Shown here piece after piece: positions 1 to 64,000 of a stretch of 64,000 nt of DNA (the first letter of the stretch is position 1; the number at the start of each line of letters is the position of its first letter). The stretch is from Spirosoma validum (GTDB lineage: Bacteria; Bacteroidota; Bacteroidia; Cytophagales; Spirosomataceae): assembly GCF_014699035.1 (NCBI RefSeq), contig NZ_JACXAA010000011.1, positions 62,001 through 126,000 on the forward strand, in the 5' to 3' direction. Under the pieces are notes generated by a model, which made no database searches, was not told the origin of the DNA, and saw nothing but the letters and a program-made list of their open reading frames with translations. A program made the position numbers and the translations under genes.

Positions 1-1160
1 CAGTCAATTAGTTTCTGTTTTGTATCGGGGTTCTGGTGATCATAGTCGTAGAAATAATCCATGCTCTGCTGGCTGTAAGCTGGCCCCAGACACGTAGCAC
101 TGACGTCCGACGCGGGATCACCCGACCAGTTTGGGCGGAAATTGCTTCCGTTCATGCAGGGCCCTCCACCGGGCAGGTTGCAGAAATTAGTAAACGTCTG
201 CGCGCGAATCCTGTAGTTCGGATTGAAACCGCCACCACCAGCAAACATATTCGCATAATCGGCCAGATCGCGCCCGGAACCGTTTCCAGGCGAACCCAGC
301 GGATCGTACCAGATTTTCCAGATTCGGTGATTGGAGTAGGACGTAACATCGCCCGGATTAATGTTGATCATCTGGACAAACAACGTATCAGTCGCATTGA
401 AATCAGCCGCGTTGAGCGACACCTGAAATTCATCCGAATCGCCGTTATTATCAATCGTCACTTCGTAATTTGTGCCCAATTGAACACCATAAGCAGGGCC
501 TTGCTCGGGCACAACCACCGTCGTCGGATTGACAGGCGCCCAGCGCGAACCACCAATTTTATTCGTCGTTACGTAGAGCATGTATTTACTACCAGCATAC
601 GTACCCGTCCGCGAACTGATGTTGACGTAGTAATTCCCCGTTCCATTACCCGTTGAACCACCAACGGGCAGAATCATCCGGTAGCGATCCGATGGCATCG
701 AATACTGATAGCAACTCTGGCTACTCGTATTGCCCGCATGGTTCATGATGTAGTCCAGAACGGGATCATTGTTTTCGGGCAAACCACCGTCGCGGTGGTT
801 GTAGATCATGTCGCCAACCACCTGCATACCGGTCCCGTTAAACGTAGCGACCATATCCAGAATCTGTTGCTTGGTGCCGAGCGACGTAACGGTACTATTG
901 GTTCCGATGTATAAATCTTTGGGATCGTATCCTCCACTGTTGGGACCATTCCCCTGAAATGGGGGCGTCCAGATGTGGGTAAAGCCCGACGTAGCCAATT
1001 GAGCGGCTTTAGCAGCCAGGGTGTCGGCCCAGCTGGCTCCGCACTGCGCTTTTGGAATATCGTAGTAAAATCCCTGCATCAATACTTGCTGGGCAAATGC
1101 CGGTGCGGTCAGACCGGCTAAAATCGCAATCAGTGTAATCGTTTTCCGTACTAATCTCAC
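1..1160 (-). CDS. Secreted GH13 alpha-amylase, partial (C-terminus beyond left edge)
   Basis: Reading leftward from 1160, the frame stays open to the window edge (about 386 residues visible). It begins with a GTG codon; no ATG lies upstream in frame. The start is followed by a typical signal peptide ending in APAFA-QQ. The mature part opens with VLMQGFYYD, then FTHIWTPPF and GGYDPKDLY, and has the GH13 region-I type motif DMIYNHR, all usual for the (beta/alpha)8 barrel of secreted alpha-amylases. An insert (about residues 170-260) resembles the extra domain of bacterial amylases with NHRIWKIWYDP. The catalytic Asp/Glu/Asp motifs would lie further along, outside the window. Predicted role: extracellular or periplasmic hydrolysis of alpha-1,4-glucan. 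Exact substrate is uncertain. Confidence 0.85.
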   Translation of the reverse strand, partial: MRLVRKTITLIAILAGLTAPAFAQQVLMQGFYYDIPKAQCGASWADTLAAKAAQLATSGFTHIWTPPFQGNGPNSGGYDPKDLYIGTNSTVTSLGTKQQILDMVATFNGTGMQVVGDMIYNHRDGGLPENNDPVLDYIMNHAGNTSSQSCYQYSMPSDRYRMILPVGGSTGNGTGNYYVNISSRTGTYAGSKYMLYVTTNKIGGSRWAPVNPTTVVVPEQGPAYGVQLGTNYEVTIDNNGDSDEFQVSLNAADFNATDTLFVQMININPGDVTSYSNHRIWKIWYDPLGSPGNGSGRDLADYANMFAGGGGFNPNYRIRAQTFTNFCNLPGGGPCMNGSNFRPNWSGDPASDVSATCLGPAYSQQSMDYFYDYDHQNPDTKQKLID

Positions 1161-1487
1161 TATATCCTTTGGTTTATTGGTGAATAGTCTAGTCGCTAAT
1201 CCAGCCCGTTTAAAGAGAAAGTAGAGACAACACGCTCAAGTTTGGCTGTCCAAACAAAAGCCTGCTTTTATAAAATCCCTCTCAATAGACTCAGGACCTG
1301 CGAATAAACGATGAGATAAAATAAGGACTATAGCACTTTATATAAAAATATATTATTGAAATAATTCAATTTTGTATAATCAATAAGAGAATATGAATCC
1401 GTTTAGTTAACACAAATAAAATTTATTGATACAAATTTTTTAGATGAATCTACTCCCAAGAAGACGTCCTGTGAATCGGTTATTCAA
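1161..1487. promoter_or_regulatory. Intergenic region upstream of the amylase
   Basis: No gene seen in these 327 bases. The stretch 1330-1440 is very AT-rich and should contain the amylase promoter (minus strand). It holds a 6-bp inverted repeat with a 4-bp centre at 1355-1370 (ATTGAA-ATAA-TTCAAT), a possible operator. The end nearest 1488 is the 3' side of the histidine-kinase gene. Confidence 0.4.
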
Positions 1488-3461
1488 CTAGACCTGAACC
1501 TCTACCGTAGTGCCTTCGCTGGCAATCACCCGGAACGTACCGCCTAGTTCTCTGGCACGGGTCTGCATATTTTGTAGACCATAGTGGGGCTCCGAGAGCG
1601 TTTCGTCGGGCCAGTTGAACCCCCGGCCATTGTCCTGAATGCGGAGTTCGATATGCCCATCTGTATATACATGTAGCTGGACGCTGGCCTTCGTAGCCTG
1701 GGCATGTTTGATGACATTATTGAGCGCTTCCTGCACAATCCGGAACAAATTCAGTACTTGCGTAGAACTGAGTCGTTGTGTGTGTGAACCCGTCACCTGC
1801 GTATCGACATGCACTCCCCCGATTTCATGAACGTAGCGATTGATATACTGATTGAGTCGTTCGGCAAACTCCTCAACCGTAAAGCTTTCCTGATGAATCG
1901 CCCAGATGGTTTCCCGCAGGAGCTTGATGGCCTCGCGGGTATAATCAACAACCGTACGCAGTTGATCCGACAACTGATGTCCGTTTTGTACAGGTTGCTT
2001 TTCGGTTTGGTTGCTGATATGGGTGAGGTTCGTTACAACAAAGGCCAGATGTGCGCCCACATTGTCGTGTAAATCACGGGCAATCCGTTCCTTCTCAACC
2101 AGCAAATTGTTTTTCATAGCCAGCGCCTGTACTTCAGCTTCATAGGTTCGTCGCTGCTGAACGGTTTGTTCTTTGATAAGTCGCTCAGTCTGATCACGAT
2201 CTATTTTGTACCGGTAAGCCAGACTAATGGTAAGCACCAATACTTCAATCAATGCAGCTGGCGCGGAATAAGCGAAATCAGCCACTACGGTATACGTGGG
2301 GAGTACACCAAAATTGGCGAAAACAAGCCAGAGATTCAGGGTATAAAAGGGTAAGATCGCCAGTAAGTACAGCCAGGCTTCCTGAACATAATGCCGATGG
2401 ATAATATTGACCACAATATACGCCACGATGATGGGCATCGGGAGCCAATAGAATAGGGTAAAGATTCGCACCAGAATCAGCTCCGTAATCGGCGTTAAGG
2501 GCACAAACCACTCAGCCGTCAGGGCGAGCAGACAAATTAACCCGCACCATAATACGACCGTTCCGATCGAATGTAGGCGGTGTGACGACGTATGACGTAC
2601 TGGCAGAAACGCCCGAACGAAAATGAGCTGTGAGTAGAAAAGAATGAGCGGAAACAGAAAGTAAACGTTTTGCCGGGGTAACCAGAACTGCGTTTCAAAG
2701 GCAAACTGGTTCAGGAATCCATTGTTAATCACAAAGAAGCCGACCAGCCCCAGCAGGCAGAAAATGTATGTCGAATACACAGGATTGAACGTATTCAGAA
2801 AGAAAATCAGACTCATCACCGCTACAAATACCAGCGTGAACAGGATTCCTCCCCAGAACAAATAACTCTTCTGTACGGTCGTTTCATAGGCCGACTCCCG
2901 AACAAGCTCAATGGGAACAATCTGCGTTCCCCGCGATTTCATGACCCGCAGATAAGCGGTTACGTTCTGTTGAGCGGGCACTGTGAAGGGAAACCAGAAG
3001 TTCCGATGGTGTCGGATACGTTGTGTAGCGGGGGTTTTCCACCCAATTACCGGCGATGTCGATACGACCCGATTCGATGCATCGACCATAAACAGTTGTA
3101 ATTCGTCGAAGCACCGGAAATCAACCTCAGCAAGCCATGACTGCGGTCGGGCAGTTGCATTACGTAGTCGAAACCGTAACCAGATGGGTTTAGCCGTTTG
3201 TGTTCCGGTGATGACTCCGAAGTTAGGGACGGGTTCTGTAACCGGCTGAAAAGCGGATTCGCTGCCAAGGCTGACGATATCCGTAATGGTCCTCTTCTGT
3301 GATGAATCCCGAAAAGAAGCCAGACGCCCCTGTAAAGACAGTTGATCACCAACACCAGGCAGACTAGTAACCGGCTGTTGAATCAGCGGTTGAGCGATCA
3401 GCCGCGACGCTAACAGACAGCTACTCAGCAATAACCAGAACGCTTGACTGAAACGCTTCAT
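1488..3461 (-). CDS. 7TMR-DISM sensor histidine kinase (HisKA_3 type), orphan
   Basis: This 657-residue membrane sensor kinase has a signal peptide (1-23), a periplasmic 7TMR-DISMED2-like beta-sandwich (about 60-190, ending PIELV) and seven hydrophobic segments (about 200-415). A coiled linker follows, then a HisKA_3 dimerisation domain with the phospho-acceptor His465 in ARDLHDNVGAH. The HATPase has its N-box in EALNNVIKHA and G1 in DNGRGF. The DISMED2 domain is thought to bind carbohydrates or other small ligands in this family. NarL/LuxR-type response regulators are usual partners, but none is encoded nearby. A long hairpin (3510-3592) separates it from the upstream oxidoreductase, so it is probably transcribed separately. 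Confidence 0.9.
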   Translation of the reverse strand: MKRFSQAFWLLLSSCLLASRLIAQPLIQQPVTSLPGVGDQLSLQGRLASFRDSSQKRTITDIVSLGSESAFQPVTEPVPNFGVITGTQTAKPIWLRFRLRNATARPQSWLAEVDFRCFDELQLFMVDASNRVVSTSPVIGWKTPATQRIRHHRNFWFPFTVPAQQNVTAYLRVMKSRGTQIVPIELVRESAYETTVQKSYLFWGGILFTLVFVAVMSLIFFLNTFNPVYSTYIFCLLGLVGFFVINNGFLNQFAFETQFWLPRQNVYFLFPLILFYSQLIFVRAFLPVRHTSSHRLHSIGTVVLWCGLICLLALTAEWFVPLTPITELILVRIFTLFYWLPMPIIVAYIVVNIIHRHYVQEAWLYLLAILPFYTLNLWLVFANFGVLPTYTVVADFAYSAPAALIEVLVLTISLAYRYKIDRDQTERLIKEQTVQQRRTYEAEVQALAMKNNLLVEKERIARDLHDNVGAHLAFVVTNLTHISNQTEKQPVQNGHQLSDQLRTVVDYTREAIKLLRETIWAIHQESFTVEEFAERLNQYINRYVHEIGGVHVDTQVTGSHTQRLSSTQVLNLFRIVQEALNNVIKHAQATKASVQLHVYTDGHIELRIQDNGRGFNWPDETLSEPHYGLQNMQTRARELGGTFRVIASEGTTVEVQV

Positions 3462-3509
3462 TAACGAACGAGAAAGACCCTAATGTACAGGGGCCCCGAT
3501 TAATAAGCA

Positions 3510-3592
3510 AGGGGCATAGGGCAGAGGGCATGGGCGCTGACGCGAAAGCAATCTAGCCGCGTCAGCACCCATGCCCTCTGCCCTATGCCCCT
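3510..3592. terminator. Long hairpin: 35-bp arms, 13-base loop
   Basis: Positions 3510-3544 and 3558-3592 are reverse complements over 35 bp with one mismatch. The right arm stops two bases from the stop codon of the minus-strand oxidoreductase, and the left arm is 48 bases upstream of the kinase start. It probably ends or attenuates oxidoreductase transcription. There is no clear T tract, so it may also be a mobile palindromic repeat. Confidence 0.65.
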
Positions 3593-3594
3593 CA

Positions 3595-5046
3595 CTACAA
3601 TGTGTAGCCGCCGTTATACTGCCGCTTCACAAACTGGTTGGCGTAATCGTAGTTTGTAATCTTCATATTGTCGCCATCCCAGAAGAGTTTTTTGCGACCC
3701 GTGAACTTGCCGTCTTCGCGGGCCAGATAGGAACGCGTGGCCAGATTGCCCATTAAAACCGTTTCGGTAAGTGGACCCGACTGGTCGAAGGAAGAGGACG
3801 TATAAGCGCCAAATCCCTGCTTACAGGCTTTCACCCACTGTTGCTGGTGCCCTTCGGTTTTGCCGTCAACTAAGGGCTTTTCGGGCGCAGGCAACGCTTT
3901 ATTGGCAAACTTATCGGCAGGTAATAACTTAGGGTCGTTTCCGAAAAGCCCACCCGTCAGCATTCCTTTCGTGCCGATAAATAGTATACCACCGTCAATT
4001 TCCCGGAATACGTCGCTATACTCCACTCCTTCCGGCAGTTGCGGCCGAATACCACCATCAAACCACGAAAATTTGATCTCCTTCACCTTCCGGTCGTCGG
4101 ATGGGAAGGTCAGGTGAATGGCTGACGAGGGTGGACAAACATCGTCGTAAAACGCTTCCTGGAAAAAATCAGAATATACTGACCCAACGCTGCATTCCAC
4201 CGAGGTTGGATATTTGAGGTTCAGCGCCCGGAATGGTACGTCCATGAAATGACAGCCCATATCGCCGAGCGCACCCGTACCAAAATCCCAATAGCCACGC
4301 CAGCGGGTCGGCATGTAGGCTTCGTGGTAGTCACGGGCAGGAGCTGTACCGAGCCAGAGTGACCAGTTTACCTCAGGCGGAATTGGTTGCGATTCACCTT
4401 TATCCTTCGGCGACCGAACCCCCTGCGGCCAGACGGGGCGGTTTGTCCAGCAATAAACGGTATGCACGTGACCGATGAGATTCTTCTGAATGGCCGTCTC
4501 GATAATCCGCGTCGCATCACCCGAACTGCCCTGGTTGCCCATCTGCGTTACGACTTTATATTTCTGAGCGGCCTGCGTCAGCATCCGGGCTTCGTAGATG
4601 TCGTGGGTCAGTGGTTTTTCGACGTATACATGTTTGCCGAGCTGCATGGCCGCCATCGCAATGGGCGCGTGCATATGATCAGGCGTGCTGACAATAACCG
4701 CATCGAAGGTTTTACCCACTTTGTCGAACATCTCCCGATAATCCTGAAAATAGGGCGCATTGGCAAACTGAGCACGGTATTTTTTGGCTTGCCGGTCGTC
4801 GACATCACAGAGAGCGACTATGTTATCGGAGCCCTTATTGTAAGCCAGACGAATGTTCACGTCAGCCTTCCCACCACAGCCGACGGCCGCGATATTAAGT
4901 TTATCCGATGGCGCAATGATTCGCGATCCATTAGGAGATTTCCCTCCCAAAACGTGACGTGGTACAATAAAAAAATCGCCAATAGACAGTGCGGCAGCAG
5001 ACAGGACACCGCTTTTCAGGAATTTACGACGGGAGGGTTTAGTCAT
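3595..5046 (-). CDS. Gfo/Idh/MocA family oxidoreductase, Tat-exported
   Basis: From ATG 5046 the protein has 483 residues. It starts MTKPSRRKFLKSGVLSAA, a twin-arginine signal, which is why I prefer this start over an in-frame ATG 36 bases upstream. The Rossmann part shows AAVGCGGKADVN for NAD(P) binding and the family's EKPLTH motif, followed by the alpha/beta C-terminal domain. These periplasmic members (GFO_IDH_MocA plus a Bacteroidota-specific C-terminal domain) act on sugars or sugar derivatives, with the cofactor loaded before export. The substrate cannot be told from sequence. It is transcribed divergently from the cyclophilin gene. Confidence 0.88.
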   Translation of the reverse strand: MTKPSRRKFLKSGVLSAAALSIGDFFIVPRHVLGGKSPNGSRIIAPSDKLNIAAVGCGGKADVNIRLAYNKGSDNIVALCDVDDRQAKKYRAQFANAPYFQDYREMFDKVGKTFDAVIVSTPDHMHAPIAMAAMQLGKHVYVEKPLTHDIYEARMLTQAAQKYKVVTQMGNQGSSGDATRIIETAIQKNLIGHVHTVYCWTNRPVWPQGVRSPKDKGESQPIPPEVNWSLWLGTAPARDYHEAYMPTRWRGYWDFGTGALGDMGCHFMDVPFRALNLKYPTSVECSVGSVYSDFFQEAFYDDVCPPSSAIHLTFPSDDRKVKEIKFSWFDGGIRPQLPEGVEYSDVFREIDGGILFIGTKGMLTGGLFGNDPKLLPADKFANKALPAPEKPLVDGKTEGHQQQWVKACKQGFGAYTSSSFDQSGPLTETVLMGNLATRSYLAREDGKFTGRKKLFWDGDNMKITNYDYANQFVKRQYNGGYTL

Positions 5047-5432
5047 TTTGCTGAGTGAATTACGCACCGCGATCCGGCACAATGAATGTATCTCAATAAG
5101 ACTAATTGGTCTCCATACTACTGAACGGGGTTCGGAAGTCGATAGCTCGCAATACGGCTCACCCCGCTGGTAGATTCTACTATACAGAAAAGAGATCTGC
5201 TTTCGATGTAGCCGTAATCTGGGCCGCCATTGGGATCAGGATGCTTCTTTTCTCGCCTTACCCATCTAATAAGAAACACGTCTTATCTCCTTGTCCTATA
5301 AGTATTTATACGTTACATTGCTTTACACACACTACTTAGGTAAACTATCTATAATTCTATAAGAAGAATTCAATAAATCAATTAAATAAACCTAAAAATC
5401 AAATTCTAAACAGACACAAAAAATTCTACAGT
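5047..5432. promoter_or_regulatory. Divergent promoter region
   Basis: These 386 bases separate the minus-strand oxidoreductase from the plus-strand cyclophilin and must hold both promoters. The 5330-5430 part is strongly AT-rich. I see no convincing small gene and no clear operator. Confidence 0.4.
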
Positions 5433-6035
5433 ATGAAGCATGTACTACTTAGTCTCCTGAGTTTATGTTTATTTTTTTCAACAGCCAGCGCCCAACGCGT
5501 TCTTCTCGAAACGGAAACGGGCCGAATTGTGCTCGAACTTTACGCCGACAAAGCCCCCGGTACGGTCGCTAACTTCCTGCGATACGTCGACGACAAACGC
5601 TACGACGGCGCTACGTTCTACCGCGTTGTTCGCCTGGATAATCAGGCGAACAGCCCTGTAAAGATTGAGGTGATTCAGGGTGGACTACGTACCGACACGA
5701 CTCGCATGTTTCCACCCATTGCTCAGGAAACTACCCAGAAAACGGGCCTGAAACACCTCGACGGTACGTTGTCGATGGCGCGGGGAACGCCTGCCAGTGG
5801 AGCTTCCGAGTTCTTTATCTGCATCAACCCCCAGCCCGAGCTGGACTTTGGCGGCAAACGCAACCCCGACGGTCAGGGCTTTGCTGCTTTCGGGCGCGTT
5901 ATCGAAGGCATGGACGTAGTGCGCAAAATTCAGCAGGGCGAAACCGGACAGCCCGGCCCTACCAACGCTTACTCAAATCCCACACAGCTACTCAAAGCTC
6001 CTGTTCTGATACGTACCGCGAAGCGCGTCAAGTAA
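5433..6035 (+). CDS. Periplasmic cyclophilin-type peptidyl-prolyl isomerase
   Basis: A 200-residue protein with a Sec signal peptide (1-20, ending STASA-Q) followed by a cyclophilin domain. Family motifs visible are the early FYRVV segment, the ARG(T)PASGASEFFI segment (equivalent to the MA-SGSQFFI motif of cyclophilins) and FAAFGRVIEGMDVV near the end. It would catalyse cis-trans isomerisation of prolyl bonds during protein folding in the periplasm. It precedes the SusC gene by 139 bases, and an imperfect hairpin lies between, so co-transcription is doubtful. Confidence 0.92.
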   Translation: MKHVLLSLLSLCLFFSTASAQRVLLETETGRIVLELYADKAPGTVANFLRYVDDKRYDGATFYRVVRLDNQANSPVKIEVIQGGLRTDTTRMFPPIAQETTQKTGLKHLDGTLSMARGTPASGASEFFICINPQPELDFGGKRNPDGQGFAAFGRVIEGMDVVRKIQQGETGQPGPTNAYSNPTQLLKAPVLIRTAKRVK

Positions 6036-6052
6036 ATTAATAATGTTACGTC

Positions 6053-6130
6053 ACACCGAGTTAAAACGGCAGCGTCCGTCCGGTGCAAGTGATCAAAACT
6101 GGTGTATTGCGCCAGGTTTCAACCCGGTGT
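6053..6130. terminator. Imperfect inverted repeat after the cyclophilin gene
   Basis: Positions 6053-6067 and 6116-6130 pair over 15 bp with two mismatches, and a T run follows at about 6139. This is a weak candidate terminator or leader structure ahead of the SusC gene. Confidence 0.3.
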
Positions 6131-6174
6131 AATGTGACTCTTTTTTCGTTCAATCTATTTTAACCAACTCTTAC

Positions 6175-9100
6175 ATGAAAAAAACGCTTCTTGCTTTCCT
6201 ATTGCTCTATGGATGGATGGTCCAGGCCCAGTCCCGAATCGTGTCGGGTAAGGTCACGTCACCCGAAAACGAAGGGCTCCCCGGCGTAAACGTCCTGCTT
6301 AAGGGGGCAACAACAGGCACCGTCACCAACGCCGATGGAACGTACCAGATTTCGGTACCGACCAATGCCAAAACACTCGTCTACTCCTTCATTGGCTACA
6401 AAACCATTGACGTAGCACTCGAGGGACGTAGCACCGTGGACGTGAAATTAGTAGCCGACCTCACCAATCTGGATGAAGTTGTCGTAACGGCCAACGCTAT
6501 TGTTCGGGAGAAAAAAGAGCTTGGCTATGCTGTATCGACAGTGGGCGGAACCGAGTTGGTCAAAGCCCGTGATCCGAATGTACTGAACTCACTGGCCGGG
6601 CGGGTAGCCGGGGTACGTATCTCGCAACAGTCTGGATCGGTGGGTGGCTCCACGAAGGTTATGATTCGCGGGGCAAACTCGCTGTCGAGTTCCAGCGAAC
6701 CCCTGTTCGTTGTCGATGGCGTACCGATTTCCAATTCCTCCTACAACGGCTCCGAAACCGACATCGTTACGGGGGGTGTTGATGTTGGAAACCGCGCTGG
6801 CGACCTCAACCCCGATGATATTGAGTCGATGAACGTATTGAAAGGCGCGGCTGCTTCGGCTCTTTACGGGTCCCGTGCGCGCAACGGCGTTATCGTCATC
6901 ACCACCAAGCGCGGGAAAGTGGGGGCTAAAAAGATGAACATCGCCGTGAATTCATCGTACCGGACTGATAACGTACTACGCTTTCCTGATATTCAGAACC
7001 AATATGCGCAGGGTAACCTCGGCGTATATAACCCCCGGTTAGGGAATGGCTGGGGTCCGGCCATATCGAGCATTACAGGGCCGGTTCTTGACTACACGGG
7101 CGCTACCGTTCAAGGGCTGACTGCTCATCCCGACAACTGGAAAAACTTCTTCGTAACGGGCCATACGGTCATCAACAGTGTGTCGATTGACGGAGCCAGC
7201 GATCAGGGCGACTACCGGATCGGGTTTACCAACCTGAAGCAGACGGGCACCGTGCCGGGTTCGGAACTGGGACGTAATACGTTTGCAATCAATGCGGGAC
7301 GCAAAATTACCGACAAGCTTACGTCGCGAGCCTGGCTCAACTACGTTCGCACGACCAGCGATGGTCGTCCGCAACAAGGTTCCAACACGACCAATATCCT
7401 CTCAACAATTCTTGCCGGAGTCAATACGACCATCGATATCAATGACCTCAAAAACAACCTGTTTGCTCCGTCAACGCAGACCGTCCCGGCGGGCTGGACG
7501 GGCGATCTGGCGCGGGCCATCGACCTCGACGGTATTCAGAATAATCCTTATTTCGTAACGGCGTTTAACAAGTTCTCCAACTCCGTCGACCGTCTCTACG
7601 GCGGCACCAGCCTGAGTTACGACGTAGCACCCTGGTTCAACGTAACGGGGCGTGCCGGGACCGATTTCTTCACTGAAAACCGCCGGTCGACTACACGCCG
7701 GGGCACGCGCGGACGACTGAACGGACAGTTCGAAACCAACGAAATCTACGAGCGCGAACTCCAGACCGACCTGATCGGCACCGTTACCCGCCGAATCTCG
7801 GATGACTGGACGTTCAAGGGCATTGTGGGTCATCAGTTTAATCAACGTACCATTCGACGGTCGCGGGTACTGTCGGATGGGCTGAACATCGACCAGTTGT
7901 ATACGTTTGCCAATGCGCAGTCGAACGTAGCGTCGAACTTCTACAGCCGCCGGGAAATCTTCGGGGTATATGGCGACTTCAGTTTTGACTACCGCAACTT
8001 CCTGTTTCTGAACGTAACGGGCCGAAATGACTGGTCCAGTACGTTACCGGTCAGTAACAACTCCTACTTCTACCCATCGGTTAGTGCATCGTTCATTCTG
8101 ACGGAAGCCTTCCCGAACATGGGCATCGTGAAGCGCGATATTCTAAGCTACGCCAAACTGCGGGCCAATTATGCCAATGTCGGCTCGGACGAAGACCCGT
8201 ATCAACTTGCCTTTACGTATAACCCACTCTCGCAGGCCAGCGACATCTACACGTTCAATATCCTGTATCCGATTGGCGGAGCGTCAGCATTCGGAGCCAC
8301 GAACGTATTACCGCCCACGAACCTGCGACCGCAGCAGCAAACGTCGTATGAGTTCGGTACGGAACTAAATTTTTTCGGAGGACGCCTTGGTCTGGACCTG
8401 ACGTATTACCGGAACCTGAACTACGATCAGATCATTTCCATTGCCGTACCACAGTCAACTGGCTACTCGGCCCGGCGGCTCAACGTGGGCGAAATTTCGA
8501 ACACGGGCATCGAAGCCATGCTGACCGTAACGCCCCTGAAAACCCGGTCGGGGTTTCGCTGGGATGCGGCTTTCAACTTTAATCGTAACCGTAACCGCGT
8601 AGAATCGCTGGCCGACGGCCTGACCGAGTTCGTGACAACGTCCGGCGATGGGTTCGGCATTTTTGTAGTAGCCCGTCCTGGCGAAACGTTCAATATTCAG
8701 GGCGTAGGCTGGCTACGTGATCCACAAGGAAACATCGTCATCAACCCGACTACCGGCCTGCGCACACCAGGACCGCGCCGACTTCTCGGCAACATTTATC
8801 CCGACTGGACACTGGGGATTAATAATAGTTTTTCGTTCAAAGGCATTGATTTCAATTTCCTGATCGACATGCGCAAAGGGGGCGTCATCAATTCGCAGAC
8901 GGTTGGCATTGTGCGGAGCGGTGGCCAGGCCGCTGAAACGGCGGTGAATAATCGAACGCCGTTTATCGACCCTGGCGTGATTCGAAACGCCGACGGAACG
9001 TACCGTCCCAACGATGTACCGGTTGCCAGTGTGCAGCAATATTGGAGTCAGCTAGACAACTCGGTTAGTCCCGAAACGAATACGTTCGACGGCTCGTATA

Positions 9101-9339
9101 CCAAGCTACGCGAGGTCAGAATCGCCTACAATCTGCCGCGTACACTGGTGAACCGAACTCCTTTTGGCAGCATCGCCCTTGGACTGGAAGGCCGTAATCT
9201 CTGGATTATCCACTCGAATGTACCGCACATCGACCCCGAAGCCAACGTGCTCGGCACGGGTTTAATTGGTGAGGGGTTGGAACGGGGCAGCATTCCCAGT
9301 AGCCGGAGCATTGGCGCCAATCTGCGCTTTACCTTTTGA
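6175..9339 (+). CDS. SusC/RagA-type TonB-dependent outer-membrane transporter
   Basis: The 1054-residue protein has a signal peptide (1-19, VQAQ), a CarboxypepD_reg-like beta-sandwich (about 22-95, SGKVTSPENEGLPGVNVLLKG) and a plug domain. The plug includes VVVTANA, PLFVVDGVPI and the SusC hallmark SMNVLKGAAASALYGSRA. A large 22-strand barrel follows, ending IGANLRFTF with a terminal Phe for BAM recognition. It imports an oligosaccharide or other ligand using TonB energy together with the SusD-like lipoprotein encoded 39 bases downstream. No CAZyme, sulfatase or regulator is adjacent, so the ligand is unknown. The nearest amylase is several kilobases away and on the other strand. Confidence 0.95.
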   Translation: MKKTLLAFLLLYGWMVQAQSRIVSGKVTSPENEGLPGVNVLLKGATTGTVTNADGTYQISVPTNAKTLVYSFIGYKTIDVALEGRSTVDVKLVADLTNLDEVVVTANAIVREKKELGYAVSTVGGTELVKARDPNVLNSLAGRVAGVRISQQSGSVGGSTKVMIRGANSLSSSSEPLFVVDGVPISNSSYNGSETDIVTGGVDVGNRAGDLNPDDIESMNVLKGAAASALYGSRARNGVIVITTKRGKVGAKKMNIAVNSSYRTDNVLRFPDIQNQYAQGNLGVYNPRLGNGWGPAISSITGPVLDYTGATVQGLTAHPDNWKNFFVTGHTVINSVSIDGASDQGDYRIGFTNLKQTGTVPGSELGRNTFAINAGRKITDKLTSRAWLNYVRTTSDGRPQQGSNTTNILSTILAGVNTTIDINDLKNNLFAPSTQTVPAGWTGDLARAIDLDGIQNNPYFVTAFNKFSNSVDRLYGGTSLSYDVAPWFNVTGRAGTDFFTENRRSTTRRGTRGRLNGQFETNEIYERELQTDLIGTVTRRISDDWTFKGIVGHQFNQRTIRRSRVLSDGLNIDQLYTFANAQSNVASNFYSRREIFGVYGDFSFDYRNFLFLNVTGRNDWSSTLPVSNNSYFYPSVSASFILTEAFPNMGIVKRDILSYAKLRANYANVGSDEDPYQLAFTYNPLSQASDIYTFNILYPIGGASAFGATNVLPPTNLRPQQQTSYEFGTELNFFGGRLGLDLTYYRNLNYDQIISIAVPQSTGYSARRLNVGEISNTGIEAMLTVTPLKTRSGFRWDAAFNFNRNRNRVESLADGLTEFVTTSGDGFGIFVVARPGETFNIQGVGWLRDPQGNIVINPTTGLRTPGPRRLLGNIYPDWTLGINNSFSFKGIDFNFLIDMRKGGVINSQTVGIVRSGGQAAETAVNNRTPFIDPGVIRNADGTYRPNDVPVASVQQYWSQLDNSVSPETNTFDGSYTKLREVRIAYNLPRTLVNRTPFGSIALGLEGRNLWIIHSNVPHIDPEANVLGTGLIGEGLERGSIPSSRSIGANLRFTF

Positions 9340-9378
9340 TTTCTCCACGGACACGTATCAGAAACGACTTCTACAACT

Positions 9379-10791
9379 ATGAAAAAGATACTTTACGTCG
9401 GTTTATTGGCCCTGACCGCTACCGGCTGTTTCAAAAATAGTACCCTCAATATTGATCCAAATCGTTCCACAACAGTCGATCCATCTCTGCTGTTCTCGGG
9501 TGCCAGCACCCAGTTCTCACTTCTGCGCGTAGGCGAACTCACCTGGCCCGTCGCGCTGATGAGCCAGATGTGGGCGTCGGGTGGCCGCTGGGGACTCGAG
9601 CAGGCAAAATATGATCAGACACGGGTACGCTCGGCCTGGGGACGTACCTATACCGACGTACTGAAAAACCTCAACGTAGCGATCAAAGTGGCGGAAAGCA
9701 CGCAACCCGTCAACAAAAACGCTTTAGCGCAGTGTAAAATCATGAAGGCGTTTGCCTTTTCACAAACCTCACTCCTCTGGGGCGATATTCCGTTTTCGCA
9801 GGCCGCAACAGGCGATGTCGATTTACCAGCCTTTGATAAGCAGGCCGACGTATTGAATGGTTGCATAGCGCTGCTCGATGAAGCCATCGGACAGATTGAT
9901 CCTGCCAGCAAGGGCATCATTGCACCCAACGACCTGTATTATGGGGGCGATATGACGAAGTGGCGCAAGTTTGCCAACTCGCTCAAACTACGTATTCTGT
10001 TTTCAATGGTCGACGCTGACCCAACGAAGGGAAGCGCTATTGGGCAGTTACTGGCGAGTGGTAACATGATTGCCGCCACTACCGATACTATGCAGTTTCA
10101 GTATTACAACCAACCCGGTCGGCAGAACCCACGGTATTCGTTTACGGCCATTTTCCGGGGTGGCGTTCAGTCGGACTGGTACTGCTCAAAGCCCGTTTAT
10201 GATCTGCTGGTCTCACTCAACGACCCGCGTATCCCCTATTTTTACCAGCCGGGACCAGCTGCCGGTGCCAACGAATACGTAGCGTTGAATAGTATCGAAA
10301 ACTACACAACCCGCTCGGCTCTGGTGAACATGAACCTGCTCAAGCCCGACCTGCCCGAGGTTTCGTTTTCGTACTCGGAGCAACTGCTTCTGGAAGCCGA
10401 AGCCATCGCACGCGGGTTTGCAACGGGGGGTTTCGATCTGGCTACGCAACGGATGCGGGCGGGCGTACGCGAGTCGCTGCTGTCATTTGGTGTACCAACA
10501 GCTCAGGCGACTACGTATGTAAACCAACTACCCGCCCTGACAGCCGCTAACTACCGGACCGTGTTAGCCCAGCAACAATACCTGGATTTGTTTATGCGAC
10601 CCGTTGAAGGCTGGACGCAACATCGCCGGTCGGGTGTAATTGGGCAGGAAGTCCCGGCCATGACTACGCCTGCTGGTGCGCCGGTTGCGGGGTTGGTTCG
10701 ACGCCTGCTATACCGTAGTGAAGAGGTAAATTCCAACCCCAATACGCCCAGCGGTTTAGCCGTCGATGCACCGTTGTGGTTTGATAAATAA
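9379..10791 (+). CDS. SusD/RagB-like outer-membrane lipoprotein (SusD-like_2 type)
   Basis: A 470-residue lipoprotein whose signal ends in LTATGC, so Cys17 would be lipidated. The body is mostly helical, with WPVALMSQMWASGG near the N-terminus and YSEQLLLEAEAIARG toward the C-terminus. These segments and the length point to the shorter SusD-like_2 branch rather than classical SusD. It would form the lid over the SusC barrel encoded immediately upstream and capture ligand at the cell surface. Transcription probably ends at the strong hairpin at 10812-10848. Confidence 0.92.
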   Translation: MKKILYVGLLALTATGCFKNSTLNIDPNRSTTVDPSLLFSGASTQFSLLRVGELTWPVALMSQMWASGGRWGLEQAKYDQTRVRSAWGRTYTDVLKNLNVAIKVAESTQPVNKNALAQCKIMKAFAFSQTSLLWGDIPFSQAATGDVDLPAFDKQADVLNGCIALLDEAIGQIDPASKGIIAPNDLYYGGDMTKWRKFANSLKLRILFSMVDADPTKGSAIGQLLASGNMIAATTDTMQFQYYNQPGRQNPRYSFTAIFRGGVQSDWYCSKPVYDLLVSLNDPRIPYFYQPGPAAGANEYVALNSIENYTTRSALVNMNLLKPDLPEVSFSYSEQLLLEAEAIARGFATGGFDLATQRMRAGVRESLLSFGVPTAQATTYVNQLPALTAANYRTVLAQQQYLDLFMRPVEGWTQHRRSGVIGQEVPAMTTPAGAPVAGLVRRLLYRSEEVNSNPNTPSGLAVDAPLWFDK

Positions 10792-10811
10792 CTGGTTACT
10801 GCCAAAACACA

Positions 10812-10848
10812 AAAAAACGCGGTTCTTAGCTCTGGAACCGCGTTTTTT
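10812..10848 (+). terminator. Intrinsic terminator after SusCD
   Basis: A perfect 14-bp stem (10812-10825 with 10835-10848) with a 9-base loop and A/T flanks (six A, six T). It works in either direction, serving the SusD gene and the convergent SCP2 gene. Confidence 0.85.
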
Positions 10849-10886
10849 ATGTCCTGGCAATAGGCAAAATTACACCTGTGATAGAG

Positions 10887-11183
10887 TTAGCCCATCACTT
10901 TACCCATTTTCATGGCAATACCCATATCGCCTTTTATTTTAAGCTTGCCACTCATGACGGCCATCATTGGGTTCAGATCGCCGGTACCCATTTTTACGAG
11001 GTTATCGATGCTCACATGCAGGTCGCAGTCAGCGGGTTTATCGTCGTTGGAAACCACAGCGGGTGATTGGGTTGCGTCTATGTAGATTACACCCTTATCC
11101 GTCACGAGCTTAACGGTAGCGTCGATGTTATCAGCGTGTGTAACTTTGTTCTGGATTTGCTCGGTTAGCTCTTGCAGCGTCAT
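10887..11183 (-). CDS. SCP2-like sterol-binding domain protein
   Basis: From ATG 11183 the product is 98 residues. A longer in-frame start 105 bases upstream adds a basic, unstructured stretch, so I reject it. The sequence TLQELTEQIQNKV, DCDLHVSIDNLVKMGTGDLNP and LKIKGDMGIAMKMGKVM follows the SCP2 fold: a beta-sheet, then the conserved G-x-hydrophobic-K-hydrophobic-x-G-D segment. Proteins like this bind lipids in the cytosol, though the bacterial role is poorly known. It stands alone, convergent with SusD. Confidence 0.85.
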   Translation of the reverse strand: MTLQELTEQIQNKVTHADNIDATVKLVTDKGVIYIDATQSPAVVSNDDKPADCDLHVSIDNLVKMGTGDLNPMMAVMSGKLKIKGDMGIAMKMGKVMG

Positions 11184-11317
11184 TTGATTTGGATTTCGTT
11201 GTTGTAAGGAAACTCTGCCGCAAAAATAAGGTTTTGTGTAGTAGGCGGGTAATCTGCTTTTGCGGTAAAGAGGCCGCTTTATTCTCATAAAAATGCGGGC
11301 TTCGACCGCACTGCTTC

Positions 11318-11770
11318 ATGCGTTCTCAATTTTTGACCTTACTCTGTATCCTTACCTTTCTTAGTTGCGCCTGGGGCTTATCCGACGCTTTTGTATCCTT
11401 ATTACAAACCGATGCGATTTCGGAAACGCAGGTTGTTAAACGGAAGTACACACCCGAACAACAAAAGGACGTACCCAAACAATACTATGAAGACCGCTCG
11501 TCGGGTAACGCACCCATGGACGATGACCCCACGCAAATCAAAAGTTTAGCTATTGCATCAGCAGCCTATTCATTGCTGACACTTGCAGGCGCTATTCTGA
11601 TGTTTCGGCTGCGTCGGGTGGGTTTCTGGGTATACGTAGCAGGCGTTGTTGTTGGCCTGATTCTGCCGATAATTCTGGCAGGGTTTAGTGCTTTAAATAT
11701 CTCGTTTGGCGTATTTTTCAGCATGCTGTTTGCGGGTTTGTATTGGCTCACGTTGAAGGAAATGCATTAA
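11318..11770 (+). CDS. Small membrane protein of unknown function
   Basis: 150 residues, not recognised. There is an N-terminal hydrophobic segment (5-27) that could be a signal or anchor. A charged, Pro/Gln/Asp-rich stretch follows (about 38-72, KYTPEQQKDVPKQYYEDRSS), then three predicted membrane segments (about 76-96, 103-121, 127-146). The stop is followed by about 270 bases without a gene before DUF2147. Divergent from the SCP2 gene, 134 bases apart. Probably a real gene, because hydropathy is organised and codon use is like that of its neighbours. Confidence 0.6.
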   Translation: MRSQFLTLLCILTFLSCAWGLSDAFVSLLQTDAISETQVVKRKYTPEQQKDVPKQYYEDRSSGNAPMDDDPTQIKSLAIASAAYSLLTLAGAILMFRLRRVGFWVYVAGVVVGLILPIILAGFSALNISFGVFFSMLFAGLYWLTLKEMH

Positions 11771-12040
11771 AGCCGCTCAACACCAGATTAAGGCCCGGCT
11801 CAATCGATCTGCTTTCGACCGTCTGCGTCAGGGTGTAAATTCATGCCTCATGCGATTTTAGTAAGCGTTCATTAAACTTATTCCGGAATAATCGGTCAAT
11901 GCTATAAGGTTACAATAAGGGCAACTATTGATCGTACTAAGTCTGTTAGGACGATTTTTCAGGTATGACTCGCCAATTGTCTCTGTAATTTGTTTATATC
12001 GTCAAACCACAGCTTTAACTATTTAATGGACCGCTTACCT

Positions 12041-12496
12041 ATGAACGCGTTTCGTTTTACTATCCTATCCCTCGTCGTATTTATTACAATGACTTCGATG
12101 GCTCCCAAAGCCGATGATCCCGACGCTCTGATGGGAAAATGGCTCAGTTCTAAAAAAAGAAATCAGGTTCAGATTTATAGACAGGGCAATAAGTATTACG
12201 GCAAACTGGTCTGGATGCTGGAACCGAATGAACCGGCGACCAATAAGCCCAAAATGGACAAGGAAAACCCCGACGAAAAATTACGCAGTCGTCCGCTGAT
12301 GGGCCTGGTCTTATTAACCAATCTGACATACAAAGGCAATAATGTTTGGAGCGACGGGGAGATTTATAACCCCGAAGATGGCAAAACCTACAACTGCGAA
12401 GTATCGCTCAAAGACCCAAACTCAATTGACCTACGCGGCTACATGATGGGCATCAGTTTTCTAGGAAAAACTAAAACCTGGACACGGGTGAAATAA
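12041..12496 (+). CDS. DUF2147 family exported protein
   Basis: From ATG 12041 the product is 151 residues with a signal peptide (about 1-24). The mature part has LMGKWLSSKKRNQVQIYRQ, YYGKLVWM and WSDGEIYNPEDGKTYNCEVS, ending LRGYMMGISFLGKTKTW. This is the conserved pattern of DUF2147, a small lipocalin-like beta-barrel domain found in many Bacteroidota and Proteobacteria. Function unknown. Two alternative upstream ATGs exist at 11990 and 12026, but the chosen start gives a clean signal peptide. Confidence 0.82.
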   Translation: MNAFRFTILSLVVFITMTSMAPKADDPDALMGKWLSSKKRNQVQIYRQGNKYYGKLVWMLEPNEPATNKPKMDKENPDEKLRSRPLMGLVLLTNLTYKGNNVWSDGEIYNPEDGKTYNCEVSLKDPNSIDLRGYMMGISFLGKTKTWTRVK

Positions 12497-12586
12497 AAGT
12501 CAGGTGATACTAGTCGACTAATCTGTCTGACAAAAACTATTTGGTCCGTCGTAGGTTATTTTCGTAAAACAACCTCATAAACAGTC

Positions 12587-12862
12587 ATGGATAAGAAACT
12601 GACCACATCGCTGGGAATCGCCTTGGGAGCTTCCCTACTTGCCGGAGCTGGTTTTGGCATATACAAATACTTTAGCAAGAAAAGTGGTAAGACCATCAGT
12701 AATAGCTCAGACGATAGCAGTAGTCATCTCAGTAATCTGTTTGGCGGTTTTGTTGGTAACGGATTAACAAAAAGTACCAGCCTTTACGGAGGAAGCCATT
12801 CAGATAATGAGCTTATAGGCGGTGGTTTGTATAAAGGCAATAGTCTGTCATTGACAGCTTAA
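12587..12862 (+). CDS. Small Gly/Ser-rich anchored protein, unknown
   Basis: 91 residues, not recognised. Lys-rich start, one hydrophobic Gly/Ala-rich segment (about 8-26), a KKSGK stretch and then a low-complexity Ser/Gly/Asn tail (NSSDDSSSHLSN, LFGGFVGNGL, GGGLYKGNSL). This would give a short inner-membrane anchor with a flexible tail. It is followed by a hairpin terminator (12900-12938), which supports a real transcription unit. Confidence 0.5.
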   Translation: MDKKLTTSLGIALGASLLAGAGFGIYKYFSKKSGKTISNSSDDSSSHLSNLFGGFVGNGLTKSTSLYGGSHSDNELIGGGLYKGNSLSLTA

Positions 12863-12899
12863 GAACTTACAATAGTCTTCTTCTGCATAGATAGCTGAC

Positions 12900-12938
12900 A
12901 TTCCTCAAGTAGAGCACATCAGGGCCTGCTTGAGGAAT
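12900..12938 (+). terminator. Hairpin terminator
   Basis: A 10-bp perfect stem (12900-12909 with 12929-12938) followed by TTTTATTT, 37 bases after the small Gly/Ser-rich gene. Confidence 0.7.
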
Positions 12939-13043
12939 TTTATTTGGGGTAGACTCTTACTCTATAAATCATTCTTTACCATTTTGCTCGTTAAAGTATT
13001 GCCTGGTTATCTGGTACACATTCTCTTAATGGATTTCGCTAGT

Positions 13044-14288
13044 TCATTTCTCCACAATCCAGCGGGTCAGATTATTGTAGCGGGCTTCCAGAACGATCTT
13101 AAAGAACCCCGACGGCAATTTTGATACGTCGATCGTAGCCGCTTCGGCTTTGGTGGGTGCTTCAGCTACTAAGAGATAATTATCTCGTTTACCTTCCTCA
13201 AAATGATTGGTTGGGGAGAGCCAGATTTTTACGCTTCCCTCCTGCTCTATCGCTTTCCAGGTTACGGCAATTTTGGTACCTTCCTTTTTCACAGTCGGCT
13301 CGACGATCGACAGCTTGCCAGTCAGCGGAATACCGTCTAGTTCAAAATTCTGCTCTTTTGGAATGGTTAAGTTCAGGTGGCGCGCCAGCGTTGGCATGAT
13401 ATCGACAATACCCGGCGTGTTCTTCCGGAATTGGCTATTCAGATCTTTGGCGTTGGTAACGATCCACGTACTACGTTCCCGATCGGATTGTTTTCCGTGA
13501 TCTTTGCCCGTATCAGCGCTTCGACCGTGGTCGGTTGTAATAAAGATTTGCCAGTCTTCGCCAAAGGTTTTCTGACGGTATTGAATGGCTTTCCACAAAC
13601 GGCCCATCTGATCATCCATCATGCCAACAGCTTTGTAAAACCGGTCGCTATCACCGTACTTATGCCCCATGTCGTCGGTGTATTCCAGATAGACCCACGA
13701 CAAATCAGGACTTTCATCGTGGATATACCGACTAGCTTCGTCAACTACTTTTTCATCAATCTGGTGGATGTATCCGGCATCCTTGTCGTGTGGAAAAAGC
13801 AACGTATCGCGCTCTAGCCCATCAAACGAATAATCAATACGTAGTCGGTTCGTTTCGGCAATATCTTCGCCAATCAGCTTTGTGCGGTTATCGAGCCAGG
13901 TCGAAAAAACGGCGCTTTTCTTGCCAGGATACTGCGTTTCAAAAAAGCGAAAGATTGTCCAGTACTGATAATTAGGGGCTTTAATGCTGTTGTCCCACAC
14001 GTTATGCTTGTTTACCCAGGTTCCTGTAAGCAGACTGTTATAGCCTACAGCGGAGATGGTTGGGGTTTGGGAATACGTATTCTTTTGTCCACCGACGTAA
14101 GCCCGAACGTAACCACCTTCCTTAGTAATAGCCTTCAGATTGGGCATAGGCAGTTTTTCGATTACATCCGATGGAATCCCATCGACAATAACGAACAGCG
14201 CTTTTTTGGGCTTAGTCTGGCCCAGAATGGAGTGACAGCCCAGTAGCCAGCAGCCAATCAGCAGTTGTAGTTTAGACCTTAGTTTCAT
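13044..14288 (-). CDS. Alkaline-phosphatase-superfamily hydrolase (nucleotide pyrophosphatase/phosphodiesterase-like)
   Basis: A 414-residue secreted protein (signal about 1-23). It carries the two-metal signature of the alkaline phosphatase superfamily: [11 protein letters not shown] (metal Asp36), the Thr-containing nucleophile region [17 protein letters not shown] (about 73-89), [13 protein letters not shown] and ITTDHGRS (Asp-His). A C-terminal beta-rich segment (about 330-414) looks like an added small domain. Type I phosphodiesterase/nucleotide pyrophosphatase members hydrolyse phosphodiesters or phosphate monoesters in the periplasm; the substrate is not determinable. It is the last gene of a minus-strand series but is separated from the SDR gene by an inverted repeat. 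Confidence 0.85.
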
Positions 14289-14292
14289 GGTA

Positions 14293-14378
14293 TTAAGTTA
14301 GCGTACCACAGGGATGCACGTTACGTAACGGCGCTCAAAATAAGTGTAATACCCGTCACGAACGAAACGCTAACTTAA
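14293..14378. repeat. Perfect 12-bp inverted repeat spanning 86 bases
   Basis: TTAAGTTAGCGT at 14293-14304 is repeated as its reverse complement at 14367-14378, with 62 bases between. It fills the gap between the SDR stop and the phosphatase start (both minus strand). It could be a long-loop terminator, an operator pair or a trace of a small palindromic element. Confidence 0.5.
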
Positions 14379-14392
14379 AAATTCATGATTGT

Positions 14393-15157
14393 TTAAAAGC
14401 CGATTGAATTACCGCCATCCACCGGAAGCGATACGCCGGTAACGTAGCGAGCTGCCTCAGAGGCCAGAAAAACGGCAGCCCAGCCAATATCATCGGGCTT
14501 ACCAAAAGCGCCCATCGGCGTTCGTCGCATGGCTCGGGTAAAACGGTCGGGATCACCACTCATGGCGGTTTTACTCATAGCGGTTTCGATGAAGCCAGGT
14601 GCAATAGAGTTAACCCGAACGCCGTGGGGCGAAAATTCCGAAGCCAGCACTTTTACCATCCCTTCTACACCCGATTTAGAAGCCGCATAAGCAGCCACCC
14701 GATCGATGCCGTAGTAGGCGGCCATCGAGGAGATCATGATAATGGAGCCTCGCTTACGAGCTATCATGCGCTGAGCGCAAGCGCGTGTAAGGCTAAAAAC
14801 AGCGTTCAGATTCGTGTGAACAATTCGATCAAAATCTTCATCCGTTACGTCCAGCGCCGGTTTTTTCATGTTGATACCGGCGTTATTGACCAGGATATCA
14901 ATCGGTCCGTACGTTGTTTCGATGGTTTCGACTAAGTTATCCAACAAGGCGCGTTCTGTTACGTCGTTCACCTGGTAGTGCGCCCGTTCACCTAACGTTT
15001 CGGTGGCTTCACGAAGGGGCTGCTCCCGCCGACCTGTTATGACGACGCTCCCGCCAGCCAGAACGATGCACTTGGCAATATCAAAGCCGATTCCACTGCC
15101 CCCGCCCGTAATCAGGGCTAATTTCCCGTCGAGCGAGAATACATTTGTTTGATCCAT
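14393..15157 (-). CDS. SDR-family oxidoreductase, probable D-mannonate/fructuronate reductase
   Basis: 254 residues of a classical short-chain dehydrogenase. Visible are TGGGSGIG (15-24) for NAD(P) binding, NNAGIN (91-96), the catalytic Ser in MISSMAAYYG (141-150) and Y157-AASK161. It lacks a signal and is cytosolic. The start codon overlaps the GH67 stop by one base (TAATG), which implies translational coupling. Because it is coupled to an alpha-glucuronidase and near mannonate dehydratase, I infer that it reduces fructuronate to mannonate, a role SDRs are known to fill in some genomes instead of UxuB. Gluconate 5-dehydrogenase-like activity is an alternative. Confidence 0.82.
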   Translation of the reverse strand: MDQTNVFSLDGKLALITGGGSGIGFDIAKCIVLAGGSVVITGRREQPLREATETLGERAHYQVNDVTERALLDNLVETIETTYGPIDILVNNAGINMKKPALDVTDEDFDRIVHTNLNAVFSLTRACAQRMIARKRGSIIMISSMAAYYGIDRVAAYAASKSGVEGMVKVLASEFSPHGVRVNSIAPGFIETAMSKTAMSGDPDRFTRAMRRTPMGAFGKPDDIGWAAVFLASEAARYVTGVSLPVDGGNSIGF

Positions 15158-17304
15158 TATCGTAAGTGGTAAATATCGACTGAGCGTTTTACGTCGTCTA
15201 AAGTACGCTCAGGTTTTTTAAATGGCGCCGGAATCGGTTGACGAGAATACTGTTGAAGGTATAATAACCAGGCATCGCGCCACCAGATTGCTTCCTTGTG
15301 CTGCGTTTCCAATCGGCCCGTTACGTCAGCAAAAATTTCCGGGTCAATAGCTGGTTTAACCTGTGCCCATTGCTGCTGCATCCAGCCAACCGAATCTGCG
15401 CCGGTATAGAAGCGCGTGCAGAGTTCGTTCCAAAGCGTTCGACCTGTGCTTAGTTTTTTCGTCCACGGAACGTGATGAAACCAAAGCAAATACGGCAGCG
15501 GACAGGTTTCAGGATTGCTCCAGCGTTGCTGTACTTCTGGCCGGTACTGCTCCAACGCATTACTGCCGGTCGTAGTTCGATCAAAACCTAACCCGACGGA
15601 ATCGGCCCGGTGGTAATAAATAGCGGTCCAGTCCGGGCGAGAGCTTTGGTTTTGCCAGGGTTCGGGCGCAAAATGTTCGCCAGTCCAGGGCGTCGACAAA
15701 CCGAGGGGCGTGTTATAATTCACGAAAATCTCGCGCGATTTCAGCATCAGGTCTGTAATTGTTTTAACCGTCTGGATCTCTTTTGTAAGCGTCATGTTTA
15801 CCCACTCGCGGGCAATGGTTTCCGACGTTAGTGTATGGTCCCAGGCCAGTCGTCCAAAGGCGTACCAGTTGGCCTGTGCCATCGGGTTTCCTGTCCAGTT
15901 TCGATTAGCGCCTGTGTTGGCGACACCCGCAATGGCCGTCAGTCCGTAGCCATGCAGACTGCCATCAACCACTTTAGCGACCGTTGCCGCACCGGATGGT
16001 GAGCCTTTACCCGTTACGTAGGTATCCGAGTCGAGACATTCTTTGAAAAGTGGCGCTTCGTAGACCCAATGAGTCGCATGGCCCAGATATTCCTGCGTGA
16101 TCTGGAACTCGATCGATAACGGCGTTTGGGGCATATTGCCAAACAAGGGCGAAAACGGCTCACGCGGCTGAAAATCGATTGGCCCGTTCTTCACCTGCAC
16201 AATCACCTTCTTATTGAATTTACCGTCCAGATGCTTGAATTCTTCGTAAGCGGCCTTGAACCGGTCGGCTTTTGGACGGTCCGGCGTTCCGGCTGCTTTG
16301 TAAACAAAGGCTCGCCACATCACCACGCCATCGTAAGGCGCTAAGGCTTCGGCCAGCATGTTCGCGCCATCGGCATGGTTACGCCCGTAATCCTGCGGAC
16401 CGGGTTCACCTTCCGAATTGGCTTTAACCAGGAAACCACCAAAATCGGGAATGACCGTATAAATCTCTTTAGCTTTGTCGGCCCACCACTTTCTAACCTC
16501 CGGATCAAGCGGATCAGCCGTTTTCAATCCACCAATCACCTTTGGCGCCGGGAAATAGACCGACAAATAAATTCGGATACCGTAAGGTCGGAATACGTTG
16601 GCTAAGGCCGCAACTTTCTCAATGTACTCACCCGTCAGAAAGCGGGCGCTAGCGTTCACGTTATTGACAACGGTACCATTGATTCCCAAAGACGCATTGG
16701 CGCGGGCATAAACGCGGTAGCGCGGGTCGACGGTGGCGGGCAGCTCAAACCATTTCCAGAGCGATCCACCAGCATAACCGCGTTCGATCGTACCGTTCGT
16801 GTTATCCCAGTGATTGAGTAATCGATACCGGATTTTAGGATTGCTGGTTAGCGAGAGTCTGTCAATCGGTTGAGTCGTTTGCAGTTGACGGAGCAAGGCA
16901 AATACGCCATACAACACGCCCGCATCTGTTTTGCTGGAAACGATAATATTGGATTTGCTGGTGATTTGATACCCTTCATCATTTACCAACTGATTGTTCG
17001 TACCTGGCGTTTTATTGAAAGCTAGGACGATGCCCCCGGTTCGATTTCCAGCACTAGCAATAATCGGTATGGTTTTACCTAACAAACCCTGCAAACCGGT
17101 CTGTAATTCGTCGGCAGCGGTCTTCAGAACGAGGCTATTGCCGCTTACCACAATAAACTGGGCTGAACGGGCATACGCTTCGCGTTTGGCTACGTCTTTA
17201 ATCAGGTCGTATTTCAGCCACAATCGGTAGCCGTCGTCAGCATACGCACTGATCGTTAAGAGGTAGATAAGTGCGAGCAATCCGCTACGTTTTCCTGCAT
17301 TCAT
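15157..17304 (-). CDS. GH67 alpha-glucuronidase
   Basis: 715 residues with a signal peptide (about 1-22). The N-terminal domain has SGNSLVLKTAADELQ. The barrel contains YRLLNHWDNTNGTIERGYAG and GGFLVKANSEGEPGPQDYGRN, the family's recognisable active-site regions, then VVMWRAFVYK and FGRLAWDHTL. These are characteristic of GH67, which removes 4-O-methyl-D-glucuronic acid from the non-reducing end of xylo-oligosaccharides. The length matches the family (about 680-730). It is periplasmic here, so the freed uronate would be imported by the MFS transporter of this locus. One base overlaps the SDR start. Confidence 0.95.
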   Translation of the reverse strand: MNAGKRSGLLALIYLLTISAYADDGYRLWLKYDLIKDVAKREAYARSAQFIVVSGNSLVLKTAADELQTGLQGLLGKTIPIIASAGNRTGGIVLAFNKTPGTNNQLVNDEGYQITSKSNIIVSSKTDAGVLYGVFALLRQLQTTQPIDRLSLTSNPKIRYRLLNHWDNTNGTIERGYAGGSLWKWFELPATVDPRYRVYARANASLGINGTVVNNVNASARFLTGEYIEKVAALANVFRPYGIRIYLSVYFPAPKVIGGLKTADPLDPEVRKWWADKAKEIYTVIPDFGGFLVKANSEGEPGPQDYGRNHADGANMLAEALAPYDGVVMWRAFVYKAAGTPDRPKADRFKAAYEEFKHLDGKFNKKVIVQVKNGPIDFQPREPFSPLFGNMPQTPLSIEFQITQEYLGHATHWVYEAPLFKECLDSDTYVTGKGSPSGAATVAKVVDGSLHGYGLTAIAGVANTGANRNWTGNPMAQANWYAFGRLAWDHTLTSETIAREWVNMTLTKEIQTVKTITDLMLKSREIFVNYNTPLGLSTPWTGEHFAPEPWQNQSSRPDWTAIYYHRADSVGLGFDRTTTGSNALEQYRPEVQQRWSNPETCPLPYLLWFHHVPWTKKLSTGRTLWNELCTRFYTGADSVGWMQQQWAQVKPAIDPEIFADVTGRLETQHKEAIWWRDAWLLYLQQYSRQPIPAPFKKPERTLDDVKRSVDIYHLR

Positions 17305-17328
17305 TTTTACTGACTTTTGTTCTAAACA

Positions 17329-17392
17329 GGTACCACGGGCTTCAGCCCGTTTTCAAGGATTCAATTAAAAACGGGCTGAAGCCCGTGGTACC
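17329..17392. terminator. Perfect 25-bp hairpin between uxuA and GH67
   Basis: 17329-17353 and 17368-17392 are exact reverse complements around a 14-base loop. Each arm contains an inner GGGCTGAAGCCC-type palindrome. It sits 7 bases after the uxuA stop and 25 bases before the GH67 start, so it may lower downstream expression or protect the upstream mRNA end. The motif resembles palindromic repeats dispersed in many bacterial genomes. Confidence 0.6.
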
Positions 17393-17398
17393 TTCCAT

Positions 17399-18625
17399 TC
17401 ATTTGTTCTCTTCCAGCGACCGCTCGATACCCATTTCCAGGCCTCGCAACTCAGCAAGCCCCCGTAACCGACCGATGGCTGAATAACCTGGATAGGTTTT
17501 CTTGTGCAGATCGTCAAGCATTTGATGGCCGTGATCGGGTCGCATGGGGATCGACGTTTCGCCGACACCAACTTTTTCACGACGTTTCTGCTCCAGCACA
17601 ATCGCCTTCACAACCGCATACATATCGACGTCGCCCGCCAGGTGATCAGCTTCGTGGAAAATACCGGGGCGTCCGGGTACTTCGGCAACTTCCCGTTTGG
17701 TTGTCCGTAAATGAATGAAGTGAATCCGTTCGCCAAACCGCTGAATCATACCCGGCAAATCGTTATCGGAGCGAATCCCCAATGAACCCGTACAGAACGT
17801 AATGCCGTTGGCCGTTACGTCACTGGCGGCCATCAACTGCGCTAAATCGGCTTCGGTGCTCACAACGCGGGGTAAGCCCAGTAACGGGTACGGCGGATCG
17901 TCGGGGTGAATGCATAGATTAACGCCCACTTCCTGAGCAACGGGTGCAACCTGCTGAATAAATTCATAGAGATTTTGTCTCAGTTCCGCATCGCCAATGG
18001 TTGTGTATTCGTTCAACAATCCCTGAAATGTATCGAGTGTAAAAGCCTCTTCCGAACCAGGCAGGCCAAGCAGCACGATATTCGATAACGTCTGAATCGC
18101 TTCCGGTGTCATCTGGCTGAATTTCTGCCGGGCCGATGTCCTGATTTCCGGGTCGTAATCAGCCTCAGCTCCCGGTCGTTTCAGAATGCACAGATCGAAT
18201 ACGGCGAAATCTTCCCAGACAAACCGGAGTGCTCGCGAGCCATCGGGCATTTCATACGTCAGGTTCGTGCGCGACCAATCCAGTACGGGCATGAAGTTGT
18301 AGCAAACGGTTCGGATACCGCAAGCGGCCAGATTCCGGATTGACTGTTTGTAGTTTTCAATATACGTAGCACGGGTTGGTCGGCCTTTTTTGATGTCTTC
18401 GTGGACAGGTAGACTTTCGACCACCGCCCAATGCAGAGGAGAATAAGTCCGATTGCCAGCTTCAACCAACTGTTTCCGCTCTTCAATCGCTTCGGTTGTC
18501 CATAGGTCACCCACCGGAATCTGGTGCAGCGCTGTCACGACACCCGTGCAACCCGCTTGCCGAATATCCATTAATGAAACTGGGTCGTTCGGCCCGAACC
18601 AGCGCATGGTTTGTAACATACTCAT
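17399..18625 (-). CDS. uxuA: Mannonate dehydratase
   Basis: From ATG 18625 the protein has 408 residues, close to UxuA length. The frame runs back to 18784, inside the CE15 gene, but homologues start just before MRWFGPNDPVSL, so the shorter start is preferred. Supporting segments are RWFGPNDPVSLMDIRQAGCTGVVTALH, LCIHPDDPPYPLLGLPRV, FCTGSLGI, RIHFIHLRTTKRE and MRPDHGHQMLDD, with the metal-binding His and Cys residues of the UxuA TIM barrel. It dehydrates D-mannonate to 2-keto-3-deoxygluconate in the cytosol. A small hairpin (18644-18672) lies between it and the CE15 stop. Confidence 0.94.
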   Translation of the reverse strand: MSMLQTMRWFGPNDPVSLMDIRQAGCTGVVTALHQIPVGDLWTTEAIEERKQLVEAGNRTYSPLHWAVVESLPVHEDIKKGRPTRATYIENYKQSIRNLAACGIRTVCYNFMPVLDWSRTNLTYEMPDGSRALRFVWEDFAVFDLCILKRPGAEADYDPEIRTSARQKFSQMTPEAIQTLSNIVLLGLPGSEEAFTLDTFQGLLNEYTTIGDAELRQNLYEFIQQVAPVAQEVGVNLCIHPDDPPYPLLGLPRVVSTEADLAQLMAASDVTANGITFCTGSLGIRSDNDLPGMIQRFGERIHFIHLRTTKREVAEVPGRPGIFHEADHLAGDVDMYAVVKAIVLEQKRREKVGVGETSIPMRPDHGHQMLDDLHKKTYPGYSAIGRLRGLAELRGLEMGIERSLEENK

Positions 18626-18686
18626 TTTGTATCGCGGATGGAAACCCGCAGTTTTCATGTACACTCGCGGGTAGAAACGCGCGCTA

Positions 18687-20120
18687 CTATTTTTTAAATT
18701 GCTTTTGTGCGAATTCCAGAAAAACGGGCCAGTCGAGTATGTCGACATGGCCACCTTCGTGATTGCGGAAAGCCAGTTCTCCATTGATTAACGAAACATC
18801 AGGAGCGGGCATTTCGGTTGTTCCAACGCCTTTTTTACCCAGCAACTCGTATACTGGGCTGGCACCAACGCAAGCCAGAAATTCGCCTTTCGGATCGGCC
18901 CAGAGGTCTTTCGTGCCGCCGGTAATGAAAAGCGGACGCGGGGCAATAAGCGCCATCAATTCATGGGCATCAACAGGCATCGCAGACCAGTTACCAGCGT
19001 ATTTCAGAAAATTACCGGCCATCCAATGATATAACCCAGAACCCGCTACGTTATCAATCACTTCGCCCCAGTTTCGTTTTTCCAGCGAAGCGCCCATCGA
19101 TCCTGAACAACTGGCGAACACAATGGCCCAGCGTGGGTCGAGCGCCCCCGCCAGCAAAGCCGTTTTGCCCCAACGTGAATGACCCTGAATTCCGATTTGT
19201 TTTGAATTGATCGTTTTATCCTTTTCAAAATAATCCAGCACTCGGCTTAGGCCCCAACTCCAGGCAGACAGAACACCCCATTCATCAGGTTGACGATCTT
19301 TTCCGCCATTCATTAGGCCGATGATACCCTCGTGCAAACCCGCTCCACTATCCAATTGAATCGCGCCGGTATTGACAGTCGCCACCGCCCAGCCCGCCTC
19401 AATAAGCTTTTCGATACTTGCCATCGGTTGCGGAAATGAACCCCAGACAATAATCATCAACGGCACCGCACCTGACGCATTCACCGGTCTGTAATACGTA
19501 ACGGGAATGCTCGGGCTGACCGATGGATACCGGCTGTTATCGATAGTACCAAGGAGCATTTTCCGGGTAGCTTTTCCGTTCAGTACGGTACTGTCGATAC
19601 CAGTAGCCGCAAAGGTTACGTTTGGCGTATTAGTGGGCGTTTTACCATAAATCTCGGTCAGATAGTCGTTTAGAATCTCCGGGCGACGCTGTTTCCACCA
19701 GGTACTGGCATCTTTTACGGGTTTGCCATTTTTTAGCTTTAACGGGTCTGGTAACGTGTAAGTATTGGCTTTAGCTTCATCATAATTCGTCCAGTTTCCC
19801 CAACCCGAACGCACATGTGTATCGCCAGCCTCGTCATACCAGTTACTCGACCCCTCTTTGGGTTTAAGGTGCTGCGGGCGTTTCGGATCGTCGGCGGGCG
19901 GGGGCAGCGTTGGGAGCTTCAGATTGAGTTTATCCATCATCTTCTGCCAATCGGCCAGACTGGCCTCACGCATTTTTGTCATGTAGGCCGTTCGCTCTTC
20001 CGGCGTCATTTTCTGAACATTGGGCGCCTGAGCGTTTACGGTACAGACCGTTAGACTAATCCAAAAACCGAACGTACCAAATGCTCTTACAAGCGAAGCC
20101 GGACCCCTATTGACTCTCAT
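18687..20120 (-). CDS. CE15 glucuronoyl esterase
   Basis: 477 residues, signal peptide about 1-30. The alpha/beta hydrolase core shows the CE15 nucleophile motif GHSRWGKTAL with Ser315, the following ASCSGSMGAS segment with a downstream Arg/Trp (KRNWGE), and the C-terminal catalytic His in NHEGGHVDILDW. Insertions before the core (about 30-150) are common in bacterial CE15. The enzyme hydrolyses the ester between 4-O-methylglucuronate of xylan and lignin alcohols. It lies 7 bases downstream of the transporter gene and shares an operon with GH67 and uxuA, which is consistent with glucuronoxylan side-chain use. Confidence 0.9.
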   Translation of the reverse strand: MRVNRGPASLVRAFGTFGFWISLTVCTVNAQAPNVQKMTPEERTAYMTKMREASLADWQKMMDKLNLKLPTLPPPADDPKRPQHLKPKEGSSNWYDEAGDTHVRSGWGNWTNYDEAKANTYTLPDPLKLKNGKPVKDASTWWKQRRPEILNDYLTEIYGKTPTNTPNVTFAATGIDSTVLNGKATRKMLLGTIDNSRYPSVSPSIPVTYYRPVNASGAVPLMIIVWGSFPQPMASIEKLIEAGWAVATVNTGAIQLDSGAGLHEGIIGLMNGGKDRQPDEWGVLSAWSWGLSRVLDYFEKDKTINSKQIGIQGHSRWGKTALLAGALDPRWAIVFASCSGSMGASLEKRNWGEVIDNVAGSGLYHWMAGNFLKYAGNWSAMPVDAHELMALIAPRPLFITGGTKDLWADPKGEFLACVGASPVYELLGKKGVGTTEMPAPDVSLINGELAFRNHEGGHVDILDWPVFLEFAQKQFKK

Positions 20121-20127
20121 GAACGTA

Positions 20128-21465
20128 TTACGGTTTAGCAGCCCGGCGGAAAACGAAGATATAGAGCATGCTCCAGGCCACTAAATATGCCAAACCGGCG
20201 ATGTAGAAAATAATATAGTACCCTTCTGAAAGGCTTCCCAATGCTTTGTAATGGTCCAGAATACGACCGACTAGCAATGGAAAAACGGCTCCACCGAGCG
20301 TACCGGCCATCGTCCCTAATCCCACGACGCGGCTTAAAACACGCTTCGGAAACTGATCGGCCGCTACAGTGAAAATATTGGCCGACCACGCCTGGTGAGC
20401 TGCCACCGCCAACGATAAAATCGCAATAACCGGCCACATACTACTCATCTGACTGATGGCCATAACTGGCGTTATACAAATGGCAAATAATCCCATCGCC
20501 CATTGCCGTGCCCGGGTCGGGTGCCATCCCTGACGAATCAATCTTGACGAAAGCCAGCCACCACCCACACTGCCGATGGTTGCCGCCAGATAAATGACGA
20601 TCAGTGGAGCGCCCAGCTTCTTCAGATCGAGGTGGTAAATATTCGACAGGTAAGATGGGAGCCAGAACAGAAAAAACCACCAGATAGGATCGGTCAGGAG
20701 TTTACCGCTCATAAAGCCCCAGATGGCTCTATTGGCGAAGATCGGGTAGCGCGCGTTTACATCAGCGGCTAAAAGATCAGTTGCTGCGGCATCACCCGAC
20801 ACCGATGGTTGAACAGGCGGCTCTTCGTTAATGTGGGCCAGTTCGGCGGCATTAATACCTTTATGCCGGGTTGGAACCTCGTAGAAAAACCACCAGGCAA
20901 TAATCCAGAGAAAGCCCAGAGCGCCCGTTGCAATAAAGGTCATCTGCCAACCAAACATCAGCGCCATTGGCGGCACAATGGCGGGCGCTACAACCGCGCC
21001 AATATTCGCTCCCGAGTTAAAAATACCGACCGCCAGCGCCCGTTCTTTCTGCGGAAACCACTCGGCTACAGTCTTGATCGAGGCTGGAAAGTTACCAGCC
21101 TCGCCAATACCCAGCAAACCCCGGGCAATCATGAATCCGAACGTACCACCGGCCAGCGCGTGGCCCATAGCAGCAAAACTCCAGACCAGAATCGCCCCGA
21201 TGTACCCGATTTTTGTACCAATCTTGTCGATGATATAACCAGCGAGCAGCGTACTGGCACCATAGAAAAACGTAAAAACGGTGACGATATCACCATAATC
21301 GGATTCAGTCCAGCTAAATTCCTTTTCCAGAATCGGTTTTAGGAGACTGATTACCTGCCGGTCGAGGTAGTTAATGGTCGTAGCGAAAAAGAGCAAGGCA
21401 ACAATGACCCAGCGATAATTAGTCGGTTTCGTCATTGCGGAAGGCTTCAACAGAACGTTTTCCAT
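20128..21465 (-). CDS. MFS hexuronate-type transporter (ACS family)
   Basis: 445 residues with 12 predicted membrane segments. The N-terminus NYRWVIVALLFFATTINYLDRQVIS and GIGEAGNFPASIKTVAEWFP are the signature of the anion:cation symporter family that includes ExuT. A cytoplasmic loop (about 205-240) separates the two halves. It should import glucuronate or galacturonate by proton symport across the inner membrane. An alternative start at 21435 (MTKPTNYRW) removes ten residues and is equally plausible. It lies directly upstream of CE15 with a 7-base gap. Confidence 0.9.
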   Translation of the reverse strand: MENVLLKPSAMTKPTNYRWVIVALLFFATTINYLDRQVISLLKPILEKEFSWTESDYGDIVTVFTFFYGASTLLAGYIIDKIGTKIGYIGAILVWSFAAMGHALAGGTFGFMIARGLLGIGEAGNFPASIKTVAEWFPQKERALAVGIFNSGANIGAVVAPAIVPPMALMFGWQMTFIATGALGFLWIIAWWFFYEVPTRHKGINAAELAHINEEPPVQPSVSGDAAATDLLAADVNARYPIFANRAIWGFMSGKLLTDPIWWFFLFWLPSYLSNIYHLDLKKLGAPLIVIYLAATIGSVGGGWLSSRLIRQGWHPTRARQWAMGLFAICITPVMAISQMSSMWPVIAILSLAVAAHQAWSANIFTVAADQFPKRVLSRVVGLGTMAGTLGGAVFPLLVGRILDHYKALGSLSEGYYIIFYIAGLAYLVAWSMLYIFVFRRAAKP

Positions 21466-21539
21466 AAAGGTCGGAAGTTTACAATCACTTATTTTTTGTC
21501 ATTCCAACGGGTCGGGATGACGAATTCGGGCAACTATTT

Positions 21540-22817
21540 TCACACAAAAAACGGTACGTCTTTGGGCGCGTATTTTTTCATACCTTCTTCATTGATTTCG
21601 ACCCCAATACCCGGTTTATTAGAAAGCGGGATAAACCCTTTTTCCACCATCGGGCCATCGAACGTAACGATATCTTTGAACATCGGCTCTTCATGAAAGT
21701 AAATTTGCCATTCCAGAATCAGGAAATTTGGTACCGATGCACACACATGACTCGACGCCATCGCTCCCAGATACGATGCTACCATATGCGGAGCAAACGG
21801 TACGTAATACAGATTGGCCAGGTTGGCAATACGTTGCGCTTCACCCAGTCCACCGGCTTTCTGTAAATCAGGCATGATGATATCGACAGCCCCGATTTCG
21901 AGCAGTTTCCGGAAGCCGTGTGCCAGATAATGGTTTTCGCCCGCGCAGATGGGCGTGTTCGACGCTTCCCGGATTTGCCGGTATGCTTCGGGGTTTTCGG
22001 CCGGAATGGGTTCTTCCAAAAACAGTAAGTTCAGCGGCTCCATCATCTTGGCTACCCGTCGCCCGGTCGTTACGTCGTAGCGGCCATGCATATCGACGCA
22101 GATGTCGATTTTCGGGCCAACGGCTTTGCGAACACCAGCAATCTGGTTATACATCCGCTCCAGCTCGCCCTGGCTGGCCGTCCAGTTGTAGGCGTCGTAT
22201 TTGTTAGGATCATTACGTTCGTCGATGTCGTATTTCACGGCCGTGAAGCCCATGTCGACCGCTTTTTTGGCGCTTTTCCCGAAGGCATCGGGACTGGTAT
22301 CGGTTTCGCGATACGCTCCCGTGTCACAATAGACCCGGATCTTGTCCCGAAACTTACCCCCCAGCAACTGGTAAACGGGCATGCCCAGTGCTTTACCGGT
22401 TAGGTCCCAGAGTGCCGTTTCAATCGCAGACAGTACAGAAATGTACATTCCGGACTGAGCCCCTTCGAAAAACCCGGATTTCCGAACGTCTTCAAACAAC
22501 CGATTGACGTTGAGCGGGCTTTTGCCTTTAATCCGCTCCCCCATCAGTTTCACCAGATGATACGTACCGACCGAGGCATCGACCGCTTCGCCACAGCCCC
22601 AGATGCCTTGGTTGGTATGAATCTTCACGAACAGGCTGTGTCCACCACGCGTGTAGCCACACTTTATGTCGGTGATTTTCAGATCCGAGGGAGCCGATGA
22701 CAAGGGCGCATTGTGAACGGCGGTTTCAAGTCCTTCGCCAAAACTGGACAGAGCACTGGCACTAAATACACTAGCTAAAGCGCCTTTGGTCAGAAAGGAA
22801 CGCCGGGAGGTTCTCAT
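21540..22817 (-). CDS. Enolase-superfamily (mandelate racemase/galactonate dehydratase-like) protein with Tat signal
   Basis: From ATG 22817 the protein has 425 residues and begins MRTSRRSFLTKGALAS, a twin-arginine signal; the upstream in-frame start is rejected for that reason. Motifs are VKYDIDERNDP (Lys region), DMHGRY (metal Asp, His), FLEEPIP (metal Glu), CAGENHYLAHGF (metal Glu) and FAPHMV (catalytic His). The DMHGRY/EEP/GEN/H pattern resembles galactonate dehydratase-like acid-sugar dehydratases. A Tat-exported member would act in the periplasm, which is uncommon. Neighbours suggest an aldonate or uronate-derived substrate; the precise reaction is unknown. Confidence 0.88.
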   Translation of the reverse strand: MRTSRRSFLTKGALASVFSASALSSFGEGLETAVHNAPLSSAPSDLKITDIKCGYTRGGHSLFVKIHTNQGIWGCGEAVDASVGTYHLVKLMGERIKGKSPLNVNRLFEDVRKSGFFEGAQSGMYISVLSAIETALWDLTGKALGMPVYQLLGGKFRDKIRVYCDTGAYRETDTSPDAFGKSAKKAVDMGFTAVKYDIDERNDPNKYDAYNWTASQGELERMYNQIAGVRKAVGPKIDICVDMHGRYDVTTGRRVAKMMEPLNLLFLEEPIPAENPEAYRQIREASNTPICAGENHYLAHGFRKLLEIGAVDIIMPDLQKAGGLGEAQRIANLANLYYVPFAPHMVASYLGAMASSHVCASVPNFLILEWQIYFHEEPMFKDIVTFDGPMVEKGFIPLSNKPGIGVEINEEGMKKYAPKDVPFFV

Positions 22818-22894
22818 AATTTTTGCAGTAAAAAGGTTACTGGAATTAACCACATCAGACCGCCGAAGCGGAGACACGGAGAAGTGGTTACTAT

Positions 22895-23839
22895 TTACCA
22901 GGTTCGGGTTTTCAAGTAGTCCTGAATTTGTTCTTTCGGAACGGGTAATTCATTGACGTGGGCATTTAGCCATTGAGAAAAGTCTTTTTCGATGTCGTCC
23001 GACCAGCGCGAGTCGATCTGGCCGGGCGTATATTTCTGCTCACGCAGACGCAGGTGGCCAAACATGTCGCGCAGGCGAATGATTTCCGAGGTTTTGACCA
23101 CTTTCTCAGCCAGGTGGGGCGGAATAAACGCTACGCCACCATCGCGACCCAGCACGATGTCGCCGGGCATCACCATCACTTTGCCAATACGTGTCGGACG
23201 GTTGATTCCTACCAGAGTCGTGTTCAGATCACCTTCGGGGTTGTGGTGCGACGGATGATAGCTTCGGAAGTACGATGTAAACCCGCCAATCTCTTTCAAG
23301 CCAGCTACGTCGCGAAGGGCGCCCTCGTAGACAATGCCATTGCCGGTTTTAGCGTAGATCGAATTGCCAAGGTTATCGCCAATGGTCGGGCCGTCTTCGT
23401 GCATACCAAACTGATCCACTACGTATACATCCCCTTTGACGAGCATGTCAATCGGCCAGGCATTCTGTGATTTTACCCGACCATCTTTGGTATGTCCTTT
23501 ATCATCCGTTACGCGGTGTACGTCGGGCCGCCCCGGCATGAACGTAGCGGTCAAAGCACGGCCAACCAGTACACTATCGGGGTTGATCGTCTGCCAGTCA
23601 CCTGCATACTGATAGCGGTACTTTTCGCCTTTCATCACCGCCCAGGCTTCCTCGTGCGTAACCAGTTTCATTCGCTTCAGAATGGCGTCCGGTACTTTGG
23701 GGCGTCCATCCGGGAAGCGTTCTCCTTTCCAGTCAGGCGTTAGAAAAATCAGTTCTTCTTTCGAAATCTGCTGCGCAACCGATGCTGTCGTTTGACTGAT
23801 CAGCGCCAGTATAGCTAGTAGTGTAAAGACTCGTTTCAT
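22895..23839 (-). CDS. RraA/HMG-aldolase-family protein, exported
   Basis: From ATG 23839 the protein has 314 residues with a Sec signal (MKRVFTLLAILALISQTTASVAQ). The core has VGRALTATFMPG, GDVYVVDQFG, NSIYAKTGNGIVYEGALRDVAGL and GDIVLGRDGGVAFIPPHLAEKV. This fits the RraA-like fold shared by RNase E inhibitor-like proteins and 4-hydroxy-4-methyl-2-oxoglutarate/oxaloacetate aldolases; the Arg-Asp pair in GALRDVAG is the active-site feature of the aldolases. Extra N- and C-terminal stretches make it longer than the roughly 160-240 residues usual for the family. It is the first gene of the uronate locus; a keto-acid retro-aldol role is inferred. Confidence 0.8.
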   Translation of the reverse strand: MKRVFTLLAILALISQTTASVAQQISKEELIFLTPDWKGERFPDGRPKVPDAILKRMKLVTHEEAWAVMKGEKYRYQYAGDWQTINPDSVLVGRALTATFMPGRPDVHRVTDDKGHTKDGRVKSQNAWPIDMLVKGDVYVVDQFGMHEDGPTIGDNLGNSIYAKTGNGIVYEGALRDVAGLKEIGGFTSYFRSYHPSHHNPEGDLNTTLVGINRPTRIGKVMVMPGDIVLGRDGGVAFIPPHLAEKVVKTSEIIRLRDMFGHLRLREQKYTPGQIDSRWSDDIEKDFSQWLNAHVNELPVPKEQIQDYLKTRTW

Positions 23840-24166
23840 CCTAAAATACGGGAACAAGAGGTTCAGATAGGTATGGCGAATAAGACGACCAACCGTTCAT
23901 TCTACCCTTCCGTAAGATGGATTAGTCGAATCGACAACCAACGTCAAGCCAGTAGCTGTTTATTTCGACAAATGAATGCGTAGTGTTGTTGCTATGCAGG
24001 ATGAGCGTGAAAGTACAATGCTTTTTTGCGCAGTCAGCTAGGAAAATCTAGCGATGTGTATAGTAAAATCAGCTTTGAGAAATCTCTCAACGTCAGGCGT
24101 GAGTATCCGAGGCCACGAAGCAAGCGAACTCAAACGGTTTCTAAAGTTTGTAGCGAAGAGGATGCT
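23840..24166. promoter_or_regulatory. Intergenic stretch between the uronate locus and the MNIO operon
   Basis: 327 bases with no supported gene. The part near 23840 should carry the promoter for the RraA-to-phosphatase series (minus strand); the part near 24166 is the 3' end of the MNIO operon. Short open frames here have no organised composition. Confidence 0.4.
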
Positions 24167-24988
24167 TTATACACGGGTAAAAATGCCTTTGGCGATGAAA
24201 TCTTTTCGCCACCTGCCCCAGGCATTCTCCAGCTGTGACGGATCGATCCGGTGATTATCCAAAAAGTATTGCTTCGTTTCCTGGATGGATCGGCCTGCTT
24301 TCAGACTTTTAAGGAATACGTATTGCATTGGCTCCAGCTCAAACAGTTTCAGGCGGTAATTCAGGCGGGCTACTGCCCAATAATTCTCTTTCGGAAAAGG
24401 CAATTCAGGTTTTCTCTGCTGGGTAAAGTCAAGATAGTACTGGCAAACGGGGTAGCGGTGATGAAACAGGTGGAATACAGGCGTCGACATCAACATGTCG
24501 TCTGAAATAGCTGCCGATTGAATGGACTCTTTCTCGTCCGCATACTCGTCGAAGATTACGGATAAATCGTACTCGAATTGAGCGAGTTCGATCATAAAAG
24601 AAGGCCAATCTTCCTGTTCCGAATCAGACTCGGGGCGCGTCTGTTCCAGAAAATGGGGAAATTGACTGCCCAGCGAATTTAGGGTATAGCTGTTGGAAGG
24701 ATAAGCTTCCAGATAATCGTCAGCAAATAGCTGAAACAGGTCGTTGCCCAGCGCATAAGCCAGCACACTGAACTGGTTTCGCATACACTCCCGCAATCGG
24801 GCAACATAACTTTGCTGATAGATCGCCAGATGCTGATATGCCGGCAAGTTTGAGGAAGCCTTGATGACGTCTTCCGGTTTTAGCCGATCTCCTGTTCCCC
24901 CCGGCGTTCTGTGCTCCCCGGCTGTCACAAGCATGGCCTGCATCCAGTTCTGGACCTGATTCAGCGAGTGTACGTTCTCTTCTGGCAT
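24167..24988 (-). CDS. DUF2063/HvfC-type MNIO partner protein
   Basis: 273 residues. The N-terminal part (about 12-115) matches the DUF2063 DNA-binding-like domain that accompanies DUF692 enzymes, with LAIYQQSYVARLRECMRNQ, a 'YAL-GNDLFQLFADDYLEAYP' stretch and LGSQFPHFLE. The second half (about 120-273) is a helical domain ending WGRWRKDFIAKGIF. In characterised systems (MbnC, TglI, BufC families) this partner recognises the precursor leader and presents it to the iron oxidase. It starts 27 bases after the DUF692 stop and closes the operon. Sequence identity to MbnC cannot be judged by eye. Confidence 0.82.
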   Translation of the reverse strand: MPEENVHSLNQVQNWMQAMLVTAGEHRTPGGTGDRLKPEDVIKASSNLPAYQHLAIYQQSYVARLRECMRNQFSVLAYALGNDLFQLFADDYLEAYPSNSYTLNSLGSQFPHFLEQTRPESDSEQEDWPSFMIELAQFEYDLSVIFDEYADEKESIQSAAISDDMLMSTPVFHLFHHRYPVCQYYLDFTQQRKPELPFPKENYWAVARLNYRLKLFELEPMQYVFLKSLKAGRSIQETKQYFLDNHRIDPSQLENAWGRWRKDFIAKGIFTRV

Positions 24989-25015
24989 TTTACTTCGCCG
25001 GTTTAGGCCATGCGC

Positions 25016-25963
25016 CTATCCGTTAATTTCATAGGATAGATTGGTCGTTAAAAAGCTAACAGGATTTGATATCGTTGACAAAGAGTTTCCCTGTTGATTC
25101 TTCAATTTCTGACCTTGGGCGAATTCCTGCATAAAATCCCGGGCTTTGAGCAATTCAGCATGATACGCGTCGAAATCCGGAATGTTGGCGTCCCATTCCA
25201 ATAACGTTGCCACGCCACCCGTTAATTGCCAGGCCAGGGCGAATAACTCCCATACGTCGTCAACCACTTTCCGGTCGTGGGTATCAATGATGTATTTTCC
25301 GCAGTGCTGATGACCGGCAATATGCATTTGAACGATACGCTCATGCGGCAATTGGCGAACGTAGTGAATCGGATCGAAGTCATTGTTGAAGCTCGACACA
25401 TACACGTTATTGACATCCAGCAGTAAGCCGCAACCGGTTTCTTCGGCCATGTACCGTAAAAAATCCCACTCGGGTATGGTCGATTGACAGAAAGTGAGAT
25501 ACGTACTAGGATTCTCGAAAACAACGGGCCGTCCCAGGAAATCCTGCACCTGATCAATACGTTTACAGATATGCATCAGTGATTCTTCTGTCAGCAGAAC
25601 GGGGAGAAGGTCATGCGTATTGAGACCATTGATGCCGGTCCAGCACAGATGATCACTAACCCACAACGGATTGACCTCAGCCGCCAACTGCTTTAATTTC
25701 CGTAGATAATCGTAATTGATAGGGTCTGTACTGCCAATTGAAAGCGAGACACCGTGCATGACAACGGGGTAACGCTCAGCAATTTGGCGTAATACATATC
25801 TGGGACGCCCACCCGAATCCATAAAGTTCTCAGAAATAACCTCGAACCAGTCTACGGCCGGACTCTGTTCCAGAATGTGATTAAAATGTTTACTTCTCAA
25901 ACCCAGGCCCAGGCCTGGGTTTGGAAGTTCACGTATCTGCTGCTGATAGGCTGAAGGGGTCAT
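25016..25963 (-). CDS. DUF692 / MNIO-family multinuclear iron oxidase
   Basis: 315 residues forming a TIM-barrel of the DUF692 family (MbnB, TglH, ChrH, BufB). Metal-ligand type motifs are in order: DWFEVISENFM (E41, E45), VMHGVSLSIGSTDP (H70), WVSDHLCW (D104, H105), VFENPSTYL (E150, N151), LLLDVNNVYVS (D183), VQMHIAGHQH (H214, H218) and LLEWDANIP (E256, D258). Such enzymes use two or three iron ions and O2 to remodel cysteines of peptide substrates, for example to oxazolone-thioamide or thiooxazole. The likely substrate is the Cys-rich protein encoded 9 bases upstream. The C-terminal 30 residues are low-complexity and variable. Confidence 0.93.
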   Translation of the reverse strand: MTPSAYQQQIRELPNPGLGLGLRSKHFNHILEQSPAVDWFEVISENFMDSGGRPRYVLRQIAERYPVVMHGVSLSIGSTDPINYDYLRKLKQLAAEVNPLWVSDHLCWTGINGLNTHDLLPVLLTEESLMHICKRIDQVQDFLGRPVVFENPSTYLTFCQSTIPEWDFLRYMAEETGCGLLLDVNNVYVSSFNNDFDPIHYVRQLPHERIVQMHIAGHQHCGKYIIDTHDRKVVDDVWELFALAWQLTGGVATLLEWDANIPDFDAYHAELLKARDFMQEFAQGQKLKNQQGNSLSTISNPVSFLTTNLSYEING

Positions 25964-25972
25964 AACAATCCG

Positions 25973-26575
25973 TTACACGTTTTCCGGGGTATCGTCCCGC
26001 TTACTTTTTTCACAGAGTTCTTCCGCGTTCCGGTTCGGGTCATTGAATCCGAATGAACAGTATTTATCGCCACTGTTGCCGCAGGAATCATAGCTACCCA
26101 TAATCGTTTCCAGCCATTTTTCCGGTGGTCCACAGGAATAAGGGGCGGGCGATACGTTCCTGTTGGCCGTCTTCATTCGTTCTTCGAACAGTTTACGGGC
26201 CAGCATCCAGGTACCTTTGCCTTTGTTGGGGCCCTGTGTGCTATAACGCTCCGCCTGTATAGGAACAGCGCAACTGCCTTGCCAGGCGCAATCGTTCGCA
26301 CCGGGTTTGGTCTGCTCTTCGCCGGACCCGTAAAGGCCACAACCGCCCTGGCCCCGGCAGTTGTTTAGCGTATGGCACGTATGAGCTTCAGCCGTAGCAC
26401 AATACCCGGCACCGGCACATGAATTCGTCCCAAATCGGTCGTGGCCTTTGCAGGCGTTAAGACCCATGCAGGCGTGTAATTCTAAAGGGGACGTAGTAGA
26501 AAGCGTTGGTGTGCTGGCAGAAGGAGAAGGGCCACTACACCCGTTGTTATCTAACGAATACTGGATAGATGCCAT
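25973..26575 (-). CDS. Cys-rich bufferin-like RiPP precursor (candidate MNIO substrate)
   Basis: 200 residues with 14 Cys: 13, 36, 42, 53, 59, 67, 73, 79, 96, 102, 148, 165, 173 and 188. Five pairs are spaced exactly six apart (36-42, 53-59, 67-73, 73-79, 96-102), i.e. C-x5-C. The segment HACMGLNACKG and the later GTNSCAG and GANDCAW resemble, from memory, the BufA2/DUF2282-like substrates of MNIO enzymes. Unlike bufferins it has no Sec signal peptide, and it has a roughly 95-residue C-terminal extension (Trp/Lys-rich, GPPEKWLETIMGSYDSCG) with four more Cys. It sits between the ferritin-like gene (39 bases) and the DUF692 gene (9 bases). Function inferred from context. Confidence 0.75.
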   Translation of the reverse strand: MASIQYSLDNNGCSGPSPSASTPTLSTTSPLELHACMGLNACKGHDRFGTNSCAGAGYCATAEAHTCHTLNNCRGQGGCGLYGSGEEQTKPGANDCAWQGSCAVPIQAERYSTQGPNKGKGTWMLARKLFEERMKTANRNVSPAPYSCGPPEKWLETIMGSYDSCGNSGDKYCSFGFNDPNRNAEELCEKSKRDDTPENV

Positions 26576-26614
26576 AGACTGGTCGACTTGGTTAGGAATG
26601 ACGGTGGTTTTGGC

Positions 26615-28021
26615 TTAAGCGAAAATTAACTTTCCAGCAGACGTACTCAAATACGGCTCCAGCGGTACGTCGGGCAGATCGTGAATACGTTGACCAATAC
26701 GTGTAGAAATAACATTCGTTGAGCCGATGGCCTGGTTATACAACTCAATCAATTGCGACTTGGGGCTGGAATCGACCCGAAATTCATAATTTTCGAAGGT
26801 CGGCGCAACCGTGTATTCCCGCCCATCCGGACCCGTATATTTCAACATAGTGATGTCTCCACACAGGCTATTCAGAATAAAAATCATGGTCTTATGAACG
26901 CCGAACATAAACAGCTCATACTGCGTATTGTCTTTCTGCCTGTAGCAACCTTCCACCATCACATACAGATACGAATAAACGGCATTGAGCAGAGTTGAGA
27001 CGCCCTGCACGCTGGCGGGATAATCGGCCGTTTTAGGATTGGTTGGCAGTCTAAGAACGAAATATTGACTGATATCAATGTCACCAATACCCAGCTCATT
27101 AAACTTGTTTGATAAGTCGACGTACTGGCAATAAATCTGGGCAAATTTCTCGAAATGAGATAGCTCTTCGTGGTCAGGATCATCATAATCAGCAGGTGTA
27201 ATCGCACAGCAATCTACCGATCCATCGGGATTCAACGACGTCGAGCCTTGGTTACCTTCGCCCTGTTCAACAATCGCATCGATGGCCCTGATCGCTGATG
27301 CCCGATCAACGACATGAATTAAATCAGCCCCATCATCTGCGTTGACAAATTTAGGCTTGTGTTGTTTATCATAGTAAACCGTGTCAATGTTATTCTGTGC
27401 GTAATAACCTCGACCAGGCACTAATTGGGCCGCTTCGGTATTGTACTGAAGATCGCAGTGGGCAATACATTGCTTGATTTTGTCATAAAATAACCCGATC
27501 GTAGCGTAAGGCAGCGTACGTACATTCGTCTGTTCCTCCTGAAGTGGTTTGGGACTTTCAATTTTCAGGAATGTTTTCAACTGATCCAGCGAAAAGGCAG
27601 CCCGGTTAATCGGAAAAGGAGGTATATGACCGGGTAGATACGCTGGCCATATGTCCGGTGATTTATTGACCAATTGAGGTTGCCCTGCCAGCGCCTGTTT
27701 CAGATTGGAAGACAAAGACAAGTGAAGCATTTCTTCGATAGCAACGCTCATAATAAGCGCGCCAACCTTATTGGCGTAAACCATGATCTCTGCCGATTTA
27801 TCAAGAGCAATCGTATCAGCTTCCTGTTGCGGTAAACCCTTTTTTACCAGGGCCTGAGAAAGTGCGTTACTGATAGCCGATTGGTCTGGCTCACGGTTAA
27901 GTGAATAATAGGTGTAGAGGTAAACCGGAATCGTAGCAATTTCAATTTCAATCGCCTGTTGAATCGCTTCTCCCAGATTTTGTGGAGTCACTTCGGCTTT
28001 CAGATCCAACTGTTGTTTCAT
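26615..28021 (-). CDS. Ferritin-like domain protein (PF12902/VioB-RebD N-domain type)
   Basis: 468 residues, no signal peptide. The N-terminal half is a ferritin-like four-helix bundle: EIEIATIPVYLYTYYSLN (Glu25/Glu27), a middle helix AEIMVYANKVGALI and SVAIEEMLHLSLSSNL with the EExxH metal motif at 96-100. The second half holds DHEELSHFEKFAQIY and helices typical of the iminophenyl-pyruvate dimer synthase-like group. That family catalyses radical or oxidative coupling of indole or imine intermediates in violacein-type pathways, but most members are uncharacterised. As first gene of the MNIO operon it may supply iron or oxidise the same precursor. This is an inference from position. Confidence 0.85.
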   Translation of the reverse strand: MKQQLDLKAEVTPQNLGEAIQQAIEIEIATIPVYLYTYYSLNREPDQSAISNALSQALVKKGLPQQEADTIALDKSAEIMVYANKVGALIMSVAIEEMLHLSLSSNLKQALAGQPQLVNKSPDIWPAYLPGHIPPFPINRAAFSLDQLKTFLKIESPKPLQEEQTNVRTLPYATIGLFYDKIKQCIAHCDLQYNTEAAQLVPGRGYYAQNNIDTVYYDKQHKPKFVNADDGADLIHVVDRASAIRAIDAIVEQGEGNQGSTSLNPDGSVDCCAITPADYDDPDHEELSHFEKFAQIYCQYVDLSNKFNELGIGDIDISQYFVLRLPTNPKTADYPASVQGVSTLLNAVYSYLYVMVEGCYRQKDNTQYELFMFGVHKTMIFILNSLCGDITMLKYTGPDGREYTVAPTFENYEFRVDSSPKSQLIELYNQAIGSTNVISTRIGQRIHDLPDVPLEPYLSTSAGKLIFA

Positions 28022-28031
28022 AAAGTTTATA

Positions 28032-28053
28032 GGGTTAGGGTGTAGGGTTAGGG
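28032..28053 (+). promoter_or_regulatory. Telomere-like G-quadruplex motif
   Basis: Four GGG runs at 28032, 28038, 28045 and 28051 on the plus strand, separated by TTA, TGTA and TTA. It lies 11-32 bases upstream of the ferritin-like start codon, on the template strand of that gene. The complementary mRNA leader is C-rich (repeated CCCTAA). Confidence 0.7.
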
Positions 28054-28223
28054 TATTGCACTTTTAGGTTAGGTTATCGTTTTCGATCAATGGCACCAGA
28101 GTTTATGAGTGTAATTCAGTAGATGGTTCAGAAGTAAAAAACTAGCCCGGCGCTGCCTACATCACTAACGCTATACTCTATACGTTTTCGAAATAATACT
28201 CATTACAGAAACAGACATCGATC

Positions 28224-28266
28224 TGTGTTTGTCTGGCCAGACAAACACATTATTCGGCCAGACAAA
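28224..28266. promoter_or_regulatory. Candidate operator: perfect 26-bp palindrome plus phased half-site
   Basis: 28224-28249 is a perfect palindrome centred on TGGCCA. Its right half-site GGCCAGACAAA (28235-28245) recurs as a direct repeat at 28256-28266, exactly 21 bp further on. A 21-bp direct repeat matches the two-half-site spacing of AraC-family operators, and an AraC-type gene is the next gene upstream. Rho-independent terminator function for that gene is the alternative, since the arms could form a hairpin. Confidence 0.6.
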
Positions 28267-28492
28267 ATCAGATCTCTTATATGATGGTACCACAAACGTT
28301 TGCAGTGTCTTATAGCTTTTTACAGTTGGCGTTTAGTAAAAATCTTTGCTCATGTCTGTAGGCTTGCTCAAGCTATTGAACATAAGCAAATGTAAGTCGA
28401 GCAGCTGCCAACGCATTAACACATATCGGACAATTTATAACCATTCAATAAATTATTGTAACTATGTATATCTATTCCTCAGACTGTGCAAC

Positions 28493-28981
28493 TTATAACT
28501 TCTTAACTGTATAATCAGAAGGGCACTTTTTAAACTCTTTCGTAAAACATTTAGTAAAATAGGATAGATTTTCGAAACCTACCGCGTTTGCTGTATCAGA
28601 TACGGAATAGCCTTTTTGGAGTAAGTCGACCGCTTTGTTGAGCCGGTATAAACGTATCAGCTTGGTAGGGGGTAAGGTTGTCAGAGAGGTTGTTTTTCGA
28701 TGCAGTGTACGCGGGCAGACCGCCAGATCGCTGGCCAATTTTTCTACAGTGAAGTCGATTTGGGAGAGCCGCTGATCCAGCACCGTTACCAGTTGATGTA
28801 AAAAGGTATCAGGGACAAAAACTTTGTATTCCGTTTCATCAATTTCTGTTGCAAATCTACTGGATGTCGCATCGGCTATACTACTGAATCGTATGGGCTG
28901 AACACACGTTGGCGCACTGTCACTAAAGGCAAGGTGGACAATATCGAAAATACGGGTTGATTGATTAAGTACTTTGTTCAT
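28493..28981 (-). CDS. Short AraC-family transcriptional regulator
   Basis: 162 residues: an unassigned N-terminal part (1-65) and a full AraC DNA-binding domain with two helix-turn-helix units (about 78-97, FTVEKLASDLAVCPRTLHRK, and 126-149, ending VGFENLSYFTKCFTKEF), closing with KKCPSDYTVK. Typical AraC members carry a 150-200-residue ligand domain; this one has only a short N-terminus, so it may respond to another signal or be a stand-alone binder. It precedes the MNIO operon on the same strand, separated by the palindrome-containing leader, and is a good candidate regulator of it. Confidence 0.85.
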   Translation of the reverse strand: MNKVLNQSTRIFDIVHLAFSDSAPTCVQPIRFSSIADATSSRFATEIDETEYKVFVPDTFLHQLVTVLDQRLSQIDFTVEKLASDLAVCPRTLHRKTTSLTTLPPTKLIRLYRLNKAVDLLQKGYSVSDTANAVGFENLSYFTKCFTKEFKKCPSDYTVKKL

Positions 28982-29196
28982 GATAGTAGGGAGGAAGGAG
29001 ATTCGGAAAACAAACTTACTTATTGTGACCTAAAGGTAAGTTACCTTAAAAGTAGTATCTATAACAAATGAGACAGATCCTGTAAAAGTTGTTGTCTTGC
29101 ACTTGATCGCTTTGCTTTTTGATAAGTAAAGGTTAGCTCGTATCAGGTTTTTAGGACGGGCCTGTTTTACTTTACCGTCCAAAACCAACGTTCTCG

Positions 29197-31713
29197 ATGC
29201 AAAAAATTGGCTTTTTTCGTTTTTTATGTATTTCGTTTGCCAGCCTGTTCCTAAGTGAAAGCCAGGCGCAAACTCTTCGCCCACCCGCCTACCCTCTTGT
29301 TACCCACGACCCTTATTTTAGTGTTTGGAGCACAACCGATAAACTAACCGACTCCCCCACTCGCCACTGGACCGGCAAAGCACAATCGCTGGAGGGCATT
29401 GTTCGGGTTGATGGTAAAGCTTATCAGTTTCTGGGCGCCGTGCCAACTACTTACGAACCCATCTTGCCAACGGGCGAGCTGAAACCTTATCCGGCTAAGT
29501 ATACACTGACACGAGCCGAGACTGGCTGGGAGAAACCAGATTTTAACGCAGACCGATGGTTATCCGGAGAGGGGCCTTTTGGCGATACACCCGAGGCCCG
29601 AACGAAGTGGAAAAATGCCGACGCCATGCCAAATGGTATTTACGTCCGACGTGAGTTTACGTACGACGGTAAAGCTGACCCGGCTAACCTGATGCTGGTT
29701 CTTAACCACGACGACGACGTAGTGATTTACCTAAACGGCACAAAGATTTTAGACAAACCCGATTACGTTAACGAATACAAGTATCTTCCCCTGTCAGCCG
29801 AGGGGCAGAAGGCGCTGCAAAAAGGCAAGAACGTACTAGCCGTCCATTGCGTAAGCCCGCGGGGCGGCTCGTTTATTGACGTTGGTGTCGTTAATCCCGT
29901 TCGGGCTTCGTCCGTGACAACCGCCACCCAAACAGGCGTGACCGTATCGGCGACCCAAACCAATTATACGTTTACGGCTGGTCCGGTCAATTTAGGGGTC
30001 AATTTTCGGTCGCCCCTACTGCTCGATGATCTGGACGTAGCCGCTCGTCCTATCACCTACGTAACGTTCGAAGCTCGTTCGCAGGATGGGAAACCGCATT
30101 CAGTGCAGGTATTTTTCAGCGAGTCGGGCACGTTGGCGACCAATACCATCGGCCAGGAAGTTGTTACAAAAGCCGGACAAACGGCGGGCTTGACGTATCA
30201 GTCAATTGGCACCGAAACGCAGTCGATTCTGTATCGCAAAGGGGATAACGTCCGAATTGACTGGGGCTACGCTTATTTAGCTGCACCGCAACAACCCGGA
30301 AACCAGACTACAGCCGGTATGGCCGATGCGCTGAAAAAGGCGTTCCTGACGACCGGCCAACTACCGGCCACAACAACGCAAAATACTCCCCGTGCTGCTA
30401 TAGATATGGCCATTGCCAGTACGCTCGACTTCAGCAACGTAACGAAACCAACGTCCAAATATCTGCTGCTGGCCTACGATGATCTGTATTCGGTACAGTA
30501 TTTCCAGAAGAATCTGCGTCCGTGGTGGCGCCGGGATGAAAAGGCAACCATGCCTGCACTGCTGCAAACGGCAGAAAAGGATTACACTCGGCTCGAACAG
30601 AAATGCGCTGCTTTCGATGCCAAACTCCGCGCCGACGCGCAAAAAGCCGGGGGCAGGCAGTATGCTGATTTATGTGCATTAGCTTACCGGCAGGCCATTG
30701 CTGCGCATAAGATTGTGGAAGGCCCAAAAGGGGAAGTACTTTTCTTCTCGAAAGAAAATTTCTCTAACGGTTCCATCGGTACGGTCGACATTACGTATCC
30801 ATCGGCGCCACTGTTCTTGCTGTACAATCCCACTCTGCTAAAAGGCATGATGGAACCGATTTTCCAATACTCTGAAAGTGGTAAATGGACCAAGCCTTTT
30901 GCGGCTCATGATGTGGGTACGTATCCGCAGGCGAATGGACAAACGTATGGTGAGGACATGCCGGTAGAGGAAAGCGGAAACATGCTGATACTCACGGGTG
31001 CCATCGCCGGAGCCGAAGGGAATGCCAACTATGCCAAACAGCACTGGAAAACCCTGACAACCTGGGTTGAATACCTGAAAAAAGATGGCTTCGATCCAGC
31101 CAATCAGTTGTGCACGGATGACTTCGCCGGTCATATCGCCCGCAACGCTAACTTGTCGGTGAAAGCTATTCTGGGGATTGCCGCTTATGGTCAGTTAGCA
31201 GCCCAACTAGGCGATAAAGCCACGGCTGACAGCTACTTAAAAACGGCCCGGGACATGGCCGCGCAATGGCAGCAACTCGCCCTCGACAAAACCCCTTCCG
31301 CTAAGGTCCACTATGATCTCACCTTTGAGAATTCAGCGGATACGTGGAGCCAGAAATACAACTTAGTGTGGGATAAGCTACTGGCTATGAATATCTTCCC
31401 CAAAGACGTAGCGCAGAAAGAAATCGCCTATTATCTGACGAAGCAAAAACCATACGGTCTGCCGCTGGATAGCCGCAAAACCTATACGAAGTCAGACTGG
31501 ATCATCTGGACGGCCACGCTCACCAACTCGCCAACTGATTTTCAGGCTTTCGTGAAGCCCGTCTGGCGGTTTGTCAACGAAACTCCGTCGAGGGTGCCTC
31601 TCACTGACTGGCATGAGACGACCAATGGCAAACAGGTTGGTTTTCAGGCCCGATCTGTCGTGGGCGGCTATTTTATCAAAATGCTCGAAGGCAAACTGAC
31701 AAAGCAAAAATAG
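29197..31713 (+). CDS. DUF4965/DUF5127-type secreted 'glutaminase' family protein
   Basis: 838 residues, signal peptide about 1-24. After RPPAYPLVTHDPYFSVWS and RHWTGKAQSLEGIVRVDG a beta-sandwich insert (about 100-235) occurs, with WEKPDFNADRWLSGEGPFG and HDDDVVIYLNGTKIL, a galactose-binding-like fold. The DUF5127-like sandwich follows, then the helical catalytic part with YDDLYSVQYFQKNLRPWW, GEDMPVEESGNMLIL, LCTDDFAGHIARNANLSVKAI and YNLVWDKLLAMNIFP. These are hallmarks of the GtaA-like family annotated as glutaminase; many members are better viewed as six-hairpin glycosidase-like proteins of unknown specificity. It leads a plus-strand series of GH genes. Confidence 0.88.
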   Translation: MQKIGFFRFLCISFASLFLSESQAQTLRPPAYPLVTHDPYFSVWSTTDKLTDSPTRHWTGKAQSLEGIVRVDGKAYQFLGAVPTTYEPILPTGELKPYPAKYTLTRAETGWEKPDFNADRWLSGEGPFGDTPEARTKWKNADAMPNGIYVRREFTYDGKADPANLMLVLNHDDDVVIYLNGTKILDKPDYVNEYKYLPLSAEGQKALQKGKNVLAVHCVSPRGGSFIDVGVVNPVRASSVTTATQTGVTVSATQTNYTFTAGPVNLGVNFRSPLLLDDLDVAARPITYVTFEARSQDGKPHSVQVFFSESGTLATNTIGQEVVTKAGQTAGLTYQSIGTETQSILYRKGDNVRIDWGYAYLAAPQQPGNQTTAGMADALKKAFLTTGQLPATTTQNTPRAAIDMAIASTLDFSNVTKPTSKYLLLAYDDLYSVQYFQKNLRPWWRRDEKATMPALLQTAEKDYTRLEQKCAAFDAKLRADAQKAGGRQYADLCALAYRQAIAAHKIVEGPKGEVLFFSKENFSNGSIGTVDITYPSAPLFLLYNPTLLKGMMEPIFQYSESGKWTKPFAAHDVGTYPQANGQTYGEDMPVEESGNMLILTGAIAGAEGNANYAKQHWKTLTTWVEYLKKDGFDPANQLCTDDFAGHIARNANLSVKAILGIAAYGQLAAQLGDKATADSYLKTARDMAAQWQQLALDKTPSAKVHYDLTFENSADTWSQKYNLVWDKLLAMNIFPKDVAQKEIAYYLTKQKPYGLPLDSRKTYTKSDWIIWTATLTNSPTDFQAFVKPVWRFVNETPSRVPLTDWHETTNGKQVGFQARSVVGGYFIKMLEGKLTKQK

Positions 31714-31725
31714 GAGTGACTTTTT

Positions 31726-31791
31726 AACCACAAAGGCACAAAGAACACGGAGAGCAAACTAAGATAATATGTTCTTTGTGCCTTTGTGGTT
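31726..31791. repeat. Perfect 22-bp inverted repeat (dispersed palindromic type)
   Basis: 31726-31747 and 31770-31791 are exact reverse complements around a 22-base loop. Left arm begins AACCACAAAGGCACAAAG. It lies 12 bases after the DUF4965 gene and 44 bases before the GH2 start. From memory this motif recurs in unrelated bacteria as a dispersed palindrome. It can act as a terminator or mRNA-end stabiliser. Confidence 0.6.
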
Positions 31792-31835
31792 CGTCTTTCC
31801 AGACAGATTTAACAACGTTTTACGATTAAACTCGA

Positions 31836-33785
31836 ATGACTAAACCCGCTTTAACCAGATCCTTACTTTACTCTAGCCTCTTCATTCAGGCTACGCTGTT
31901 CACTACCCGTTTTGTTTCGGCCCAGACAACGACTCCAGCGGCACCGGTTCAGGTGAGAAAAGCCCCTATTCTGAGCCGGTGGGAAAAGCAGCTAACGCCC
32001 GAAAACGCCTGGCGCGAATACCCCCGCCCGCAAATGGTACGTCAACAGTGGCAGAACCTGAATGGCTTGTGGGACTATGCCATTACGTCGAAAACGGCCC
32101 CACAGCCAACTACGTTTTCCGGAAAAATTCTGGTGCCTTTCTGCGTCGAATCGACTGTATCGAAAGTCAATAAACCGCTTACCGCCGATCAGCGGTTGTG
32201 GTACCGCCGGACGGTCATTGTACCAAAGGACTGGGCTGGTCAACGGGTGCTGCTACACTTCGGCGCTGTCGATTATGAGTGCAGTTTATGGGTAAACGGC
32301 GGTCTGGTCGGCTCGCATACAGGTGGCTCCGATGCGTTCAGTTTCGACGTAACGGAGTACCTGAAAGATGGTCAGAACCAACTGCTGCTGGGCGTAACGG
32401 ACCCAACGTCAACCGGCGAACAACCCCGCGGTAAACAGTTGACGGAGCAACATGGCATCTGGTATACGCCCGTTTCGGGCATCTGGCAAACGGTCTGGAT
32501 GGAGCCGGTACCGAAGCAAACCTACATCGAAGAAGTCAAACTGACACCAGAGGTCGATTCTGGACGTGTTCGCGTGGACGTCTTACTCGACAAACCCGCC
32601 GACAATTACACAACCGCCATTCGAGTGACAGCGCTCGATGGGAATCAGACCGTAGCAACGACGCTCGTTCGGGCAGGCAGAACCGCCTACCTACCCATAA
32701 AAAGTCCAAAACTATGGTCGCCTGACAGTCCGTTTCTGTATAATATCCGAACCGAGCTGGTTACCGTAACCGATCCGTTTGGCGATACGCCCCGCAACCG
32801 ACGCCCGCGTCAGGATGAAGCGCTACGTACTGCTTTCGCCAATGCAACCGTTATGGGCAATCCGCTCGATGTGGTAACGGGCTATTTTGCCATGCGTAAA
32901 ATTTCAGTCGGACCCGGCCCCGTGGCTAATCAGCCGGTTTTGTTACTGAACAACAAGTTTGTGTTTCAGAACGGCCCTCTCGATCAGGGCTGGTGGCCTG
33001 GCGGTTTGCTGACGCCCCCATCTGAAGAAGCGATGACGTTTGAAATTGATTTTCTAAAAAAATCAGGCTTCAATATGCTTCGCAAGCACATTAAAGTAGA
33101 ACCCGACCGCTACTATTACCTGTGCGACAAATTAGGCATGCTGGTCTGGCAGGATATGCCGTCGGGTTTTCTGGAGGGTCAGAACGAATCCCCCGGCGAT
33201 CAGTCAGAGCCGATACGTCGGTCGAAGGGAAAAGAGCAGTTTGAACTCGAACTCCGCCGGATGATGAACCGTCTGCACAACCACCCCAGTATCGTTACGT
33301 GGGTCGTGCATAACGAAGGCTGGGGCCAGTACGATAACAAACGCCTGTCTGACTGGGTAAAAGCACTTGATCCAAGTCGCACGGTAAACGCTGTCAGTGG
33401 CTGGAACGACCTCGGCGCGGGCGATTTCTACGACATCCATACGTATCATGAAGAACCCAAAGCGCCCGAGCCTAAAACCGATCGGGTGGTTGTTATTGGC
33501 GAGTTCGGCGGCATTGGCTGGCCAGTTCAGGGTCATCTCTGGAATCCTGAAATGCGTAACTGGGGATATCAAACGTATCAGTCGGCCGACGCTGTGCTAA
33601 AAGCTTACCAGACGAAATACGCCAAAATTGTGGAGTATTATCAGAAGCAAGCTCTTTCGGCAGCGGTCTACACCCAAACAACGGACGTAGAAGGCGAAGT
33701 GAACGGCCTGTTAACGTATGATCGGGAAGTGATTAAGATTCCGGTCGAAACGTTGAAGCAGATTCATGCGCCATTGTTTAAGTAG
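31836..33785 (+). CDS. Secreted GH2 glycoside hydrolase (beta-galactosidase/glucuronidase-like)
   Basis: 649 residues with a signal peptide (about 1-29). Order: GH2 sugar-binding jelly-roll (about 60-230, QNLNGLWDYAI, LHFGAVDYECSLWVNG, EQHGIWYTPVSGIWQTVWME), immunoglobulin-like domain (to about 330), then the TIM barrel. Catalytic residues fit GH2: acid/base Glu494 in VVHNEGWGQYD and nucleophile Glu556 in VVIGEFGG. RKHIKVEPDRYYYLCDKLGMLVWQDMPSG is the usual barrel segment. An insert (about 305-350) breaks the second Ig domain. Substrate unknown; periplasmic or surface. It is followed by a GC-rich hairpin (33798-33835). Confidence 0.93.
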   Translation: MTKPALTRSLLYSSLFIQATLFTTRFVSAQTTTPAAPVQVRKAPILSRWEKQLTPENAWREYPRPQMVRQQWQNLNGLWDYAITSKTAPQPTTFSGKILVPFCVESTVSKVNKPLTADQRLWYRRTVIVPKDWAGQRVLLHFGAVDYECSLWVNGGLVGSHTGGSDAFSFDVTEYLKDGQNQLLLGVTDPTSTGEQPRGKQLTEQHGIWYTPVSGIWQTVWMEPVPKQTYIEEVKLTPEVDSGRVRVDVLLDKPADNYTTAIRVTALDGNQTVATTLVRAGRTAYLPIKSPKLWSPDSPFLYNIRTELVTVTDPFGDTPRNRRPRQDEALRTAFANATVMGNPLDVVTGYFAMRKISVGPGPVANQPVLLLNNKFVFQNGPLDQGWWPGGLLTPPSEEAMTFEIDFLKKSGFNMLRKHIKVEPDRYYYLCDKLGMLVWQDMPSGFLEGQNESPGDQSEPIRRSKGKEQFELELRRMMNRLHNHPSIVTWVVHNEGWGQYDNKRLSDWVKALDPSRTVNAVSGWNDLGAGDFYDIHTYHEEPKAPEPKTDRVVVIGEFGGIGWPVQGHLWNPEMRNWGYQTYQSADAVLKAYQTKYAKIVEYYQKQALSAAVYTQTTDVEGEVNGLLTYDREVIKIPVETLKQIHAPLFK

Positions 33786-33797
33786 TCAGCCCCTGTT

Positions 33798-33835
33798 GTA
33801 GCCGGGCCGGGCTGGCGTACCAGCGGCCCGGCTAC
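33798..33835 (+). terminator. GC-rich hairpin
   Basis: An 11-bp stem (33798-33808 with 33825-33835), extended by an inner GCTGG/CCAGC pairing, 12 bases downstream of the GH2 stop. There is no T tract, so terminator activity is uncertain. Confidence 0.5.
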
Positions 33836-33885
33836 GATCTCATCAATAAATCACTCATTCATCGACCGAAACAACATTATCAGCC

Positions 33886-34893
33886 ATGAATCGCTATGTC
33901 AGGGGCTTAGTATTGTTTATTGTGTTTGCCGCCTGCTTGAATTCCATTCGTGTAAGCGCACAACCGTCCCGACCAACGATGTTTTTTGGTGATACAACCC
34001 ATCGAAAATCAGGGTATGCCAAGGATCCCCATGTGGTTCGGTTTGGTAATCGCTATCTGATGTATTATTCGGTACCGATCTACAAAGACTCGACCGGAGC
34101 TGACCATTGGGGGATTGGCATTGCCGAAAGTAAGGACCTGACCGACTGGCAAAAAGTGGGTGAACTTACGCCCAGTGCTACGTACGAGAAAAAGGGAATC
34201 TGCGCGCCGGGCGCTTTGCTTCGCGACGGAAAAGTGCATTTATTTTACCAGACCTACGGGAATGGACGTAGTGATGCGATTTGCCATGCTGTTTCATCAG
34301 ACGGTATCCATTTCGAGCGGAATCCGACCAATCCAATTTTTCATCCGGCTATCAGCAACTGGTCGTGTGGGCGGGCAATCGACGCTGAAGTCATCAAGTT
34401 CAAGAATCAGTATTTTCTGTATTTCGCTACGCGCGATACGTCCTTTAAAATTCAGCAACTGGGCGTGGCGGTGGCTCCGGCAACCACAAATTTCAACCGC
34501 GAAGACTGGCAGCAAAAAGCCACAGCCGGGCCGATTCTAAAGCCAGAACTTCCGTGGGAAGGTGAATGCATTGAAGCCGCATCGGTCATTGAGCGCAAGG
34601 GTGTGCTGTATATGTTCTACGCGGATGCTTACAACAACTGGCCTCAGCAAATCGGTGTGGCCCGCAGTCAGGATGGGGTAACCTGGCAACGGCTTGCGAA
34701 CGAACCGTTTCTAAAAAATGGCGCTCCTGGTACCTGGAACTCCAGTGAATCGGGTCATCCACACATCTTCACCGATACCAGCGGAAAAACCTACTTGTTT
34801 TATCAGGGCAACAACGATCGGGGTAAAAGCTGGTTTCTCTCCAAAAAGTCTGTTGGCTGGACCAGCACCGGTCCAGTATTGGAGCAATACTAA
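33886..34893 (+). CDS. Secreted GH43/GH117-like five-bladed beta-propeller glycoside hydrolase
   Basis: 335 residues, signal peptide about 1-26. The repeated blades are visible as DPHVVRFGNRYLMYYSV, GAGLR-like APGALLRDGKVHLFYQT, DAEVIKFKNQYFLYFAT, EAASVIERKGVLYMFYAD and HPHIFTDTSGKTYLFYQG. The first Asp, the DAE Asp/Glu and ECIEA Glu match the three acidic residues of clan GH-F/GH-J propellers. Such enzymes are inverting exo-hydrolases of arabinans, xylans or galactans; family placement (GH43, GH117 or unclassified) needs alignment. It sits between two GH2 genes on the same strand. Confidence 0.8.
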   Translation: MNRYVRGLVLFIVFAACLNSIRVSAQPSRPTMFFGDTTHRKSGYAKDPHVVRFGNRYLMYYSVPIYKDSTGADHWGIGIAESKDLTDWQKVGELTPSATYEKKGICAPGALLRDGKVHLFYQTYGNGRSDAICHAVSSDGIHFERNPTNPIFHPAISNWSCGRAIDAEVIKFKNQYFLYFATRDTSFKIQQLGVAVAPATTNFNREDWQQKATAGPILKPELPWEGECIEAASVIERKGVLYMFYADAYNNWPQQIGVARSQDGVTWQRLANEPFLKNGAPGTWNSSESGHPHIFTDTSGKTYLFYQGNNDRGKSWFLSKKSVGWTSTGPVLEQY

Positions 34894-35036
34894 AGATAAG
34901 TCGATAATTTCTGCCTTTTCGATTATCATTTATAGAATAAAATCGTTATTTCCACAGTGCCCAATCGGTTGTCGGCTGTACTACGTATATAGTCCTCGTT
35001 CGATTGAGTTATTATTTATAGCTCACGTAAAATTGC

Positions 35037-36887
35037 ATGAAGCCTCAGCAACCGAATACCAGTTTTTCAGCCAGCCGTCCGGAAACGGCTTTAACGGCCG
35101 AACCGGCCAATATGCTTCCCAGATCTGTTCTTCGGCCCAACACATACCTATTGCTCGACGGCGAATGGCGCTTTAAGCTTGATCCTGATGATAAGGGATT
35201 ACACGAGCGATGGTACGTTGGGCAATCGTTTGATGATATAGCGCACTGGCCCGGTTCGGTGGAAGCTCATCTGGCTCAGGCCAAAGGGCAGGTAACCCCA
35301 ATGGGCTGGCAGGATAAGGTAGTAGCCTGGTACGAACGTGACTTTACGCTGCCCGAACGTAGTGATTCGTTTCCCCGCTCATTGATTCAGCTCACCTTCG
35401 GTGCCTGTGGTTACGAAACCTGCGTCTGGCTGAATGGCCATCCACTCCGTACGGTCGAAGATGAAGAGATACATTACGGAGAGTACACTTCGTTCTCATA
35501 CGAACTTCCCGAAGATTATTTACGTCCACAGAACCGGCTTACAGTACGTATTGCCGATACGATGGATGCCGAGATTCCACGCGGTAAACAGGAGTCGCAC
35601 GTTTATAAACGAGGTGGCATCTGGTACCAGACGTACACAGGAGCTGTCCGCAGTATCTGGCTGGAAACCGTTGAGCGAAACCGGCTTCGTACGCGCGTTG
35701 ATGTCGTGAGTACGGTTGAAGATCGGCTTGTACGATTTAGCGTAACAACGCGCATTCATGATCCAGGCGATTACATACTACGACTTCAGGTATTCGCCCC
35801 GAAGGGTACGGAGCCTATGGCCTCATCTGATTTTCCGTTACGTCTGGAGGCTGGTCAAAAGCAACAGCGGGTTGTACTGGATGTTGAGGGAGCTCAGTTA
35901 TGGTCGCCCGAGACACCTACACGTTACAAACTTGTTGCCCAATTGATTGACAGTGAGGGCTACCCCGCAACGATCGAAACACATTTTGGCTTACGAAAAA
36001 TCGAAGCGCGGGGGCGTTACGTATATTTGAACAACGAACGTATTTACCTCGATGGAATTCTGTATCAGCCCGGTACGGCCACTTACGAGGAAATGCAGCG
36101 TCATTTTCAGGCTATGAAAGAGCTGGGCTGTAACCTGGTTCGTGTACACATTGCAGGCGTTGACCCACGCATCTATAACCTGGCTGATGAATTGGGGCTA
36201 CTACTCTGGGTAGAGGTGCCTAGCCCACACGCATCGACCGCGCTCAGCCGCGAGAACCACCGGGCCGAACTGCTACGTATGGTCGCTTTGATCGGTACGC
36301 ATCCATCCGTAGTCATCTGGAGTTTGTACAACGAAGACTGGGGCGCTCAAGACATTGCAACCAATCCAGACACTCGTAAATACATTATGGATATGTACCA
36401 TTACATGCAACTGGCATATCCACAGTTTTTGGTCGTTGATAACGATGGATGGCAGCATGTTTCATTCGAGGGTCGCCTGAAATCGGATCTTCTGACAGCT
36501 CACTTATATACACCCGATTTGAACCATTGGCGCACTTTACTCGAACGACTGGTAGCAGGCGAACTTTCGGGCGTTGCTGCGTTTCCACTTGTAGTGGGCG
36601 ATCCGTTCTTCTATCGGCGGCAGGTACCTTTAATAGTTAGTGAATGGGGTGGATTTGGCTTTGCGAATTATGGCGGACCGAACGAGTCGGATGAACGGGC
36701 CGAACGGATTCAGCTTTTCAAACACGAGCTCCGCCAGAACGACATCGCGGGCGACATTTACACCCAGGCAACCAATATTGAAGATGAACGTAATGGTCTG
36801 ATTGATCCTCAAACCGGCGACTTAACCGTTCCGGCTGGTTTGTTAAATTCAAGAAATACCAACCAAACGGCAAAAGAAGGGCTCTAG
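35037..36887 (+). CDS. GH2 glycoside hydrolase, no signal peptide
   Basis: 616 residues. The N-terminus (MKPQQPNTSFSASRPETALTA) has no signal, so the enzyme is probably cytosolic, unlike the preceding GH2. Domains: sugar-binding jelly-roll (LLDGEWRFKLDPDDKG, LTFGACGYETCVWLNG, RGGIWYQTYTGAVRSIWLET), Ig-like domain and TIM barrel. Catalytic acid/base Glu433 in WSLYNEDWG and nucleophile Glu536 in IVSEWGGFG. KELGCNLVRVHIAGVDPRIYNLADELGLLLW fits the barrel. A downstream AT-rich hairpin (36931-36973) probably terminates it. Substrate unknown; beta-glucuronidase-, galactosidase- or mannosidase-like activity is possible. Confidence 0.9.
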   Translation: MKPQQPNTSFSASRPETALTAEPANMLPRSVLRPNTYLLLDGEWRFKLDPDDKGLHERWYVGQSFDDIAHWPGSVEAHLAQAKGQVTPMGWQDKVVAWYERDFTLPERSDSFPRSLIQLTFGACGYETCVWLNGHPLRTVEDEEIHYGEYTSFSYELPEDYLRPQNRLTVRIADTMDAEIPRGKQESHVYKRGGIWYQTYTGAVRSIWLETVERNRLRTRVDVVSTVEDRLVRFSVTTRIHDPGDYILRLQVFAPKGTEPMASSDFPLRLEAGQKQQRVVLDVEGAQLWSPETPTRYKLVAQLIDSEGYPATIETHFGLRKIEARGRYVYLNNERIYLDGILYQPGTATYEEMQRHFQAMKELGCNLVRVHIAGVDPRIYNLADELGLLLWVEVPSPHASTALSRENHRAELLRMVALIGTHPSVVIWSLYNEDWGAQDIATNPDTRKYIMDMYHYMQLAYPQFLVVDNDGWQHVSFEGRLKSDLLTAHLYTPDLNHWRTLLERLVAGELSGVAAFPLVVGDPFFYRRQVPLIVSEWGGFGFANYGGPNESDERAERIQLFKHELRQNDIAGDIYTQATNIEDERNGLIDPQTGDLTVPAGLLNSRNTNQTAKEGL

Positions 36888-36930
36888 TGAACAGTAGCTT
36901 ATTGAGGCAAATGATAAAATAAAATATATT

Positions 36931-36973
36931 ATAATAGATATAGTTACCAAATTAAGGTAACTATATCTATTAT
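36931..36973 (+). terminator. AT-rich 18-bp perfect hairpin
   Basis: 36931-36948 and 36956-36973 are exact reverse complements with a 7-base loop, 43 bases after the GH2 stop. Probable transcription terminator. Confidence 0.75.
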
Positions 36974-37042
36974 TGGCAAATATTGGCATCATCCATACCG
37001 AGACAGTTACTTAACACTCATAACTAGGCTAACCAGGCGCCT

Positions 37043-37369
37043 ATGGAGATGAAATCTATAGTTGATGCACTTGACCATCCCGATTGGAAAATTCAGGGTT
37101 GGCAAATCAAGTTTTTACTCTCTGAACGATTACTTCACGAAATCAAGAAAATATCGAGAGTCAGTAATTGGTACGAAGATCCAGTTATAGCCGATACCTG
37201 GACTAATAAACTTTTTATTTGTTTTAACAGTATCCAGAATTATTATAAAGTTTTTGGAGTGCTGCCCCAGGTTGGTGATCGTTTATTCAGTGAAGAGTCA
37301 GGGCTTATTGTTCAGGAGCGATCCATCGACGGAAATGTTATGACCATTACGTTTACACTCGCCAGTTAG
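37043..37369 (+). CDS. Small protein of unknown function
   Basis: 108 residues, not recognised. No signal or membrane segment. Trp/Tyr/Phe-rich, with WKIQGWQIKFLLSERLLHEI and a C-terminal stretch (GDRLFSEESGLIVQERSIDGNVMTITFTL) that reads as a small beta-sheet, as in a recognition or scaffold domain. It lies between a terminator hairpin and the BlaI region, so it is probably transcribed alone. Start ATG 37043. Confidence 0.5.
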   Translation: MEMKSIVDALDHPDWKIQGWQIKFLLSERLLHEIKKISRVSNWYEDPVIADTWTNKLFICFNSIQNYYKVFGVLPQVGDRLFSEESGLIVQERSIDGNVMTITFTLAS

Positions 37370-37728
37370 ATTCGTACGATTGGTTATATGATTCTCTTCG
37401 GCCCCGTCTATGTAACGTTTCGGGCTGCCAAATTTTCTTTTGCGGTTATCTATCTGTTCGCTGAACTGAATTTCTCTATCTAGGTGCTGGCCAACAGACA
37501 AACTATTTACAGAAATTTTCAGCCCAATCCATAGAAAAGAACACTGCGATTAACAAAACTCGCCTTCATAAATCTACTTTTTGAGCTTGCCTGACCCTAT
37601 TTCATTAGGTCAAGTCCTTACGTTGCGGACTAAGCCAAATTTTTTTGAACATAATAACTAATAGATTAGTTGTAAAACTAAATCATTAGTCATACCTTTC
37701 GAACATCATTCAACACCTACTTGATATC
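37370..37728. promoter_or_regulatory. Promoter region of the BlaI-M56 operon
   Basis: 359 bases without a supported gene. The last 80 bases carry the two dyads listed separately; the earlier part is AT-rich. Confidence 0.5.
37657..37700 (+). promoter_or_regulatory. Candidate BlaI operators and promoter
   Basis: Two dyads of one pattern: ACTAATAGATTAGT at 37657-37670 (6-bp arms) and ACTAAATCATTAGT at 37677-37690 (5-bp arms), centres 20 bp apart. A TTG at 37670-37672 and TACCTTTC at 37693-37700 with a 20-base spacer fit the Bacteroidota promoter pattern (-33 TTG, -7 TAnnTTTG). BlaI/MecI repressors bind paired dyads in their own promoter, so this is a plausible self-operator. The promoter elements are the less certain part. 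Confidence 0.6.
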
Positions 37729-38100
37729 ATGCCAATACGTGAACTTACTAAGGCCGAAGAAGAGATTATGCGCGTGCTCTGGCAGCTCCAGAAAGGCTTT
37801 GTCAAAGACGTACTGACCGAACTACCTGAGCCTAAACCAGCCTACAACACTGTCTCGACGATCATCCGTATCCTGGAAAAGAAGGAGTTGGTCGGCTACA
37901 GAGCGTACGGAAAAACGCACGAGTATTATCCACTCATTACGGAAGAAGAATATCGGCGTTTCCAGACCGAGCAACTGATGGCGAACTACTTCGATAATTC
38001 GCTTAAAAAACTCGTATCATTTTTCGTAAAAGACAAGAATATCAGCTTGAAGGAGGCCGACGAAATCATCAAGTTGCTAAACCAACAAAAAGACCAATGA
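37729..38100 (+). CDS. BlaI/MecI/CopY-family transcriptional repressor
   Basis: 123 residues: winged-helix DNA-binding domain (about 5-75, IRELTKAEEEIMRVLWQLQKG, AYNTVSTIIRILEKKELVGYR, the recognition-helix region) and a helical dimerisation tail (LMANYFDNSLKKLVSFFVKDKN). The family represses divergent or downstream sensor genes and is inactivated by proteolysis when a BlaR1-type sensor is triggered. Its stop overlaps the start of the M56 gene by four bases (ATGA), so the two are co-translated. Probable operators lie just upstream. Confidence 0.95.
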   Translation: MPIRELTKAEEEIMRVLWQLQKGFVKDVLTELPEPKPAYNTVSTIIRILEKKELVGYRAYGKTHEYYPLITEEEYRRFQTEQLMANYFDNSLKKLVSFFVKDKNISLKEADEIIKLLNQQKDQ

Positions 38101-40058
38101 ATACGCTCGACTATTTGTTGAAAGCGAATCTCTACGGACTTCTTTTCGTAGGGACGTATTGGCTGATGCTACGTCGGCACACGTTTTTTAGACTGAATCG
38201 TGCTTATCTACTGGTATCAGCTGCTCTATCGCTAATTCTTCCGCTGGCAAGCTTACCTACACAGACGGTCGAGACGTTGCCGATACCCGTGGGACTCATT
38301 ACGTTGCCAGCACCCGTAACAGCGATTGCGCCAGTCGAAACGATTGTTGCTGCAACTCAACCCGACTGGATGCAACTCGGTCTGATGTTTTATGGATTGG
38401 TCGCTCTTTTTTTCGGCGTTCGGTTCTTAAGACGAGTTGGGGGTTTGCTACGCTTAATTCACCAATCGACCCAGCGAACGTTCGAAAACTATATACTGGT
38501 GCAGCCAAATGACCCGACGCTACCAACGTTCTCATTTTTTCGGTACGTTATCCTCAATCCAGCCGATACCAGAAATGACCTCATCCTTCAACATGAGTTG
38601 GTCCATGTCCGGCAATATCACAGCGTTGACATAGTGATCATGGAAATCATACAGGCTGTTTTCTGGGCGTGTCCGACACTTTGGTTAATGGATCGGCTAT
38701 TACGTCAGGTACACGAGTTTCTGGCTGATAAGCCAGTCCATCAACCAACAGAATATGCTCATTTTCTGGTCGACTATTCCTTCAGTCATCAGAATAGCTT
38801 AAGCGGGCTTGATACGCTAACAAATAGCTTCTTTAGTCCTTCTCTCCTGAAACAACGTATTGTGATGCTACATCGTAAAGCGACCAATCGCTGGGCTTTA
38901 AGCAAATATGCCCTGGTGCTTCCATTAGCATTTAGCTTACTGGCCATGACCACGGCACGGGACGAAATTACAGCGGTTGTTGATCTGGTGGCAGATGAGC
39001 CAATTACAGTATCGGGACGAGTAACGAGTGCGGTTGATGGAAAGCCGTTGTCAGGTGCGATGGTTGTCATTAAAGCGACCACAAAAGGAACATCTACCGA
39101 TGCTGAAGGGAGATATAAGCTGATTAATGTTCCTAAAGACGCAGTGTTAGCTTTCAGCTTTGTCGGTTTTTCAACTCAGGAAGTGACTGTCAGTGGCCAA
39201 ACGACTCATAATGTGAGCATGGCCCTGCAAACCAGCAACTTAAATAAGGTGATTGTCACGGCTTATGAAGCAACTCATAATTCTAATTCGCCATCACAGT
39301 CAACGACAGCCAACCCCGGTAGTCAAATCAATCGAAATAGTGAGGTTTTTACAGTTATCGAGCAGCAGCCTGAATTTCCGGGCGGTATGATTGCCTTAGA
39401 GCGGTATCTAGCCCAAAATCTTCGCTACCCCGCTGACGCGCAAAAGGCTCACGTAGAAGGCTACGTATTTGTGCAGTTCGTTGTGAATGAAACAGGGGCT
39501 ATTCATCAGTTACGCGTCTTGAGAGGTATTGGTTTTGGCTGTAACGAGGAGGCCGTACGTGTAGTAAGCCAAATGCCTAAATGGATTCCTGGGAAGCAGT
39601 TAGGCCGGGCCGTTGCTGCGCAATATAATCTCCCCATTCAGTTTGTCATCGAAAAGAAGGAAGATAAACGAACGGGGCAGCTTGACCCACCAGTTTTCAA
39701 ACCAACCGAGAATCCAACTGGTGAATTTCCGACTGTGCGAGACGTAAACTATCCGAATCAGCCCCGTCTTACCACAGTTAAAATACCGGCTACTGCCTTC
39801 CATACAGATACGGTTCCTCAACCAAGTATAAGGCAAAAACCAGCTACGGTAACAATTCGTGGTGAGGGTCCACTTGGTCAATTAGCCGGTGAACCGCTCT
39901 ATATCCTTGACGGAAACCAGATTTCAGGAGATTCTGTCAAAGCGCTAAACCTACGTACCGTCGAGTCGATCAACGTATTGAAAGGTTCCTCAGCAATGGC
40001 TACATATGGCGAAAAAGCACGTGATGGTGCTGTTATCTTAACGACAAAGAAGAGATGA
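38097..40058 (+). CDS. M56/BlaR1-type membrane metallopeptidase fused to carboxypeptidase-regulatory, TonB-C and plug-like parts
   Basis: 653 residues. The membrane zinc peptidase part (1-310) has several transmembrane segments and the zinc motif HELVH at 166-170, then QVHEFLADKPV. A CarboxypepD_reg-like domain follows (about 328-405, VSGRVTSAVDGKPLSGAMVVI), a TonB C-terminal domain (about 425-520, EFPGGMIALERYLAQNLRYP, GYVFVQFVVNETGAI) and a stretch like a TonB-dependent receptor plug (LYILDGNQISGD, SINVLKGSSAMATYGEKARDG). BlaR1-like sensors cleave the cognate BlaI. The C-terminal parts suggest a link to envelope or transport signalling. It overlaps both neighbours (ATGA). Confidence 0.9.
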   Translation: MNTLDYLLKANLYGLLFVGTYWLMLRRHTFFRLNRAYLLVSAALSLILPLASLPTQTVETLPIPVGLITLPAPVTAIAPVETIVAATQPDWMQLGLMFYGLVALFFGVRFLRRVGGLLRLIHQSTQRTFENYILVQPNDPTLPTFSFFRYVILNPADTRNDLILQHELVHVRQYHSVDIVIMEIIQAVFWACPTLWLMDRLLRQVHEFLADKPVHQPTEYAHFLVDYSFSHQNSLSGLDTLTNSFFSPSLLKQRIVMLHRKATNRWALSKYALVLPLAFSLLAMTTARDEITAVVDLVADEPITVSGRVTSAVDGKPLSGAMVVIKATTKGTSTDAEGRYKLINVPKDAVLAFSFVGFSTQEVTVSGQTTHNVSMALQTSNLNKVIVTAYEATHNSNSPSQSTTANPGSQINRNSEVFTVIEQQPEFPGGMIALERYLAQNLRYPADAQKAHVEGYVFVQFVVNETGAIHQLRVLRGIGFGCNEEAVRVVSQMPKWIPGKQLGRAVAAQYNLPIQFVIEKKEDKRTGQLDPPVFKPTENPTGEFPTVRDVNYPNQPRLTTVKIPATAFHTDTVPQPSIRQKPATVTIRGEGPLGQLAGEPLYILDGNQISGDSVKALNLRTVESINVLKGSSAMATYGEKARDGAVILTTKKR

Positions 40059-41485
40059 TTACCCTCCCCTACCTCCTCACAGCCAGTCTGTATCTACTGC
40101 TGTTCTACAGCTGCTACGTAGTACTCCTGCGCCGGAATACATTCTTCGGACTAAACCGGGCGTATTTACTGGTTTCGGTTGCGCTTTCGTTACTGTTCCC
40201 ACTCGTCAGATTATCGAGCGAAACAGTTGGCCAGTTACCCATTGGCAGCATCACGTTACCCGAATTTGTGGTTGGGAGCGCTACAGAACGTAATGAGTGG
40301 TCCGCCATGCAATGGGTCTGGGCGGTGTATGGCATCGGGGTAATCATCATGATCGTTCGGCTTGGTTTACATGTACGGGCCGTTTTTCAGCTTATCAGAC
40401 GAGGAACCAAGGAGAAAAAATCAATTTACACACTCGTTCGGCTTCCCGACGACAACAGTCCATCCTTTTCGTTCGGGCACTATTTGGTTCTAAACCGAAC
40501 CGATGCACAGACAGAACCCGATGCGTTGCTACGTCACGAGGAAGCGCACATCCGTCAATATCATAGCGTTGACGTACTGGTTCTTGAAGTTGTTCAGCTC
40601 GTTTTCTGGTTCAATCCGGTGATGTGGTTCTACAAACGCGCTTTGCAGGAACTTCACGAATTTCTGGCCGATCGAGCCGTGCTGAAAACTCCCCAGCCTG
40701 ATTACCCTCGTCAGTTGGTTGCCTACGCCCTCAACGTATCGCCTGCTGCGCTCATTACCCCTTTTGTTTCCCAATCAACCCTAAAACAACGTATCGTTAT
40801 GTTACAAAAACCCGCTTCTCATCGCTGGGCATTGCTTAGCTACGTATCCATTCTGCCACTGGCGGCTTGTTTAGTTATGTGTACTCAATCAGAGCGTGAT
40901 CAGCCCCAAGGTGAGGCTGAACGAGCGCATCTGGCCACGCCGAACCGCGCGGTGAAGATTGAAGGTAAAGTTTACACGGCCGTGGAAGAGCAACCGAAAT
41001 TCCCGGGAGGCATGGCAAAACTGGGACAGTACCTGGGCGAAAATCTACGCTATCCTGAAGTTGCGCAGAAAGCGAAAGCCGAAGGCCGAGTATTTGTCCG
41101 ATTTATTGTGACGAAGGAAGGTGATATTACCAATGTTGAGATCCTGAAGGGTATCGGCTATGGAACGGAAGAAGAGGCTAAGCGAGTCGTATCGCAGATG
41201 CCGCGCTGGGAACCTGCCATGCAAAACGGTGAAGCAGTCAATGTGCAGTATCATTTACCGATCAACTTCCAGTTGGAAGATAAAAAAGAATCCGCAATTC
41301 CGTCATCGGCCAACCAATCAGCCTTTTTCTCGTTCCCGACCGATGATGCCAGTAGTCAAAAACTCTACAAACACTTCGTCGTCAATGGCAGCGAAGTCGC
41401 TTTTAACGAATTTCAAAAATACGACAAAGCCGATATAGTCGAGGCTAGTTCCAGCGACAGACTAATCCGAATCCAAACCCATTAA
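40055..41485 (+). CDS. Second M56/BlaR1-type metallopeptidase with TonB C-terminal domain
   Basis: 476 residues, paralogous to the preceding gene. Membrane segments 5-50 and 85-105, zinc motif HEEAH at 161-165, then LHEFLADRAVL. A lipobox-like LPLAACLVMC lies near 275-285, then a TonB-C domain (about 310-405, EQPKFPGGMAKLGQYLGENLRYP, RVFVRFIVTKEGDITNV). It lacks the CarboxypepD and plug-like parts. The start overlaps the previous stop by four bases. Tandem M56 genes after one BlaI may respond to different envelope signals or form a heteromer. Confidence 0.88.
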   Translation: MITLPYLLTASLYLLLFYSCYVVLLRRNTFFGLNRAYLLVSVALSLLFPLVRLSSETVGQLPIGSITLPEFVVGSATERNEWSAMQWVWAVYGIGVIIMIVRLGLHVRAVFQLIRRGTKEKKSIYTLVRLPDDNSPSFSFGHYLVLNRTDAQTEPDALLRHEEAHIRQYHSVDVLVLEVVQLVFWFNPVMWFYKRALQELHEFLADRAVLKTPQPDYPRQLVAYALNVSPAALITPFVSQSTLKQRIVMLQKPASHRWALLSYVSILPLAACLVMCTQSERDQPQGEAERAHLATPNRAVKIEGKVYTAVEEQPKFPGGMAKLGQYLGENLRYPEVAQKAKAEGRVFVRFIVTKEGDITNVEILKGIGYGTEEEAKRVVSQMPRWEPAMQNGEAVNVQYHLPINFQLEDKKESAIPSSANQSAFFSFPTDDASSQKLYKHFVVNGSEVAFNEFQKYDKADIVEASSSDRLIRIQTH

Positions 41486-41530
41486 TACTCTTTCTTGTCC
41501 TGCCGTCCAATATAGGCAGTGATACGTAGC

Positions 41531-41586
41531 AAAAACTGTAGCCCGTAAGCGACTGATAACAAGTTCGCTTACGGGCTACAGTTTTT
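41531..41586. terminator. Bidirectional 22-bp hairpin terminator
   Basis: 41531-41552 and 41565-41586 are exact reverse complements with A-run and T-run ends. It lies between the convergent M56 and Lpd genes and can end transcription from either side. Confidence 0.85.
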
Positions 41587-41624
41587 TAGGGATGGCTTAT
41601 CTTAGATAGACTAACAGTCTTTTT

Positions 41625-43025
41625 TTACATATTGATCGCACGGTTATCCGTAGCAGCCAGACAGGCTTCTTTGAACGCTTCGGTATAAGTCGGGTGAGCA
41701 TGCGACATCCGCGATACGTCCTCAGCCGAAGCTCGGAATTCCATCGCCGTAACAGCTTCGGCAATCATATCGGCCGCACGAGCGCCAATCATGTGAACGC
41801 CCAGTATCTCGTCGGTTTCTTTATGAGCCAATACTTTTACAAGTCCATCGACATCCATACTCGCCCGAGCGCGGCCAAGTGCCTTAAATGGAAATGAACC
41901 GACTTTATAAGGAATGCCTTCCTGCTTCACTTCTTCTTCCGTGTAGCCAACAGCGGCCACTTCTGGCCATGTATAAACCACACCCGGAATCAGGCGGTAA
42001 TGAATGTGGGGTTTTTGGCCTACGATGGTTTCAGCAATGAACGTGCCTTCCTCTTCAGCTTTGTGCGCCAGCATAGCGCCACGTATTACGTCCCCTAAGG
42101 CATAAATATGCGGTACGTTGGTGCGTAAGTTATTATCGACTTCAATACGCCCGCGGTTATCCGCTTTCACCCCAGCCGCTTCCAGATTTAGTCCATCCGT
42201 ATAGGCTCGGCGGCCAACTGAAACCAAGCAATAATCGCCTTTGAGGGTAATTTGATCACCTTTTGGCGTATCGACGCTTACCACAACCTCATCGCCCGTG
42301 TTCTCTACTTTCGTGACTTTGTGGCTGAAGTAGAAGTCGGCACCGAGCTTTTTAACAACCTTCTGAAGCTCCTTGCCCATCGTCTTGTCCATTGTCGGGA
42401 TCATCGAATCGGCAAACTCCACGAACGACACTTTCGCGCCAATCCGGGCATAAACGGAGCCAAGTTCAGCCCCAATAACCCCCGCCCCAATAACGATCAG
42501 GTGTTTTGGTATTTCCTTAAGTGTGAGCGCTTCAGTCGACGTAATGACCCGTTTTTTATCGATCGGCATCGACGGGAACGACATTGGTTTTGAGCCCGTC
42601 GCAATAATGATATTTTTCCCTTTAATGGTCTGTTCGGAACCGTCCTCTTTTGTGATTTTGATCGTATGTGGGTCAACAAACGAACCGACGCCGTGGATTT
42701 CGTCGATTTTATTTTTCTTCATCAGGAACGTAATGCCCTTCGTTGTCTGGTCAACAACACTTGCCTTCCGGGCAATCATTTGCGCCAGATCGACCTGTAA
42801 ATCGGCTAACTTGATCCCATGCTCGGCGAAGGTGTGAGCCGCATTATAATAATGCTCTGTCGAATCCAGCAACGCTTTCGACGGAATGCAGCCCACATTG
42901 AGGCAAGTTCCACCCAGCGTTGCGTATTTCTCGATAATCGCGGTTTTCAGACCGAGTTGAGCACAACGAATGGCACCGGTGTAGCCTCCCGGCCCCGAAC
43001 CAATCATAATAACATCGTATTCCAT
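41625..43025 (-). CDS. lpdA: Dihydrolipoyl dehydrogenase (E3)
   Basis: From ATG 43025 the protein has 466 residues; an in-frame upstream start adds 11 hydrophobic residues and is rejected. FAD-binding IGSGPGGYTGAIRCAQLG, the redox disulfide GGTCLNVGCIPSK (Cys41, Cys46), NAD-binding VIGAGVIGAELGSVYA, ALGDVIRGAMLAHKAEEEG and the dimer-interface HAHPTYTEAFKEAC (catalytic His-Glu) are all present. It reoxidises dihydrolipoamide in 2-oxoacid dehydrogenase or glycine-cleavage complexes in the cytosol. No E1/E2 genes are adjacent, as is common in Bacteroidota. Confidence 0.97.
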   Translation of the reverse strand: MEYDVIMIGSGPGGYTGAIRCAQLGLKTAIIEKYATLGGTCLNVGCIPSKALLDSTEHYYNAAHTFAEHGIKLADLQVDLAQMIARKASVVDQTTKGITFLMKKNKIDEIHGVGSFVDPHTIKITKEDGSEQTIKGKNIIIATGSKPMSFPSMPIDKKRVITSTEALTLKEIPKHLIVIGAGVIGAELGSVYARIGAKVSFVEFADSMIPTMDKTMGKELQKVVKKLGADFYFSHKVTKVENTGDEVVVSVDTPKGDQITLKGDYCLVSVGRRAYTDGLNLEAAGVKADNRGRIEVDNNLRTNVPHIYALGDVIRGAMLAHKAEEEGTFIAETIVGQKPHIHYRLIPGVVYTWPEVAAVGYTEEEVKQEGIPYKVGSFPFKALGRARASMDVDGLVKVLAHKETDEILGVHMIGARAADMIAEAVTAMEFRASAEDVSRMSHAHPTYTEAFKEACLAATDNRAINM

Positions 43026-43234
43026 AGAATTTAATAAAAAGACGACTAAGAAAGACAAACGACTTTAGAAGAAAGTAAGTAAAGCGATTTTATCTTTCTT
43101 CTTAATGGCTAACATATATTCTCTAAACTAAATGCAAATTTGGTTCAGATTTTGATTACCCAAACCGATTTGCAAAAATTCGTGTTGATGATTTTACAAA
43201 GCCCTTCCTGTCCAGGGTAGTTTTGTATAGGTTT

Positions 43235-43804
43235 ATGCGCTTCCATTCTTCTTTTTTTTTACTATCCAGCCTGTTAATCAGTAGTTGTACGAACCCGGCT
43301 CAGCAAGATCAGCCTAACGTTTATTATGACGTACTGGGATTTGTGAAACACCAGATTGCTGATTTAACTGCTCAGAAACCTCTTGTGAATAAAGCCGTCG
43401 CCGTTAATAAGGATCGGAATCGGCAAACTACCCGCACTATCGACTGGAACCACGAGCTGGAATTATTTACTCAGGCCGATATTAATAAGCCAGCGCTTCG
43501 GAGCAGTTATCAGATCATCCGTCCTGATTCGTTAACGTATCAATACACCCTAAAGAAATCGGAAGAGAAGCTGACGGTTCGATCGTTAACTGTTCGGCTG
43601 GATGCATCGACTCACCAGCCCCGCCAGATAGAGGCTGTTTTACAAACCAGTAATCCACTGTATTCGTCTGAACGCCAGCTACTGCTCGAAAGTGGTCCCG
43701 CAGCGGGTCGAGAGTGGCAGGTGAGGCATTATAAATTATCTGGATTTCAAAAGCTGCCGTATTTCGATAAGAATGAATTTCTTGTCGAAGGACGAGTTCA
43801 ATAA
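43235..43804 (+). CDS. Putative lipoprotein of unknown function
   Basis: From ATG 43235 the product is 189 residues. A signal with lipobox LLISSC puts the lipidated Cys at 18. The mature part is a single alpha/beta stretch with many Thr/Gln/Arg, DYDVLGFVKHQ-like VYYDVLGFVKHQIADL and LRSSYQIIRPDSLTYQYTLKKSEEKL. No family recognised. It is divergent from lpdA and convergent with the TPR kinase, whose stop lies 22 bases beyond. Confidence 0.65.
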   Translation: MRFHSSFFLLSSLLISSCTNPAQQDQPNVYYDVLGFVKHQIADLTAQKPLVNKAVAVNKDRNRQTTRTIDWNHELELFTQADINKPALRSSYQIIRPDSLTYQYTLKKSEEKLTVRSLTVRLDASTHQPRQIEAVLQTSNPLYSSERQLLLESGPAAGREWQVRHYKLSGFQKLPYFDKNEFLVEGRVQ

Positions 43805-43826
43805 ATAGAACGCCAACGTAGTGTTA

Positions 43827-46034
43827 TTACGAATTGTGCAACATGCCATCGCCCGTAGCCAGATTGGATGACACTGGCAGGATAAAAATAAACGTAGTGC
43901 CTTCGCCCGCGCCGGAGTGAACCTCATACCGTCCTTTGATCAGGTCCATTCGCGCCTGAATATTCCGTAGGCCCATACCCGTAGCGTCGGCTGGATTCAT
44001 ACCACAACCGTTATCTTTCACGATCATATTCAGTTCATTATTGAACCGACGGAACAGAATATCGGCCTCGGTGGCTTCCGAGTGACGGATAATATTGCTA
44101 CAAAGCTCAATACAAATCGAATAGAGATTAAATTCGGCCGTTTTCCCCAATCGCGGCAGGGCGGCAATGTCTAAATGAAAGGTCGTCTTTTGCGACAAAT
44201 TAAGCTTGGTAACCAGTCGGGTTAAAGCTTCTGATAACCCTTGTTTTTCCAGTTCATCAGGTTGCAGATTGTGGGATAAGTAACGAATCTCGGCGAAAGC
44301 TTCTTTGGTCATGTTGAGCAGATTGTGATAAATCTGCTGCTCCCGATCGGCCATGTGCGTAGGATTCAACGCCGACAAACTCATCTTAATAGCCGATAAC
44401 AGGCCACCAAGACTATCGTGTAAATCGGCCGCCATCCGCTTACGTTCAAGCGTTTGTCCGCGTAGCAAAGCCTCTTCAATCTCCCGGTTTTTAGCCCGCA
44501 ACTGGTCGTTAGCCAGCTTTAATTCAATCGTCCGGGCCAAGACTTTGTCTTCCAGGCCCTGATTAAGTACTTCAATTTCACGCTTTTGCCGGTCAATCAA
44601 GCGGTTTTTACGGTAATAAACAGCCAGAAAAACCAGCAGCATCGCCAGACCTCCCACCAGGATAACCCGCATCAGATGTTCCTGCTCAATGTCGTGATTA
44701 AGTTTATCAATATTGACCTGGTGCTCTAGCTGGCTACGTTGCGAATCGGCCCGCAACCGTTCTGTTTCAATACGTTGCTGAAGCTGGCTCATCCGTGCTT
44801 CCCCCGCTAGTTGTTCGTGTTCAGCTTCTGCTTTTAACCGATCAACTTCAGCTTGCCGCCGTACATTGATCAACTGCTGTTGCTGAATTAATCGGTCTTT
44901 ATCAGCCTTTGTCCGAACCTGATTAATGTCGTATTTCTTCTGCACCGCCGATAGCTCCTCCAGGCGCTTAAGCGTATTGATGCTATCACGGAGCGTACTA
45001 TAATCTTCGTACATAGCCAGCGCCTGAACAGGCTGATTAGCCAGTCTATAGGCTCGGTAAAGAGCCAGGGTAGCCATTTGACGGATACGTCGGTATCCCG
45101 CTTCCCGAGCCACTACCAACGCCTTTTCGCCAAAATCTATGGCTAGAGTGGGCTGATTGGTTAACGTATAACATTCAGCCAATCGCGCCCAGACGGATGC
45201 CTGACCCAATTTGTCATGAAGTTGCGTCCAGACGGCTAATGCGTTTTCAAAGTACGTGATCGCCTGCTGCGGTTCACGACGGCTAACAGAAAAATCACCC
45301 AGGCGTTCATTTGCATAGCCAATGTTTATCTGCGAATGAGCCTCTACCGCCATTTGCCGACTCGTTTCGTATTGCTTACGTGCTAGTTCATACTGCTCCT
45401 GAATTTCATAAACCTCACCCATCTGCGTGATCGCTTGGCTAGTCAGAAGCTTCCGATTTTTGGCCGTTAAGGACGTATTATTACCTAGCAGTTTCAGCGA
45501 GAGTTGATAATTAGTCAGGGCATTATTATACTCCTTCAAGAGCAAATAAATATCGCCCATATTCATCTGTACCTGCCAGCGTGGAGAACTCTCAGGAGGT
45601 AATTTTGCGCATAGTTCTGAGGCTCGCTGATTGATCTGCAGTGCTTTTGGATAATCACCCTTTACCGTTCGTACGTAATGCTCCTGTAGCATCATACCCC
45701 GTACAGCATAAAGAATATTGTGATAGGTTAACGCCCGTTCTTCCAGAACTTTAGCGTAAAGGAAGCTACTGTCGCGTTGCGTTCCACGCATTTGCTTAAA
45801 AACAAGCGACATGAAACGCAATCCCTCCAGTCGTAACGTATCATTACGCAGAGTACGCGGCAGTCGTTTAGATAGCTGCTGATGGACTCGGCCAAGGCTC
45901 AGCAAACTATCCATATAGGCCTCATCACCCCGCCGGTCAAAATTCAGTTCCGGTAGTGTGAGAATTCCCTGCCCCAGGCAAGTGAAACACCAGCCGAATG
46001 CTATAATTCCAATCCAAAATGATCTCATAGTCAC
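43827..46034 (-). CDS. TPR-containing sensor histidine kinase (HisKA_3 type), orphan
   Basis: 735 residues: signal peptide (1-21), TPR-like helical repeats (about 155-350) in the periplasm, a long coiled coil (about 355-450), one transmembrane segment (456-474), a cytoplasmic coiled linker, then HisKA_3 with phospho-acceptor His539 in AADLHDSLGGLLSAIKMSL. The HATPase has CSNIIRHSEA (N-box) and DNGCGMNPADATGMGLRNI. The arrangement matches Bacteroidota TPR-type sensors that respond to envelope or nutrient signals through LuxR-type regulators. No response regulator is encoded beside it. The 505-base region upstream is shared with an ECF sigma factor gene in the opposite direction. Confidence 0.93.
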   Translation of the reverse strand: MTMRSFWIGIIAFGWCFTCLGQGILTLPELNFDRRGDEAYMDSLLSLGRVHQQLSKRLPRTLRNDTLRLEGLRFMSLVFKQMRGTQRDSSFLYAKVLEERALTYHNILYAVRGMMLQEHYVRTVKGDYPKALQINQRASELCAKLPPESSPRWQVQMNMGDIYLLLKEYNNALTNYQLSLKLLGNNTSLTAKNRKLLTSQAITQMGEVYEIQEQYELARKQYETSRQMAVEAHSQINIGYANERLGDFSVSRREPQQAITYFENALAVWTQLHDKLGQASVWARLAECYTLTNQPTLAIDFGEKALVVAREAGYRRIRQMATLALYRAYRLANQPVQALAMYEDYSTLRDSINTLKRLEELSAVQKKYDINQVRTKADKDRLIQQQQLINVRRQAEVDRLKAEAEHEQLAGEARMSQLQQRIETERLRADSQRSQLEHQVNIDKLNHDIEQEHLMRVILVGGLAMLLVFLAVYYRKNRLIDRQKREIEVLNQGLEDKVLARTIELKLANDQLRAKNREIEEALLRGQTLERKRMAADLHDSLGGLLSAIKMSLSALNPTHMADREQQIYHNLLNMTKEAFAEIRYLSHNLQPDELEKQGLSEALTRLVTKLNLSQKTTFHLDIAALPRLGKTAEFNLYSICIELCSNIIRHSEATEADILFRRFNNELNMIVKDNGCGMNPADATGMGLRNIQARMDLIKGRYEVHSGAGEGTTFIFILPVSSNLATGDGMLHNS

Positions 46035-46539
46035 ATACAGCCTGAGGAATAGCTGATATGAAGCCCTAAAGTAACGATTTCTATCAGTAAATCAATTGGT
46101 TGCATGAAATTACCTTGGCGTATATCCCGTAGGTAACTGTATCTTTGGCGACCGTTCCCAAATCTTTTACAATAAAAAATAAGTCGCCCCTATTTTTATG
46201 GCTTTTTAATTCTATCTTAGCTAAGAAGAAAAATTTGAGACTAAAATTAAACGAATGCGTCTAATCAGGAATCTATACTACAGCAACAGACGTAAGTACA
46301 ATTATTTCTACGAATAAGCTAGGTTTGGCAAAAAAAGGGAAAGTTGCAATTTTCTTTTACACAAAATGAATTTTTCGAAGAAAGAATGACCGTTAAGCAG
46401 ATTTTTCACCCTGTTTATTTGCATTTAACGAGTTTTTTTTCGTATTTTTAATGCTGGATTCAATAATTTTTTACAAAAACATAACCACGCTATACACTAT
46501 CGGAACACTGCTCTACGTTACCTAATTGTCTTACTGAAA
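46035..46539. promoter_or_regulatory. Divergent promoter region, TPR kinase and ECF sigma
   Basis: 505 bases, strongly AT-rich, with no supported gene. It must contain promoters for both directions. Only frames of 7 and 21 codons occur around 46366-46455, and I do not regard them as genes. Confidence 0.4.
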
Positions 46540-47139
46540 ATGGAAAAAGCCCAGGTAAACGACAGTGAGTTGATTTCCCTGTATATCCGTGGTAATGAAA
46601 AAGCCTTTGCAAAACTAGTGCAACGGCACAAATCGAAGATTTACACGACTATCTATCTGATCGTTAAAGATCAGTACATAGCAGAAGACTTGATGCAGGA
46701 CACGTTCATCAAAGCCGTGGACACGCTCAAGTCGGGTAAATACAACGAGGAGGGAAAATTCTTACCCTGGATCATCCGAATTGCTCACAACTTGGCGATT
46801 GACTATTTCCGAAAAGATAAACGCTACCCCAGTGTGGTGTTTGAAGACGGAAGCAGTGTGTTTAACACGCTTGAGTTTGCGGAAGATTCAGTAGAATCGC
46901 TCCAGATTCGACAGGAAACACACGAGCATTTGCGCGAATTGATTCAGCGGTTGCCGGAACAACAGCGTCAGGTGCTCATTATGCGGCACTACGAGGAAAT
47001 GAGTTTCCAGGAGATTGCCGATGCAACCGGTGTCAGCATCAACACGGCTTTGGGACGTATGCGTTACGCGCTGATCAATCTGCGCAAACAACTGAGCAAA
47101 CGTTCGCCGAGTTATGATAAAAACATTTACCCAAGATGA
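46540..47139 (+). CDS. ECF-family RNA polymerase sigma factor
   Basis: 199 residues. Sigma-70 region 2 is at about 10-75 (GNEKAFAKLVQRHKSKIY, KDQYIAEDLMQDTFIKA) and region 4 at about 135-190 (LPEQQRQVLIMRHYEEMSFQEIA, SINTALGRMRYALINLRKQL). The linker is short, as in ECF factors. It would direct RNA polymerase to a stress-type regulon. Its 3' end overlaps the next small gene by 26 bases, a usual arrangement for sigma and its regulator. Confidence 0.96.
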   Translation: MEKAQVNDSELISLYIRGNEKAFAKLVQRHKSKIYTTIYLIVKDQYIAEDLMQDTFIKAVDTLKSGKYNEEGKFLPWIIRIAHNLAIDYFRKDKRYPSVVFEDGSSVFNTLEFAEDSVESLQIRQETHEHLRELIQRLPEQQRQVLIMRHYEEMSFQEIADATGVSINTALGRMRYALINLRKQLSKRSPSYDKNIYPR

Positions 47140-47365
47140 TGTAGTCCGGTATGTATATGAGGAGACCTCCCCAGAAGAGAGCTTACTCATTGAAGACGCC
47201 CTGATGGCTGAACCGGATCTGATGACGTTCTTCCTCGAAGCTCTTGAATTAAGAGCGTTGATGAATAAGATCGAACGCCAGCCCCGGACAAGTACGGTCG
47301 AGGCCATTCTGAATTATTCCCAAAATCATCCCGCAAACCCATCCGCCCGATTACAAAAATCGTAG
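47114..47365 (+). CDS. Small acidic protein coupled to the ECF sigma gene
   Basis: 83 residues, acidic overall, with no membrane segment. Starts MIKTFTQDDVVRYVYEET, then EESLLIEDALMAEPDLMTFFLEALELRALMN and a basic, unstructured tail. The start lies inside the sigma frame, so translation is coupled. Possibly a soluble sigma modulator of the kind found after ECF genes in Cytophagales. No anti-sigma HxxxCxxC zinc motif is seen. Confidence 0.75.
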   Translation: MIKTFTQDDVVRYVYEETSPEESLLIEDALMAEPDLMTFFLEALELRALMNKIERQPRTSTVEAILNYSQNHPANPSARLQKS

Positions 47366-47493
47366 CGGGCAGATGGGTTTGTTCCGTGGCGTAGCTATCA
47401 AGCTACTTAGCCGAAGATTAAATTGTAGTGTTTAATTTGCACTTCAATTTAGCCTTCGGCTACACGTCTTTCGGGCTGTGTTACGTATTTACT

Positions 47494-48177
47494 ATGCAAA
47501 AAAAAGAACGGTTCCGTAGATTTCTTGATTATTTCACACAACATTACCCCGAACCAAAAACCGAACTTCATTTCAACAATTCCTACGAATTACTTGTCGC
47601 CGTTATTCTCTCAGCCCAGTGTACGGATAAACGAATAAATCAAATATCGCCTGCTCTTTTTGCCCGATTCCCCGAACCCGAATCATTGGCAGCGGCTTCG
47701 GTAGATGAAGTCTTTAGCTATATCCGTAGTGTTTCTTACCCCAATAACAAGGCGAAACACCTGGTCGGAATGGCCAAAACGCTAATGGAACAGTTTGGAG
47801 GGGAAATTCCGGCAACGCTCGACGAATTACAGACATTGCCCGGCGTTGGGCGTAAGACAGCTCACGTAATTTTGTCGGTGGTCTATAATGAACCAACGAT
47901 GGCCGTTGACACGCACGTATTTCGAGTCTCACATCGACTTGGTCTGGCTCCGTTAACGGCCACTACGCCCTTGGCAGTCGAAAAAGCTTTAATGGCACAT
48001 ATTCCGAAACAATACGTCCCCAAAGCGCACCATTGGCTTATTCTGCACGGTCGTTACATTTGTCTGGCTCGTACACCTAAATGTGCGGAATGCCAGTTAC
48101 GGGATTTCTGTAAATACTATGAGAACCAAGCTTTAACGGATTCAGGGATAAAGCAGATTATGATTCAACGAAAGTGA
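47494..48177 (+). CDS. nth: Endonuclease III
   Basis: From ATG 47494 the protein has 227 residues, the usual length; the upstream in-frame extension is not homologous to Nth. Seen are the helix-hairpin-helix LPGVGRKTAHVIL (catalytic Lys), AVDTHVFRVSHRLGL (catalytic Asp) and the [4Fe-4S] loop with C-x6-C-x2-C-x5-C (CLARTPKCAECQLRDFC). It excises oxidised pyrimidines and nicks abasic sites in base excision repair. The last codons form part of a hairpin with the downstream intergenic sequence. Confidence 0.97.
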   Translation: MQKKERFRRFLDYFTQHYPEPKTELHFNNSYELLVAVILSAQCTDKRINQISPALFARFPEPESLAAASVDEVFSYIRSVSYPNNKAKHLVGMAKTLMEQFGGEIPATLDELQTLPGVGRKTAHVILSVVYNEPTMAVDTHVFRVSHRLGLAPLTATTPLAVEKALMAHIPKQYVPKAHHWLILHGRYICLARTPKCAECQLRDFCKYYENQALTDSGIKQIMIQRK

Positions 48178-48215
48178 TTAATCTGTTTTATCCCTGAATC
48201 CGTTAAAGCTTGGTT
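48124..48215. terminator. 37-bp hairpin whose left arm is the nth 3' end
   Basis: 48124-48160 and 48179-48215 are reverse complements over 37 bp with one mismatch, loop 18 bases. The left arm is coding (C-terminal residues around NQALTDSGIKQI) and the right arm reaches 5 bases from the ndk stop. Probable bidirectional terminator between two convergent genes. Confidence 0.75.
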
Positions 48216-48219
48216 CTAA

Positions 48220-48639
48220 CTAATATTGCTCCGTCCCGGAAAAGAAGAAGCTACCTTCGATTTCAGCATTTTCGTCTGAATCGGAGCCATGAATGGCATT
48301 CGCTTCGAGCGACTTGGCATATAGTTTACGGATCGTACCTTCTTCTGCCTGAGCTGGATTAGTTGCACCAATCAGTTTACGAAAATCGGCTACGGCGTTT
48401 TCTTTTTCGAGGATCATCGGTACAATCGCCCCTGAAGACATATATGTCCGTAAATCGTTGTAGAAAGGCCGTTCGCGGTGAACGGCATAAAATTGACCAG
48501 CCCGTTCAGTTGTCAGCTGCGTTTTTTTGATTGCTACAATACGGAAACCCGCTTCTTCAATTTGTTTGATAATTGCTCCTGTATATCCCGATTCTACAGC
48601 ATCGGGCTTAATCATTGTAAACGTGCGATTCGTTGCCAT
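48220..48639 (-). CDS. ndk: Nucleoside-diphosphate kinase
   Basis: From ATG 48639 the protein has 139 residues, the canonical length; the longer frame overlapping the nrnA leader is discarded. Signature segments are [35 protein letters not shown] and the active-site His117 in [15 protein letters not shown]. It transfers phosphate from ATP to other nucleoside diphosphates through a phospho-His. Convergent with nth. Confidence 0.98.
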
Positions 48640-48790
48640 CCTAAGTCGTTGTATCGAATTTTGGTTGCCTTTCTTAAGGCGGGCGCAAAGGTAAGTACTT
48701 TCATCTAAAATGCCACGTCGATCAACAAGCCAACGGGTAAGCAAATTATTCGTACTTTTGGGTTTCGATTGTGGCTACGGCCGTTTGTGT

Positions 48791-49807
48791 ATGCAAGACA
48801 TTGAAGCGATTGGCGCGGTTATTAGTCAACCCCAGACCGTTCTGATTACGACTCACCAAAATCCCGATGCTGATGCGATGGGGTCATCATTGGGACTGGC
48901 GGGCTATCTTCGCAAAAAAGGCCACCGGGTCACGGTTGTGACGCCAACTGATTATTCGCAAAATTTACACTGGCTTTCGGGTAACGACGACGTAATTGCC
49001 TTTGATGAAAAAGTGCGGGTTTCGGTCAATCAATTAATAAACGAAACCGACGTAATTTTTTGTCTTGATTTTTCGAGCCTTGATCGCATCCGCGAGCTTG
49101 CACCAATGGTCAGGCAATCACGCGCTCGCAAGATATTAATTGATCATCATCTGGAACCGGAGTCGTTTGCCGATTTAGCTCTATGGGACCCTATAGCGGC
49201 TGCTACGGCTGAATTAGTGTTTCGGCTTATCATCGAGTTAGGCGATAAAGATCTGATTGATATTCCTATCGCTGAATGTCTGTATTCAGGATTGATGACG
49301 GATACAGGTTCATTCCGCCATTCAAATACGACGGGGAACGTTCATCGAATGGCAGCTGAATTAGTTGATCTTAAGATTGATGTCAGTAGTATCCATCGAC
49401 GCATTTTCGATAACGTAACGCTCGATAAGTTTCGGTTGCTGGGTTACGTATTGAATGAAAAATTAAAAGTGTTACCGCAGTATAAGTTTGCTTATATCAC
49501 CCTGACAGATGCCGAATTAAAACGCTATCGTTCAAAAACCGGCGATACGGAAGGCATGGTCAATTACGCATTAGCGGTAGAAGGTGTTGTCATGGCCGCA
49601 ATCCTGATTGATCGGGTCGATGAAATTCGGTTATCCTTCCGCTCCGTCGGCGATTTCTCCGTACGTGATTTAGCCAGCAAGCATTTTGACGGAGGAGGGC
49701 ACCGAAGTGCAGCTGGTGGGCGTAGTAAACTCTCGCTGGCAGAAACGGAACAAAAACTTTTGGCTATTATCCCTGAATACCAACAGCAGTTATTGGAAAC
49801 AGTTTGA
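48791..49807 (+). CDS. nrnA: DHH/DHHA1 phosphoesterase (NrnA-type oligoribonuclease/pAp phosphatase)
   Basis: From ATG 48791 the protein has 338 residues. N-terminal DHH domain: TTHQNPDADAMGSS (metal Asp residues), CLDFSSLDRI and LIDHHLEPESF (DHH motif). C-terminal DHHA1 domain: RLSFRSVGDFSVRDLA and FDGGGHRSAAGG. This is the NrnA/RecJ-like cytosolic enzyme that degrades nano-RNA and dephosphorylates 3'-phosphoadenosine 5'-phosphate. Divergent from ndk, 151 bases between starts. Confidence 0.93.
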   Translation: MQDIEAIGAVISQPQTVLITTHQNPDADAMGSSLGLAGYLRKKGHRVTVVTPTDYSQNLHWLSGNDDVIAFDEKVRVSVNQLINETDVIFCLDFSSLDRIRELAPMVRQSRARKILIDHHLEPESFADLALWDPIAAATAELVFRLIIELGDKDLIDIPIAECLYSGLMTDTGSFRHSNTTGNVHRMAAELVDLKIDVSSIHRRIFDNVTLDKFRLLGYVLNEKLKVLPQYKFAYITLTDAELKRYRSKTGDTEGMVNYALAVEGVVMAAILIDRVDEIRLSFRSVGDFSVRDLASKHFDGGGHRSAAGGRSKLSLAETEQKLLAIIPEYQQQLLETV

Positions 49808-49827
49808 TAATTAGTTTGGGGTTCGTT

Positions 49828-49875
49828 GTTCGTAGTTGCCAACAACCACAAACCTTAAAATAACCAACTACGAAC
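49828..49875 (+). terminator. Weak hairpin, 11-bp arms
   Basis: 49828-49838 and 49865-49875 are reverse complements with a 26-base loop, between nrnA and the FKBP gene on the same strand. No T tract, so activity is uncertain. Confidence 0.35.
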
Positions 49876-49905
49876 TCATTTTTAGATAAACAGTCTATTA
49901 TTCTC

Positions 49906-50826
49906 ATGTCTCTTAAAAATTTAGGCAAAGCCGCCCTAATTGTCGCTGTAGTAGCGGCTTGCGGTAAAAACCGCCAACAGGTGACGGACAACGGCCTGAA
50001 GTACCAAATTCACGAACAGTCGGAAGGAACTCGTAAGGGCAAGGTTGGCGATATTCTAACGCTACATCTTACGCTGATGAATAGCAAAGATTCTATTCTA
50101 CGCGACACGCACAAAGAAGGCGCACCATTTCAGATGTTGTTGCAGGTGCCACCCTTTAAGGGAAGTTATGAAGAGGGTTTAACCATGCTGGGTAAAGGTG
50201 ATAGTGCTACGTTCTATGTTAGCGCTGACTCGCTCTTTACCAAGGCAATGCAACCCTTTCCTCCGGGTGTTCAGAAAGGTACCGACATTGGTATTGCGGT
50301 GAAAATTCTGAATGTCCAGACAGAGGACGAATACAAAAAACAGCAGGCTGCTGATGCTGATAAACAGAAAGGTATCGACGAGAAAGTCATTGCCGATTAT
50401 GTGGCTAAAAACGGTCTGGCCGGTAAAGCAAAGAAGACGGCTTCGGGCGTATACTACGTAGTGACCCAACCTGGCGCAGGGGCAATGCCTCAGCGTGGAG
50501 ATGTTGTTCAGGTACATTACGCGGGCAAATTGTTGAATGGTAAAGAATTCGACAATTCACGAAAAAACCCACAGGCAGGTGGTAAACCAGCTCAGTTTCA
50601 GATTGGCGTCGGTATGGTCATTCCAGGCTGGGAAGAGGGTATCATGCAAATGCACAAAGGTGAGAAAGCTACGCTGATCATTCCGTCGACCCTTGCTTAT
50701 GGCTCACGAGGCAGTCAGGGTGCCATTCCGCCTAATTCGGTGCTTCTGTTTGATATCGATCTGATCGACATTCAGAAAGGTCAACCAACACAGCCGGGAA
50801 TGCCTCAACCTCAACCAGGTCGATAA
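49906..50826 (+). CDS. FKBP-type peptidyl-prolyl isomerase lipoprotein, two-domain
   Basis: 306 residues. Lipobox VVAAC puts the lipidated Cys at about 19-20. A diverged FKBP-like domain (about 28-150, GDILTLHLTLMNSKDS, GLTMLGKGDSATFYVSADS) precedes a linker rich in Lys/Gln and a canonical FKBP domain (about 190-295, GDVVQVHYAGKLLNGKEFDNS, VIPGWEEGIMQMHKGEKATLIIPSTLAYG). A Pro/Gln tail ends the protein. It isomerises prolyl bonds at the cell envelope. The intrinsic terminator at 50856-50887 follows. Confidence 0.93.
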   Translation: MSLKNLGKAALIVAVVAACGKNRQQVTDNGLKYQIHEQSEGTRKGKVGDILTLHLTLMNSKDSILRDTHKEGAPFQMLLQVPPFKGSYEEGLTMLGKGDSATFYVSADSLFTKAMQPFPPGVQKGTDIGIAVKILNVQTEDEYKKQQAADADKQKGIDEKVIADYVAKNGLAGKAKKTASGVYYVVTQPGAGAMPQRGDVVQVHYAGKLLNGKEFDNSRKNPQAGGKPAQFQIGVGMVIPGWEEGIMQMHKGEKATLIIPSTLAYGSRGSQGAIPPNSVLLFDIDLIDIQKGQPTQPGMPQPQPGR

Positions 50827-50855
50827 TCCGTTCCGTTATTTTTTATTTCTTTATT

Positions 50856-50887
50856 AAGCCGTTTGCAGTTATGCCTGTGAACGGCTT
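50856..50887 (+). terminator. Intrinsic terminator
   Basis: An 8-bp stem AAGCCGTT/AACGGCTT (50856-50863 with 50880-50887), followed by a T tract, directly before the RdgB gene. Confidence 0.85.
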
Positions 50888-50899
50888 TTTTTGTCTTCT

Positions 50900-51481
50900 A
50901 TGGAACTCTGCTTTGCAACCAACAACCAACATAAATTAGAGGAAGTCTCCGCTCAACTTGGCGATACGTTCATGCTTAAAACGCTGAGCAATGTCGGCTG
51001 TACGGAAGAATTGCCCGAAACCTCTGGTACTATTGCCGGTAATTCGCGGCAGAAAGCGGATTATGTCTGGACACACTTCGGCATTTCCTGTTTCGCAGAC
51101 GATTCGGGTCTGGAGGTAGAAGCCCTAGACGGCGAGCCTGGTGTTGACTCTGCTTTTTACTCAGGGAGCCGTGATTTTGGAAAGAATATTCAAAAACTTT
51201 TAGCCAATCTTGCCAGCAAACCGAACCGGAAAGCTCAGTTTATTACAGTTTTTACGCTGGTACTACACGGCGTTGAACACCAGTTCGAAGGTACGATACA
51301 AGGTCAGATTCTTACAGAGCCTCGGGGCACGGGTGGCTTTGGATATGATCCCGTTTTTCTGCCGGACGGTTATGACCGTACATTCGCCGAGATGAGTATC
51401 GACGAGAAAACGACTATTAGCCATCGGTCGCGGGCCCTGGCTAAAATGATAGCGTATCTGGAAAAGCAAGTTATTACGTAA
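50900..51481 (+). CDS. rdgB: RdgB/HAM1-type XTP/dITP diphosphatase
   Basis: 193 residues from ATG 50900 (a TTG nine bases upstream is also open in frame). Motifs: CFATNNQHKLEEV (substrate-binding), CFADDSGLEVEAL (metal Asp), GTGGFGYDPVFLP and KTTISHRSRALAKM. It hydrolyses non-canonical purine triphosphates to keep them out of DNA and RNA. Only 12 bases follow the terminator of the FKBP gene. Confidence 0.96.
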   Translation: MELCFATNNQHKLEEVSAQLGDTFMLKTLSNVGCTEELPETSGTIAGNSRQKADYVWTHFGISCFADDSGLEVEALDGEPGVDSAFYSGSRDFGKNIQKLLANLASKPNRKAQFITVFTLVLHGVEHQFEGTIQGQILTEPRGTGGFGYDPVFLPDGYDRTFAEMSIDEKTTISHRSRALAKMIAYLEKQVIT

Positions 51482-51576
51482 TGTATCGTAATTGGAAAGC
51501 CGCGTAGGTAAAAATCTATTGAGCCATCATTAAATTTTTAGCGTTTGGCCATACGACATTCCAGTCGCGCTATTGA

Positions 51577-51631
51577 TTTCACATAAAAATGCCCTCACTT
51601 GGCGAACAAGTGAGGGCATTTTTATGTGAAA
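51577..51631. terminator. Bidirectional terminator, perfect 25-bp stem, GCGAA loop
   Basis: 51577-51601 and 51607-51631 are exact reverse complements with the 5-base loop GCGAA and A/T runs within the stem. It lies between convergent rdgB and the PpiD-like gene. Confidence 0.88.
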
Positions 51632-51644
51632 CCGGTTCGAATGA

Positions 51645-53759
51645 TTAATAAAACTTCGCCCGGCGATCTTCAACCTTAGCCGCTTCTTTAATAGCTTCAT
51701 TAATATAGAAGCCGAGTCGCGAAGAATTATTCTGCTGGATCTGGTTCTTGTAAAGTGCATAATCCGCAACGGCTGGTGCAGGCGTTAATGAAGTCGTTTC
51801 CATCACTAAGACGCCAGCTTCGCCAACGAAAGGTTTGGTACGTTTACCAGGCTTCAGACCGAATGCTTTCCCTAGCGCAACTGGATCGACACCAGCACTT
51901 TTCAGGAAGCCCGTTGCCAGGTTAACGTCGTCAGCGGTTTCAACTAAAGCTCCTGCACCGTATTTCTGGGCAATGCTTTCAAGCGAACCACTAGCGTTAC
52001 CGAGTTTAGTCAGAATCTGTTGTCCCTTCAACTCGTTACGCACCTTGGTCGTCAACTCATTACGGAAGTCGCTTACTTCGACTTTGTCTTTTTCTGTTTT
52101 ACCGGTCAGTACAGCAATTACGTACTGATCGCCCACTTCAAATGGTTCTGATACCGAATTAAGCTCCGTTTTGTCATCGAACGCCCAGCGTACTACTGGA
52201 CGCGCATCGGTTAAGGCATTGATTTGGTTAGAACCTTCAGGAATCCGCTCAGCCGTGGCAACAACCAACGACTTATCTTCCTTCACTCTGGCTTCAAATT
52301 CTTCTTTTGTATTGACTGTAGATGCAAACTGATCGGCTTTACGCAGGGCCTCGTCACGGGTGGTCTGACTGGGAGCAATCGTTTTACCGATGGCCGCAAT
52401 CCGATACAGTACGTTCGTTTTAGGCTGCGTTACTTTAATAATGTGGTAACCAAATTCGGTTTCAATCAAACGCGGAATCAAACCGGCCGACGTAGCGGCA
52501 AACACCGCTGATTCAAATGGTTTTACCATCTGACCGTTATTTTTGAAATACCCCAGATCACCACCGACCTGCGCAGATCCGTCCTGGCTGTTGGTTTGCG
52601 CCAGTGCCTCAAAGCTAGCTCCGCCCTGAATCTGTTTCAAAATACTTTCAGCCCGCTCACGAGCTGCGACTTTGGCCGAATCAGCTAATCCTTTCGTTTG
52701 GATCAGAATATGACTGGCACGGGCCGTAAAGCTCGTATCTTTTTTCGTACCACCGTATTTATAAATGAAATACGTATTGCCTTCGCGGAAAGGACCGTAA
52801 ATACCACCGGGCGAGAACGTTGGAATTGACGATCGCAATTGTTCCGGCATTTCGCCTGCGGTCATATAAAGTGGTACACGAACGTCGCTATTTTGCTGAG
52901 CAAAAACTGAATCGTTTGTGGCAGCGCCCAAGCCACGAGCCAGCGTTTTAATATCGTTGTATAGTGTTGCACTATCTTCCTTAGAAGGCGCTACCGAGAA
53001 CGTAACGTACTGAATTGACCGGCTATCCGTGCCTGGATACTCGTCCTTATGCTTTGTTAGATAATCCTGCAGTTGTGAATCCGTCACCTTAACGGTCGTG
53101 TCGTTAATGGTGTAAAACGGCACAAACAGGAATTTCACATTGGCTTTGGTATTTTGTGACTGATACTCTTTTTGCGCTTCAGCGGCAGTAACAAACGTAC
53201 CTAAACGCATTAAACCTTCGTATTTGGAACGCAGACGATCCGAGCTCAGATTTTTCTCAAAACTTGCCCAGGCCTGCTGTTGCTGTATAGGAAGGTTTTT
53301 TAATCCTTTCAGGTAATTGATAATCGAGCTTTTATCAAACACACCCGTCTGTGGATTCGTAAAAGCTTGCCGAACAGTAGGGCTAATATTATTTCCCTGA
53401 ACCATATCAACAAGTTCTTCGGGAGAAACCGTCAGACCAAGTTTATCGAACTCTTTCTGGTAGGCGATTTCAAAAAGCAATTGATTCCAGGCTTGCTCAC
53501 GAATTTGAGTTAGCTCCTGATCGCCAGGCGCGCGGCCGGTTTGTTGTTCATACTGCGCCCGAAGTTCATCCACTTTAGCATTAAATTCTTGGTAGTCAAT
53601 GGATTGGCCAGCAATCTCGCCAACCTCCTGCTGATTGCCGCCGAACAGAAGACTACGGCCACCGAGCAAATCACCACCCACAATGAACAGAATCAAGCTA
53701 ACAGCAATAACGCCAACAGCTAGTCCTGAACGTTCTCTGATCTTATTAATGACAGACAT
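51645..53759 (-). CDS. PpiD/SurA-type membrane-anchored parvulin peptidyl-prolyl isomerase
   Basis: From ATG 53759 the protein has 704 residues; the frame start 30 bases upstream adds only ten residues. N-terminal cytoplasmic tail and one transmembrane anchor (about 12-33, GLAVGVIAVSLILFIVGGDL), SurA_N-like chaperone helices (about 45-190), then a parvulin domain (about 350-460, ASHILIQTKGLADSAK, GGDLGYFKNNGQMVKPFESAVF, TEFGYHIIKV). A long C-terminal chaperone part follows. It assists folding of proteins leaving the Sec channel. Likely a single-gene transcript ending at the shared terminator. Confidence 0.94.
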   Translation of the reverse strand: MSVINKIRERSGLAVGVIAVSLILFIVGGDLLGGRSLLFGGNQQEVGEIAGQSIDYQEFNAKVDELRAQYEQQTGRAPGDQELTQIREQAWNQLLFEIAYQKEFDKLGLTVSPEELVDMVQGNNISPTVRQAFTNPQTGVFDKSSIINYLKGLKNLPIQQQQAWASFEKNLSSDRLRSKYEGLMRLGTFVTAAEAQKEYQSQNTKANVKFLFVPFYTINDTTVKVTDSQLQDYLTKHKDEYPGTDSRSIQYVTFSVAPSKEDSATLYNDIKTLARGLGAATNDSVFAQQNSDVRVPLYMTAGEMPEQLRSSIPTFSPGGIYGPFREGNTYFIYKYGGTKKDTSFTARASHILIQTKGLADSAKVAARERAESILKQIQGGASFEALAQTNSQDGSAQVGGDLGYFKNNGQMVKPFESAVFAATSAGLIPRLIETEFGYHIIKVTQPKTNVLYRIAAIGKTIAPSQTTRDEALRKADQFASTVNTKEEFEARVKEDKSLVVATAERIPEGSNQINALTDARPVVRWAFDDKTELNSVSEPFEVGDQYVIAVLTGKTEKDKVEVSDFRNELTTKVRNELKGQQILTKLGNASGSLESIAQKYGAGALVETADDVNLATGFLKSAGVDPVALGKAFGLKPGKRTKPFVGEAGVLVMETTSLTPAPAVADYALYKNQIQQNNSSRLGFYINEAIKEAAKVEDRRAKFY

Positions 53760-53876
53760 TTCGCTTTTAACAGACAATTTAGCCCGCAAAATAACAATTT
53801 TCCTCGCTGGAATACAAGCAGTAACCTTGTAGACCTATCAACAAAAGTGAGGAAAATACTCTACGCTCATACAACA

Positions 53877-53910
53877 AAAAGCACCAACACAATTATGCGC
53901 TGGTGCTTTT
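53877..53910. terminator. Hairpin terminator, 10-bp arms
   Basis: 53877-53886 pairs with 53901-53910, flanked by A and T runs, between the PpiD start and the lipoprotein stop. Confidence 0.7.
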
Positions 53911-53937
53911 CTCAGTACGTATAGTTCAATACGATAC

Positions 53938-54486
53938 TTAATTGTTCCGATCTAATTTGTCGCCGGCTTTATCGAAGGCATCACCAATTTCACGGCCAGC
54001 CTGTTTGAAGCCGCTTTTAATATCTTTCCAGGCATCGGCAGTTGCGTTCTTAGCTTTGTCAATATCTTCGCCTAACTCTCTGCGTTCTACCTCCAGTTTT
54101 GCCTTTTGACGTTCGGTTTCAGCTTTGGCTTTATCCGATTGACGATCTGCTTTTGTTTTCAGTTCATCGATTTTTGCGTCCAGCTTATCTTTTTGAACGT
54201 TCATTTTAGCAACGGCTTCATCCCGTTCACGTCGAAAATCAGCAGCCATTTCGTCCCCTTTAGCGTCTGCTTTATCACCAGCTTCATTCAGATCCTCTTT
54301 GGCTTCAGCCGTGGCGTCCTTCGTGTCAGCTTCAATCGCATCGCCTGTTTTTTCCAGCGCATCTTCTGTACGCGATTCATTCTTATTATCTGATCCGCAG
54401 GCTTGTAATAGTGCTAATGAGGCTACCAACATCACGGTTCCTGCAACATGCTTGATTTGAGTCATAATCAGTTGTGACTTTTTCAT
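53938..54486 (-). CDS. Coiled-coil lipoprotein of unknown function
   Basis: From ATG 54486 the product is 182 residues. The signal ends ALLQAC, with lipidated Cys30. The mature chain is almost entirely charged and helical: repeated Glu/Lys/Asp/Ala runs such as EDALEKTGDAIEADTKDA and LDAKIDELKTKADRQSDKAK, predicted as a long coiled coil, then WKDIKSGFKQAGREIGDAF. Low complexity prevents family assignment. It may act as an envelope spacer or stress lipoprotein. Confidence 0.75.
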   Translation of the reverse strand: MKKSQLIMTQIKHVAGTVMLVASLALLQACGSDNKNESRTEDALEKTGDAIEADTKDATAEAKEDLNEAGDKADAKGDEMAADFRRERDEAVAKMNVQKDKLDAKIDELKTKADRQSDKAKAETERQKAKLEVERRELGEDIDKAKNATADAWKDIKSGFKQAGREIGDAFDKAGDKLDRNN

Positions 54487-54599
54487 AACGGTTTTGTGTA
54501 GTTTAATTGTTTCAGATTGCTTCGGCAAATGGTGTGCCAAAAAAGCAGGAACGGAAAACAAATGCTCTTCCTGCCCTGCTTATCATTTCTTACTTTCTC

Positions 54600-55220
54600 T
54601 TACTTCCATTTTATCGCACAACCGATGGGTTTGGTAATGGGAGACTGCACAGGTCGGCCAGAGAGCAGACTGCTGACCGCTTCATCAACGTATCGGCGTT
54701 GCGCACTTGCACTATCCTGCGGGCTGTCATCTACCGTACCAACATATTCAAGAATAAATTGCCCGTTCGTTTGTTTCAGTACGTAAACTTGCGGTGTACG
54801 TGTAGCGCCAAAAGCTCTTGCTGTCGACTGAGTTTCGTCAATAACGTATGCATATGGATAACTCCTATCGCGTGCACGGGCTTTCATATTATCAAAGGAA
54901 TCATCTTCGTAAGCAGCCGGGTCGTTGGGCATGATCGCCAGAATAGGATAGCCCTGCGGAGCAAATTTTCGATCCAATGCCATAAGCCGATCCTCGTAGT
55001 TTTTTGAAAACGGGCAGTGATTACTGGTAAAAACAACAATTAACCCTTTCTGTGTTCGGTAGTCGGCCAGTGATACGGTACGACCATCCACATTTTTTAA
55101 GTGGAAATCAGCGATAGCATCACCCAAATTATAGCCCTGGGTGACTTGTGCCAGCGTAATCGATTGAGCCAGTAACGAAACCAGTAACCCAGTTAACAAC
55201 CAACTCTTAATTTGTTTCAT
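54600..55220 (-). CDS. Exported AhpC/TSA-redoxin-like protein (single active-site Cys)
   Basis: 206 residues, signal peptide about 1-24. Thioredoxin fold with FHLKNVDGRTVSLADYR, VVFTSNHCPFSKNYEDRL (peroxidatic-type Cys, CPFS rather than CxxC) and ATRTPQVYVL (cis-Pro). A second Cys lies at the extreme C-terminus in TKPIGCAIKWK and may resolve the first. This is the peroxiredoxin-like family often annotated 'thioredoxin family protein', located in the periplasm. Confidence 0.87.
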   Translation of the reverse strand: MKQIKSWLLTGLLVSLLAQSITLAQVTQGYNLGDAIADFHLKNVDGRTVSLADYRTQKGLIVVFTSNHCPFSKNYEDRLMALDRKFAPQGYPILAIMPNDPAAYEDDSFDNMKARARDRSYPYAYVIDETQSTARAFGATRTPQVYVLKQTNGQFILEYVGTVDDSPQDSASAQRRYVDEAVSSLLSGRPVQSPITKPIGCAIKWK

Positions 55221-55491
55221 TTGATTTTTTTACCGTTTAGTTTTTAGATAACAAATTCGAAGGAAAGATTAATTCTACCAGCCTCACTATTTAAGAGTAT
55301 AGCTTTAGTCTGGCCACCGATGAGTATCTATTATGACTTGGCTTGAGAAGAGTAATGAGATAAGCGCTTAAAAAACACGACTTATGATTAGAAACAAGCT
55401 GGAAAAAGGTAGCCATACAGACCCATCGGCAAAGGCAGAGTAGGCTTCAGCGATTGCCTGTTGATAGAGATCAGTATTGGCTAATCTATGA

Positions 55492-55523
55492 ATAGAGAAT
55501 AAAACCAAAAGTTTATTCTCTAT
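55492..55523. repeat. AT-rich inverted repeat
   Basis: 55492-55505 pairs with 55511-55523 (one unpaired A). The outer TTGATAGAGA at 55461-55470 also pairs with 55517-55526, so two alternative hairpins are possible. Confidence 0.5.
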
Positions 55524-55552
55524 CAACCCAGTTGTTCAATGCAATCTTTATA

Positions 55553-55593
55553 CTCAAATGCCGCGTCCAGGCTCATCTGATGCGGCATTTGAG
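55553..55593. terminator. Hairpin, perfect 12-bp arms
   Basis: CTCAAATGCCGC at 55553-55564 pairs with 55582-55593. It could terminate transcription of the sulfatase operon. Confidence 0.6.
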
Positions 55594-55739
55594 CATCTTT
55601 ATTTATATAGAAACAATCATTACCATACTATCATTGGCGATTGCTGACCATAGCATGTAGTCAGGCTCCTATCCTATAAGCACTATTTTGAAAAGCACTA
55701 GCCCCTAGTCGATTAATCCAGATTCTGCTTTTCTATCTC

Positions 55740-57209
55740 TTACCTATAATAGGGATTTCCTACCGAATCGACGGTCGCCCAGGGATAGTGCCATTTTTCC
55801 ATGTATACGTTACCGGGTAGAAAACTGTCGTTGGCGTCCTGTAATTTCCTGGTTAGTACGGCCTCCAGTTGGCGCTGGGTCTGAGCCATGTTAGCCTGAT
55901 TCACTACGTTAGTTAACTGATGCGGGTCCTGTGCATTATCATACAAAAGCCAGGGCCCTTTCAGGTCGCGCACGTACGTATAGCGTGACGTACGAACGCC
56001 CCGGTACTCGCGACCTCCCTTGCCGTAGCCCCACTGGTGAAAAGGAACAATACAGGCAATTAAGGCCGCATCGTCGGGACGCGGAGCGCGAGGTTGCCGA
56101 ATCAGTGCAGCATAATCGCGCCCCTGAACACTCGTCGGAATTGACTGCTGACTCATCGACAACACCGTTGGCATTACGTCGGTCAGCGTCATCGGTACGT
56201 CCAGCGTTCGGCCTTTGCGACCGAGTCCGGCAGGATATTTGACCAGAAACGGAATCCGGATGGATTCGTCCCACGGCTTCTGTTTCGCAATCTCCCCCTG
56301 CGAATACAGCATATCGCCGTGATCGGAGGTGAAAATAAAAATAGTGTTATCGTCCAGATTGGCACCTGTTAGAGCACTTTGCAATCGACCAATGCAATCA
56401 TCCAGCGCGTTGATGTGAGCGTAGTACCCACGTAACGCCCGCCGGGCATCGGTCGTATCGCTGGCAGGTACGTTGGGACGTAGCGCAATGGATTTACCAG
56501 CGTACTTCTGCCGGTATTCTTTTGGTGCCGTTTGGTAGGGGTCATGCGGTGGTCCCCAGGCCAACACCAGCAGAAAAGGGGAGTTACGTTTGCGGGTCAT
56601 AAAGGCAATGGCCGAATCCGTCTGGCTGATGGCATCGTACTGCTGCCAGACAAACCGCGTATTGACTTCGTTGTAATAAGGGGAGTCGTTGTAATTATGG
56701 GTACATTCTAATGCCCGCCAATAGTCGAATCCCTGCCGACGGTTGGCTGGAATGGGCGCTACTCGCCCCGGCGCGTAATCTTTCGACAGGCTTCCGTTAA
56801 TGTGCCATTTTCCGATAAATCCCGTCTGATAGCCGTTTTGCTGGCAAACTTCGGCTAACGTAACGGCTTCACTCCGGAGGGGTCGGTCATTGTAAAATAC
56901 ACCGTGGGTATGCGCATGTTGCCCCGTCAGCAGACTGGCCCGGCTTGGCGAGCAAACAGGAACCGATGCTACGCAATAACGGGCATTGGTTGACTCGCCA
57001 GCGAGTTTGTCCAGATTGGGGGTGATCACATCGCGATTCCCGGCATACCCAAATGCCTCGGCCCGCCACTGATCGGCCATAACGATCACAATATTGGGTT
57101 TACGATTTTCCGCCGGAACCGACGTAGTGGGCTTTATGGGTGCGGGAGAAAGCCAGAGCATCCAGCCGGTTAAAAAGGCACTTGCCGCGCCTATGGTGAA
57201 GTGATTCAT
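55740..57209 (-). CDS. Secreted S1-family sulfatase, canonical CSPSR motif
   Basis: 489 residues, signal or anchor segment about 1-23. Metal-binding NIVIVMADQWR (Asp46), formylglycine motif VCSPSRASLLTGQ (Cys86 would be oxidised by FGE), KWHINGSL, TSDHGDMLYSQGE and DESIRIPFLVKYP are all typical of type I sulfatases. It hydrolyses sulfate esters of a glycan in the periplasm or at the surface. Together with the next sulfatase and SusC/SusD it makes a sulfated-glycan locus. The maturation enzyme FGE is not in the window. Confidence 0.95.
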   Translation of the reverse strand: MNHFTIGAASAFLTGWMLWLSPAPIKPTTSVPAENRKPNIVIVMADQWRAEAFGYAGNRDVITPNLDKLAGESTNARYCVASVPVCSPSRASLLTGQHAHTHGVFYNDRPLRSEAVTLAEVCQQNGYQTGFIGKWHINGSLSKDYAPGRVAPIPANRRQGFDYWRALECTHNYNDSPYYNEVNTRFVWQQYDAISQTDSAIAFMTRKRNSPFLLVLAWGPPHDPYQTAPKEYRQKYAGKSIALRPNVPASDTTDARRALRGYYAHINALDDCIGRLQSALTGANLDDNTIFIFTSDHGDMLYSQGEIAKQKPWDESIRIPFLVKYPAGLGRKGRTLDVPMTLTDVMPTVLSMSQQSIPTSVQGRDYAALIRQPRAPRPDDAALIACIVPFHQWGYGKGGREYRGVRTSRYTYVRDLKGPWLLYDNAQDPHQLTNVVNQANMAQTQRQLEAVLTRKLQDANDSFLPGNVYMEKWHYPWATVDSVGNPYYR

Positions 57210-57230
57210 AAACGTAGTTAATTATGGGCG

Positions 57231-58661
57231 TTATTGAGCAGCAGCTTTGAGTCGGTTAAAGGTTGGCAATAGTGTGTTTTTCAGTGATTTGCCCTGTGGC
57301 AGGGTGGCCAGGTTGGTTAGTTCCTGCGGATCAGTTTTCAGGTTATAGACTTCCTCGTAGGAATCGGTCGGCTCGCGCAAGTTGAAGTAATGCACGTATT
57401 TTCTATCCTGACTCAATACGCCTTCCGTTTGCGGAATAAATACCGTCGGCAGATTCACCAGATGTTCGAAAAAGAACTCCGTCCGCCACGGAATTTTGGG
57501 CGATCGGTGTGCCGCATCACCACTGTCGCGGTTGTCCATTAACTCCGTCAGACTACGGCCCTGCATTCGTTTTGGAATCGGCGCACCGGCCAGCGTTAGC
57601 AATGTAGGAGCCAGGTCGATGTTGAGCGTATATTGATTCGTGGTACGTCCATGCCAGTTCGGGCGACGTGGGTCGTAAATGATGAGAGGTACGCGGATCG
57701 AAAGCTCGTGGCCGTACCATTTATCGGCAAAGCCGTATTCGCCAAAATAAAAGCCGTTGTCGCTGGTATAGACGATGATGGTGTTCTCCGCCAAACCACG
57801 TTCCTGAAGCGACCGGCGCAGATTTCCCACGACGTCGTCAATACCCGTAATGAGTCGGAAATACGATTTTGTAATCTGCTGAAATAGCGAATCATTCGCA
57901 AACCGACGACTCCAGCGAATACGCGACTCGTTCTGGTCGTTATGCCGAAACCAGTCAGGAAATTGCTGATAGTACTTGTCAGCCGAAGCCGCCGGGCGTT
58001 TCAGCGTCTGATCTTTATACAGATCATCGAACCGGTCAGCGTAAGGAAATTCGATTTTAGCACCATCCTGCGCGTGGGGAGCTTTGAAACTCACCGACAA
58101 ACAGAACGGCCTTCCTTTCGGATTGGTCGTCAGAAATTCGTCCATTTGCTGACCCATCAGATCGGTCAGGTGAATGAGTTTTCCCTGCGCATCTTTAGCC
58201 GCGTATTGCCCCTGCCCTTTGAAGCCTTTCCAGTAGTCATACTGGTTGGCAGGCATATCATCGCCCACGCCGTACTTACCAATGAAGCCCGTCCGGTAGC
58301 CCTGCTTACGGAGCACAAGCGGGTACGTTTGCGCCAGCGCCGAATCGGAGAACGGTTTGGCAAAATCGACGATTCCGTGTCGGCGAGCATACTGGCCGCT
58401 CAGAATACTGGCCCGGCTCACAGCACAGATGGGCGTAGTGACGTAAGACCGTTGAAAGTAAAATCCTTCACGAGCCAGTTTGTCCAGATTCGGTGTCTGA
58501 ATCACCGAATTTCCGGCTACGCCTAACGCATCCCAGCGCTGGTCGTCGGCAAGCAGAAAAATAATATTCGGGGGCGTCGCTGGGACTGTCTGCTGAACGG
58601 GCAGCGGCCGTAGCGCTGTGGCTGCCACAACGACTAAAAGTAACGTAATAGATCGCTTCAC
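57231..58661 (-). CDS. Secreted S1-family sulfatase, variant CAVSR motif
   Basis: 476 residues starting with GTG (58659-58661); no ATG lies upstream in frame before a stop. Signal about 1-18. FLLADDQRWDALG (metal Asp), GYRTGFIGKYGVGDD and YTSDNGFYFGEYGF fit S1. The formylglycine segment reads TTPICAVSRASILSGQ: Cys79-Ala-Val-Ser-Arg, so the position normally Pro or Ala in C-x-P/A-x-R is Val. Role as for the neighbouring sulfatase, with a different linkage specificity. The two differ widely in sequence, so they are not recent duplicates. Confidence 0.92.
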   Translation of the reverse strand: MKRSITLLLVVVAATALRPLPVQQTVPATPPNIIFLLADDQRWDALGVAGNSVIQTPNLDKLAREGFYFQRSYVTTPICAVSRASILSGQYARRHGIVDFAKPFSDSALAQTYPLVLRKQGYRTGFIGKYGVGDDMPANQYDYWKGFKGQGQYAAKDAQGKLIHLTDLMGQQMDEFLTTNPKGRPFCLSVSFKAPHAQDGAKIEFPYADRFDDLYKDQTLKRPAASADKYYQQFPDWFRHNDQNESRIRWSRRFANDSLFQQITKSYFRLITGIDDVVGNLRRSLQERGLAENTIIVYTSDNGFYFGEYGFADKWYGHELSIRVPLIIYDPRRPNWHGRTTNQYTLNIDLAPTLLTLAGAPIPKRMQGRSLTELMDNRDSGDAAHRSPKIPWRTEFFFEHLVNLPTVFIPQTEGVLSQDRKYVHYFNLREPTDSYEEVYNLKTDPQELTNLATLPQGKSLKNTLLPTFNRLKAAAQ

Positions 58662-58719
58662 AACGTATCAGTTTGTTTGGGCCAGGCCGGAACGGTCCGC
58701 TGTGCGGCCTGGCTTTTGA

Positions 58720-60198
58720 TTAATATCCCGGATTCTGGTCTAATTTATTCACGGACACTTCAATGACCGGGATGGGTGCCAGCAGTTTGTTCGCGTTCAG
58801 CGTAAACGATTCTGGATAGAGAAAATTCTTGCTGGCTTTTTCCCGTTTACCGTGGGCCGTCATGACCTCCAGGGCTTTTCCAGTACGTTTCAAATCATAC
58901 CAGCGCTGATTTTCGAAGCAAAACTCAACCTGACGTTCTTTGGCAATCAGAGTCTGTAAGGCCGTTTTGTCCAGCCCGGTCAACGGATTTGTCAGCCCAG
59001 CGCGGGTACGTACCTGTTGCACGTACGGAATCGCTTCGCCCGTACGACCCTGCTCGTTCAGTACTTCGGCATACATCAGCAAGACGTCGGAGTATCGTAG
59101 TATGGGCAGGTTATCACCAGAACGATCATCGGGTGCACTGACCGGGGCTTTGTATTTATTGCAGTAGGGAATTGGACGCACCTGCGAGTCCCAGTCGGCA
59201 CCTGTCCAATAGGCAATCGATACGTCTTTCCGCTTGTCACCCGCGTCAAACGCGTTAATTAAATCCTGGGTCGGCTGATTCCAACCCGCCGAAATGATAT
59301 TAATATTTGGGCGCTTCGTGACTGCTCCAGCCGACGTATGCGGAGCGAACAGAAAAATAAACCGATTGGCCAGTTCCGCGCTGTTTTCAGAATACTGAAT
59401 GGCGAAGATAGTTTCTTTGGTATCCTTACTGGCAGGATTGAACAGGTCGGCGTAGTTAGGTTGTAAACTGTATTTTCCTGCTGTAATCACTGATTTCAGG
59501 ACGGGTTCGGCTTCGGCATAATTGCCTCTGGTCAGGTACACTTTGCCGAGCAGGGAAAGAGCTGCCGTTTCATTGGCGCGCCCGACTTCCGCTACGTCGT
59601 TCGCTTTGGCAAAATGGCTGGCAGCCTCTTTGAGATCGCTGATGATGGCGTCGTAAACCTGCTGCTCCGAAGACCGTTTCACGCCAACGGCATCCAGCGA
59701 AGCAATCGGCGTCAGCACCAACGGTACGCCACCAAACTGACGGACGAGGTTGAAATAATACAACGCCCGCAGAAACAGTGCTTCGCCCGCACACCGGTCT
59801 TTGTACGATAGTTTCGACCAGTTTACGTTCGGACGATCCAGTTCGGCCAGTAGTTTATTGCATCGGGTGACGCCATTGTACGACAGGTTCCAGAAGTTGG
59901 AATACGTAGCGTTATCCGATACCAGAATGAACTGATCAATGACCCCACGAGCCGCTTCGCCAATGCGGGTATTGTTCTGAAAACTGGCGTTGTCGGAAAT
60001 TAGCTCGGCCAAAACCCAATGGTATGCTTTTTCGTAATCCCGCATCGGAACGTAGCAACCGTTAGCCAGCAGAATGTATTCAACTTCGCTCTGGTAAAAA
60101 TTCCCTTCGTTCAGGGTGGCTTTCGGGTATAGTTCCAGGAAACTCTTGTTACAACCCGAGAGCATTAGTATGATAAACGTAGCAATTATGTATTTCAT
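58720..60198 (-). CDS. SusD/RagB-type lipoprotein
   Basis: 492 residues, lipobox LMLSGC with Cys16. Classical SusD: AYHWVLAELISDNA, ALFLRALYYFNLVRQFGGVPL (TPR region), RYSDVLLMYAEVLNEQGRTG and KERQVEFCFENQRWYDLKRTGK. Captures glycan and hands it to the SusC barrel encoded 18 bases upstream. The sulfatase gene follows 58 bases beyond its stop. Confidence 0.96.
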   Translation of the reverse strand: MKYIIATFIILMLSGCNKSFLELYPKATLNEGNFYQSEVEYILLANGCYVPMRDYEKAYHWVLAELISDNASFQNNTRIGEAARGVIDQFILVSDNATYSNFWNLSYNGVTRCNKLLAELDRPNVNWSKLSYKDRCAGEALFLRALYYFNLVRQFGGVPLVLTPIASLDAVGVKRSSEQQVYDAIISDLKEAASHFAKANDVAEVGRANETAALSLLGKVYLTRGNYAEAEPVLKSVITAGKYSLQPNYADLFNPASKDTKETIFAIQYSENSAELANRFIFLFAPHTSAGAVTKRPNINIISAGWNQPTQDLINAFDAGDKRKDVSIAYWTGADWDSQVRPIPYCNKYKAPVSAPDDRSGDNLPILRYSDVLLMYAEVLNEQGRTGEAIPYVQQVRTRAGLTNPLTGLDKTALQTLIAKERQVEFCFENQRWYDLKRTGKALEVMTAHGKREKASKNFLYPESFTLNANKLLAPIPVIEVSVNKLDQNPGY

Positions 60199-60216
60199 GA
60201 CAAGTCCAGTATAGCG

Positions 60217-63200
60217 TTAGAATTGCAGATTAAGTCCAACTGAGGTGGTGCGGGCCAATGGATAGGAAGACATATCGAAACCCGGCGCCAGCGTGTTATT
60301 GATACTCTGCGACTGACCTTCGGGATTCGCACCTTCGTAGCGGGTAAACATGGCCAGATTCTGAATCGTCAGATAGAATCGGCAACCACTGATGAAGCCC
60401 GTTTTTTTGACCAGATTATCCGGTAAGGAGTAGCCCAGTGATACGTTGGCGATACGCAGGAACGACGCATCCTCGACCCATAACGTATTAACCCGGTGCC
60501 CCCAGCTTGGCGTCAGTTTCGGTACGCCATACAGCATACCGGTTCCCGGATTTGACGAACTCCGCCAGCGATTTACCCATTCCTGCCGGACGTTGAAAAA
60601 GCCCTGTAAGTTATCGACCGTCTGCCGCAAGCCGTTCATCACTTGTCCGCCGTATTGCCCATTGATAATGAAGCCGAGGTTGAACCGTTTATAGGTCAAA
60701 TTATTCGTCAGGCCGTAGGTAAATTTGGGATGTGGATTGCCGATGATGGTATAGTCCAGAAAGTCGTTAATCATGCCGTCACCGTTGACGTCCTTGTATT
60801 TCGGATTTCCCGCGTATACCTGCTGCGTTTTGATCAGATTCGGATCGGCGATGTCGGCATCGGAATAGACGCCTTCGAGCACAAAGCCAAAGAACTGACC
60901 AATGGGTTGACCCACTACCGTAATGTGCGTCGGGTTGCTGTCGTTATTGCCCGATAAAATTCGGTCGCCGTTGTCGTTCAGGGCGAGGACTTTGTTCCGA
61001 TTGAAAGCAATGTTCGCGTTAACGTCCCATTTCAATTCCCCCACTAGCGGACGCACACCCAGCGATAATTCAACCCCCTGATTCCGCACATTCCCCTTGT
61101 TGACCACCTGCGTATTGAAGCCCGTAATGGCCGGAATGACGTCGTTCAGCAGCATGTTTTTGCTGGTACGGTTGTAATAATCGAGGGTCAGCGATACGCG
61201 GCTATTCAGTAGTTCCACATCGAGCCCAGCATCGACCTGTTCCGATTCTTCCCAGGTCAGATACGGGTTGGACAGCCCCACGTATGAAGCCGTAACCTGC
61301 GTATTGCCAAACACATACGAACCGGGGTTGATGGACGCCAGGTGCGAATAATCACCGATGTTGTTGTTGCCGCTACGTCCGTAACTCACCCGCAGCTTGA
61401 GGCTGTTAACGTAGCGGTTATTCCTGAGAAAATCTTCTTCCGAAATACGCCACGCACCAGCCAGCGAGGGGAACGTAGCGTACCGGCTCTGCGAACCAAA
61501 CCGCGAGGAGCCATCGGAACGTAGCGTGGCTGTCAGCAGGTATTTGTCTTTGAAACCGTAGTTAATACGTCCCAGATACGATATGATGCTCCATTCGTTA
61601 ACGGCCTGTCCCCACGCATTGATGGTCGGGGCCGCATTAATGGTCTGTACCAAATCATTGGGATAGGGGCCGGCCGTCAGATCTATTCGGTTAGTTGAGC
61701 TTTTCTGGGTAGTGTACCCGGCCAGGGCATCGATCCGGTGGTTCCCGACCGTCTTTTTATAAGTCAGCGTGTTTTCGATAAGCCAGTTGAAGGTCTCACT
61801 GTTCCAATTGATCGAGCTACCCGTTCCGGCCGCGGGCGGGCGGTTGGGCCCTCCTACTATGCTTGGTATGTACTGAGAAAACTTAGACGTCGACCAGATA
61901 GTGTTGAGCGAGGTGCGAGCCGTCAGATTCGGAATAATGTTCCACTCGACAAACGCGTTTCCCAGGTTTTGAAACTGGCGTTGCGATTGAGTAGTTTCCC
62001 GAAGTACGAACAACGGGTTCGCAAAGCTCCAGGCCGAATGATACTTGCTCTGTGGCGACGTGAGGTAAGGAACCAGATTACCCGTGGCATCGTAGGGCGA
62101 CAGAACCGGGTTGGCCCAGTTGGCTACCCCAATCACATCTTCGCGGCTAGTGTTAGTATTGGTACGGTTCTGGATAATGAACGTCGGCTGGAGCGAAGCC
62201 CCTACTTTAATCGCCTTACCTAAATTCGATTCGAGGCCCAGGCGGGCGCTGTAGCGCTCCACGCCCGTATACTTCAATACGCCATCCTGTTTAAAATAGC
62301 CCAGCCCGATACTCAACCGCGAATCCTCCGATCCTTTGTTGATGTTCACGTTGTAATCCTGAATGGGCGCAGCCTGCAGTAAGAGATCATACCAGTCGGT
62401 GCCTTTGCCGACCAGTTGTTCAGGGTTGCGGTACTCGACTGGATAATCATTGATGGTCGGTTCGCGGTTTTCGGTCCGGCGAACGGCGATGTCGATGCGG
62501 TTACGCTGAAAATCAATGTATTCCTGCTGGTTCATCAGTTTGGGGCGTCCTTTCATCGGGACCTGCTGCACACCTCGCATCACACTGGCCGTCACCTGCG
62601 TTCTGTTATACTGGCCCTGTTTGGTCGTAATCATGACAACCCCGTTCGAGCCGCGCGACCCATAGATGGCTGTCGATGAGGCATCTTTCAGAATAGTAAT
62701 AGACTCAATATCATTCGGATTGATAAGCAGCAGTGGGTTTAGACTTTGGTTCAGACCCGACGAATAGGGCATTCCATCTACTACGTAGAGGGGCTCATTT
62801 CCCGCGCCAAGCGAACCACTTCCCCGAATCCGAACCGACGTACCAGCGCCCGGCGACCCAGACGGTTGTTGAATCTGCACCCCTGCCACCTGGCCAATCA
62901 TTTTCTGGTCGAGAGTCGAAACCGGCAGGTCTTTAATGGCGGTTTGGTTAATGGAAGCAACGGAGCCTGTTACGTCACGCGCCCGTTGCGTACCGTAGCC
63001 AACCACCAAAACCTCTTTCAAGGCTTTAGTATCCGTGGTAAGCACCACCTGTAATGCAGTTCGGTTACCGACCACCTCTTCCTTCGACAGGTAGCCGACA
63101 AACGAAAATACCAACGTAGTGGCCCCGTCGGGAACCGTCAGCTTAAATGCCCCCGATGCATCGGTTGTGGTGCCCTGATTTGTGCCTTTAATCAATACGT

Positions 63201-63420
63201 TGACGCCCGGCAGGCCTTCACCCCGTTCGTCGGTCACCTTTCCGGTAACCACTTCGGTAGCAGGGATAATGGTGGATATCCTGTTTTGCAGGGGGCTGAT
63301 AGGGGTAGCTCTGGCCGTCAATACGTTGCCCGTGGAAATAAGCTGTGACCATCCAGAATACCCGCAGGCAAGCAGGCACAACAGAAGATTTGTTCGTAGA
63401 GGAGATAGATTTTTTTTCAT
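60217..63420 (-). CDS. SusC/RagA-type TonB-dependent outer-membrane transporter
   Basis: From ATG 63420 the protein has 1067 residues; the frame extends back to 63525, but MKKNLSPLRTNLLLCLLACG is the natural signal. CarboxypepD_reg-like domain (about 55-135, VTGKVTDERGEGLPGVNVLIKG), plug (VLVVGYGTQRARDVTGSVASI, PLYVVDGMPYS, SITILKDASSTAIYGSRGSNG) and barrel ending VGLNLQF. It pairs with the adjacent SusD and two sulfatases, so its ligand is likely a sulfated polysaccharide. The upstream 495-base stretch should hold its promoter. Confidence 0.96.
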   Translation of the reverse strand: MKKNLSPLRTNLLLCLLACGYSGWSQLISTGNVLTARATPISPLQNRISTIIPATEVVTGKVTDERGEGLPGVNVLIKGTNQGTTTDASGAFKLTVPDGATTLVFSFVGYLSKEEVVGNRTALQVVLTTDTKALKEVLVVGYGTQRARDVTGSVASINQTAIKDLPVSTLDQKMIGQVAGVQIQQPSGSPGAGTSVRIRGSGSLGAGNEPLYVVDGMPYSSGLNQSLNPLLLINPNDIESITILKDASSTAIYGSRGSNGVVMITTKQGQYNRTQVTASVMRGVQQVPMKGRPKLMNQQEYIDFQRNRIDIAVRRTENREPTINDYPVEYRNPEQLVGKGTDWYDLLLQAAPIQDYNVNINKGSEDSRLSIGLGYFKQDGVLKYTGVERYSARLGLESNLGKAIKVGASLQPTFIIQNRTNTNTSREDVIGVANWANPVLSPYDATGNLVPYLTSPQSKYHSAWSFANPLFVLRETTQSQRQFQNLGNAFVEWNIIPNLTARTSLNTIWSTSKFSQYIPSIVGGPNRPPAAGTGSSINWNSETFNWLIENTLTYKKTVGNHRIDALAGYTTQKSSTNRIDLTAGPYPNDLVQTINAAPTINAWGQAVNEWSIISYLGRINYGFKDKYLLTATLRSDGSSRFGSQSRYATFPSLAGAWRISEEDFLRNNRYVNSLKLRVSYGRSGNNNIGDYSHLASINPGSYVFGNTQVTASYVGLSNPYLTWEESEQVDAGLDVELLNSRVSLTLDYYNRTSKNMLLNDVIPAITGFNTQVVNKGNVRNQGVELSLGVRPLVGELKWDVNANIAFNRNKVLALNDNGDRILSGNNDSNPTHITVVGQPIGQFFGFVLEGVYSDADIADPNLIKTQQVYAGNPKYKDVNGDGMINDFLDYTIIGNPHPKFTYGLTNNLTYKRFNLGFIINGQYGGQVMNGLRQTVDNLQGFFNVRQEWVNRWRSSSNPGTGMLYGVPKLTPSWGHRVNTLWVEDASFLRIANVSLGYSLPDNLVKKTGFISGCRFYLTIQNLAMFTRYEGANPEGQSQSINNTLAPGFDMSSYPLARTTSVGLNLQF

Positions 63421-63915
63421 TGAGCGGTTAGGAAGATTTTGGTTATTCTTTTTCTTAGAAATCACGCTTATGATCTGTCGGACAAGGGATTGGCGGTCTT
63501 TAACGACTAGAGAGTTGCGCCCCACCCGTTGACAAATTCCAGAGTCATAATCAGTTCTGGTTTACCTATTCGGAACGCTTTTTTTTGTTTACGCTCATTA
63601 ATCGAAATAGTCCTGATATTAGATAGAGTATTAGTACTTATAATCTATTGATTTAGTATAATTTACAAAGAAAGAAGTGGATGGTACTCGCTTCCAAATT
63701 TTTCGGTAAAGTTTTCCGGATGGATTATATCCTCTAAACGAGCTTAATGCGCTTTTAGGACACTGAAGTAGTTAGCTCAGAACAACACGGTAAGTGGCCT
63801 CTGTCAATTAGCCGTAAGGAAATGTAAAATAACGAGGCTATGTAGCGATAATATTAATATCTGTCCACTGATCCACTACCGCGACTCAATTAGTAGTACA
63901 CATTTATAGCAATGT
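63421..63915. promoter_or_regulatory. Upstream region of the sulfatase/SusC operon
   Basis: About 495 AT-rich bases without a supported gene. It should contain the SusC promoter, but I could not fix -33 and -7 elements with confidence. Confidence 0.4.
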
Positions 63916-64000
63916 CTACGTTCTAACTGAATCTACCAGCATTTGTAGAGTTGTTGTTTCATAAACTGACAGATTCGCATCGCGAACTTGTTGCATGATG
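63916..64000 (-). CDS. Possible C-terminal fragment of a gene entering from the right
   Basis: A minus-strand frame is open from the window edge to a TAG at 63916-63918 (27 codons, including QQVRDANLSVYETTTLQM). The composition is protein-like (no low complexity, amphipathic helix), but the piece is too short to call. If real, the neighbouring gene has the same orientation as the SusC operon. Confidence 0.2.
   Translation of the reverse strand, partial: IMQQVRDANLSVYETTTLQMLVDSVRT

Follow-up and report, generated by a model that had tools for sequence, protein, structure and literature searches.

A four-gene MNIO locus of Spirosoma validum with a ferritin-like protein, a candidate maturation operon for a cytosolic metalloprotein

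The MNIOs, a rapidly expanding group of iron enzymes, have so far been linked mainly to the synthesis of metal-binding peptides and natural products. Known pathways yield secreted, buffering and natural-product peptides; no MNIO pathway with a working enzyme part as its product is known to us. Bufferin-2 (BufA2-BufB-BufC; Buf_6/12Cys) is described with the gene order precursor-MNIO-DUF2063, with Cx5C spacing and a Cys-Lys-Gly motif in the precursor; DoxX is common in bufferin clusters (Antoine et al. 2025, PMC12452194). Captophorins are 5-thiooxazole products of MNIO-PME1 pairs and Cys-rich substrates, with NACKG among the 5-mers tested and a band near 305 nm reported for 5-thiooxazole; Dataset S1 of the same paper comprises >24,000 MNIO-PME1 loci (PMC12668002). 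The adjamnio-I precursors are signal-less, 122–293 aa in length, with 8–21 Cys, and precede the MNIO; they are reported with PME-type 2, which has no DUF2063 signature (PMC12452194, Table 2). HvfB requires a mixed-valent Fe(II)/Fe(III) di-iron centre, and in HvfBC the active state is enabled by the partner HvfC (PMC13419390).

The window, i.e. the whole analysed stretch of 64,000 nucleotides, carries a related group of genes on the minus strand at 24167–28021. In order of transcription:

26615–28021, minus strand, FER, ferritin-like protein, PF12902, 468 aa
25973–26575, minus strand, CYS, putative MNIO substrate, 200 aa, 14 Cys
25016–25963, minus strand, MNIO, DUF692, PF05114, BufB-type maturase, 315 aa
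24167–24988, minus strand, PME, DUF2063 (PF09836) partner of the MNIO, PME-type 1, 273 aa

All four genes start with ATG. Intergenic gaps are 39 nt (FER/CYS), 9 nt (CYS/MNIO) and 27 nt (MNIO/PME); the four-gene group and its spacing, as given in the earlier note, are confirmed by the ORF coordinates.

The MNIO matches PF05114 (E 4e-108, 360.9 bits, cut-off 25) and exceeds the cut-off of NCBIfam BufB NF050167 (361.7 bits, cut-off 310), which is matched by 54/54 MNIO members at E ≤ 1e-5. N185, D227 and H229 are invariant (54/54) and map via 3bww onto HvfB N175, D242 and H244. H70, H105, E150, H214, E256 and D258 are invariant in the same 54 sequences; the iron ligands are presumably among them. 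PME matches PF09836 DUF2063 (61 bits, cut-off 27.2) and is below the NCBIfam HvfC cut-off (59 vs 142). DUF2063 is matched by 52/52 PME members at E ≤ 0.01; a PDB sequence search with the PME profile gave nothing at this E value. The pairing of DUF692 with DUF2063, proposed earlier, is borne out, and by profile scores is of the bufferin (BufB) type.

CYS was described beforehand as Cys-rich, long and devoid of a Sec signal, and is so in the window, where the hydropathy scan of the 200-aa protein is negative. By this crude scan (Kyte-Doolittle hydropathy averaging ≥ 1.6 over 10 aa, residues 1–45) a signal-like N-terminus occurs in 3/55 CYS members. Length is 155–277 aa and Cys content 8–22 across 56 loci, 22 Cys being present in one member (L027). 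C36, C42, C59, C67, C73, C79, C96 and C102 are invariant in 55/55 rows; C53 is present in 48/55 and missing in seven actinomycete rows. C42-K43 is an invariant Cys-Lys. Invariant residues other than Cys include W123, A126 and R127. Mean pairwise identity of the core (residues 32–135, 49 rows) is 0.71, and conservation of CYS is higher than that of FER or PME. No Pfam family is matched by CYS, and searching PDB sequences with its profile gave a single chance-level match (E 0.44). The window CYS scores below the cut-off of NCBIfam BufA2 NF050166 (E 2.7e-4, 21.1 bits, cut-off 60); this model matches 53/55 CYS members at E ≤ 1 (best E 5.9e-7), a similarity that is weak and compositionally biased. 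C53, C59, C67, C73 and C79 align with five of the six Cys of Buf2 of locus L071, also weakly (22.4 bits, bias 17.4). Judged from its sequence, CYS resembles a protein domain under strong conservation more than a diversifying peptide.

FER matches PF12902 (E 1e-39, 137 bits, cut-off 22.3), as do 53/53 FER members at E ≤ 0.01. E27, E96, E97, H100, E255 and H289 are invariant and E286 is present in 52/53, which suggests an intact dimetal site. The FER model has a pLDDT of 88.6 and aligns with 3hl1 at Z 24.6; among the matches listed, chains of ferritin, Dps and the like reach Z 7.8–9.7, far below 3hl1. Identity of FER with VioB (iminophenylpyruvate dimer synthase) is rejected (13.3 bits vs TIGR04492 cut-off 1250). 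Stand-alone PF12902 proteins (CC_0557/3hl1; VioB and similar) share the fold and metal-ligand motifs of FER. Around distant stand-alone FER matches, unlike operon FER, no CYS, MNIO or PME match was found in flanks of <1 to ~6 kb; this set comprises 14 genomes and the additional copies of G000, G222 and G352:C2, and further distant copies exist in G354, G355 and G356.

Loci were collected with CYS as the sole query (n = 56) and belong to Bacteroidota, Pseudomonadota, Acidobacteriota and Actinomycetota; no relative was found on the plasmids and viral contigs searched. FER is detected in 55/56 loci, MNIO in 56/56, PME in 54/56, and all four genes together in 54/56. Both incomplete loci are particular cases: in L018 the contig stops soon after MNIO, and L053 is decayed, with deletions and a FER remnant. 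The order is FER-CYS-MNIO-PME in 47 loci and CYS-MNIO-PME-FER in 7 actinomycetes; since two gene orders exist, the linkage has outlived a rearrangement. CYS stands immediately before MNIO wherever both are intact. Among 296 Bacteroidota genomes, CYS and close FER occur in the same 5 (Fisher 5.5e-11, kinship ignored). Pairwise distances of CYS and FER are correlated (r 0.885), a correlation that shared ancestry alone would also yield. The earlier note had named loss of linkage across genomes as one refutation; the linkage held, and FER belongs to the group as a rule. FER as a chance neighbour is ruled out by the linkage in the loci, the co-occurrence in Bacteroidota and the fusions.

Natural FER-CYS fusions number three, each followed by MNIO and then PME, with CYS at the C-terminus of FER in all: 675 aa in Pleionea; a 744-aa frame in genome G798, with 39% identity to the Pleionea fusion; and a 684-aa frame, very divergent, at a second locus of Saccharothrix carnea. 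In the divergent fusion EEMLH, DQGEG and DHYERF were found by eye, and the Glu three positions before that His is lost. The CYS part of the fusion model is of low confidence (pLDDT about 30–74 in blocks of 10 residues); docking of FER and CYS from this model was dropped, the CYS part being unreliable. The fusions point to CYS as a subunit or partner of FER and away from a free peptide. The earlier note's reading of the Cys-rich protein as a putative substrate is supported; its view of a peptide is modified by the conserved core and the three fusions.

Compared with bufferin-2 as described in PMC12452194, the locus has the same order of precursor, MNIO and DUF2063 genes and a similar Cx5C spacing with Cys-Lys-Gly, and its MNIO is above the BufB cut-off. 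It differs by the lack of a Sec-type signal in CYS (hydropathy), by the sub-cut-off BufA2 score, by an extra Cx5C pair and the C-terminal extension of CYS (155–277 aa), and by the presence of FER, sometimes fused. With the captophorins of PMC12668002 it shares MNIO, PME1, a Cys-rich substrate and the invariant Cys-Lys, here C42-K43. Unlike in captophorins, the position mapped onto FonB Phe250 / BufB2 Asp251 is mostly G or S (G 27, S 11, D 7, N 6, A 3; n = 54), and a ferritin-like protein is present; 'ferritin' occurs 0 times in the main text of PMC12668002, and Dataset S1 of that paper may well contain the present loci unremarked. CYS fits adjamnio-I in length, Cys count and absence of a signal, with only L027 exceeding the range, and may overlap this published family, by comparison with its description in PMC12452194. 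The partners are unlike those reported for adjamnio-I, DUF2063 being found in 52/52, and the system would break the reported pairing of signal-less precursors with PME-type 2. No paper linking MNIOs with a ferritin-like protein, or joining MNIO, ferritin-like and RiPP, was found in the article texts searched. Among the papers listed, co-mentions comprise DUF692 with 'ferritin-like' by way of a reference title, MNIO with ferritin in papers unrelated by title, and ferritin in medical papers. Of the novelty claimed earlier, the ferritin-like association stands, none being found in print; the long, signal-less precursor does not, as adjamnio-I of PMC12452194 may be the same.

The whole is best read as an operon that matures a metalloprotein of the cytosol (probability about 0.55). 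Joint action of the four genes, with CYS as the substrate of MNIO, is very probable. PME, as a DUF2063/RRE-type partner, would bind CYS and present it to MNIO, whose di-iron centre would with O2 give oxidised cysteines in the Cx5C core of CYS. By analogy with BufB, HvfB and FonB the oxidation products would most likely be 5-thiooxazoles, and a thiooxazole on CYS is regarded as probable. Matured CYS would be neither exported nor released and would be kept in the cytosol with FER, a protein of predicted ferritin fold whose dimetal site would probably hold Fe. CYS would supply FER with a metal site of modified Cys, for Cu or Fe, or with a redox group. Persistence of CYS as a subunit or stable partner of FER is given slightly better than even odds. 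More tentatively, and with odds below even, thiooxazole or related groups on CYS might form a copper or mixed-metal site working with the dimetal site of FER, as a separate subunit or within a fused chain. If the metalloprotein reading is true, MNIO chemistry would extend to protein cofactor maturation. The system would also offer a way into the function of PF12902, a ferritin-like family whose structure has been solved (3hl1).

In the actinomycete operons FER lies after PME, away from CYS, an arrangement that speaks against a CYS-FER metalloprotein.

A fusion is no proof of a subunit, because self-modifying enzymes are fused too: in borosins the enzyme modifies its own tail in precursor-enzyme fusions. 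FER might accordingly be a second tailoring enzyme, its dimetal centre adding an oxidation to CYS before or after MNIO, the fusions acting on their own C-terminal tail and the product being a modified protein or peptide with a role of its own. The putative metal ligands are kept, with motifs visible even in the divergent fusion, and CYS is C-terminal to FER in three fusions, as this alternative expects; the strongly conserved CYS core (0.71 mean identity) is unlike diversifying core peptides, and ORF clustering showed no constant peptidase or exporter among the flanking clusters listed. It is considered rather unlikely.

Two further explanations are considered improbable. FER could supply or oxidise iron for a mixed-valent MNIO, with CYS a plain cytosolic bufferin-like copper buffer. 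This would suit the ferritin-like nature of FER and the di-iron centre of HvfB; against it, the active state of HvfBC is enabled by HvfC (PMC13419390), the Buf2-MNIO locus L071 has no FER in the roughly 3 kb covered, and the fusions connect FER with CYS, not with MNIO. Alternatively, CYS could be a structural Cys/zinc-type domain of FER and no MNIO substrate, MNIO acting elsewhere. A long, conserved protein, fusable to FER and with invariant W123, A126 and R127, is compatible with such a domain; its constant place directly 5' of MNIO, the resemblance of its Cys-Lys-Gly and Cx5C spacing to bufferin-2, and the absence of another constant candidate substrate among the flanking clusters speak against it.

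Two features lie upstream of FER:

28224–28249, no strand assigned, perfect 26-bp palindrome TGTGTTTGTCTGGCCAGACAAACACA, candidate operator, 202 nt before the FER start
28256–28266, 11-nt repeat of the palindrome half, GGCCAGACAAA

The 18-bp centre of the palindrome has 1 genomic place at ≤2 mismatches, and a reversed control pattern also has 1. The palindrome was not seen upstream in three relatives (rough alignment), nor was an upstream motif common to the window and L001, L003 and L052 (poor alignment). Operon promoter/terminator scans are not above shuffles (5 vs 8.2 / 4 vs 5.0). A constant fifth gene is rejected: when 583 flanking ORFs were clustered, the 25 largest clusters contained none. 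The largest flanking cluster is sensor-kinase-like (representative PF07494/PF02518) and occurs in 15 loci at scattered distances. A THAP4-like gene adjoins the operon at 4 loci and an aminotransferase occurs at 3; other clusters are mostly common to Mucilaginibacter and Bacteroidetes bins, or to Kordia. By this clustering no exporter, peptidase or DoxX emerged as a recurrent neighbour, but in L017 a MacB/FtsX-type permease lies 110 nt upstream.

The four genes lie in a genome of 8.2 Mb, all on the minus strand, all starting with ATG, and separated, in the order listed, by 39, 9 and 27 nt.

26615–28021, minus strand: FER, ferritin-like protein; PF12902 over the curated cut-off in the family scan
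25973–26575, minus strand: CYS, Cys-rich putative MNIO substrate; without Pfam family, sub-threshold BufA2 match
25016–25963, minus strand: MNIO, DUF692 enzyme; PF05114 over the cut-off and NCBIfam BufB at 361.7 bits (cut-off 310)
24167–24988, minus strand: PME, DUF2063 partner protein; PF09836 over the curated cut-off

The earlier description of ferritin-like, Cys-rich, DUF692 and DUF2063 genes packed on one strand is accurate by both the gaps and the family scans. Downstream (21540–23857) come two genes seemingly without relation to the operon, one enolase/mandelate-racemase-like (recognized by eye) and one RraA-like (PF03737).

Conservation of the neighbourhood, on which the earlier note had made its proposal depend, is borne out. 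With CYS as the sole query, a genome collection stated to cover 84,980 species yielded 56 loci from 78 candidate stretches. MNIO is present in 56/56, FER in 55/56, PME in 54/56, and all four together in 54/56. A few of the complete loci are clipped where their contig ends (L022, L028, L031), and in L054 both FER and MNIO are split across frames. At L018, without the full set, the contig stops shortly after MNIO; at L053 (Kitasatospora), likewise incomplete, deletions fused CYS to MNIO and left PME attached to what remains of FER. This decayed copy, in Kitasatospora xanthocidica, occupies L091:7100–8371. Gene order is FER-CYS-MNIO-PME in 47 loci and CYS-MNIO-PME-FER in 7 actinomycete loci, so the linkage outlived a rearrangement. 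Within the genus of the window, 0 of 35 other genomes have a real CYS match; a 25-bit match with stops in one of the genomes, G026, was discounted.

Occurrence is reciprocal. The FER profile matches 6 of 296 Bacteroidota genomes, five strongly (E ≤ 2e-134), and in all five CYS and MNIO adjoin FER. The CYS profile matches the same five of 296 (apparently a single draw, given that the listed rows agree). By Fisher's exact test this comes to 5.5e-11, ignoring relatedness, and two of the five belong to one genus; the sample also overlaps the 56 loci, G155 probably being the genome of L033 (Mucilaginibacter). FER matches number 10/219 in Pseudomonadota (2 strong, 8 weak) and 7/217 in Actinomycetota (2 strong, 5 weak); all the strong ones have CYS, one in each phylum being a seed (G353 and G352, respectively). 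CYS matches number 2/349 and 2/346 in these phyla, one of each again a seed. Around FER of G266 and of the 13 genomes with weak matches, the stretches examined, which include short contigs, showed no CYS, MNIO or PME. CYS-linked FER thus looks like a separate branch of PF12902. The majority of PF12902 proteins sampled here have no adjoining MNIO. The window's genome carries a second, stand-alone PF12902 ferritin-like gene (L092:5605–6651; contig 8, about 77661–78521), with no match to MNIO, CYS or PME in the 12 kb examined.

The four proteins have correlated pairwise distances (r 0.73 to 0.92; CYS-FER 0.885; 0/999 permutations as high), an outcome that shared ancestry alone would also produce. 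In a quick-method tree built from the joined sequences of all four (49 rows, neither L018 nor L045 among them), two Pyrinomonadaceae bins nest within a mostly Bacteroidota set and the seven Pseudomonadota fall into two separate clades. The tree is compatible with the operon having been transferred whole, a fit short of proof; bins can also hold foreign contigs.

CYS measures 155–277 aa with 8–22 Cys across the 56 loci (start codons chosen by script). Invariant in 55 aligned sequences are C36, C42, C59, C67, C73, C79, C96 and C102; C53 is present in 48/55. Cx5C pairs, six apart, are 36/42, 53/59, 67/73, 73/79 and 96/102. K43, directly after C42, is invariant. Pairwise identity in the core (residues 32–135) averages 0.71, with a minimum of 0.485; whole-protein identity of CYS (0.58) is above that of FER (0.45) and PME (0.40) and near that of MNIO (0.62), all over 49 rows. 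N-termini are mostly non-hydrophobic, 3/55 lying at or above the hydropathy threshold. BufA2 is matched at E ≤ 1 by 53/55, at best 5.9e-7. Another Bacteroidota genome (L071) encodes a bufferin-2-like protein (49 bits, itself below the BufA2 cut-off) whose N-terminus is signal-like and whose core reads HACKGMNECKGKGGCKTADNSCKGKNACKGKGGC. The CYS profile aligns to 5/6 of its Cys (22.4 bits, bias 17.4), so a relationship is likely, if weak.

MNIO matches BufB in 54/54, and DUF2063 is present in PME in 52/52. The solved chain closest to MNIO is 3bww (E 2.8e-42); the residues mapped through it onto HvfB N175, D242 and H244, which are essential in HvfB (PMC13419390), are invariant. The position mapped onto the specificity site FonB Phe250/BufB2 Asp251 (PMC12668002) is mostly Gly or Ser, and Asp in the seven actinomycetes only. 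A second, ChrH-like MNIO is encoded in the window's genome (L093:5133–6272; contig 1, about 91486–92109; NF050165 at 404.8 bits, below the cut-off of 600), which points to a possible chryseobasin-type system as well.

The AlphaFold model of FER has pLDDT 88.6 and pTM 0.90. Foldseek at E ≤ 0.001 retrieves only two chains of 3hl1 (Caulobacter CC_0557, ferritin-like). Against 3hl1, VIA-align reaches Z 24.6 (266 residues), compared with 7.8 to 9.7 for the rows that follow, ferritins and Dps proteins for the most part. All 53 rows keep E27, E96, E97, H100, E155, E255 and H289, and 52 keep E286. E27, E97/H100, E255 and E286/H289 may form a dimetal site, as judged from the conservation pattern and a likeness to other ferritin-fold sites.

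FER and CYS share one open frame in three natural cases, each followed by MNIO and PME.

L045, Pleionea sediminis: 675 aa
G798: 744-aa frame; FER 66–525, CYS 556–684
Saccharothrix carnea: 684-aa frame, very divergent; FER iE 3e-15 to 5e-15, CYS iE 1e-6 to 2e-6

The first two are 38.8% identical. Saccharothrix carnea has two versions, the divergent fusion with MNIO and PME (L124:3642–7382) and an unfused CYS-MNIO-PME-FER elsewhere (L047). The CYS profile at E 1e-5 missed the divergent fusion, so that CYS counts are minimum values. Of 17 FER reading frames inspected, three Cx5C pairs occur only in the divergent fusion, one pair in L129 and none in the rest.

HvfB and FonB turn Cys into 5-thiooxazole with a DUF2063 partner (PMC13419390, PMC12668002), and HvfB reaches its active di-iron state only with its partner HvfC (PMC13419390). 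The present system displays co-location, reciprocal occurrence, fusion, and conserved catalytic and cysteine residues. By the proposed mechanism, the cysteines oxidised by MNIO and PME would be among the eight conserved ones of CYS. The modified protein would remain in the cytosol, as the N-terminus is not signal-like and none of the 25 largest clusters of flanking ORFs is a constant extra gene (the basis for exporters, peptidases and DoxX too). It would work together with FER, since FER-CYS chains arose in at least two distant lineages. The FER-CYS fusion is also compatible with the main rival, a FER that modifies itself in the manner of borosins.

A THAP4-type heme-binding-barrel-like gene, forming one cluster, adjoins the operon in 4/56 loci of two phyla (L017, L040, L046, L050); the resemblance is below the cut-off for L040 (E 1.7e-4), and the L046 member has no family and lies on the opposite strand. 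An aminotransferase class I/II gene lies within 5 kb at L021, L041 and L051, again in two phyla (PF00155 in L051).

The components of the operon are of known kinds. MNIOs may modify proteins (PMC12452194). Adjamnio-I in that paper (100 signal-less sequences, 122–293 aa, 8–21 Cys) nearly coincides with CYS in length and Cys ranges, but differs in partner type. Signal-less precursors tend to pair with PME-type 2 partners without the DUF2063 signature (PMC12452194), to which the present system, with a DUF2063 partner, is an exception. Fusion as such is not new, since bufferin domains fused to other proteins are described, FER not being among those named (PMC12452194). What looks new is an MNIO-PME1 system combining a signal-less bufferin-2-like protein with a regular ferritin-like partner. 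This partnership is considered new because searches of the article text of open-licence PMC papers gave nothing relevant joining MNIO or DUF692 with ferritin; the word "ferritin" occurs 0 times in the main text of PMC12452194 and likewise in that of PMC12668002.

Upstream of the operon the following is found.

28224–28249: perfect 26-bp palindrome, 202 nt before FER

A half-site copy lies at 28256–28266. The 18-bp centre occurs at one place in the genome at ≤2 mismatches, as does a reversed control pattern, and the palindrome was not seen in upstream DNA of three relatives in a rough alignment. It is a candidate operator. Two 12-nt copies of the telomere-like TAGGGTTAGGGT lie at 28030–28054, just ahead of the FER start. 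An AraC-type regulator gene (28493–28981, same strand) lies 471 nt upstream of FER and is a possible regulator of the operon.
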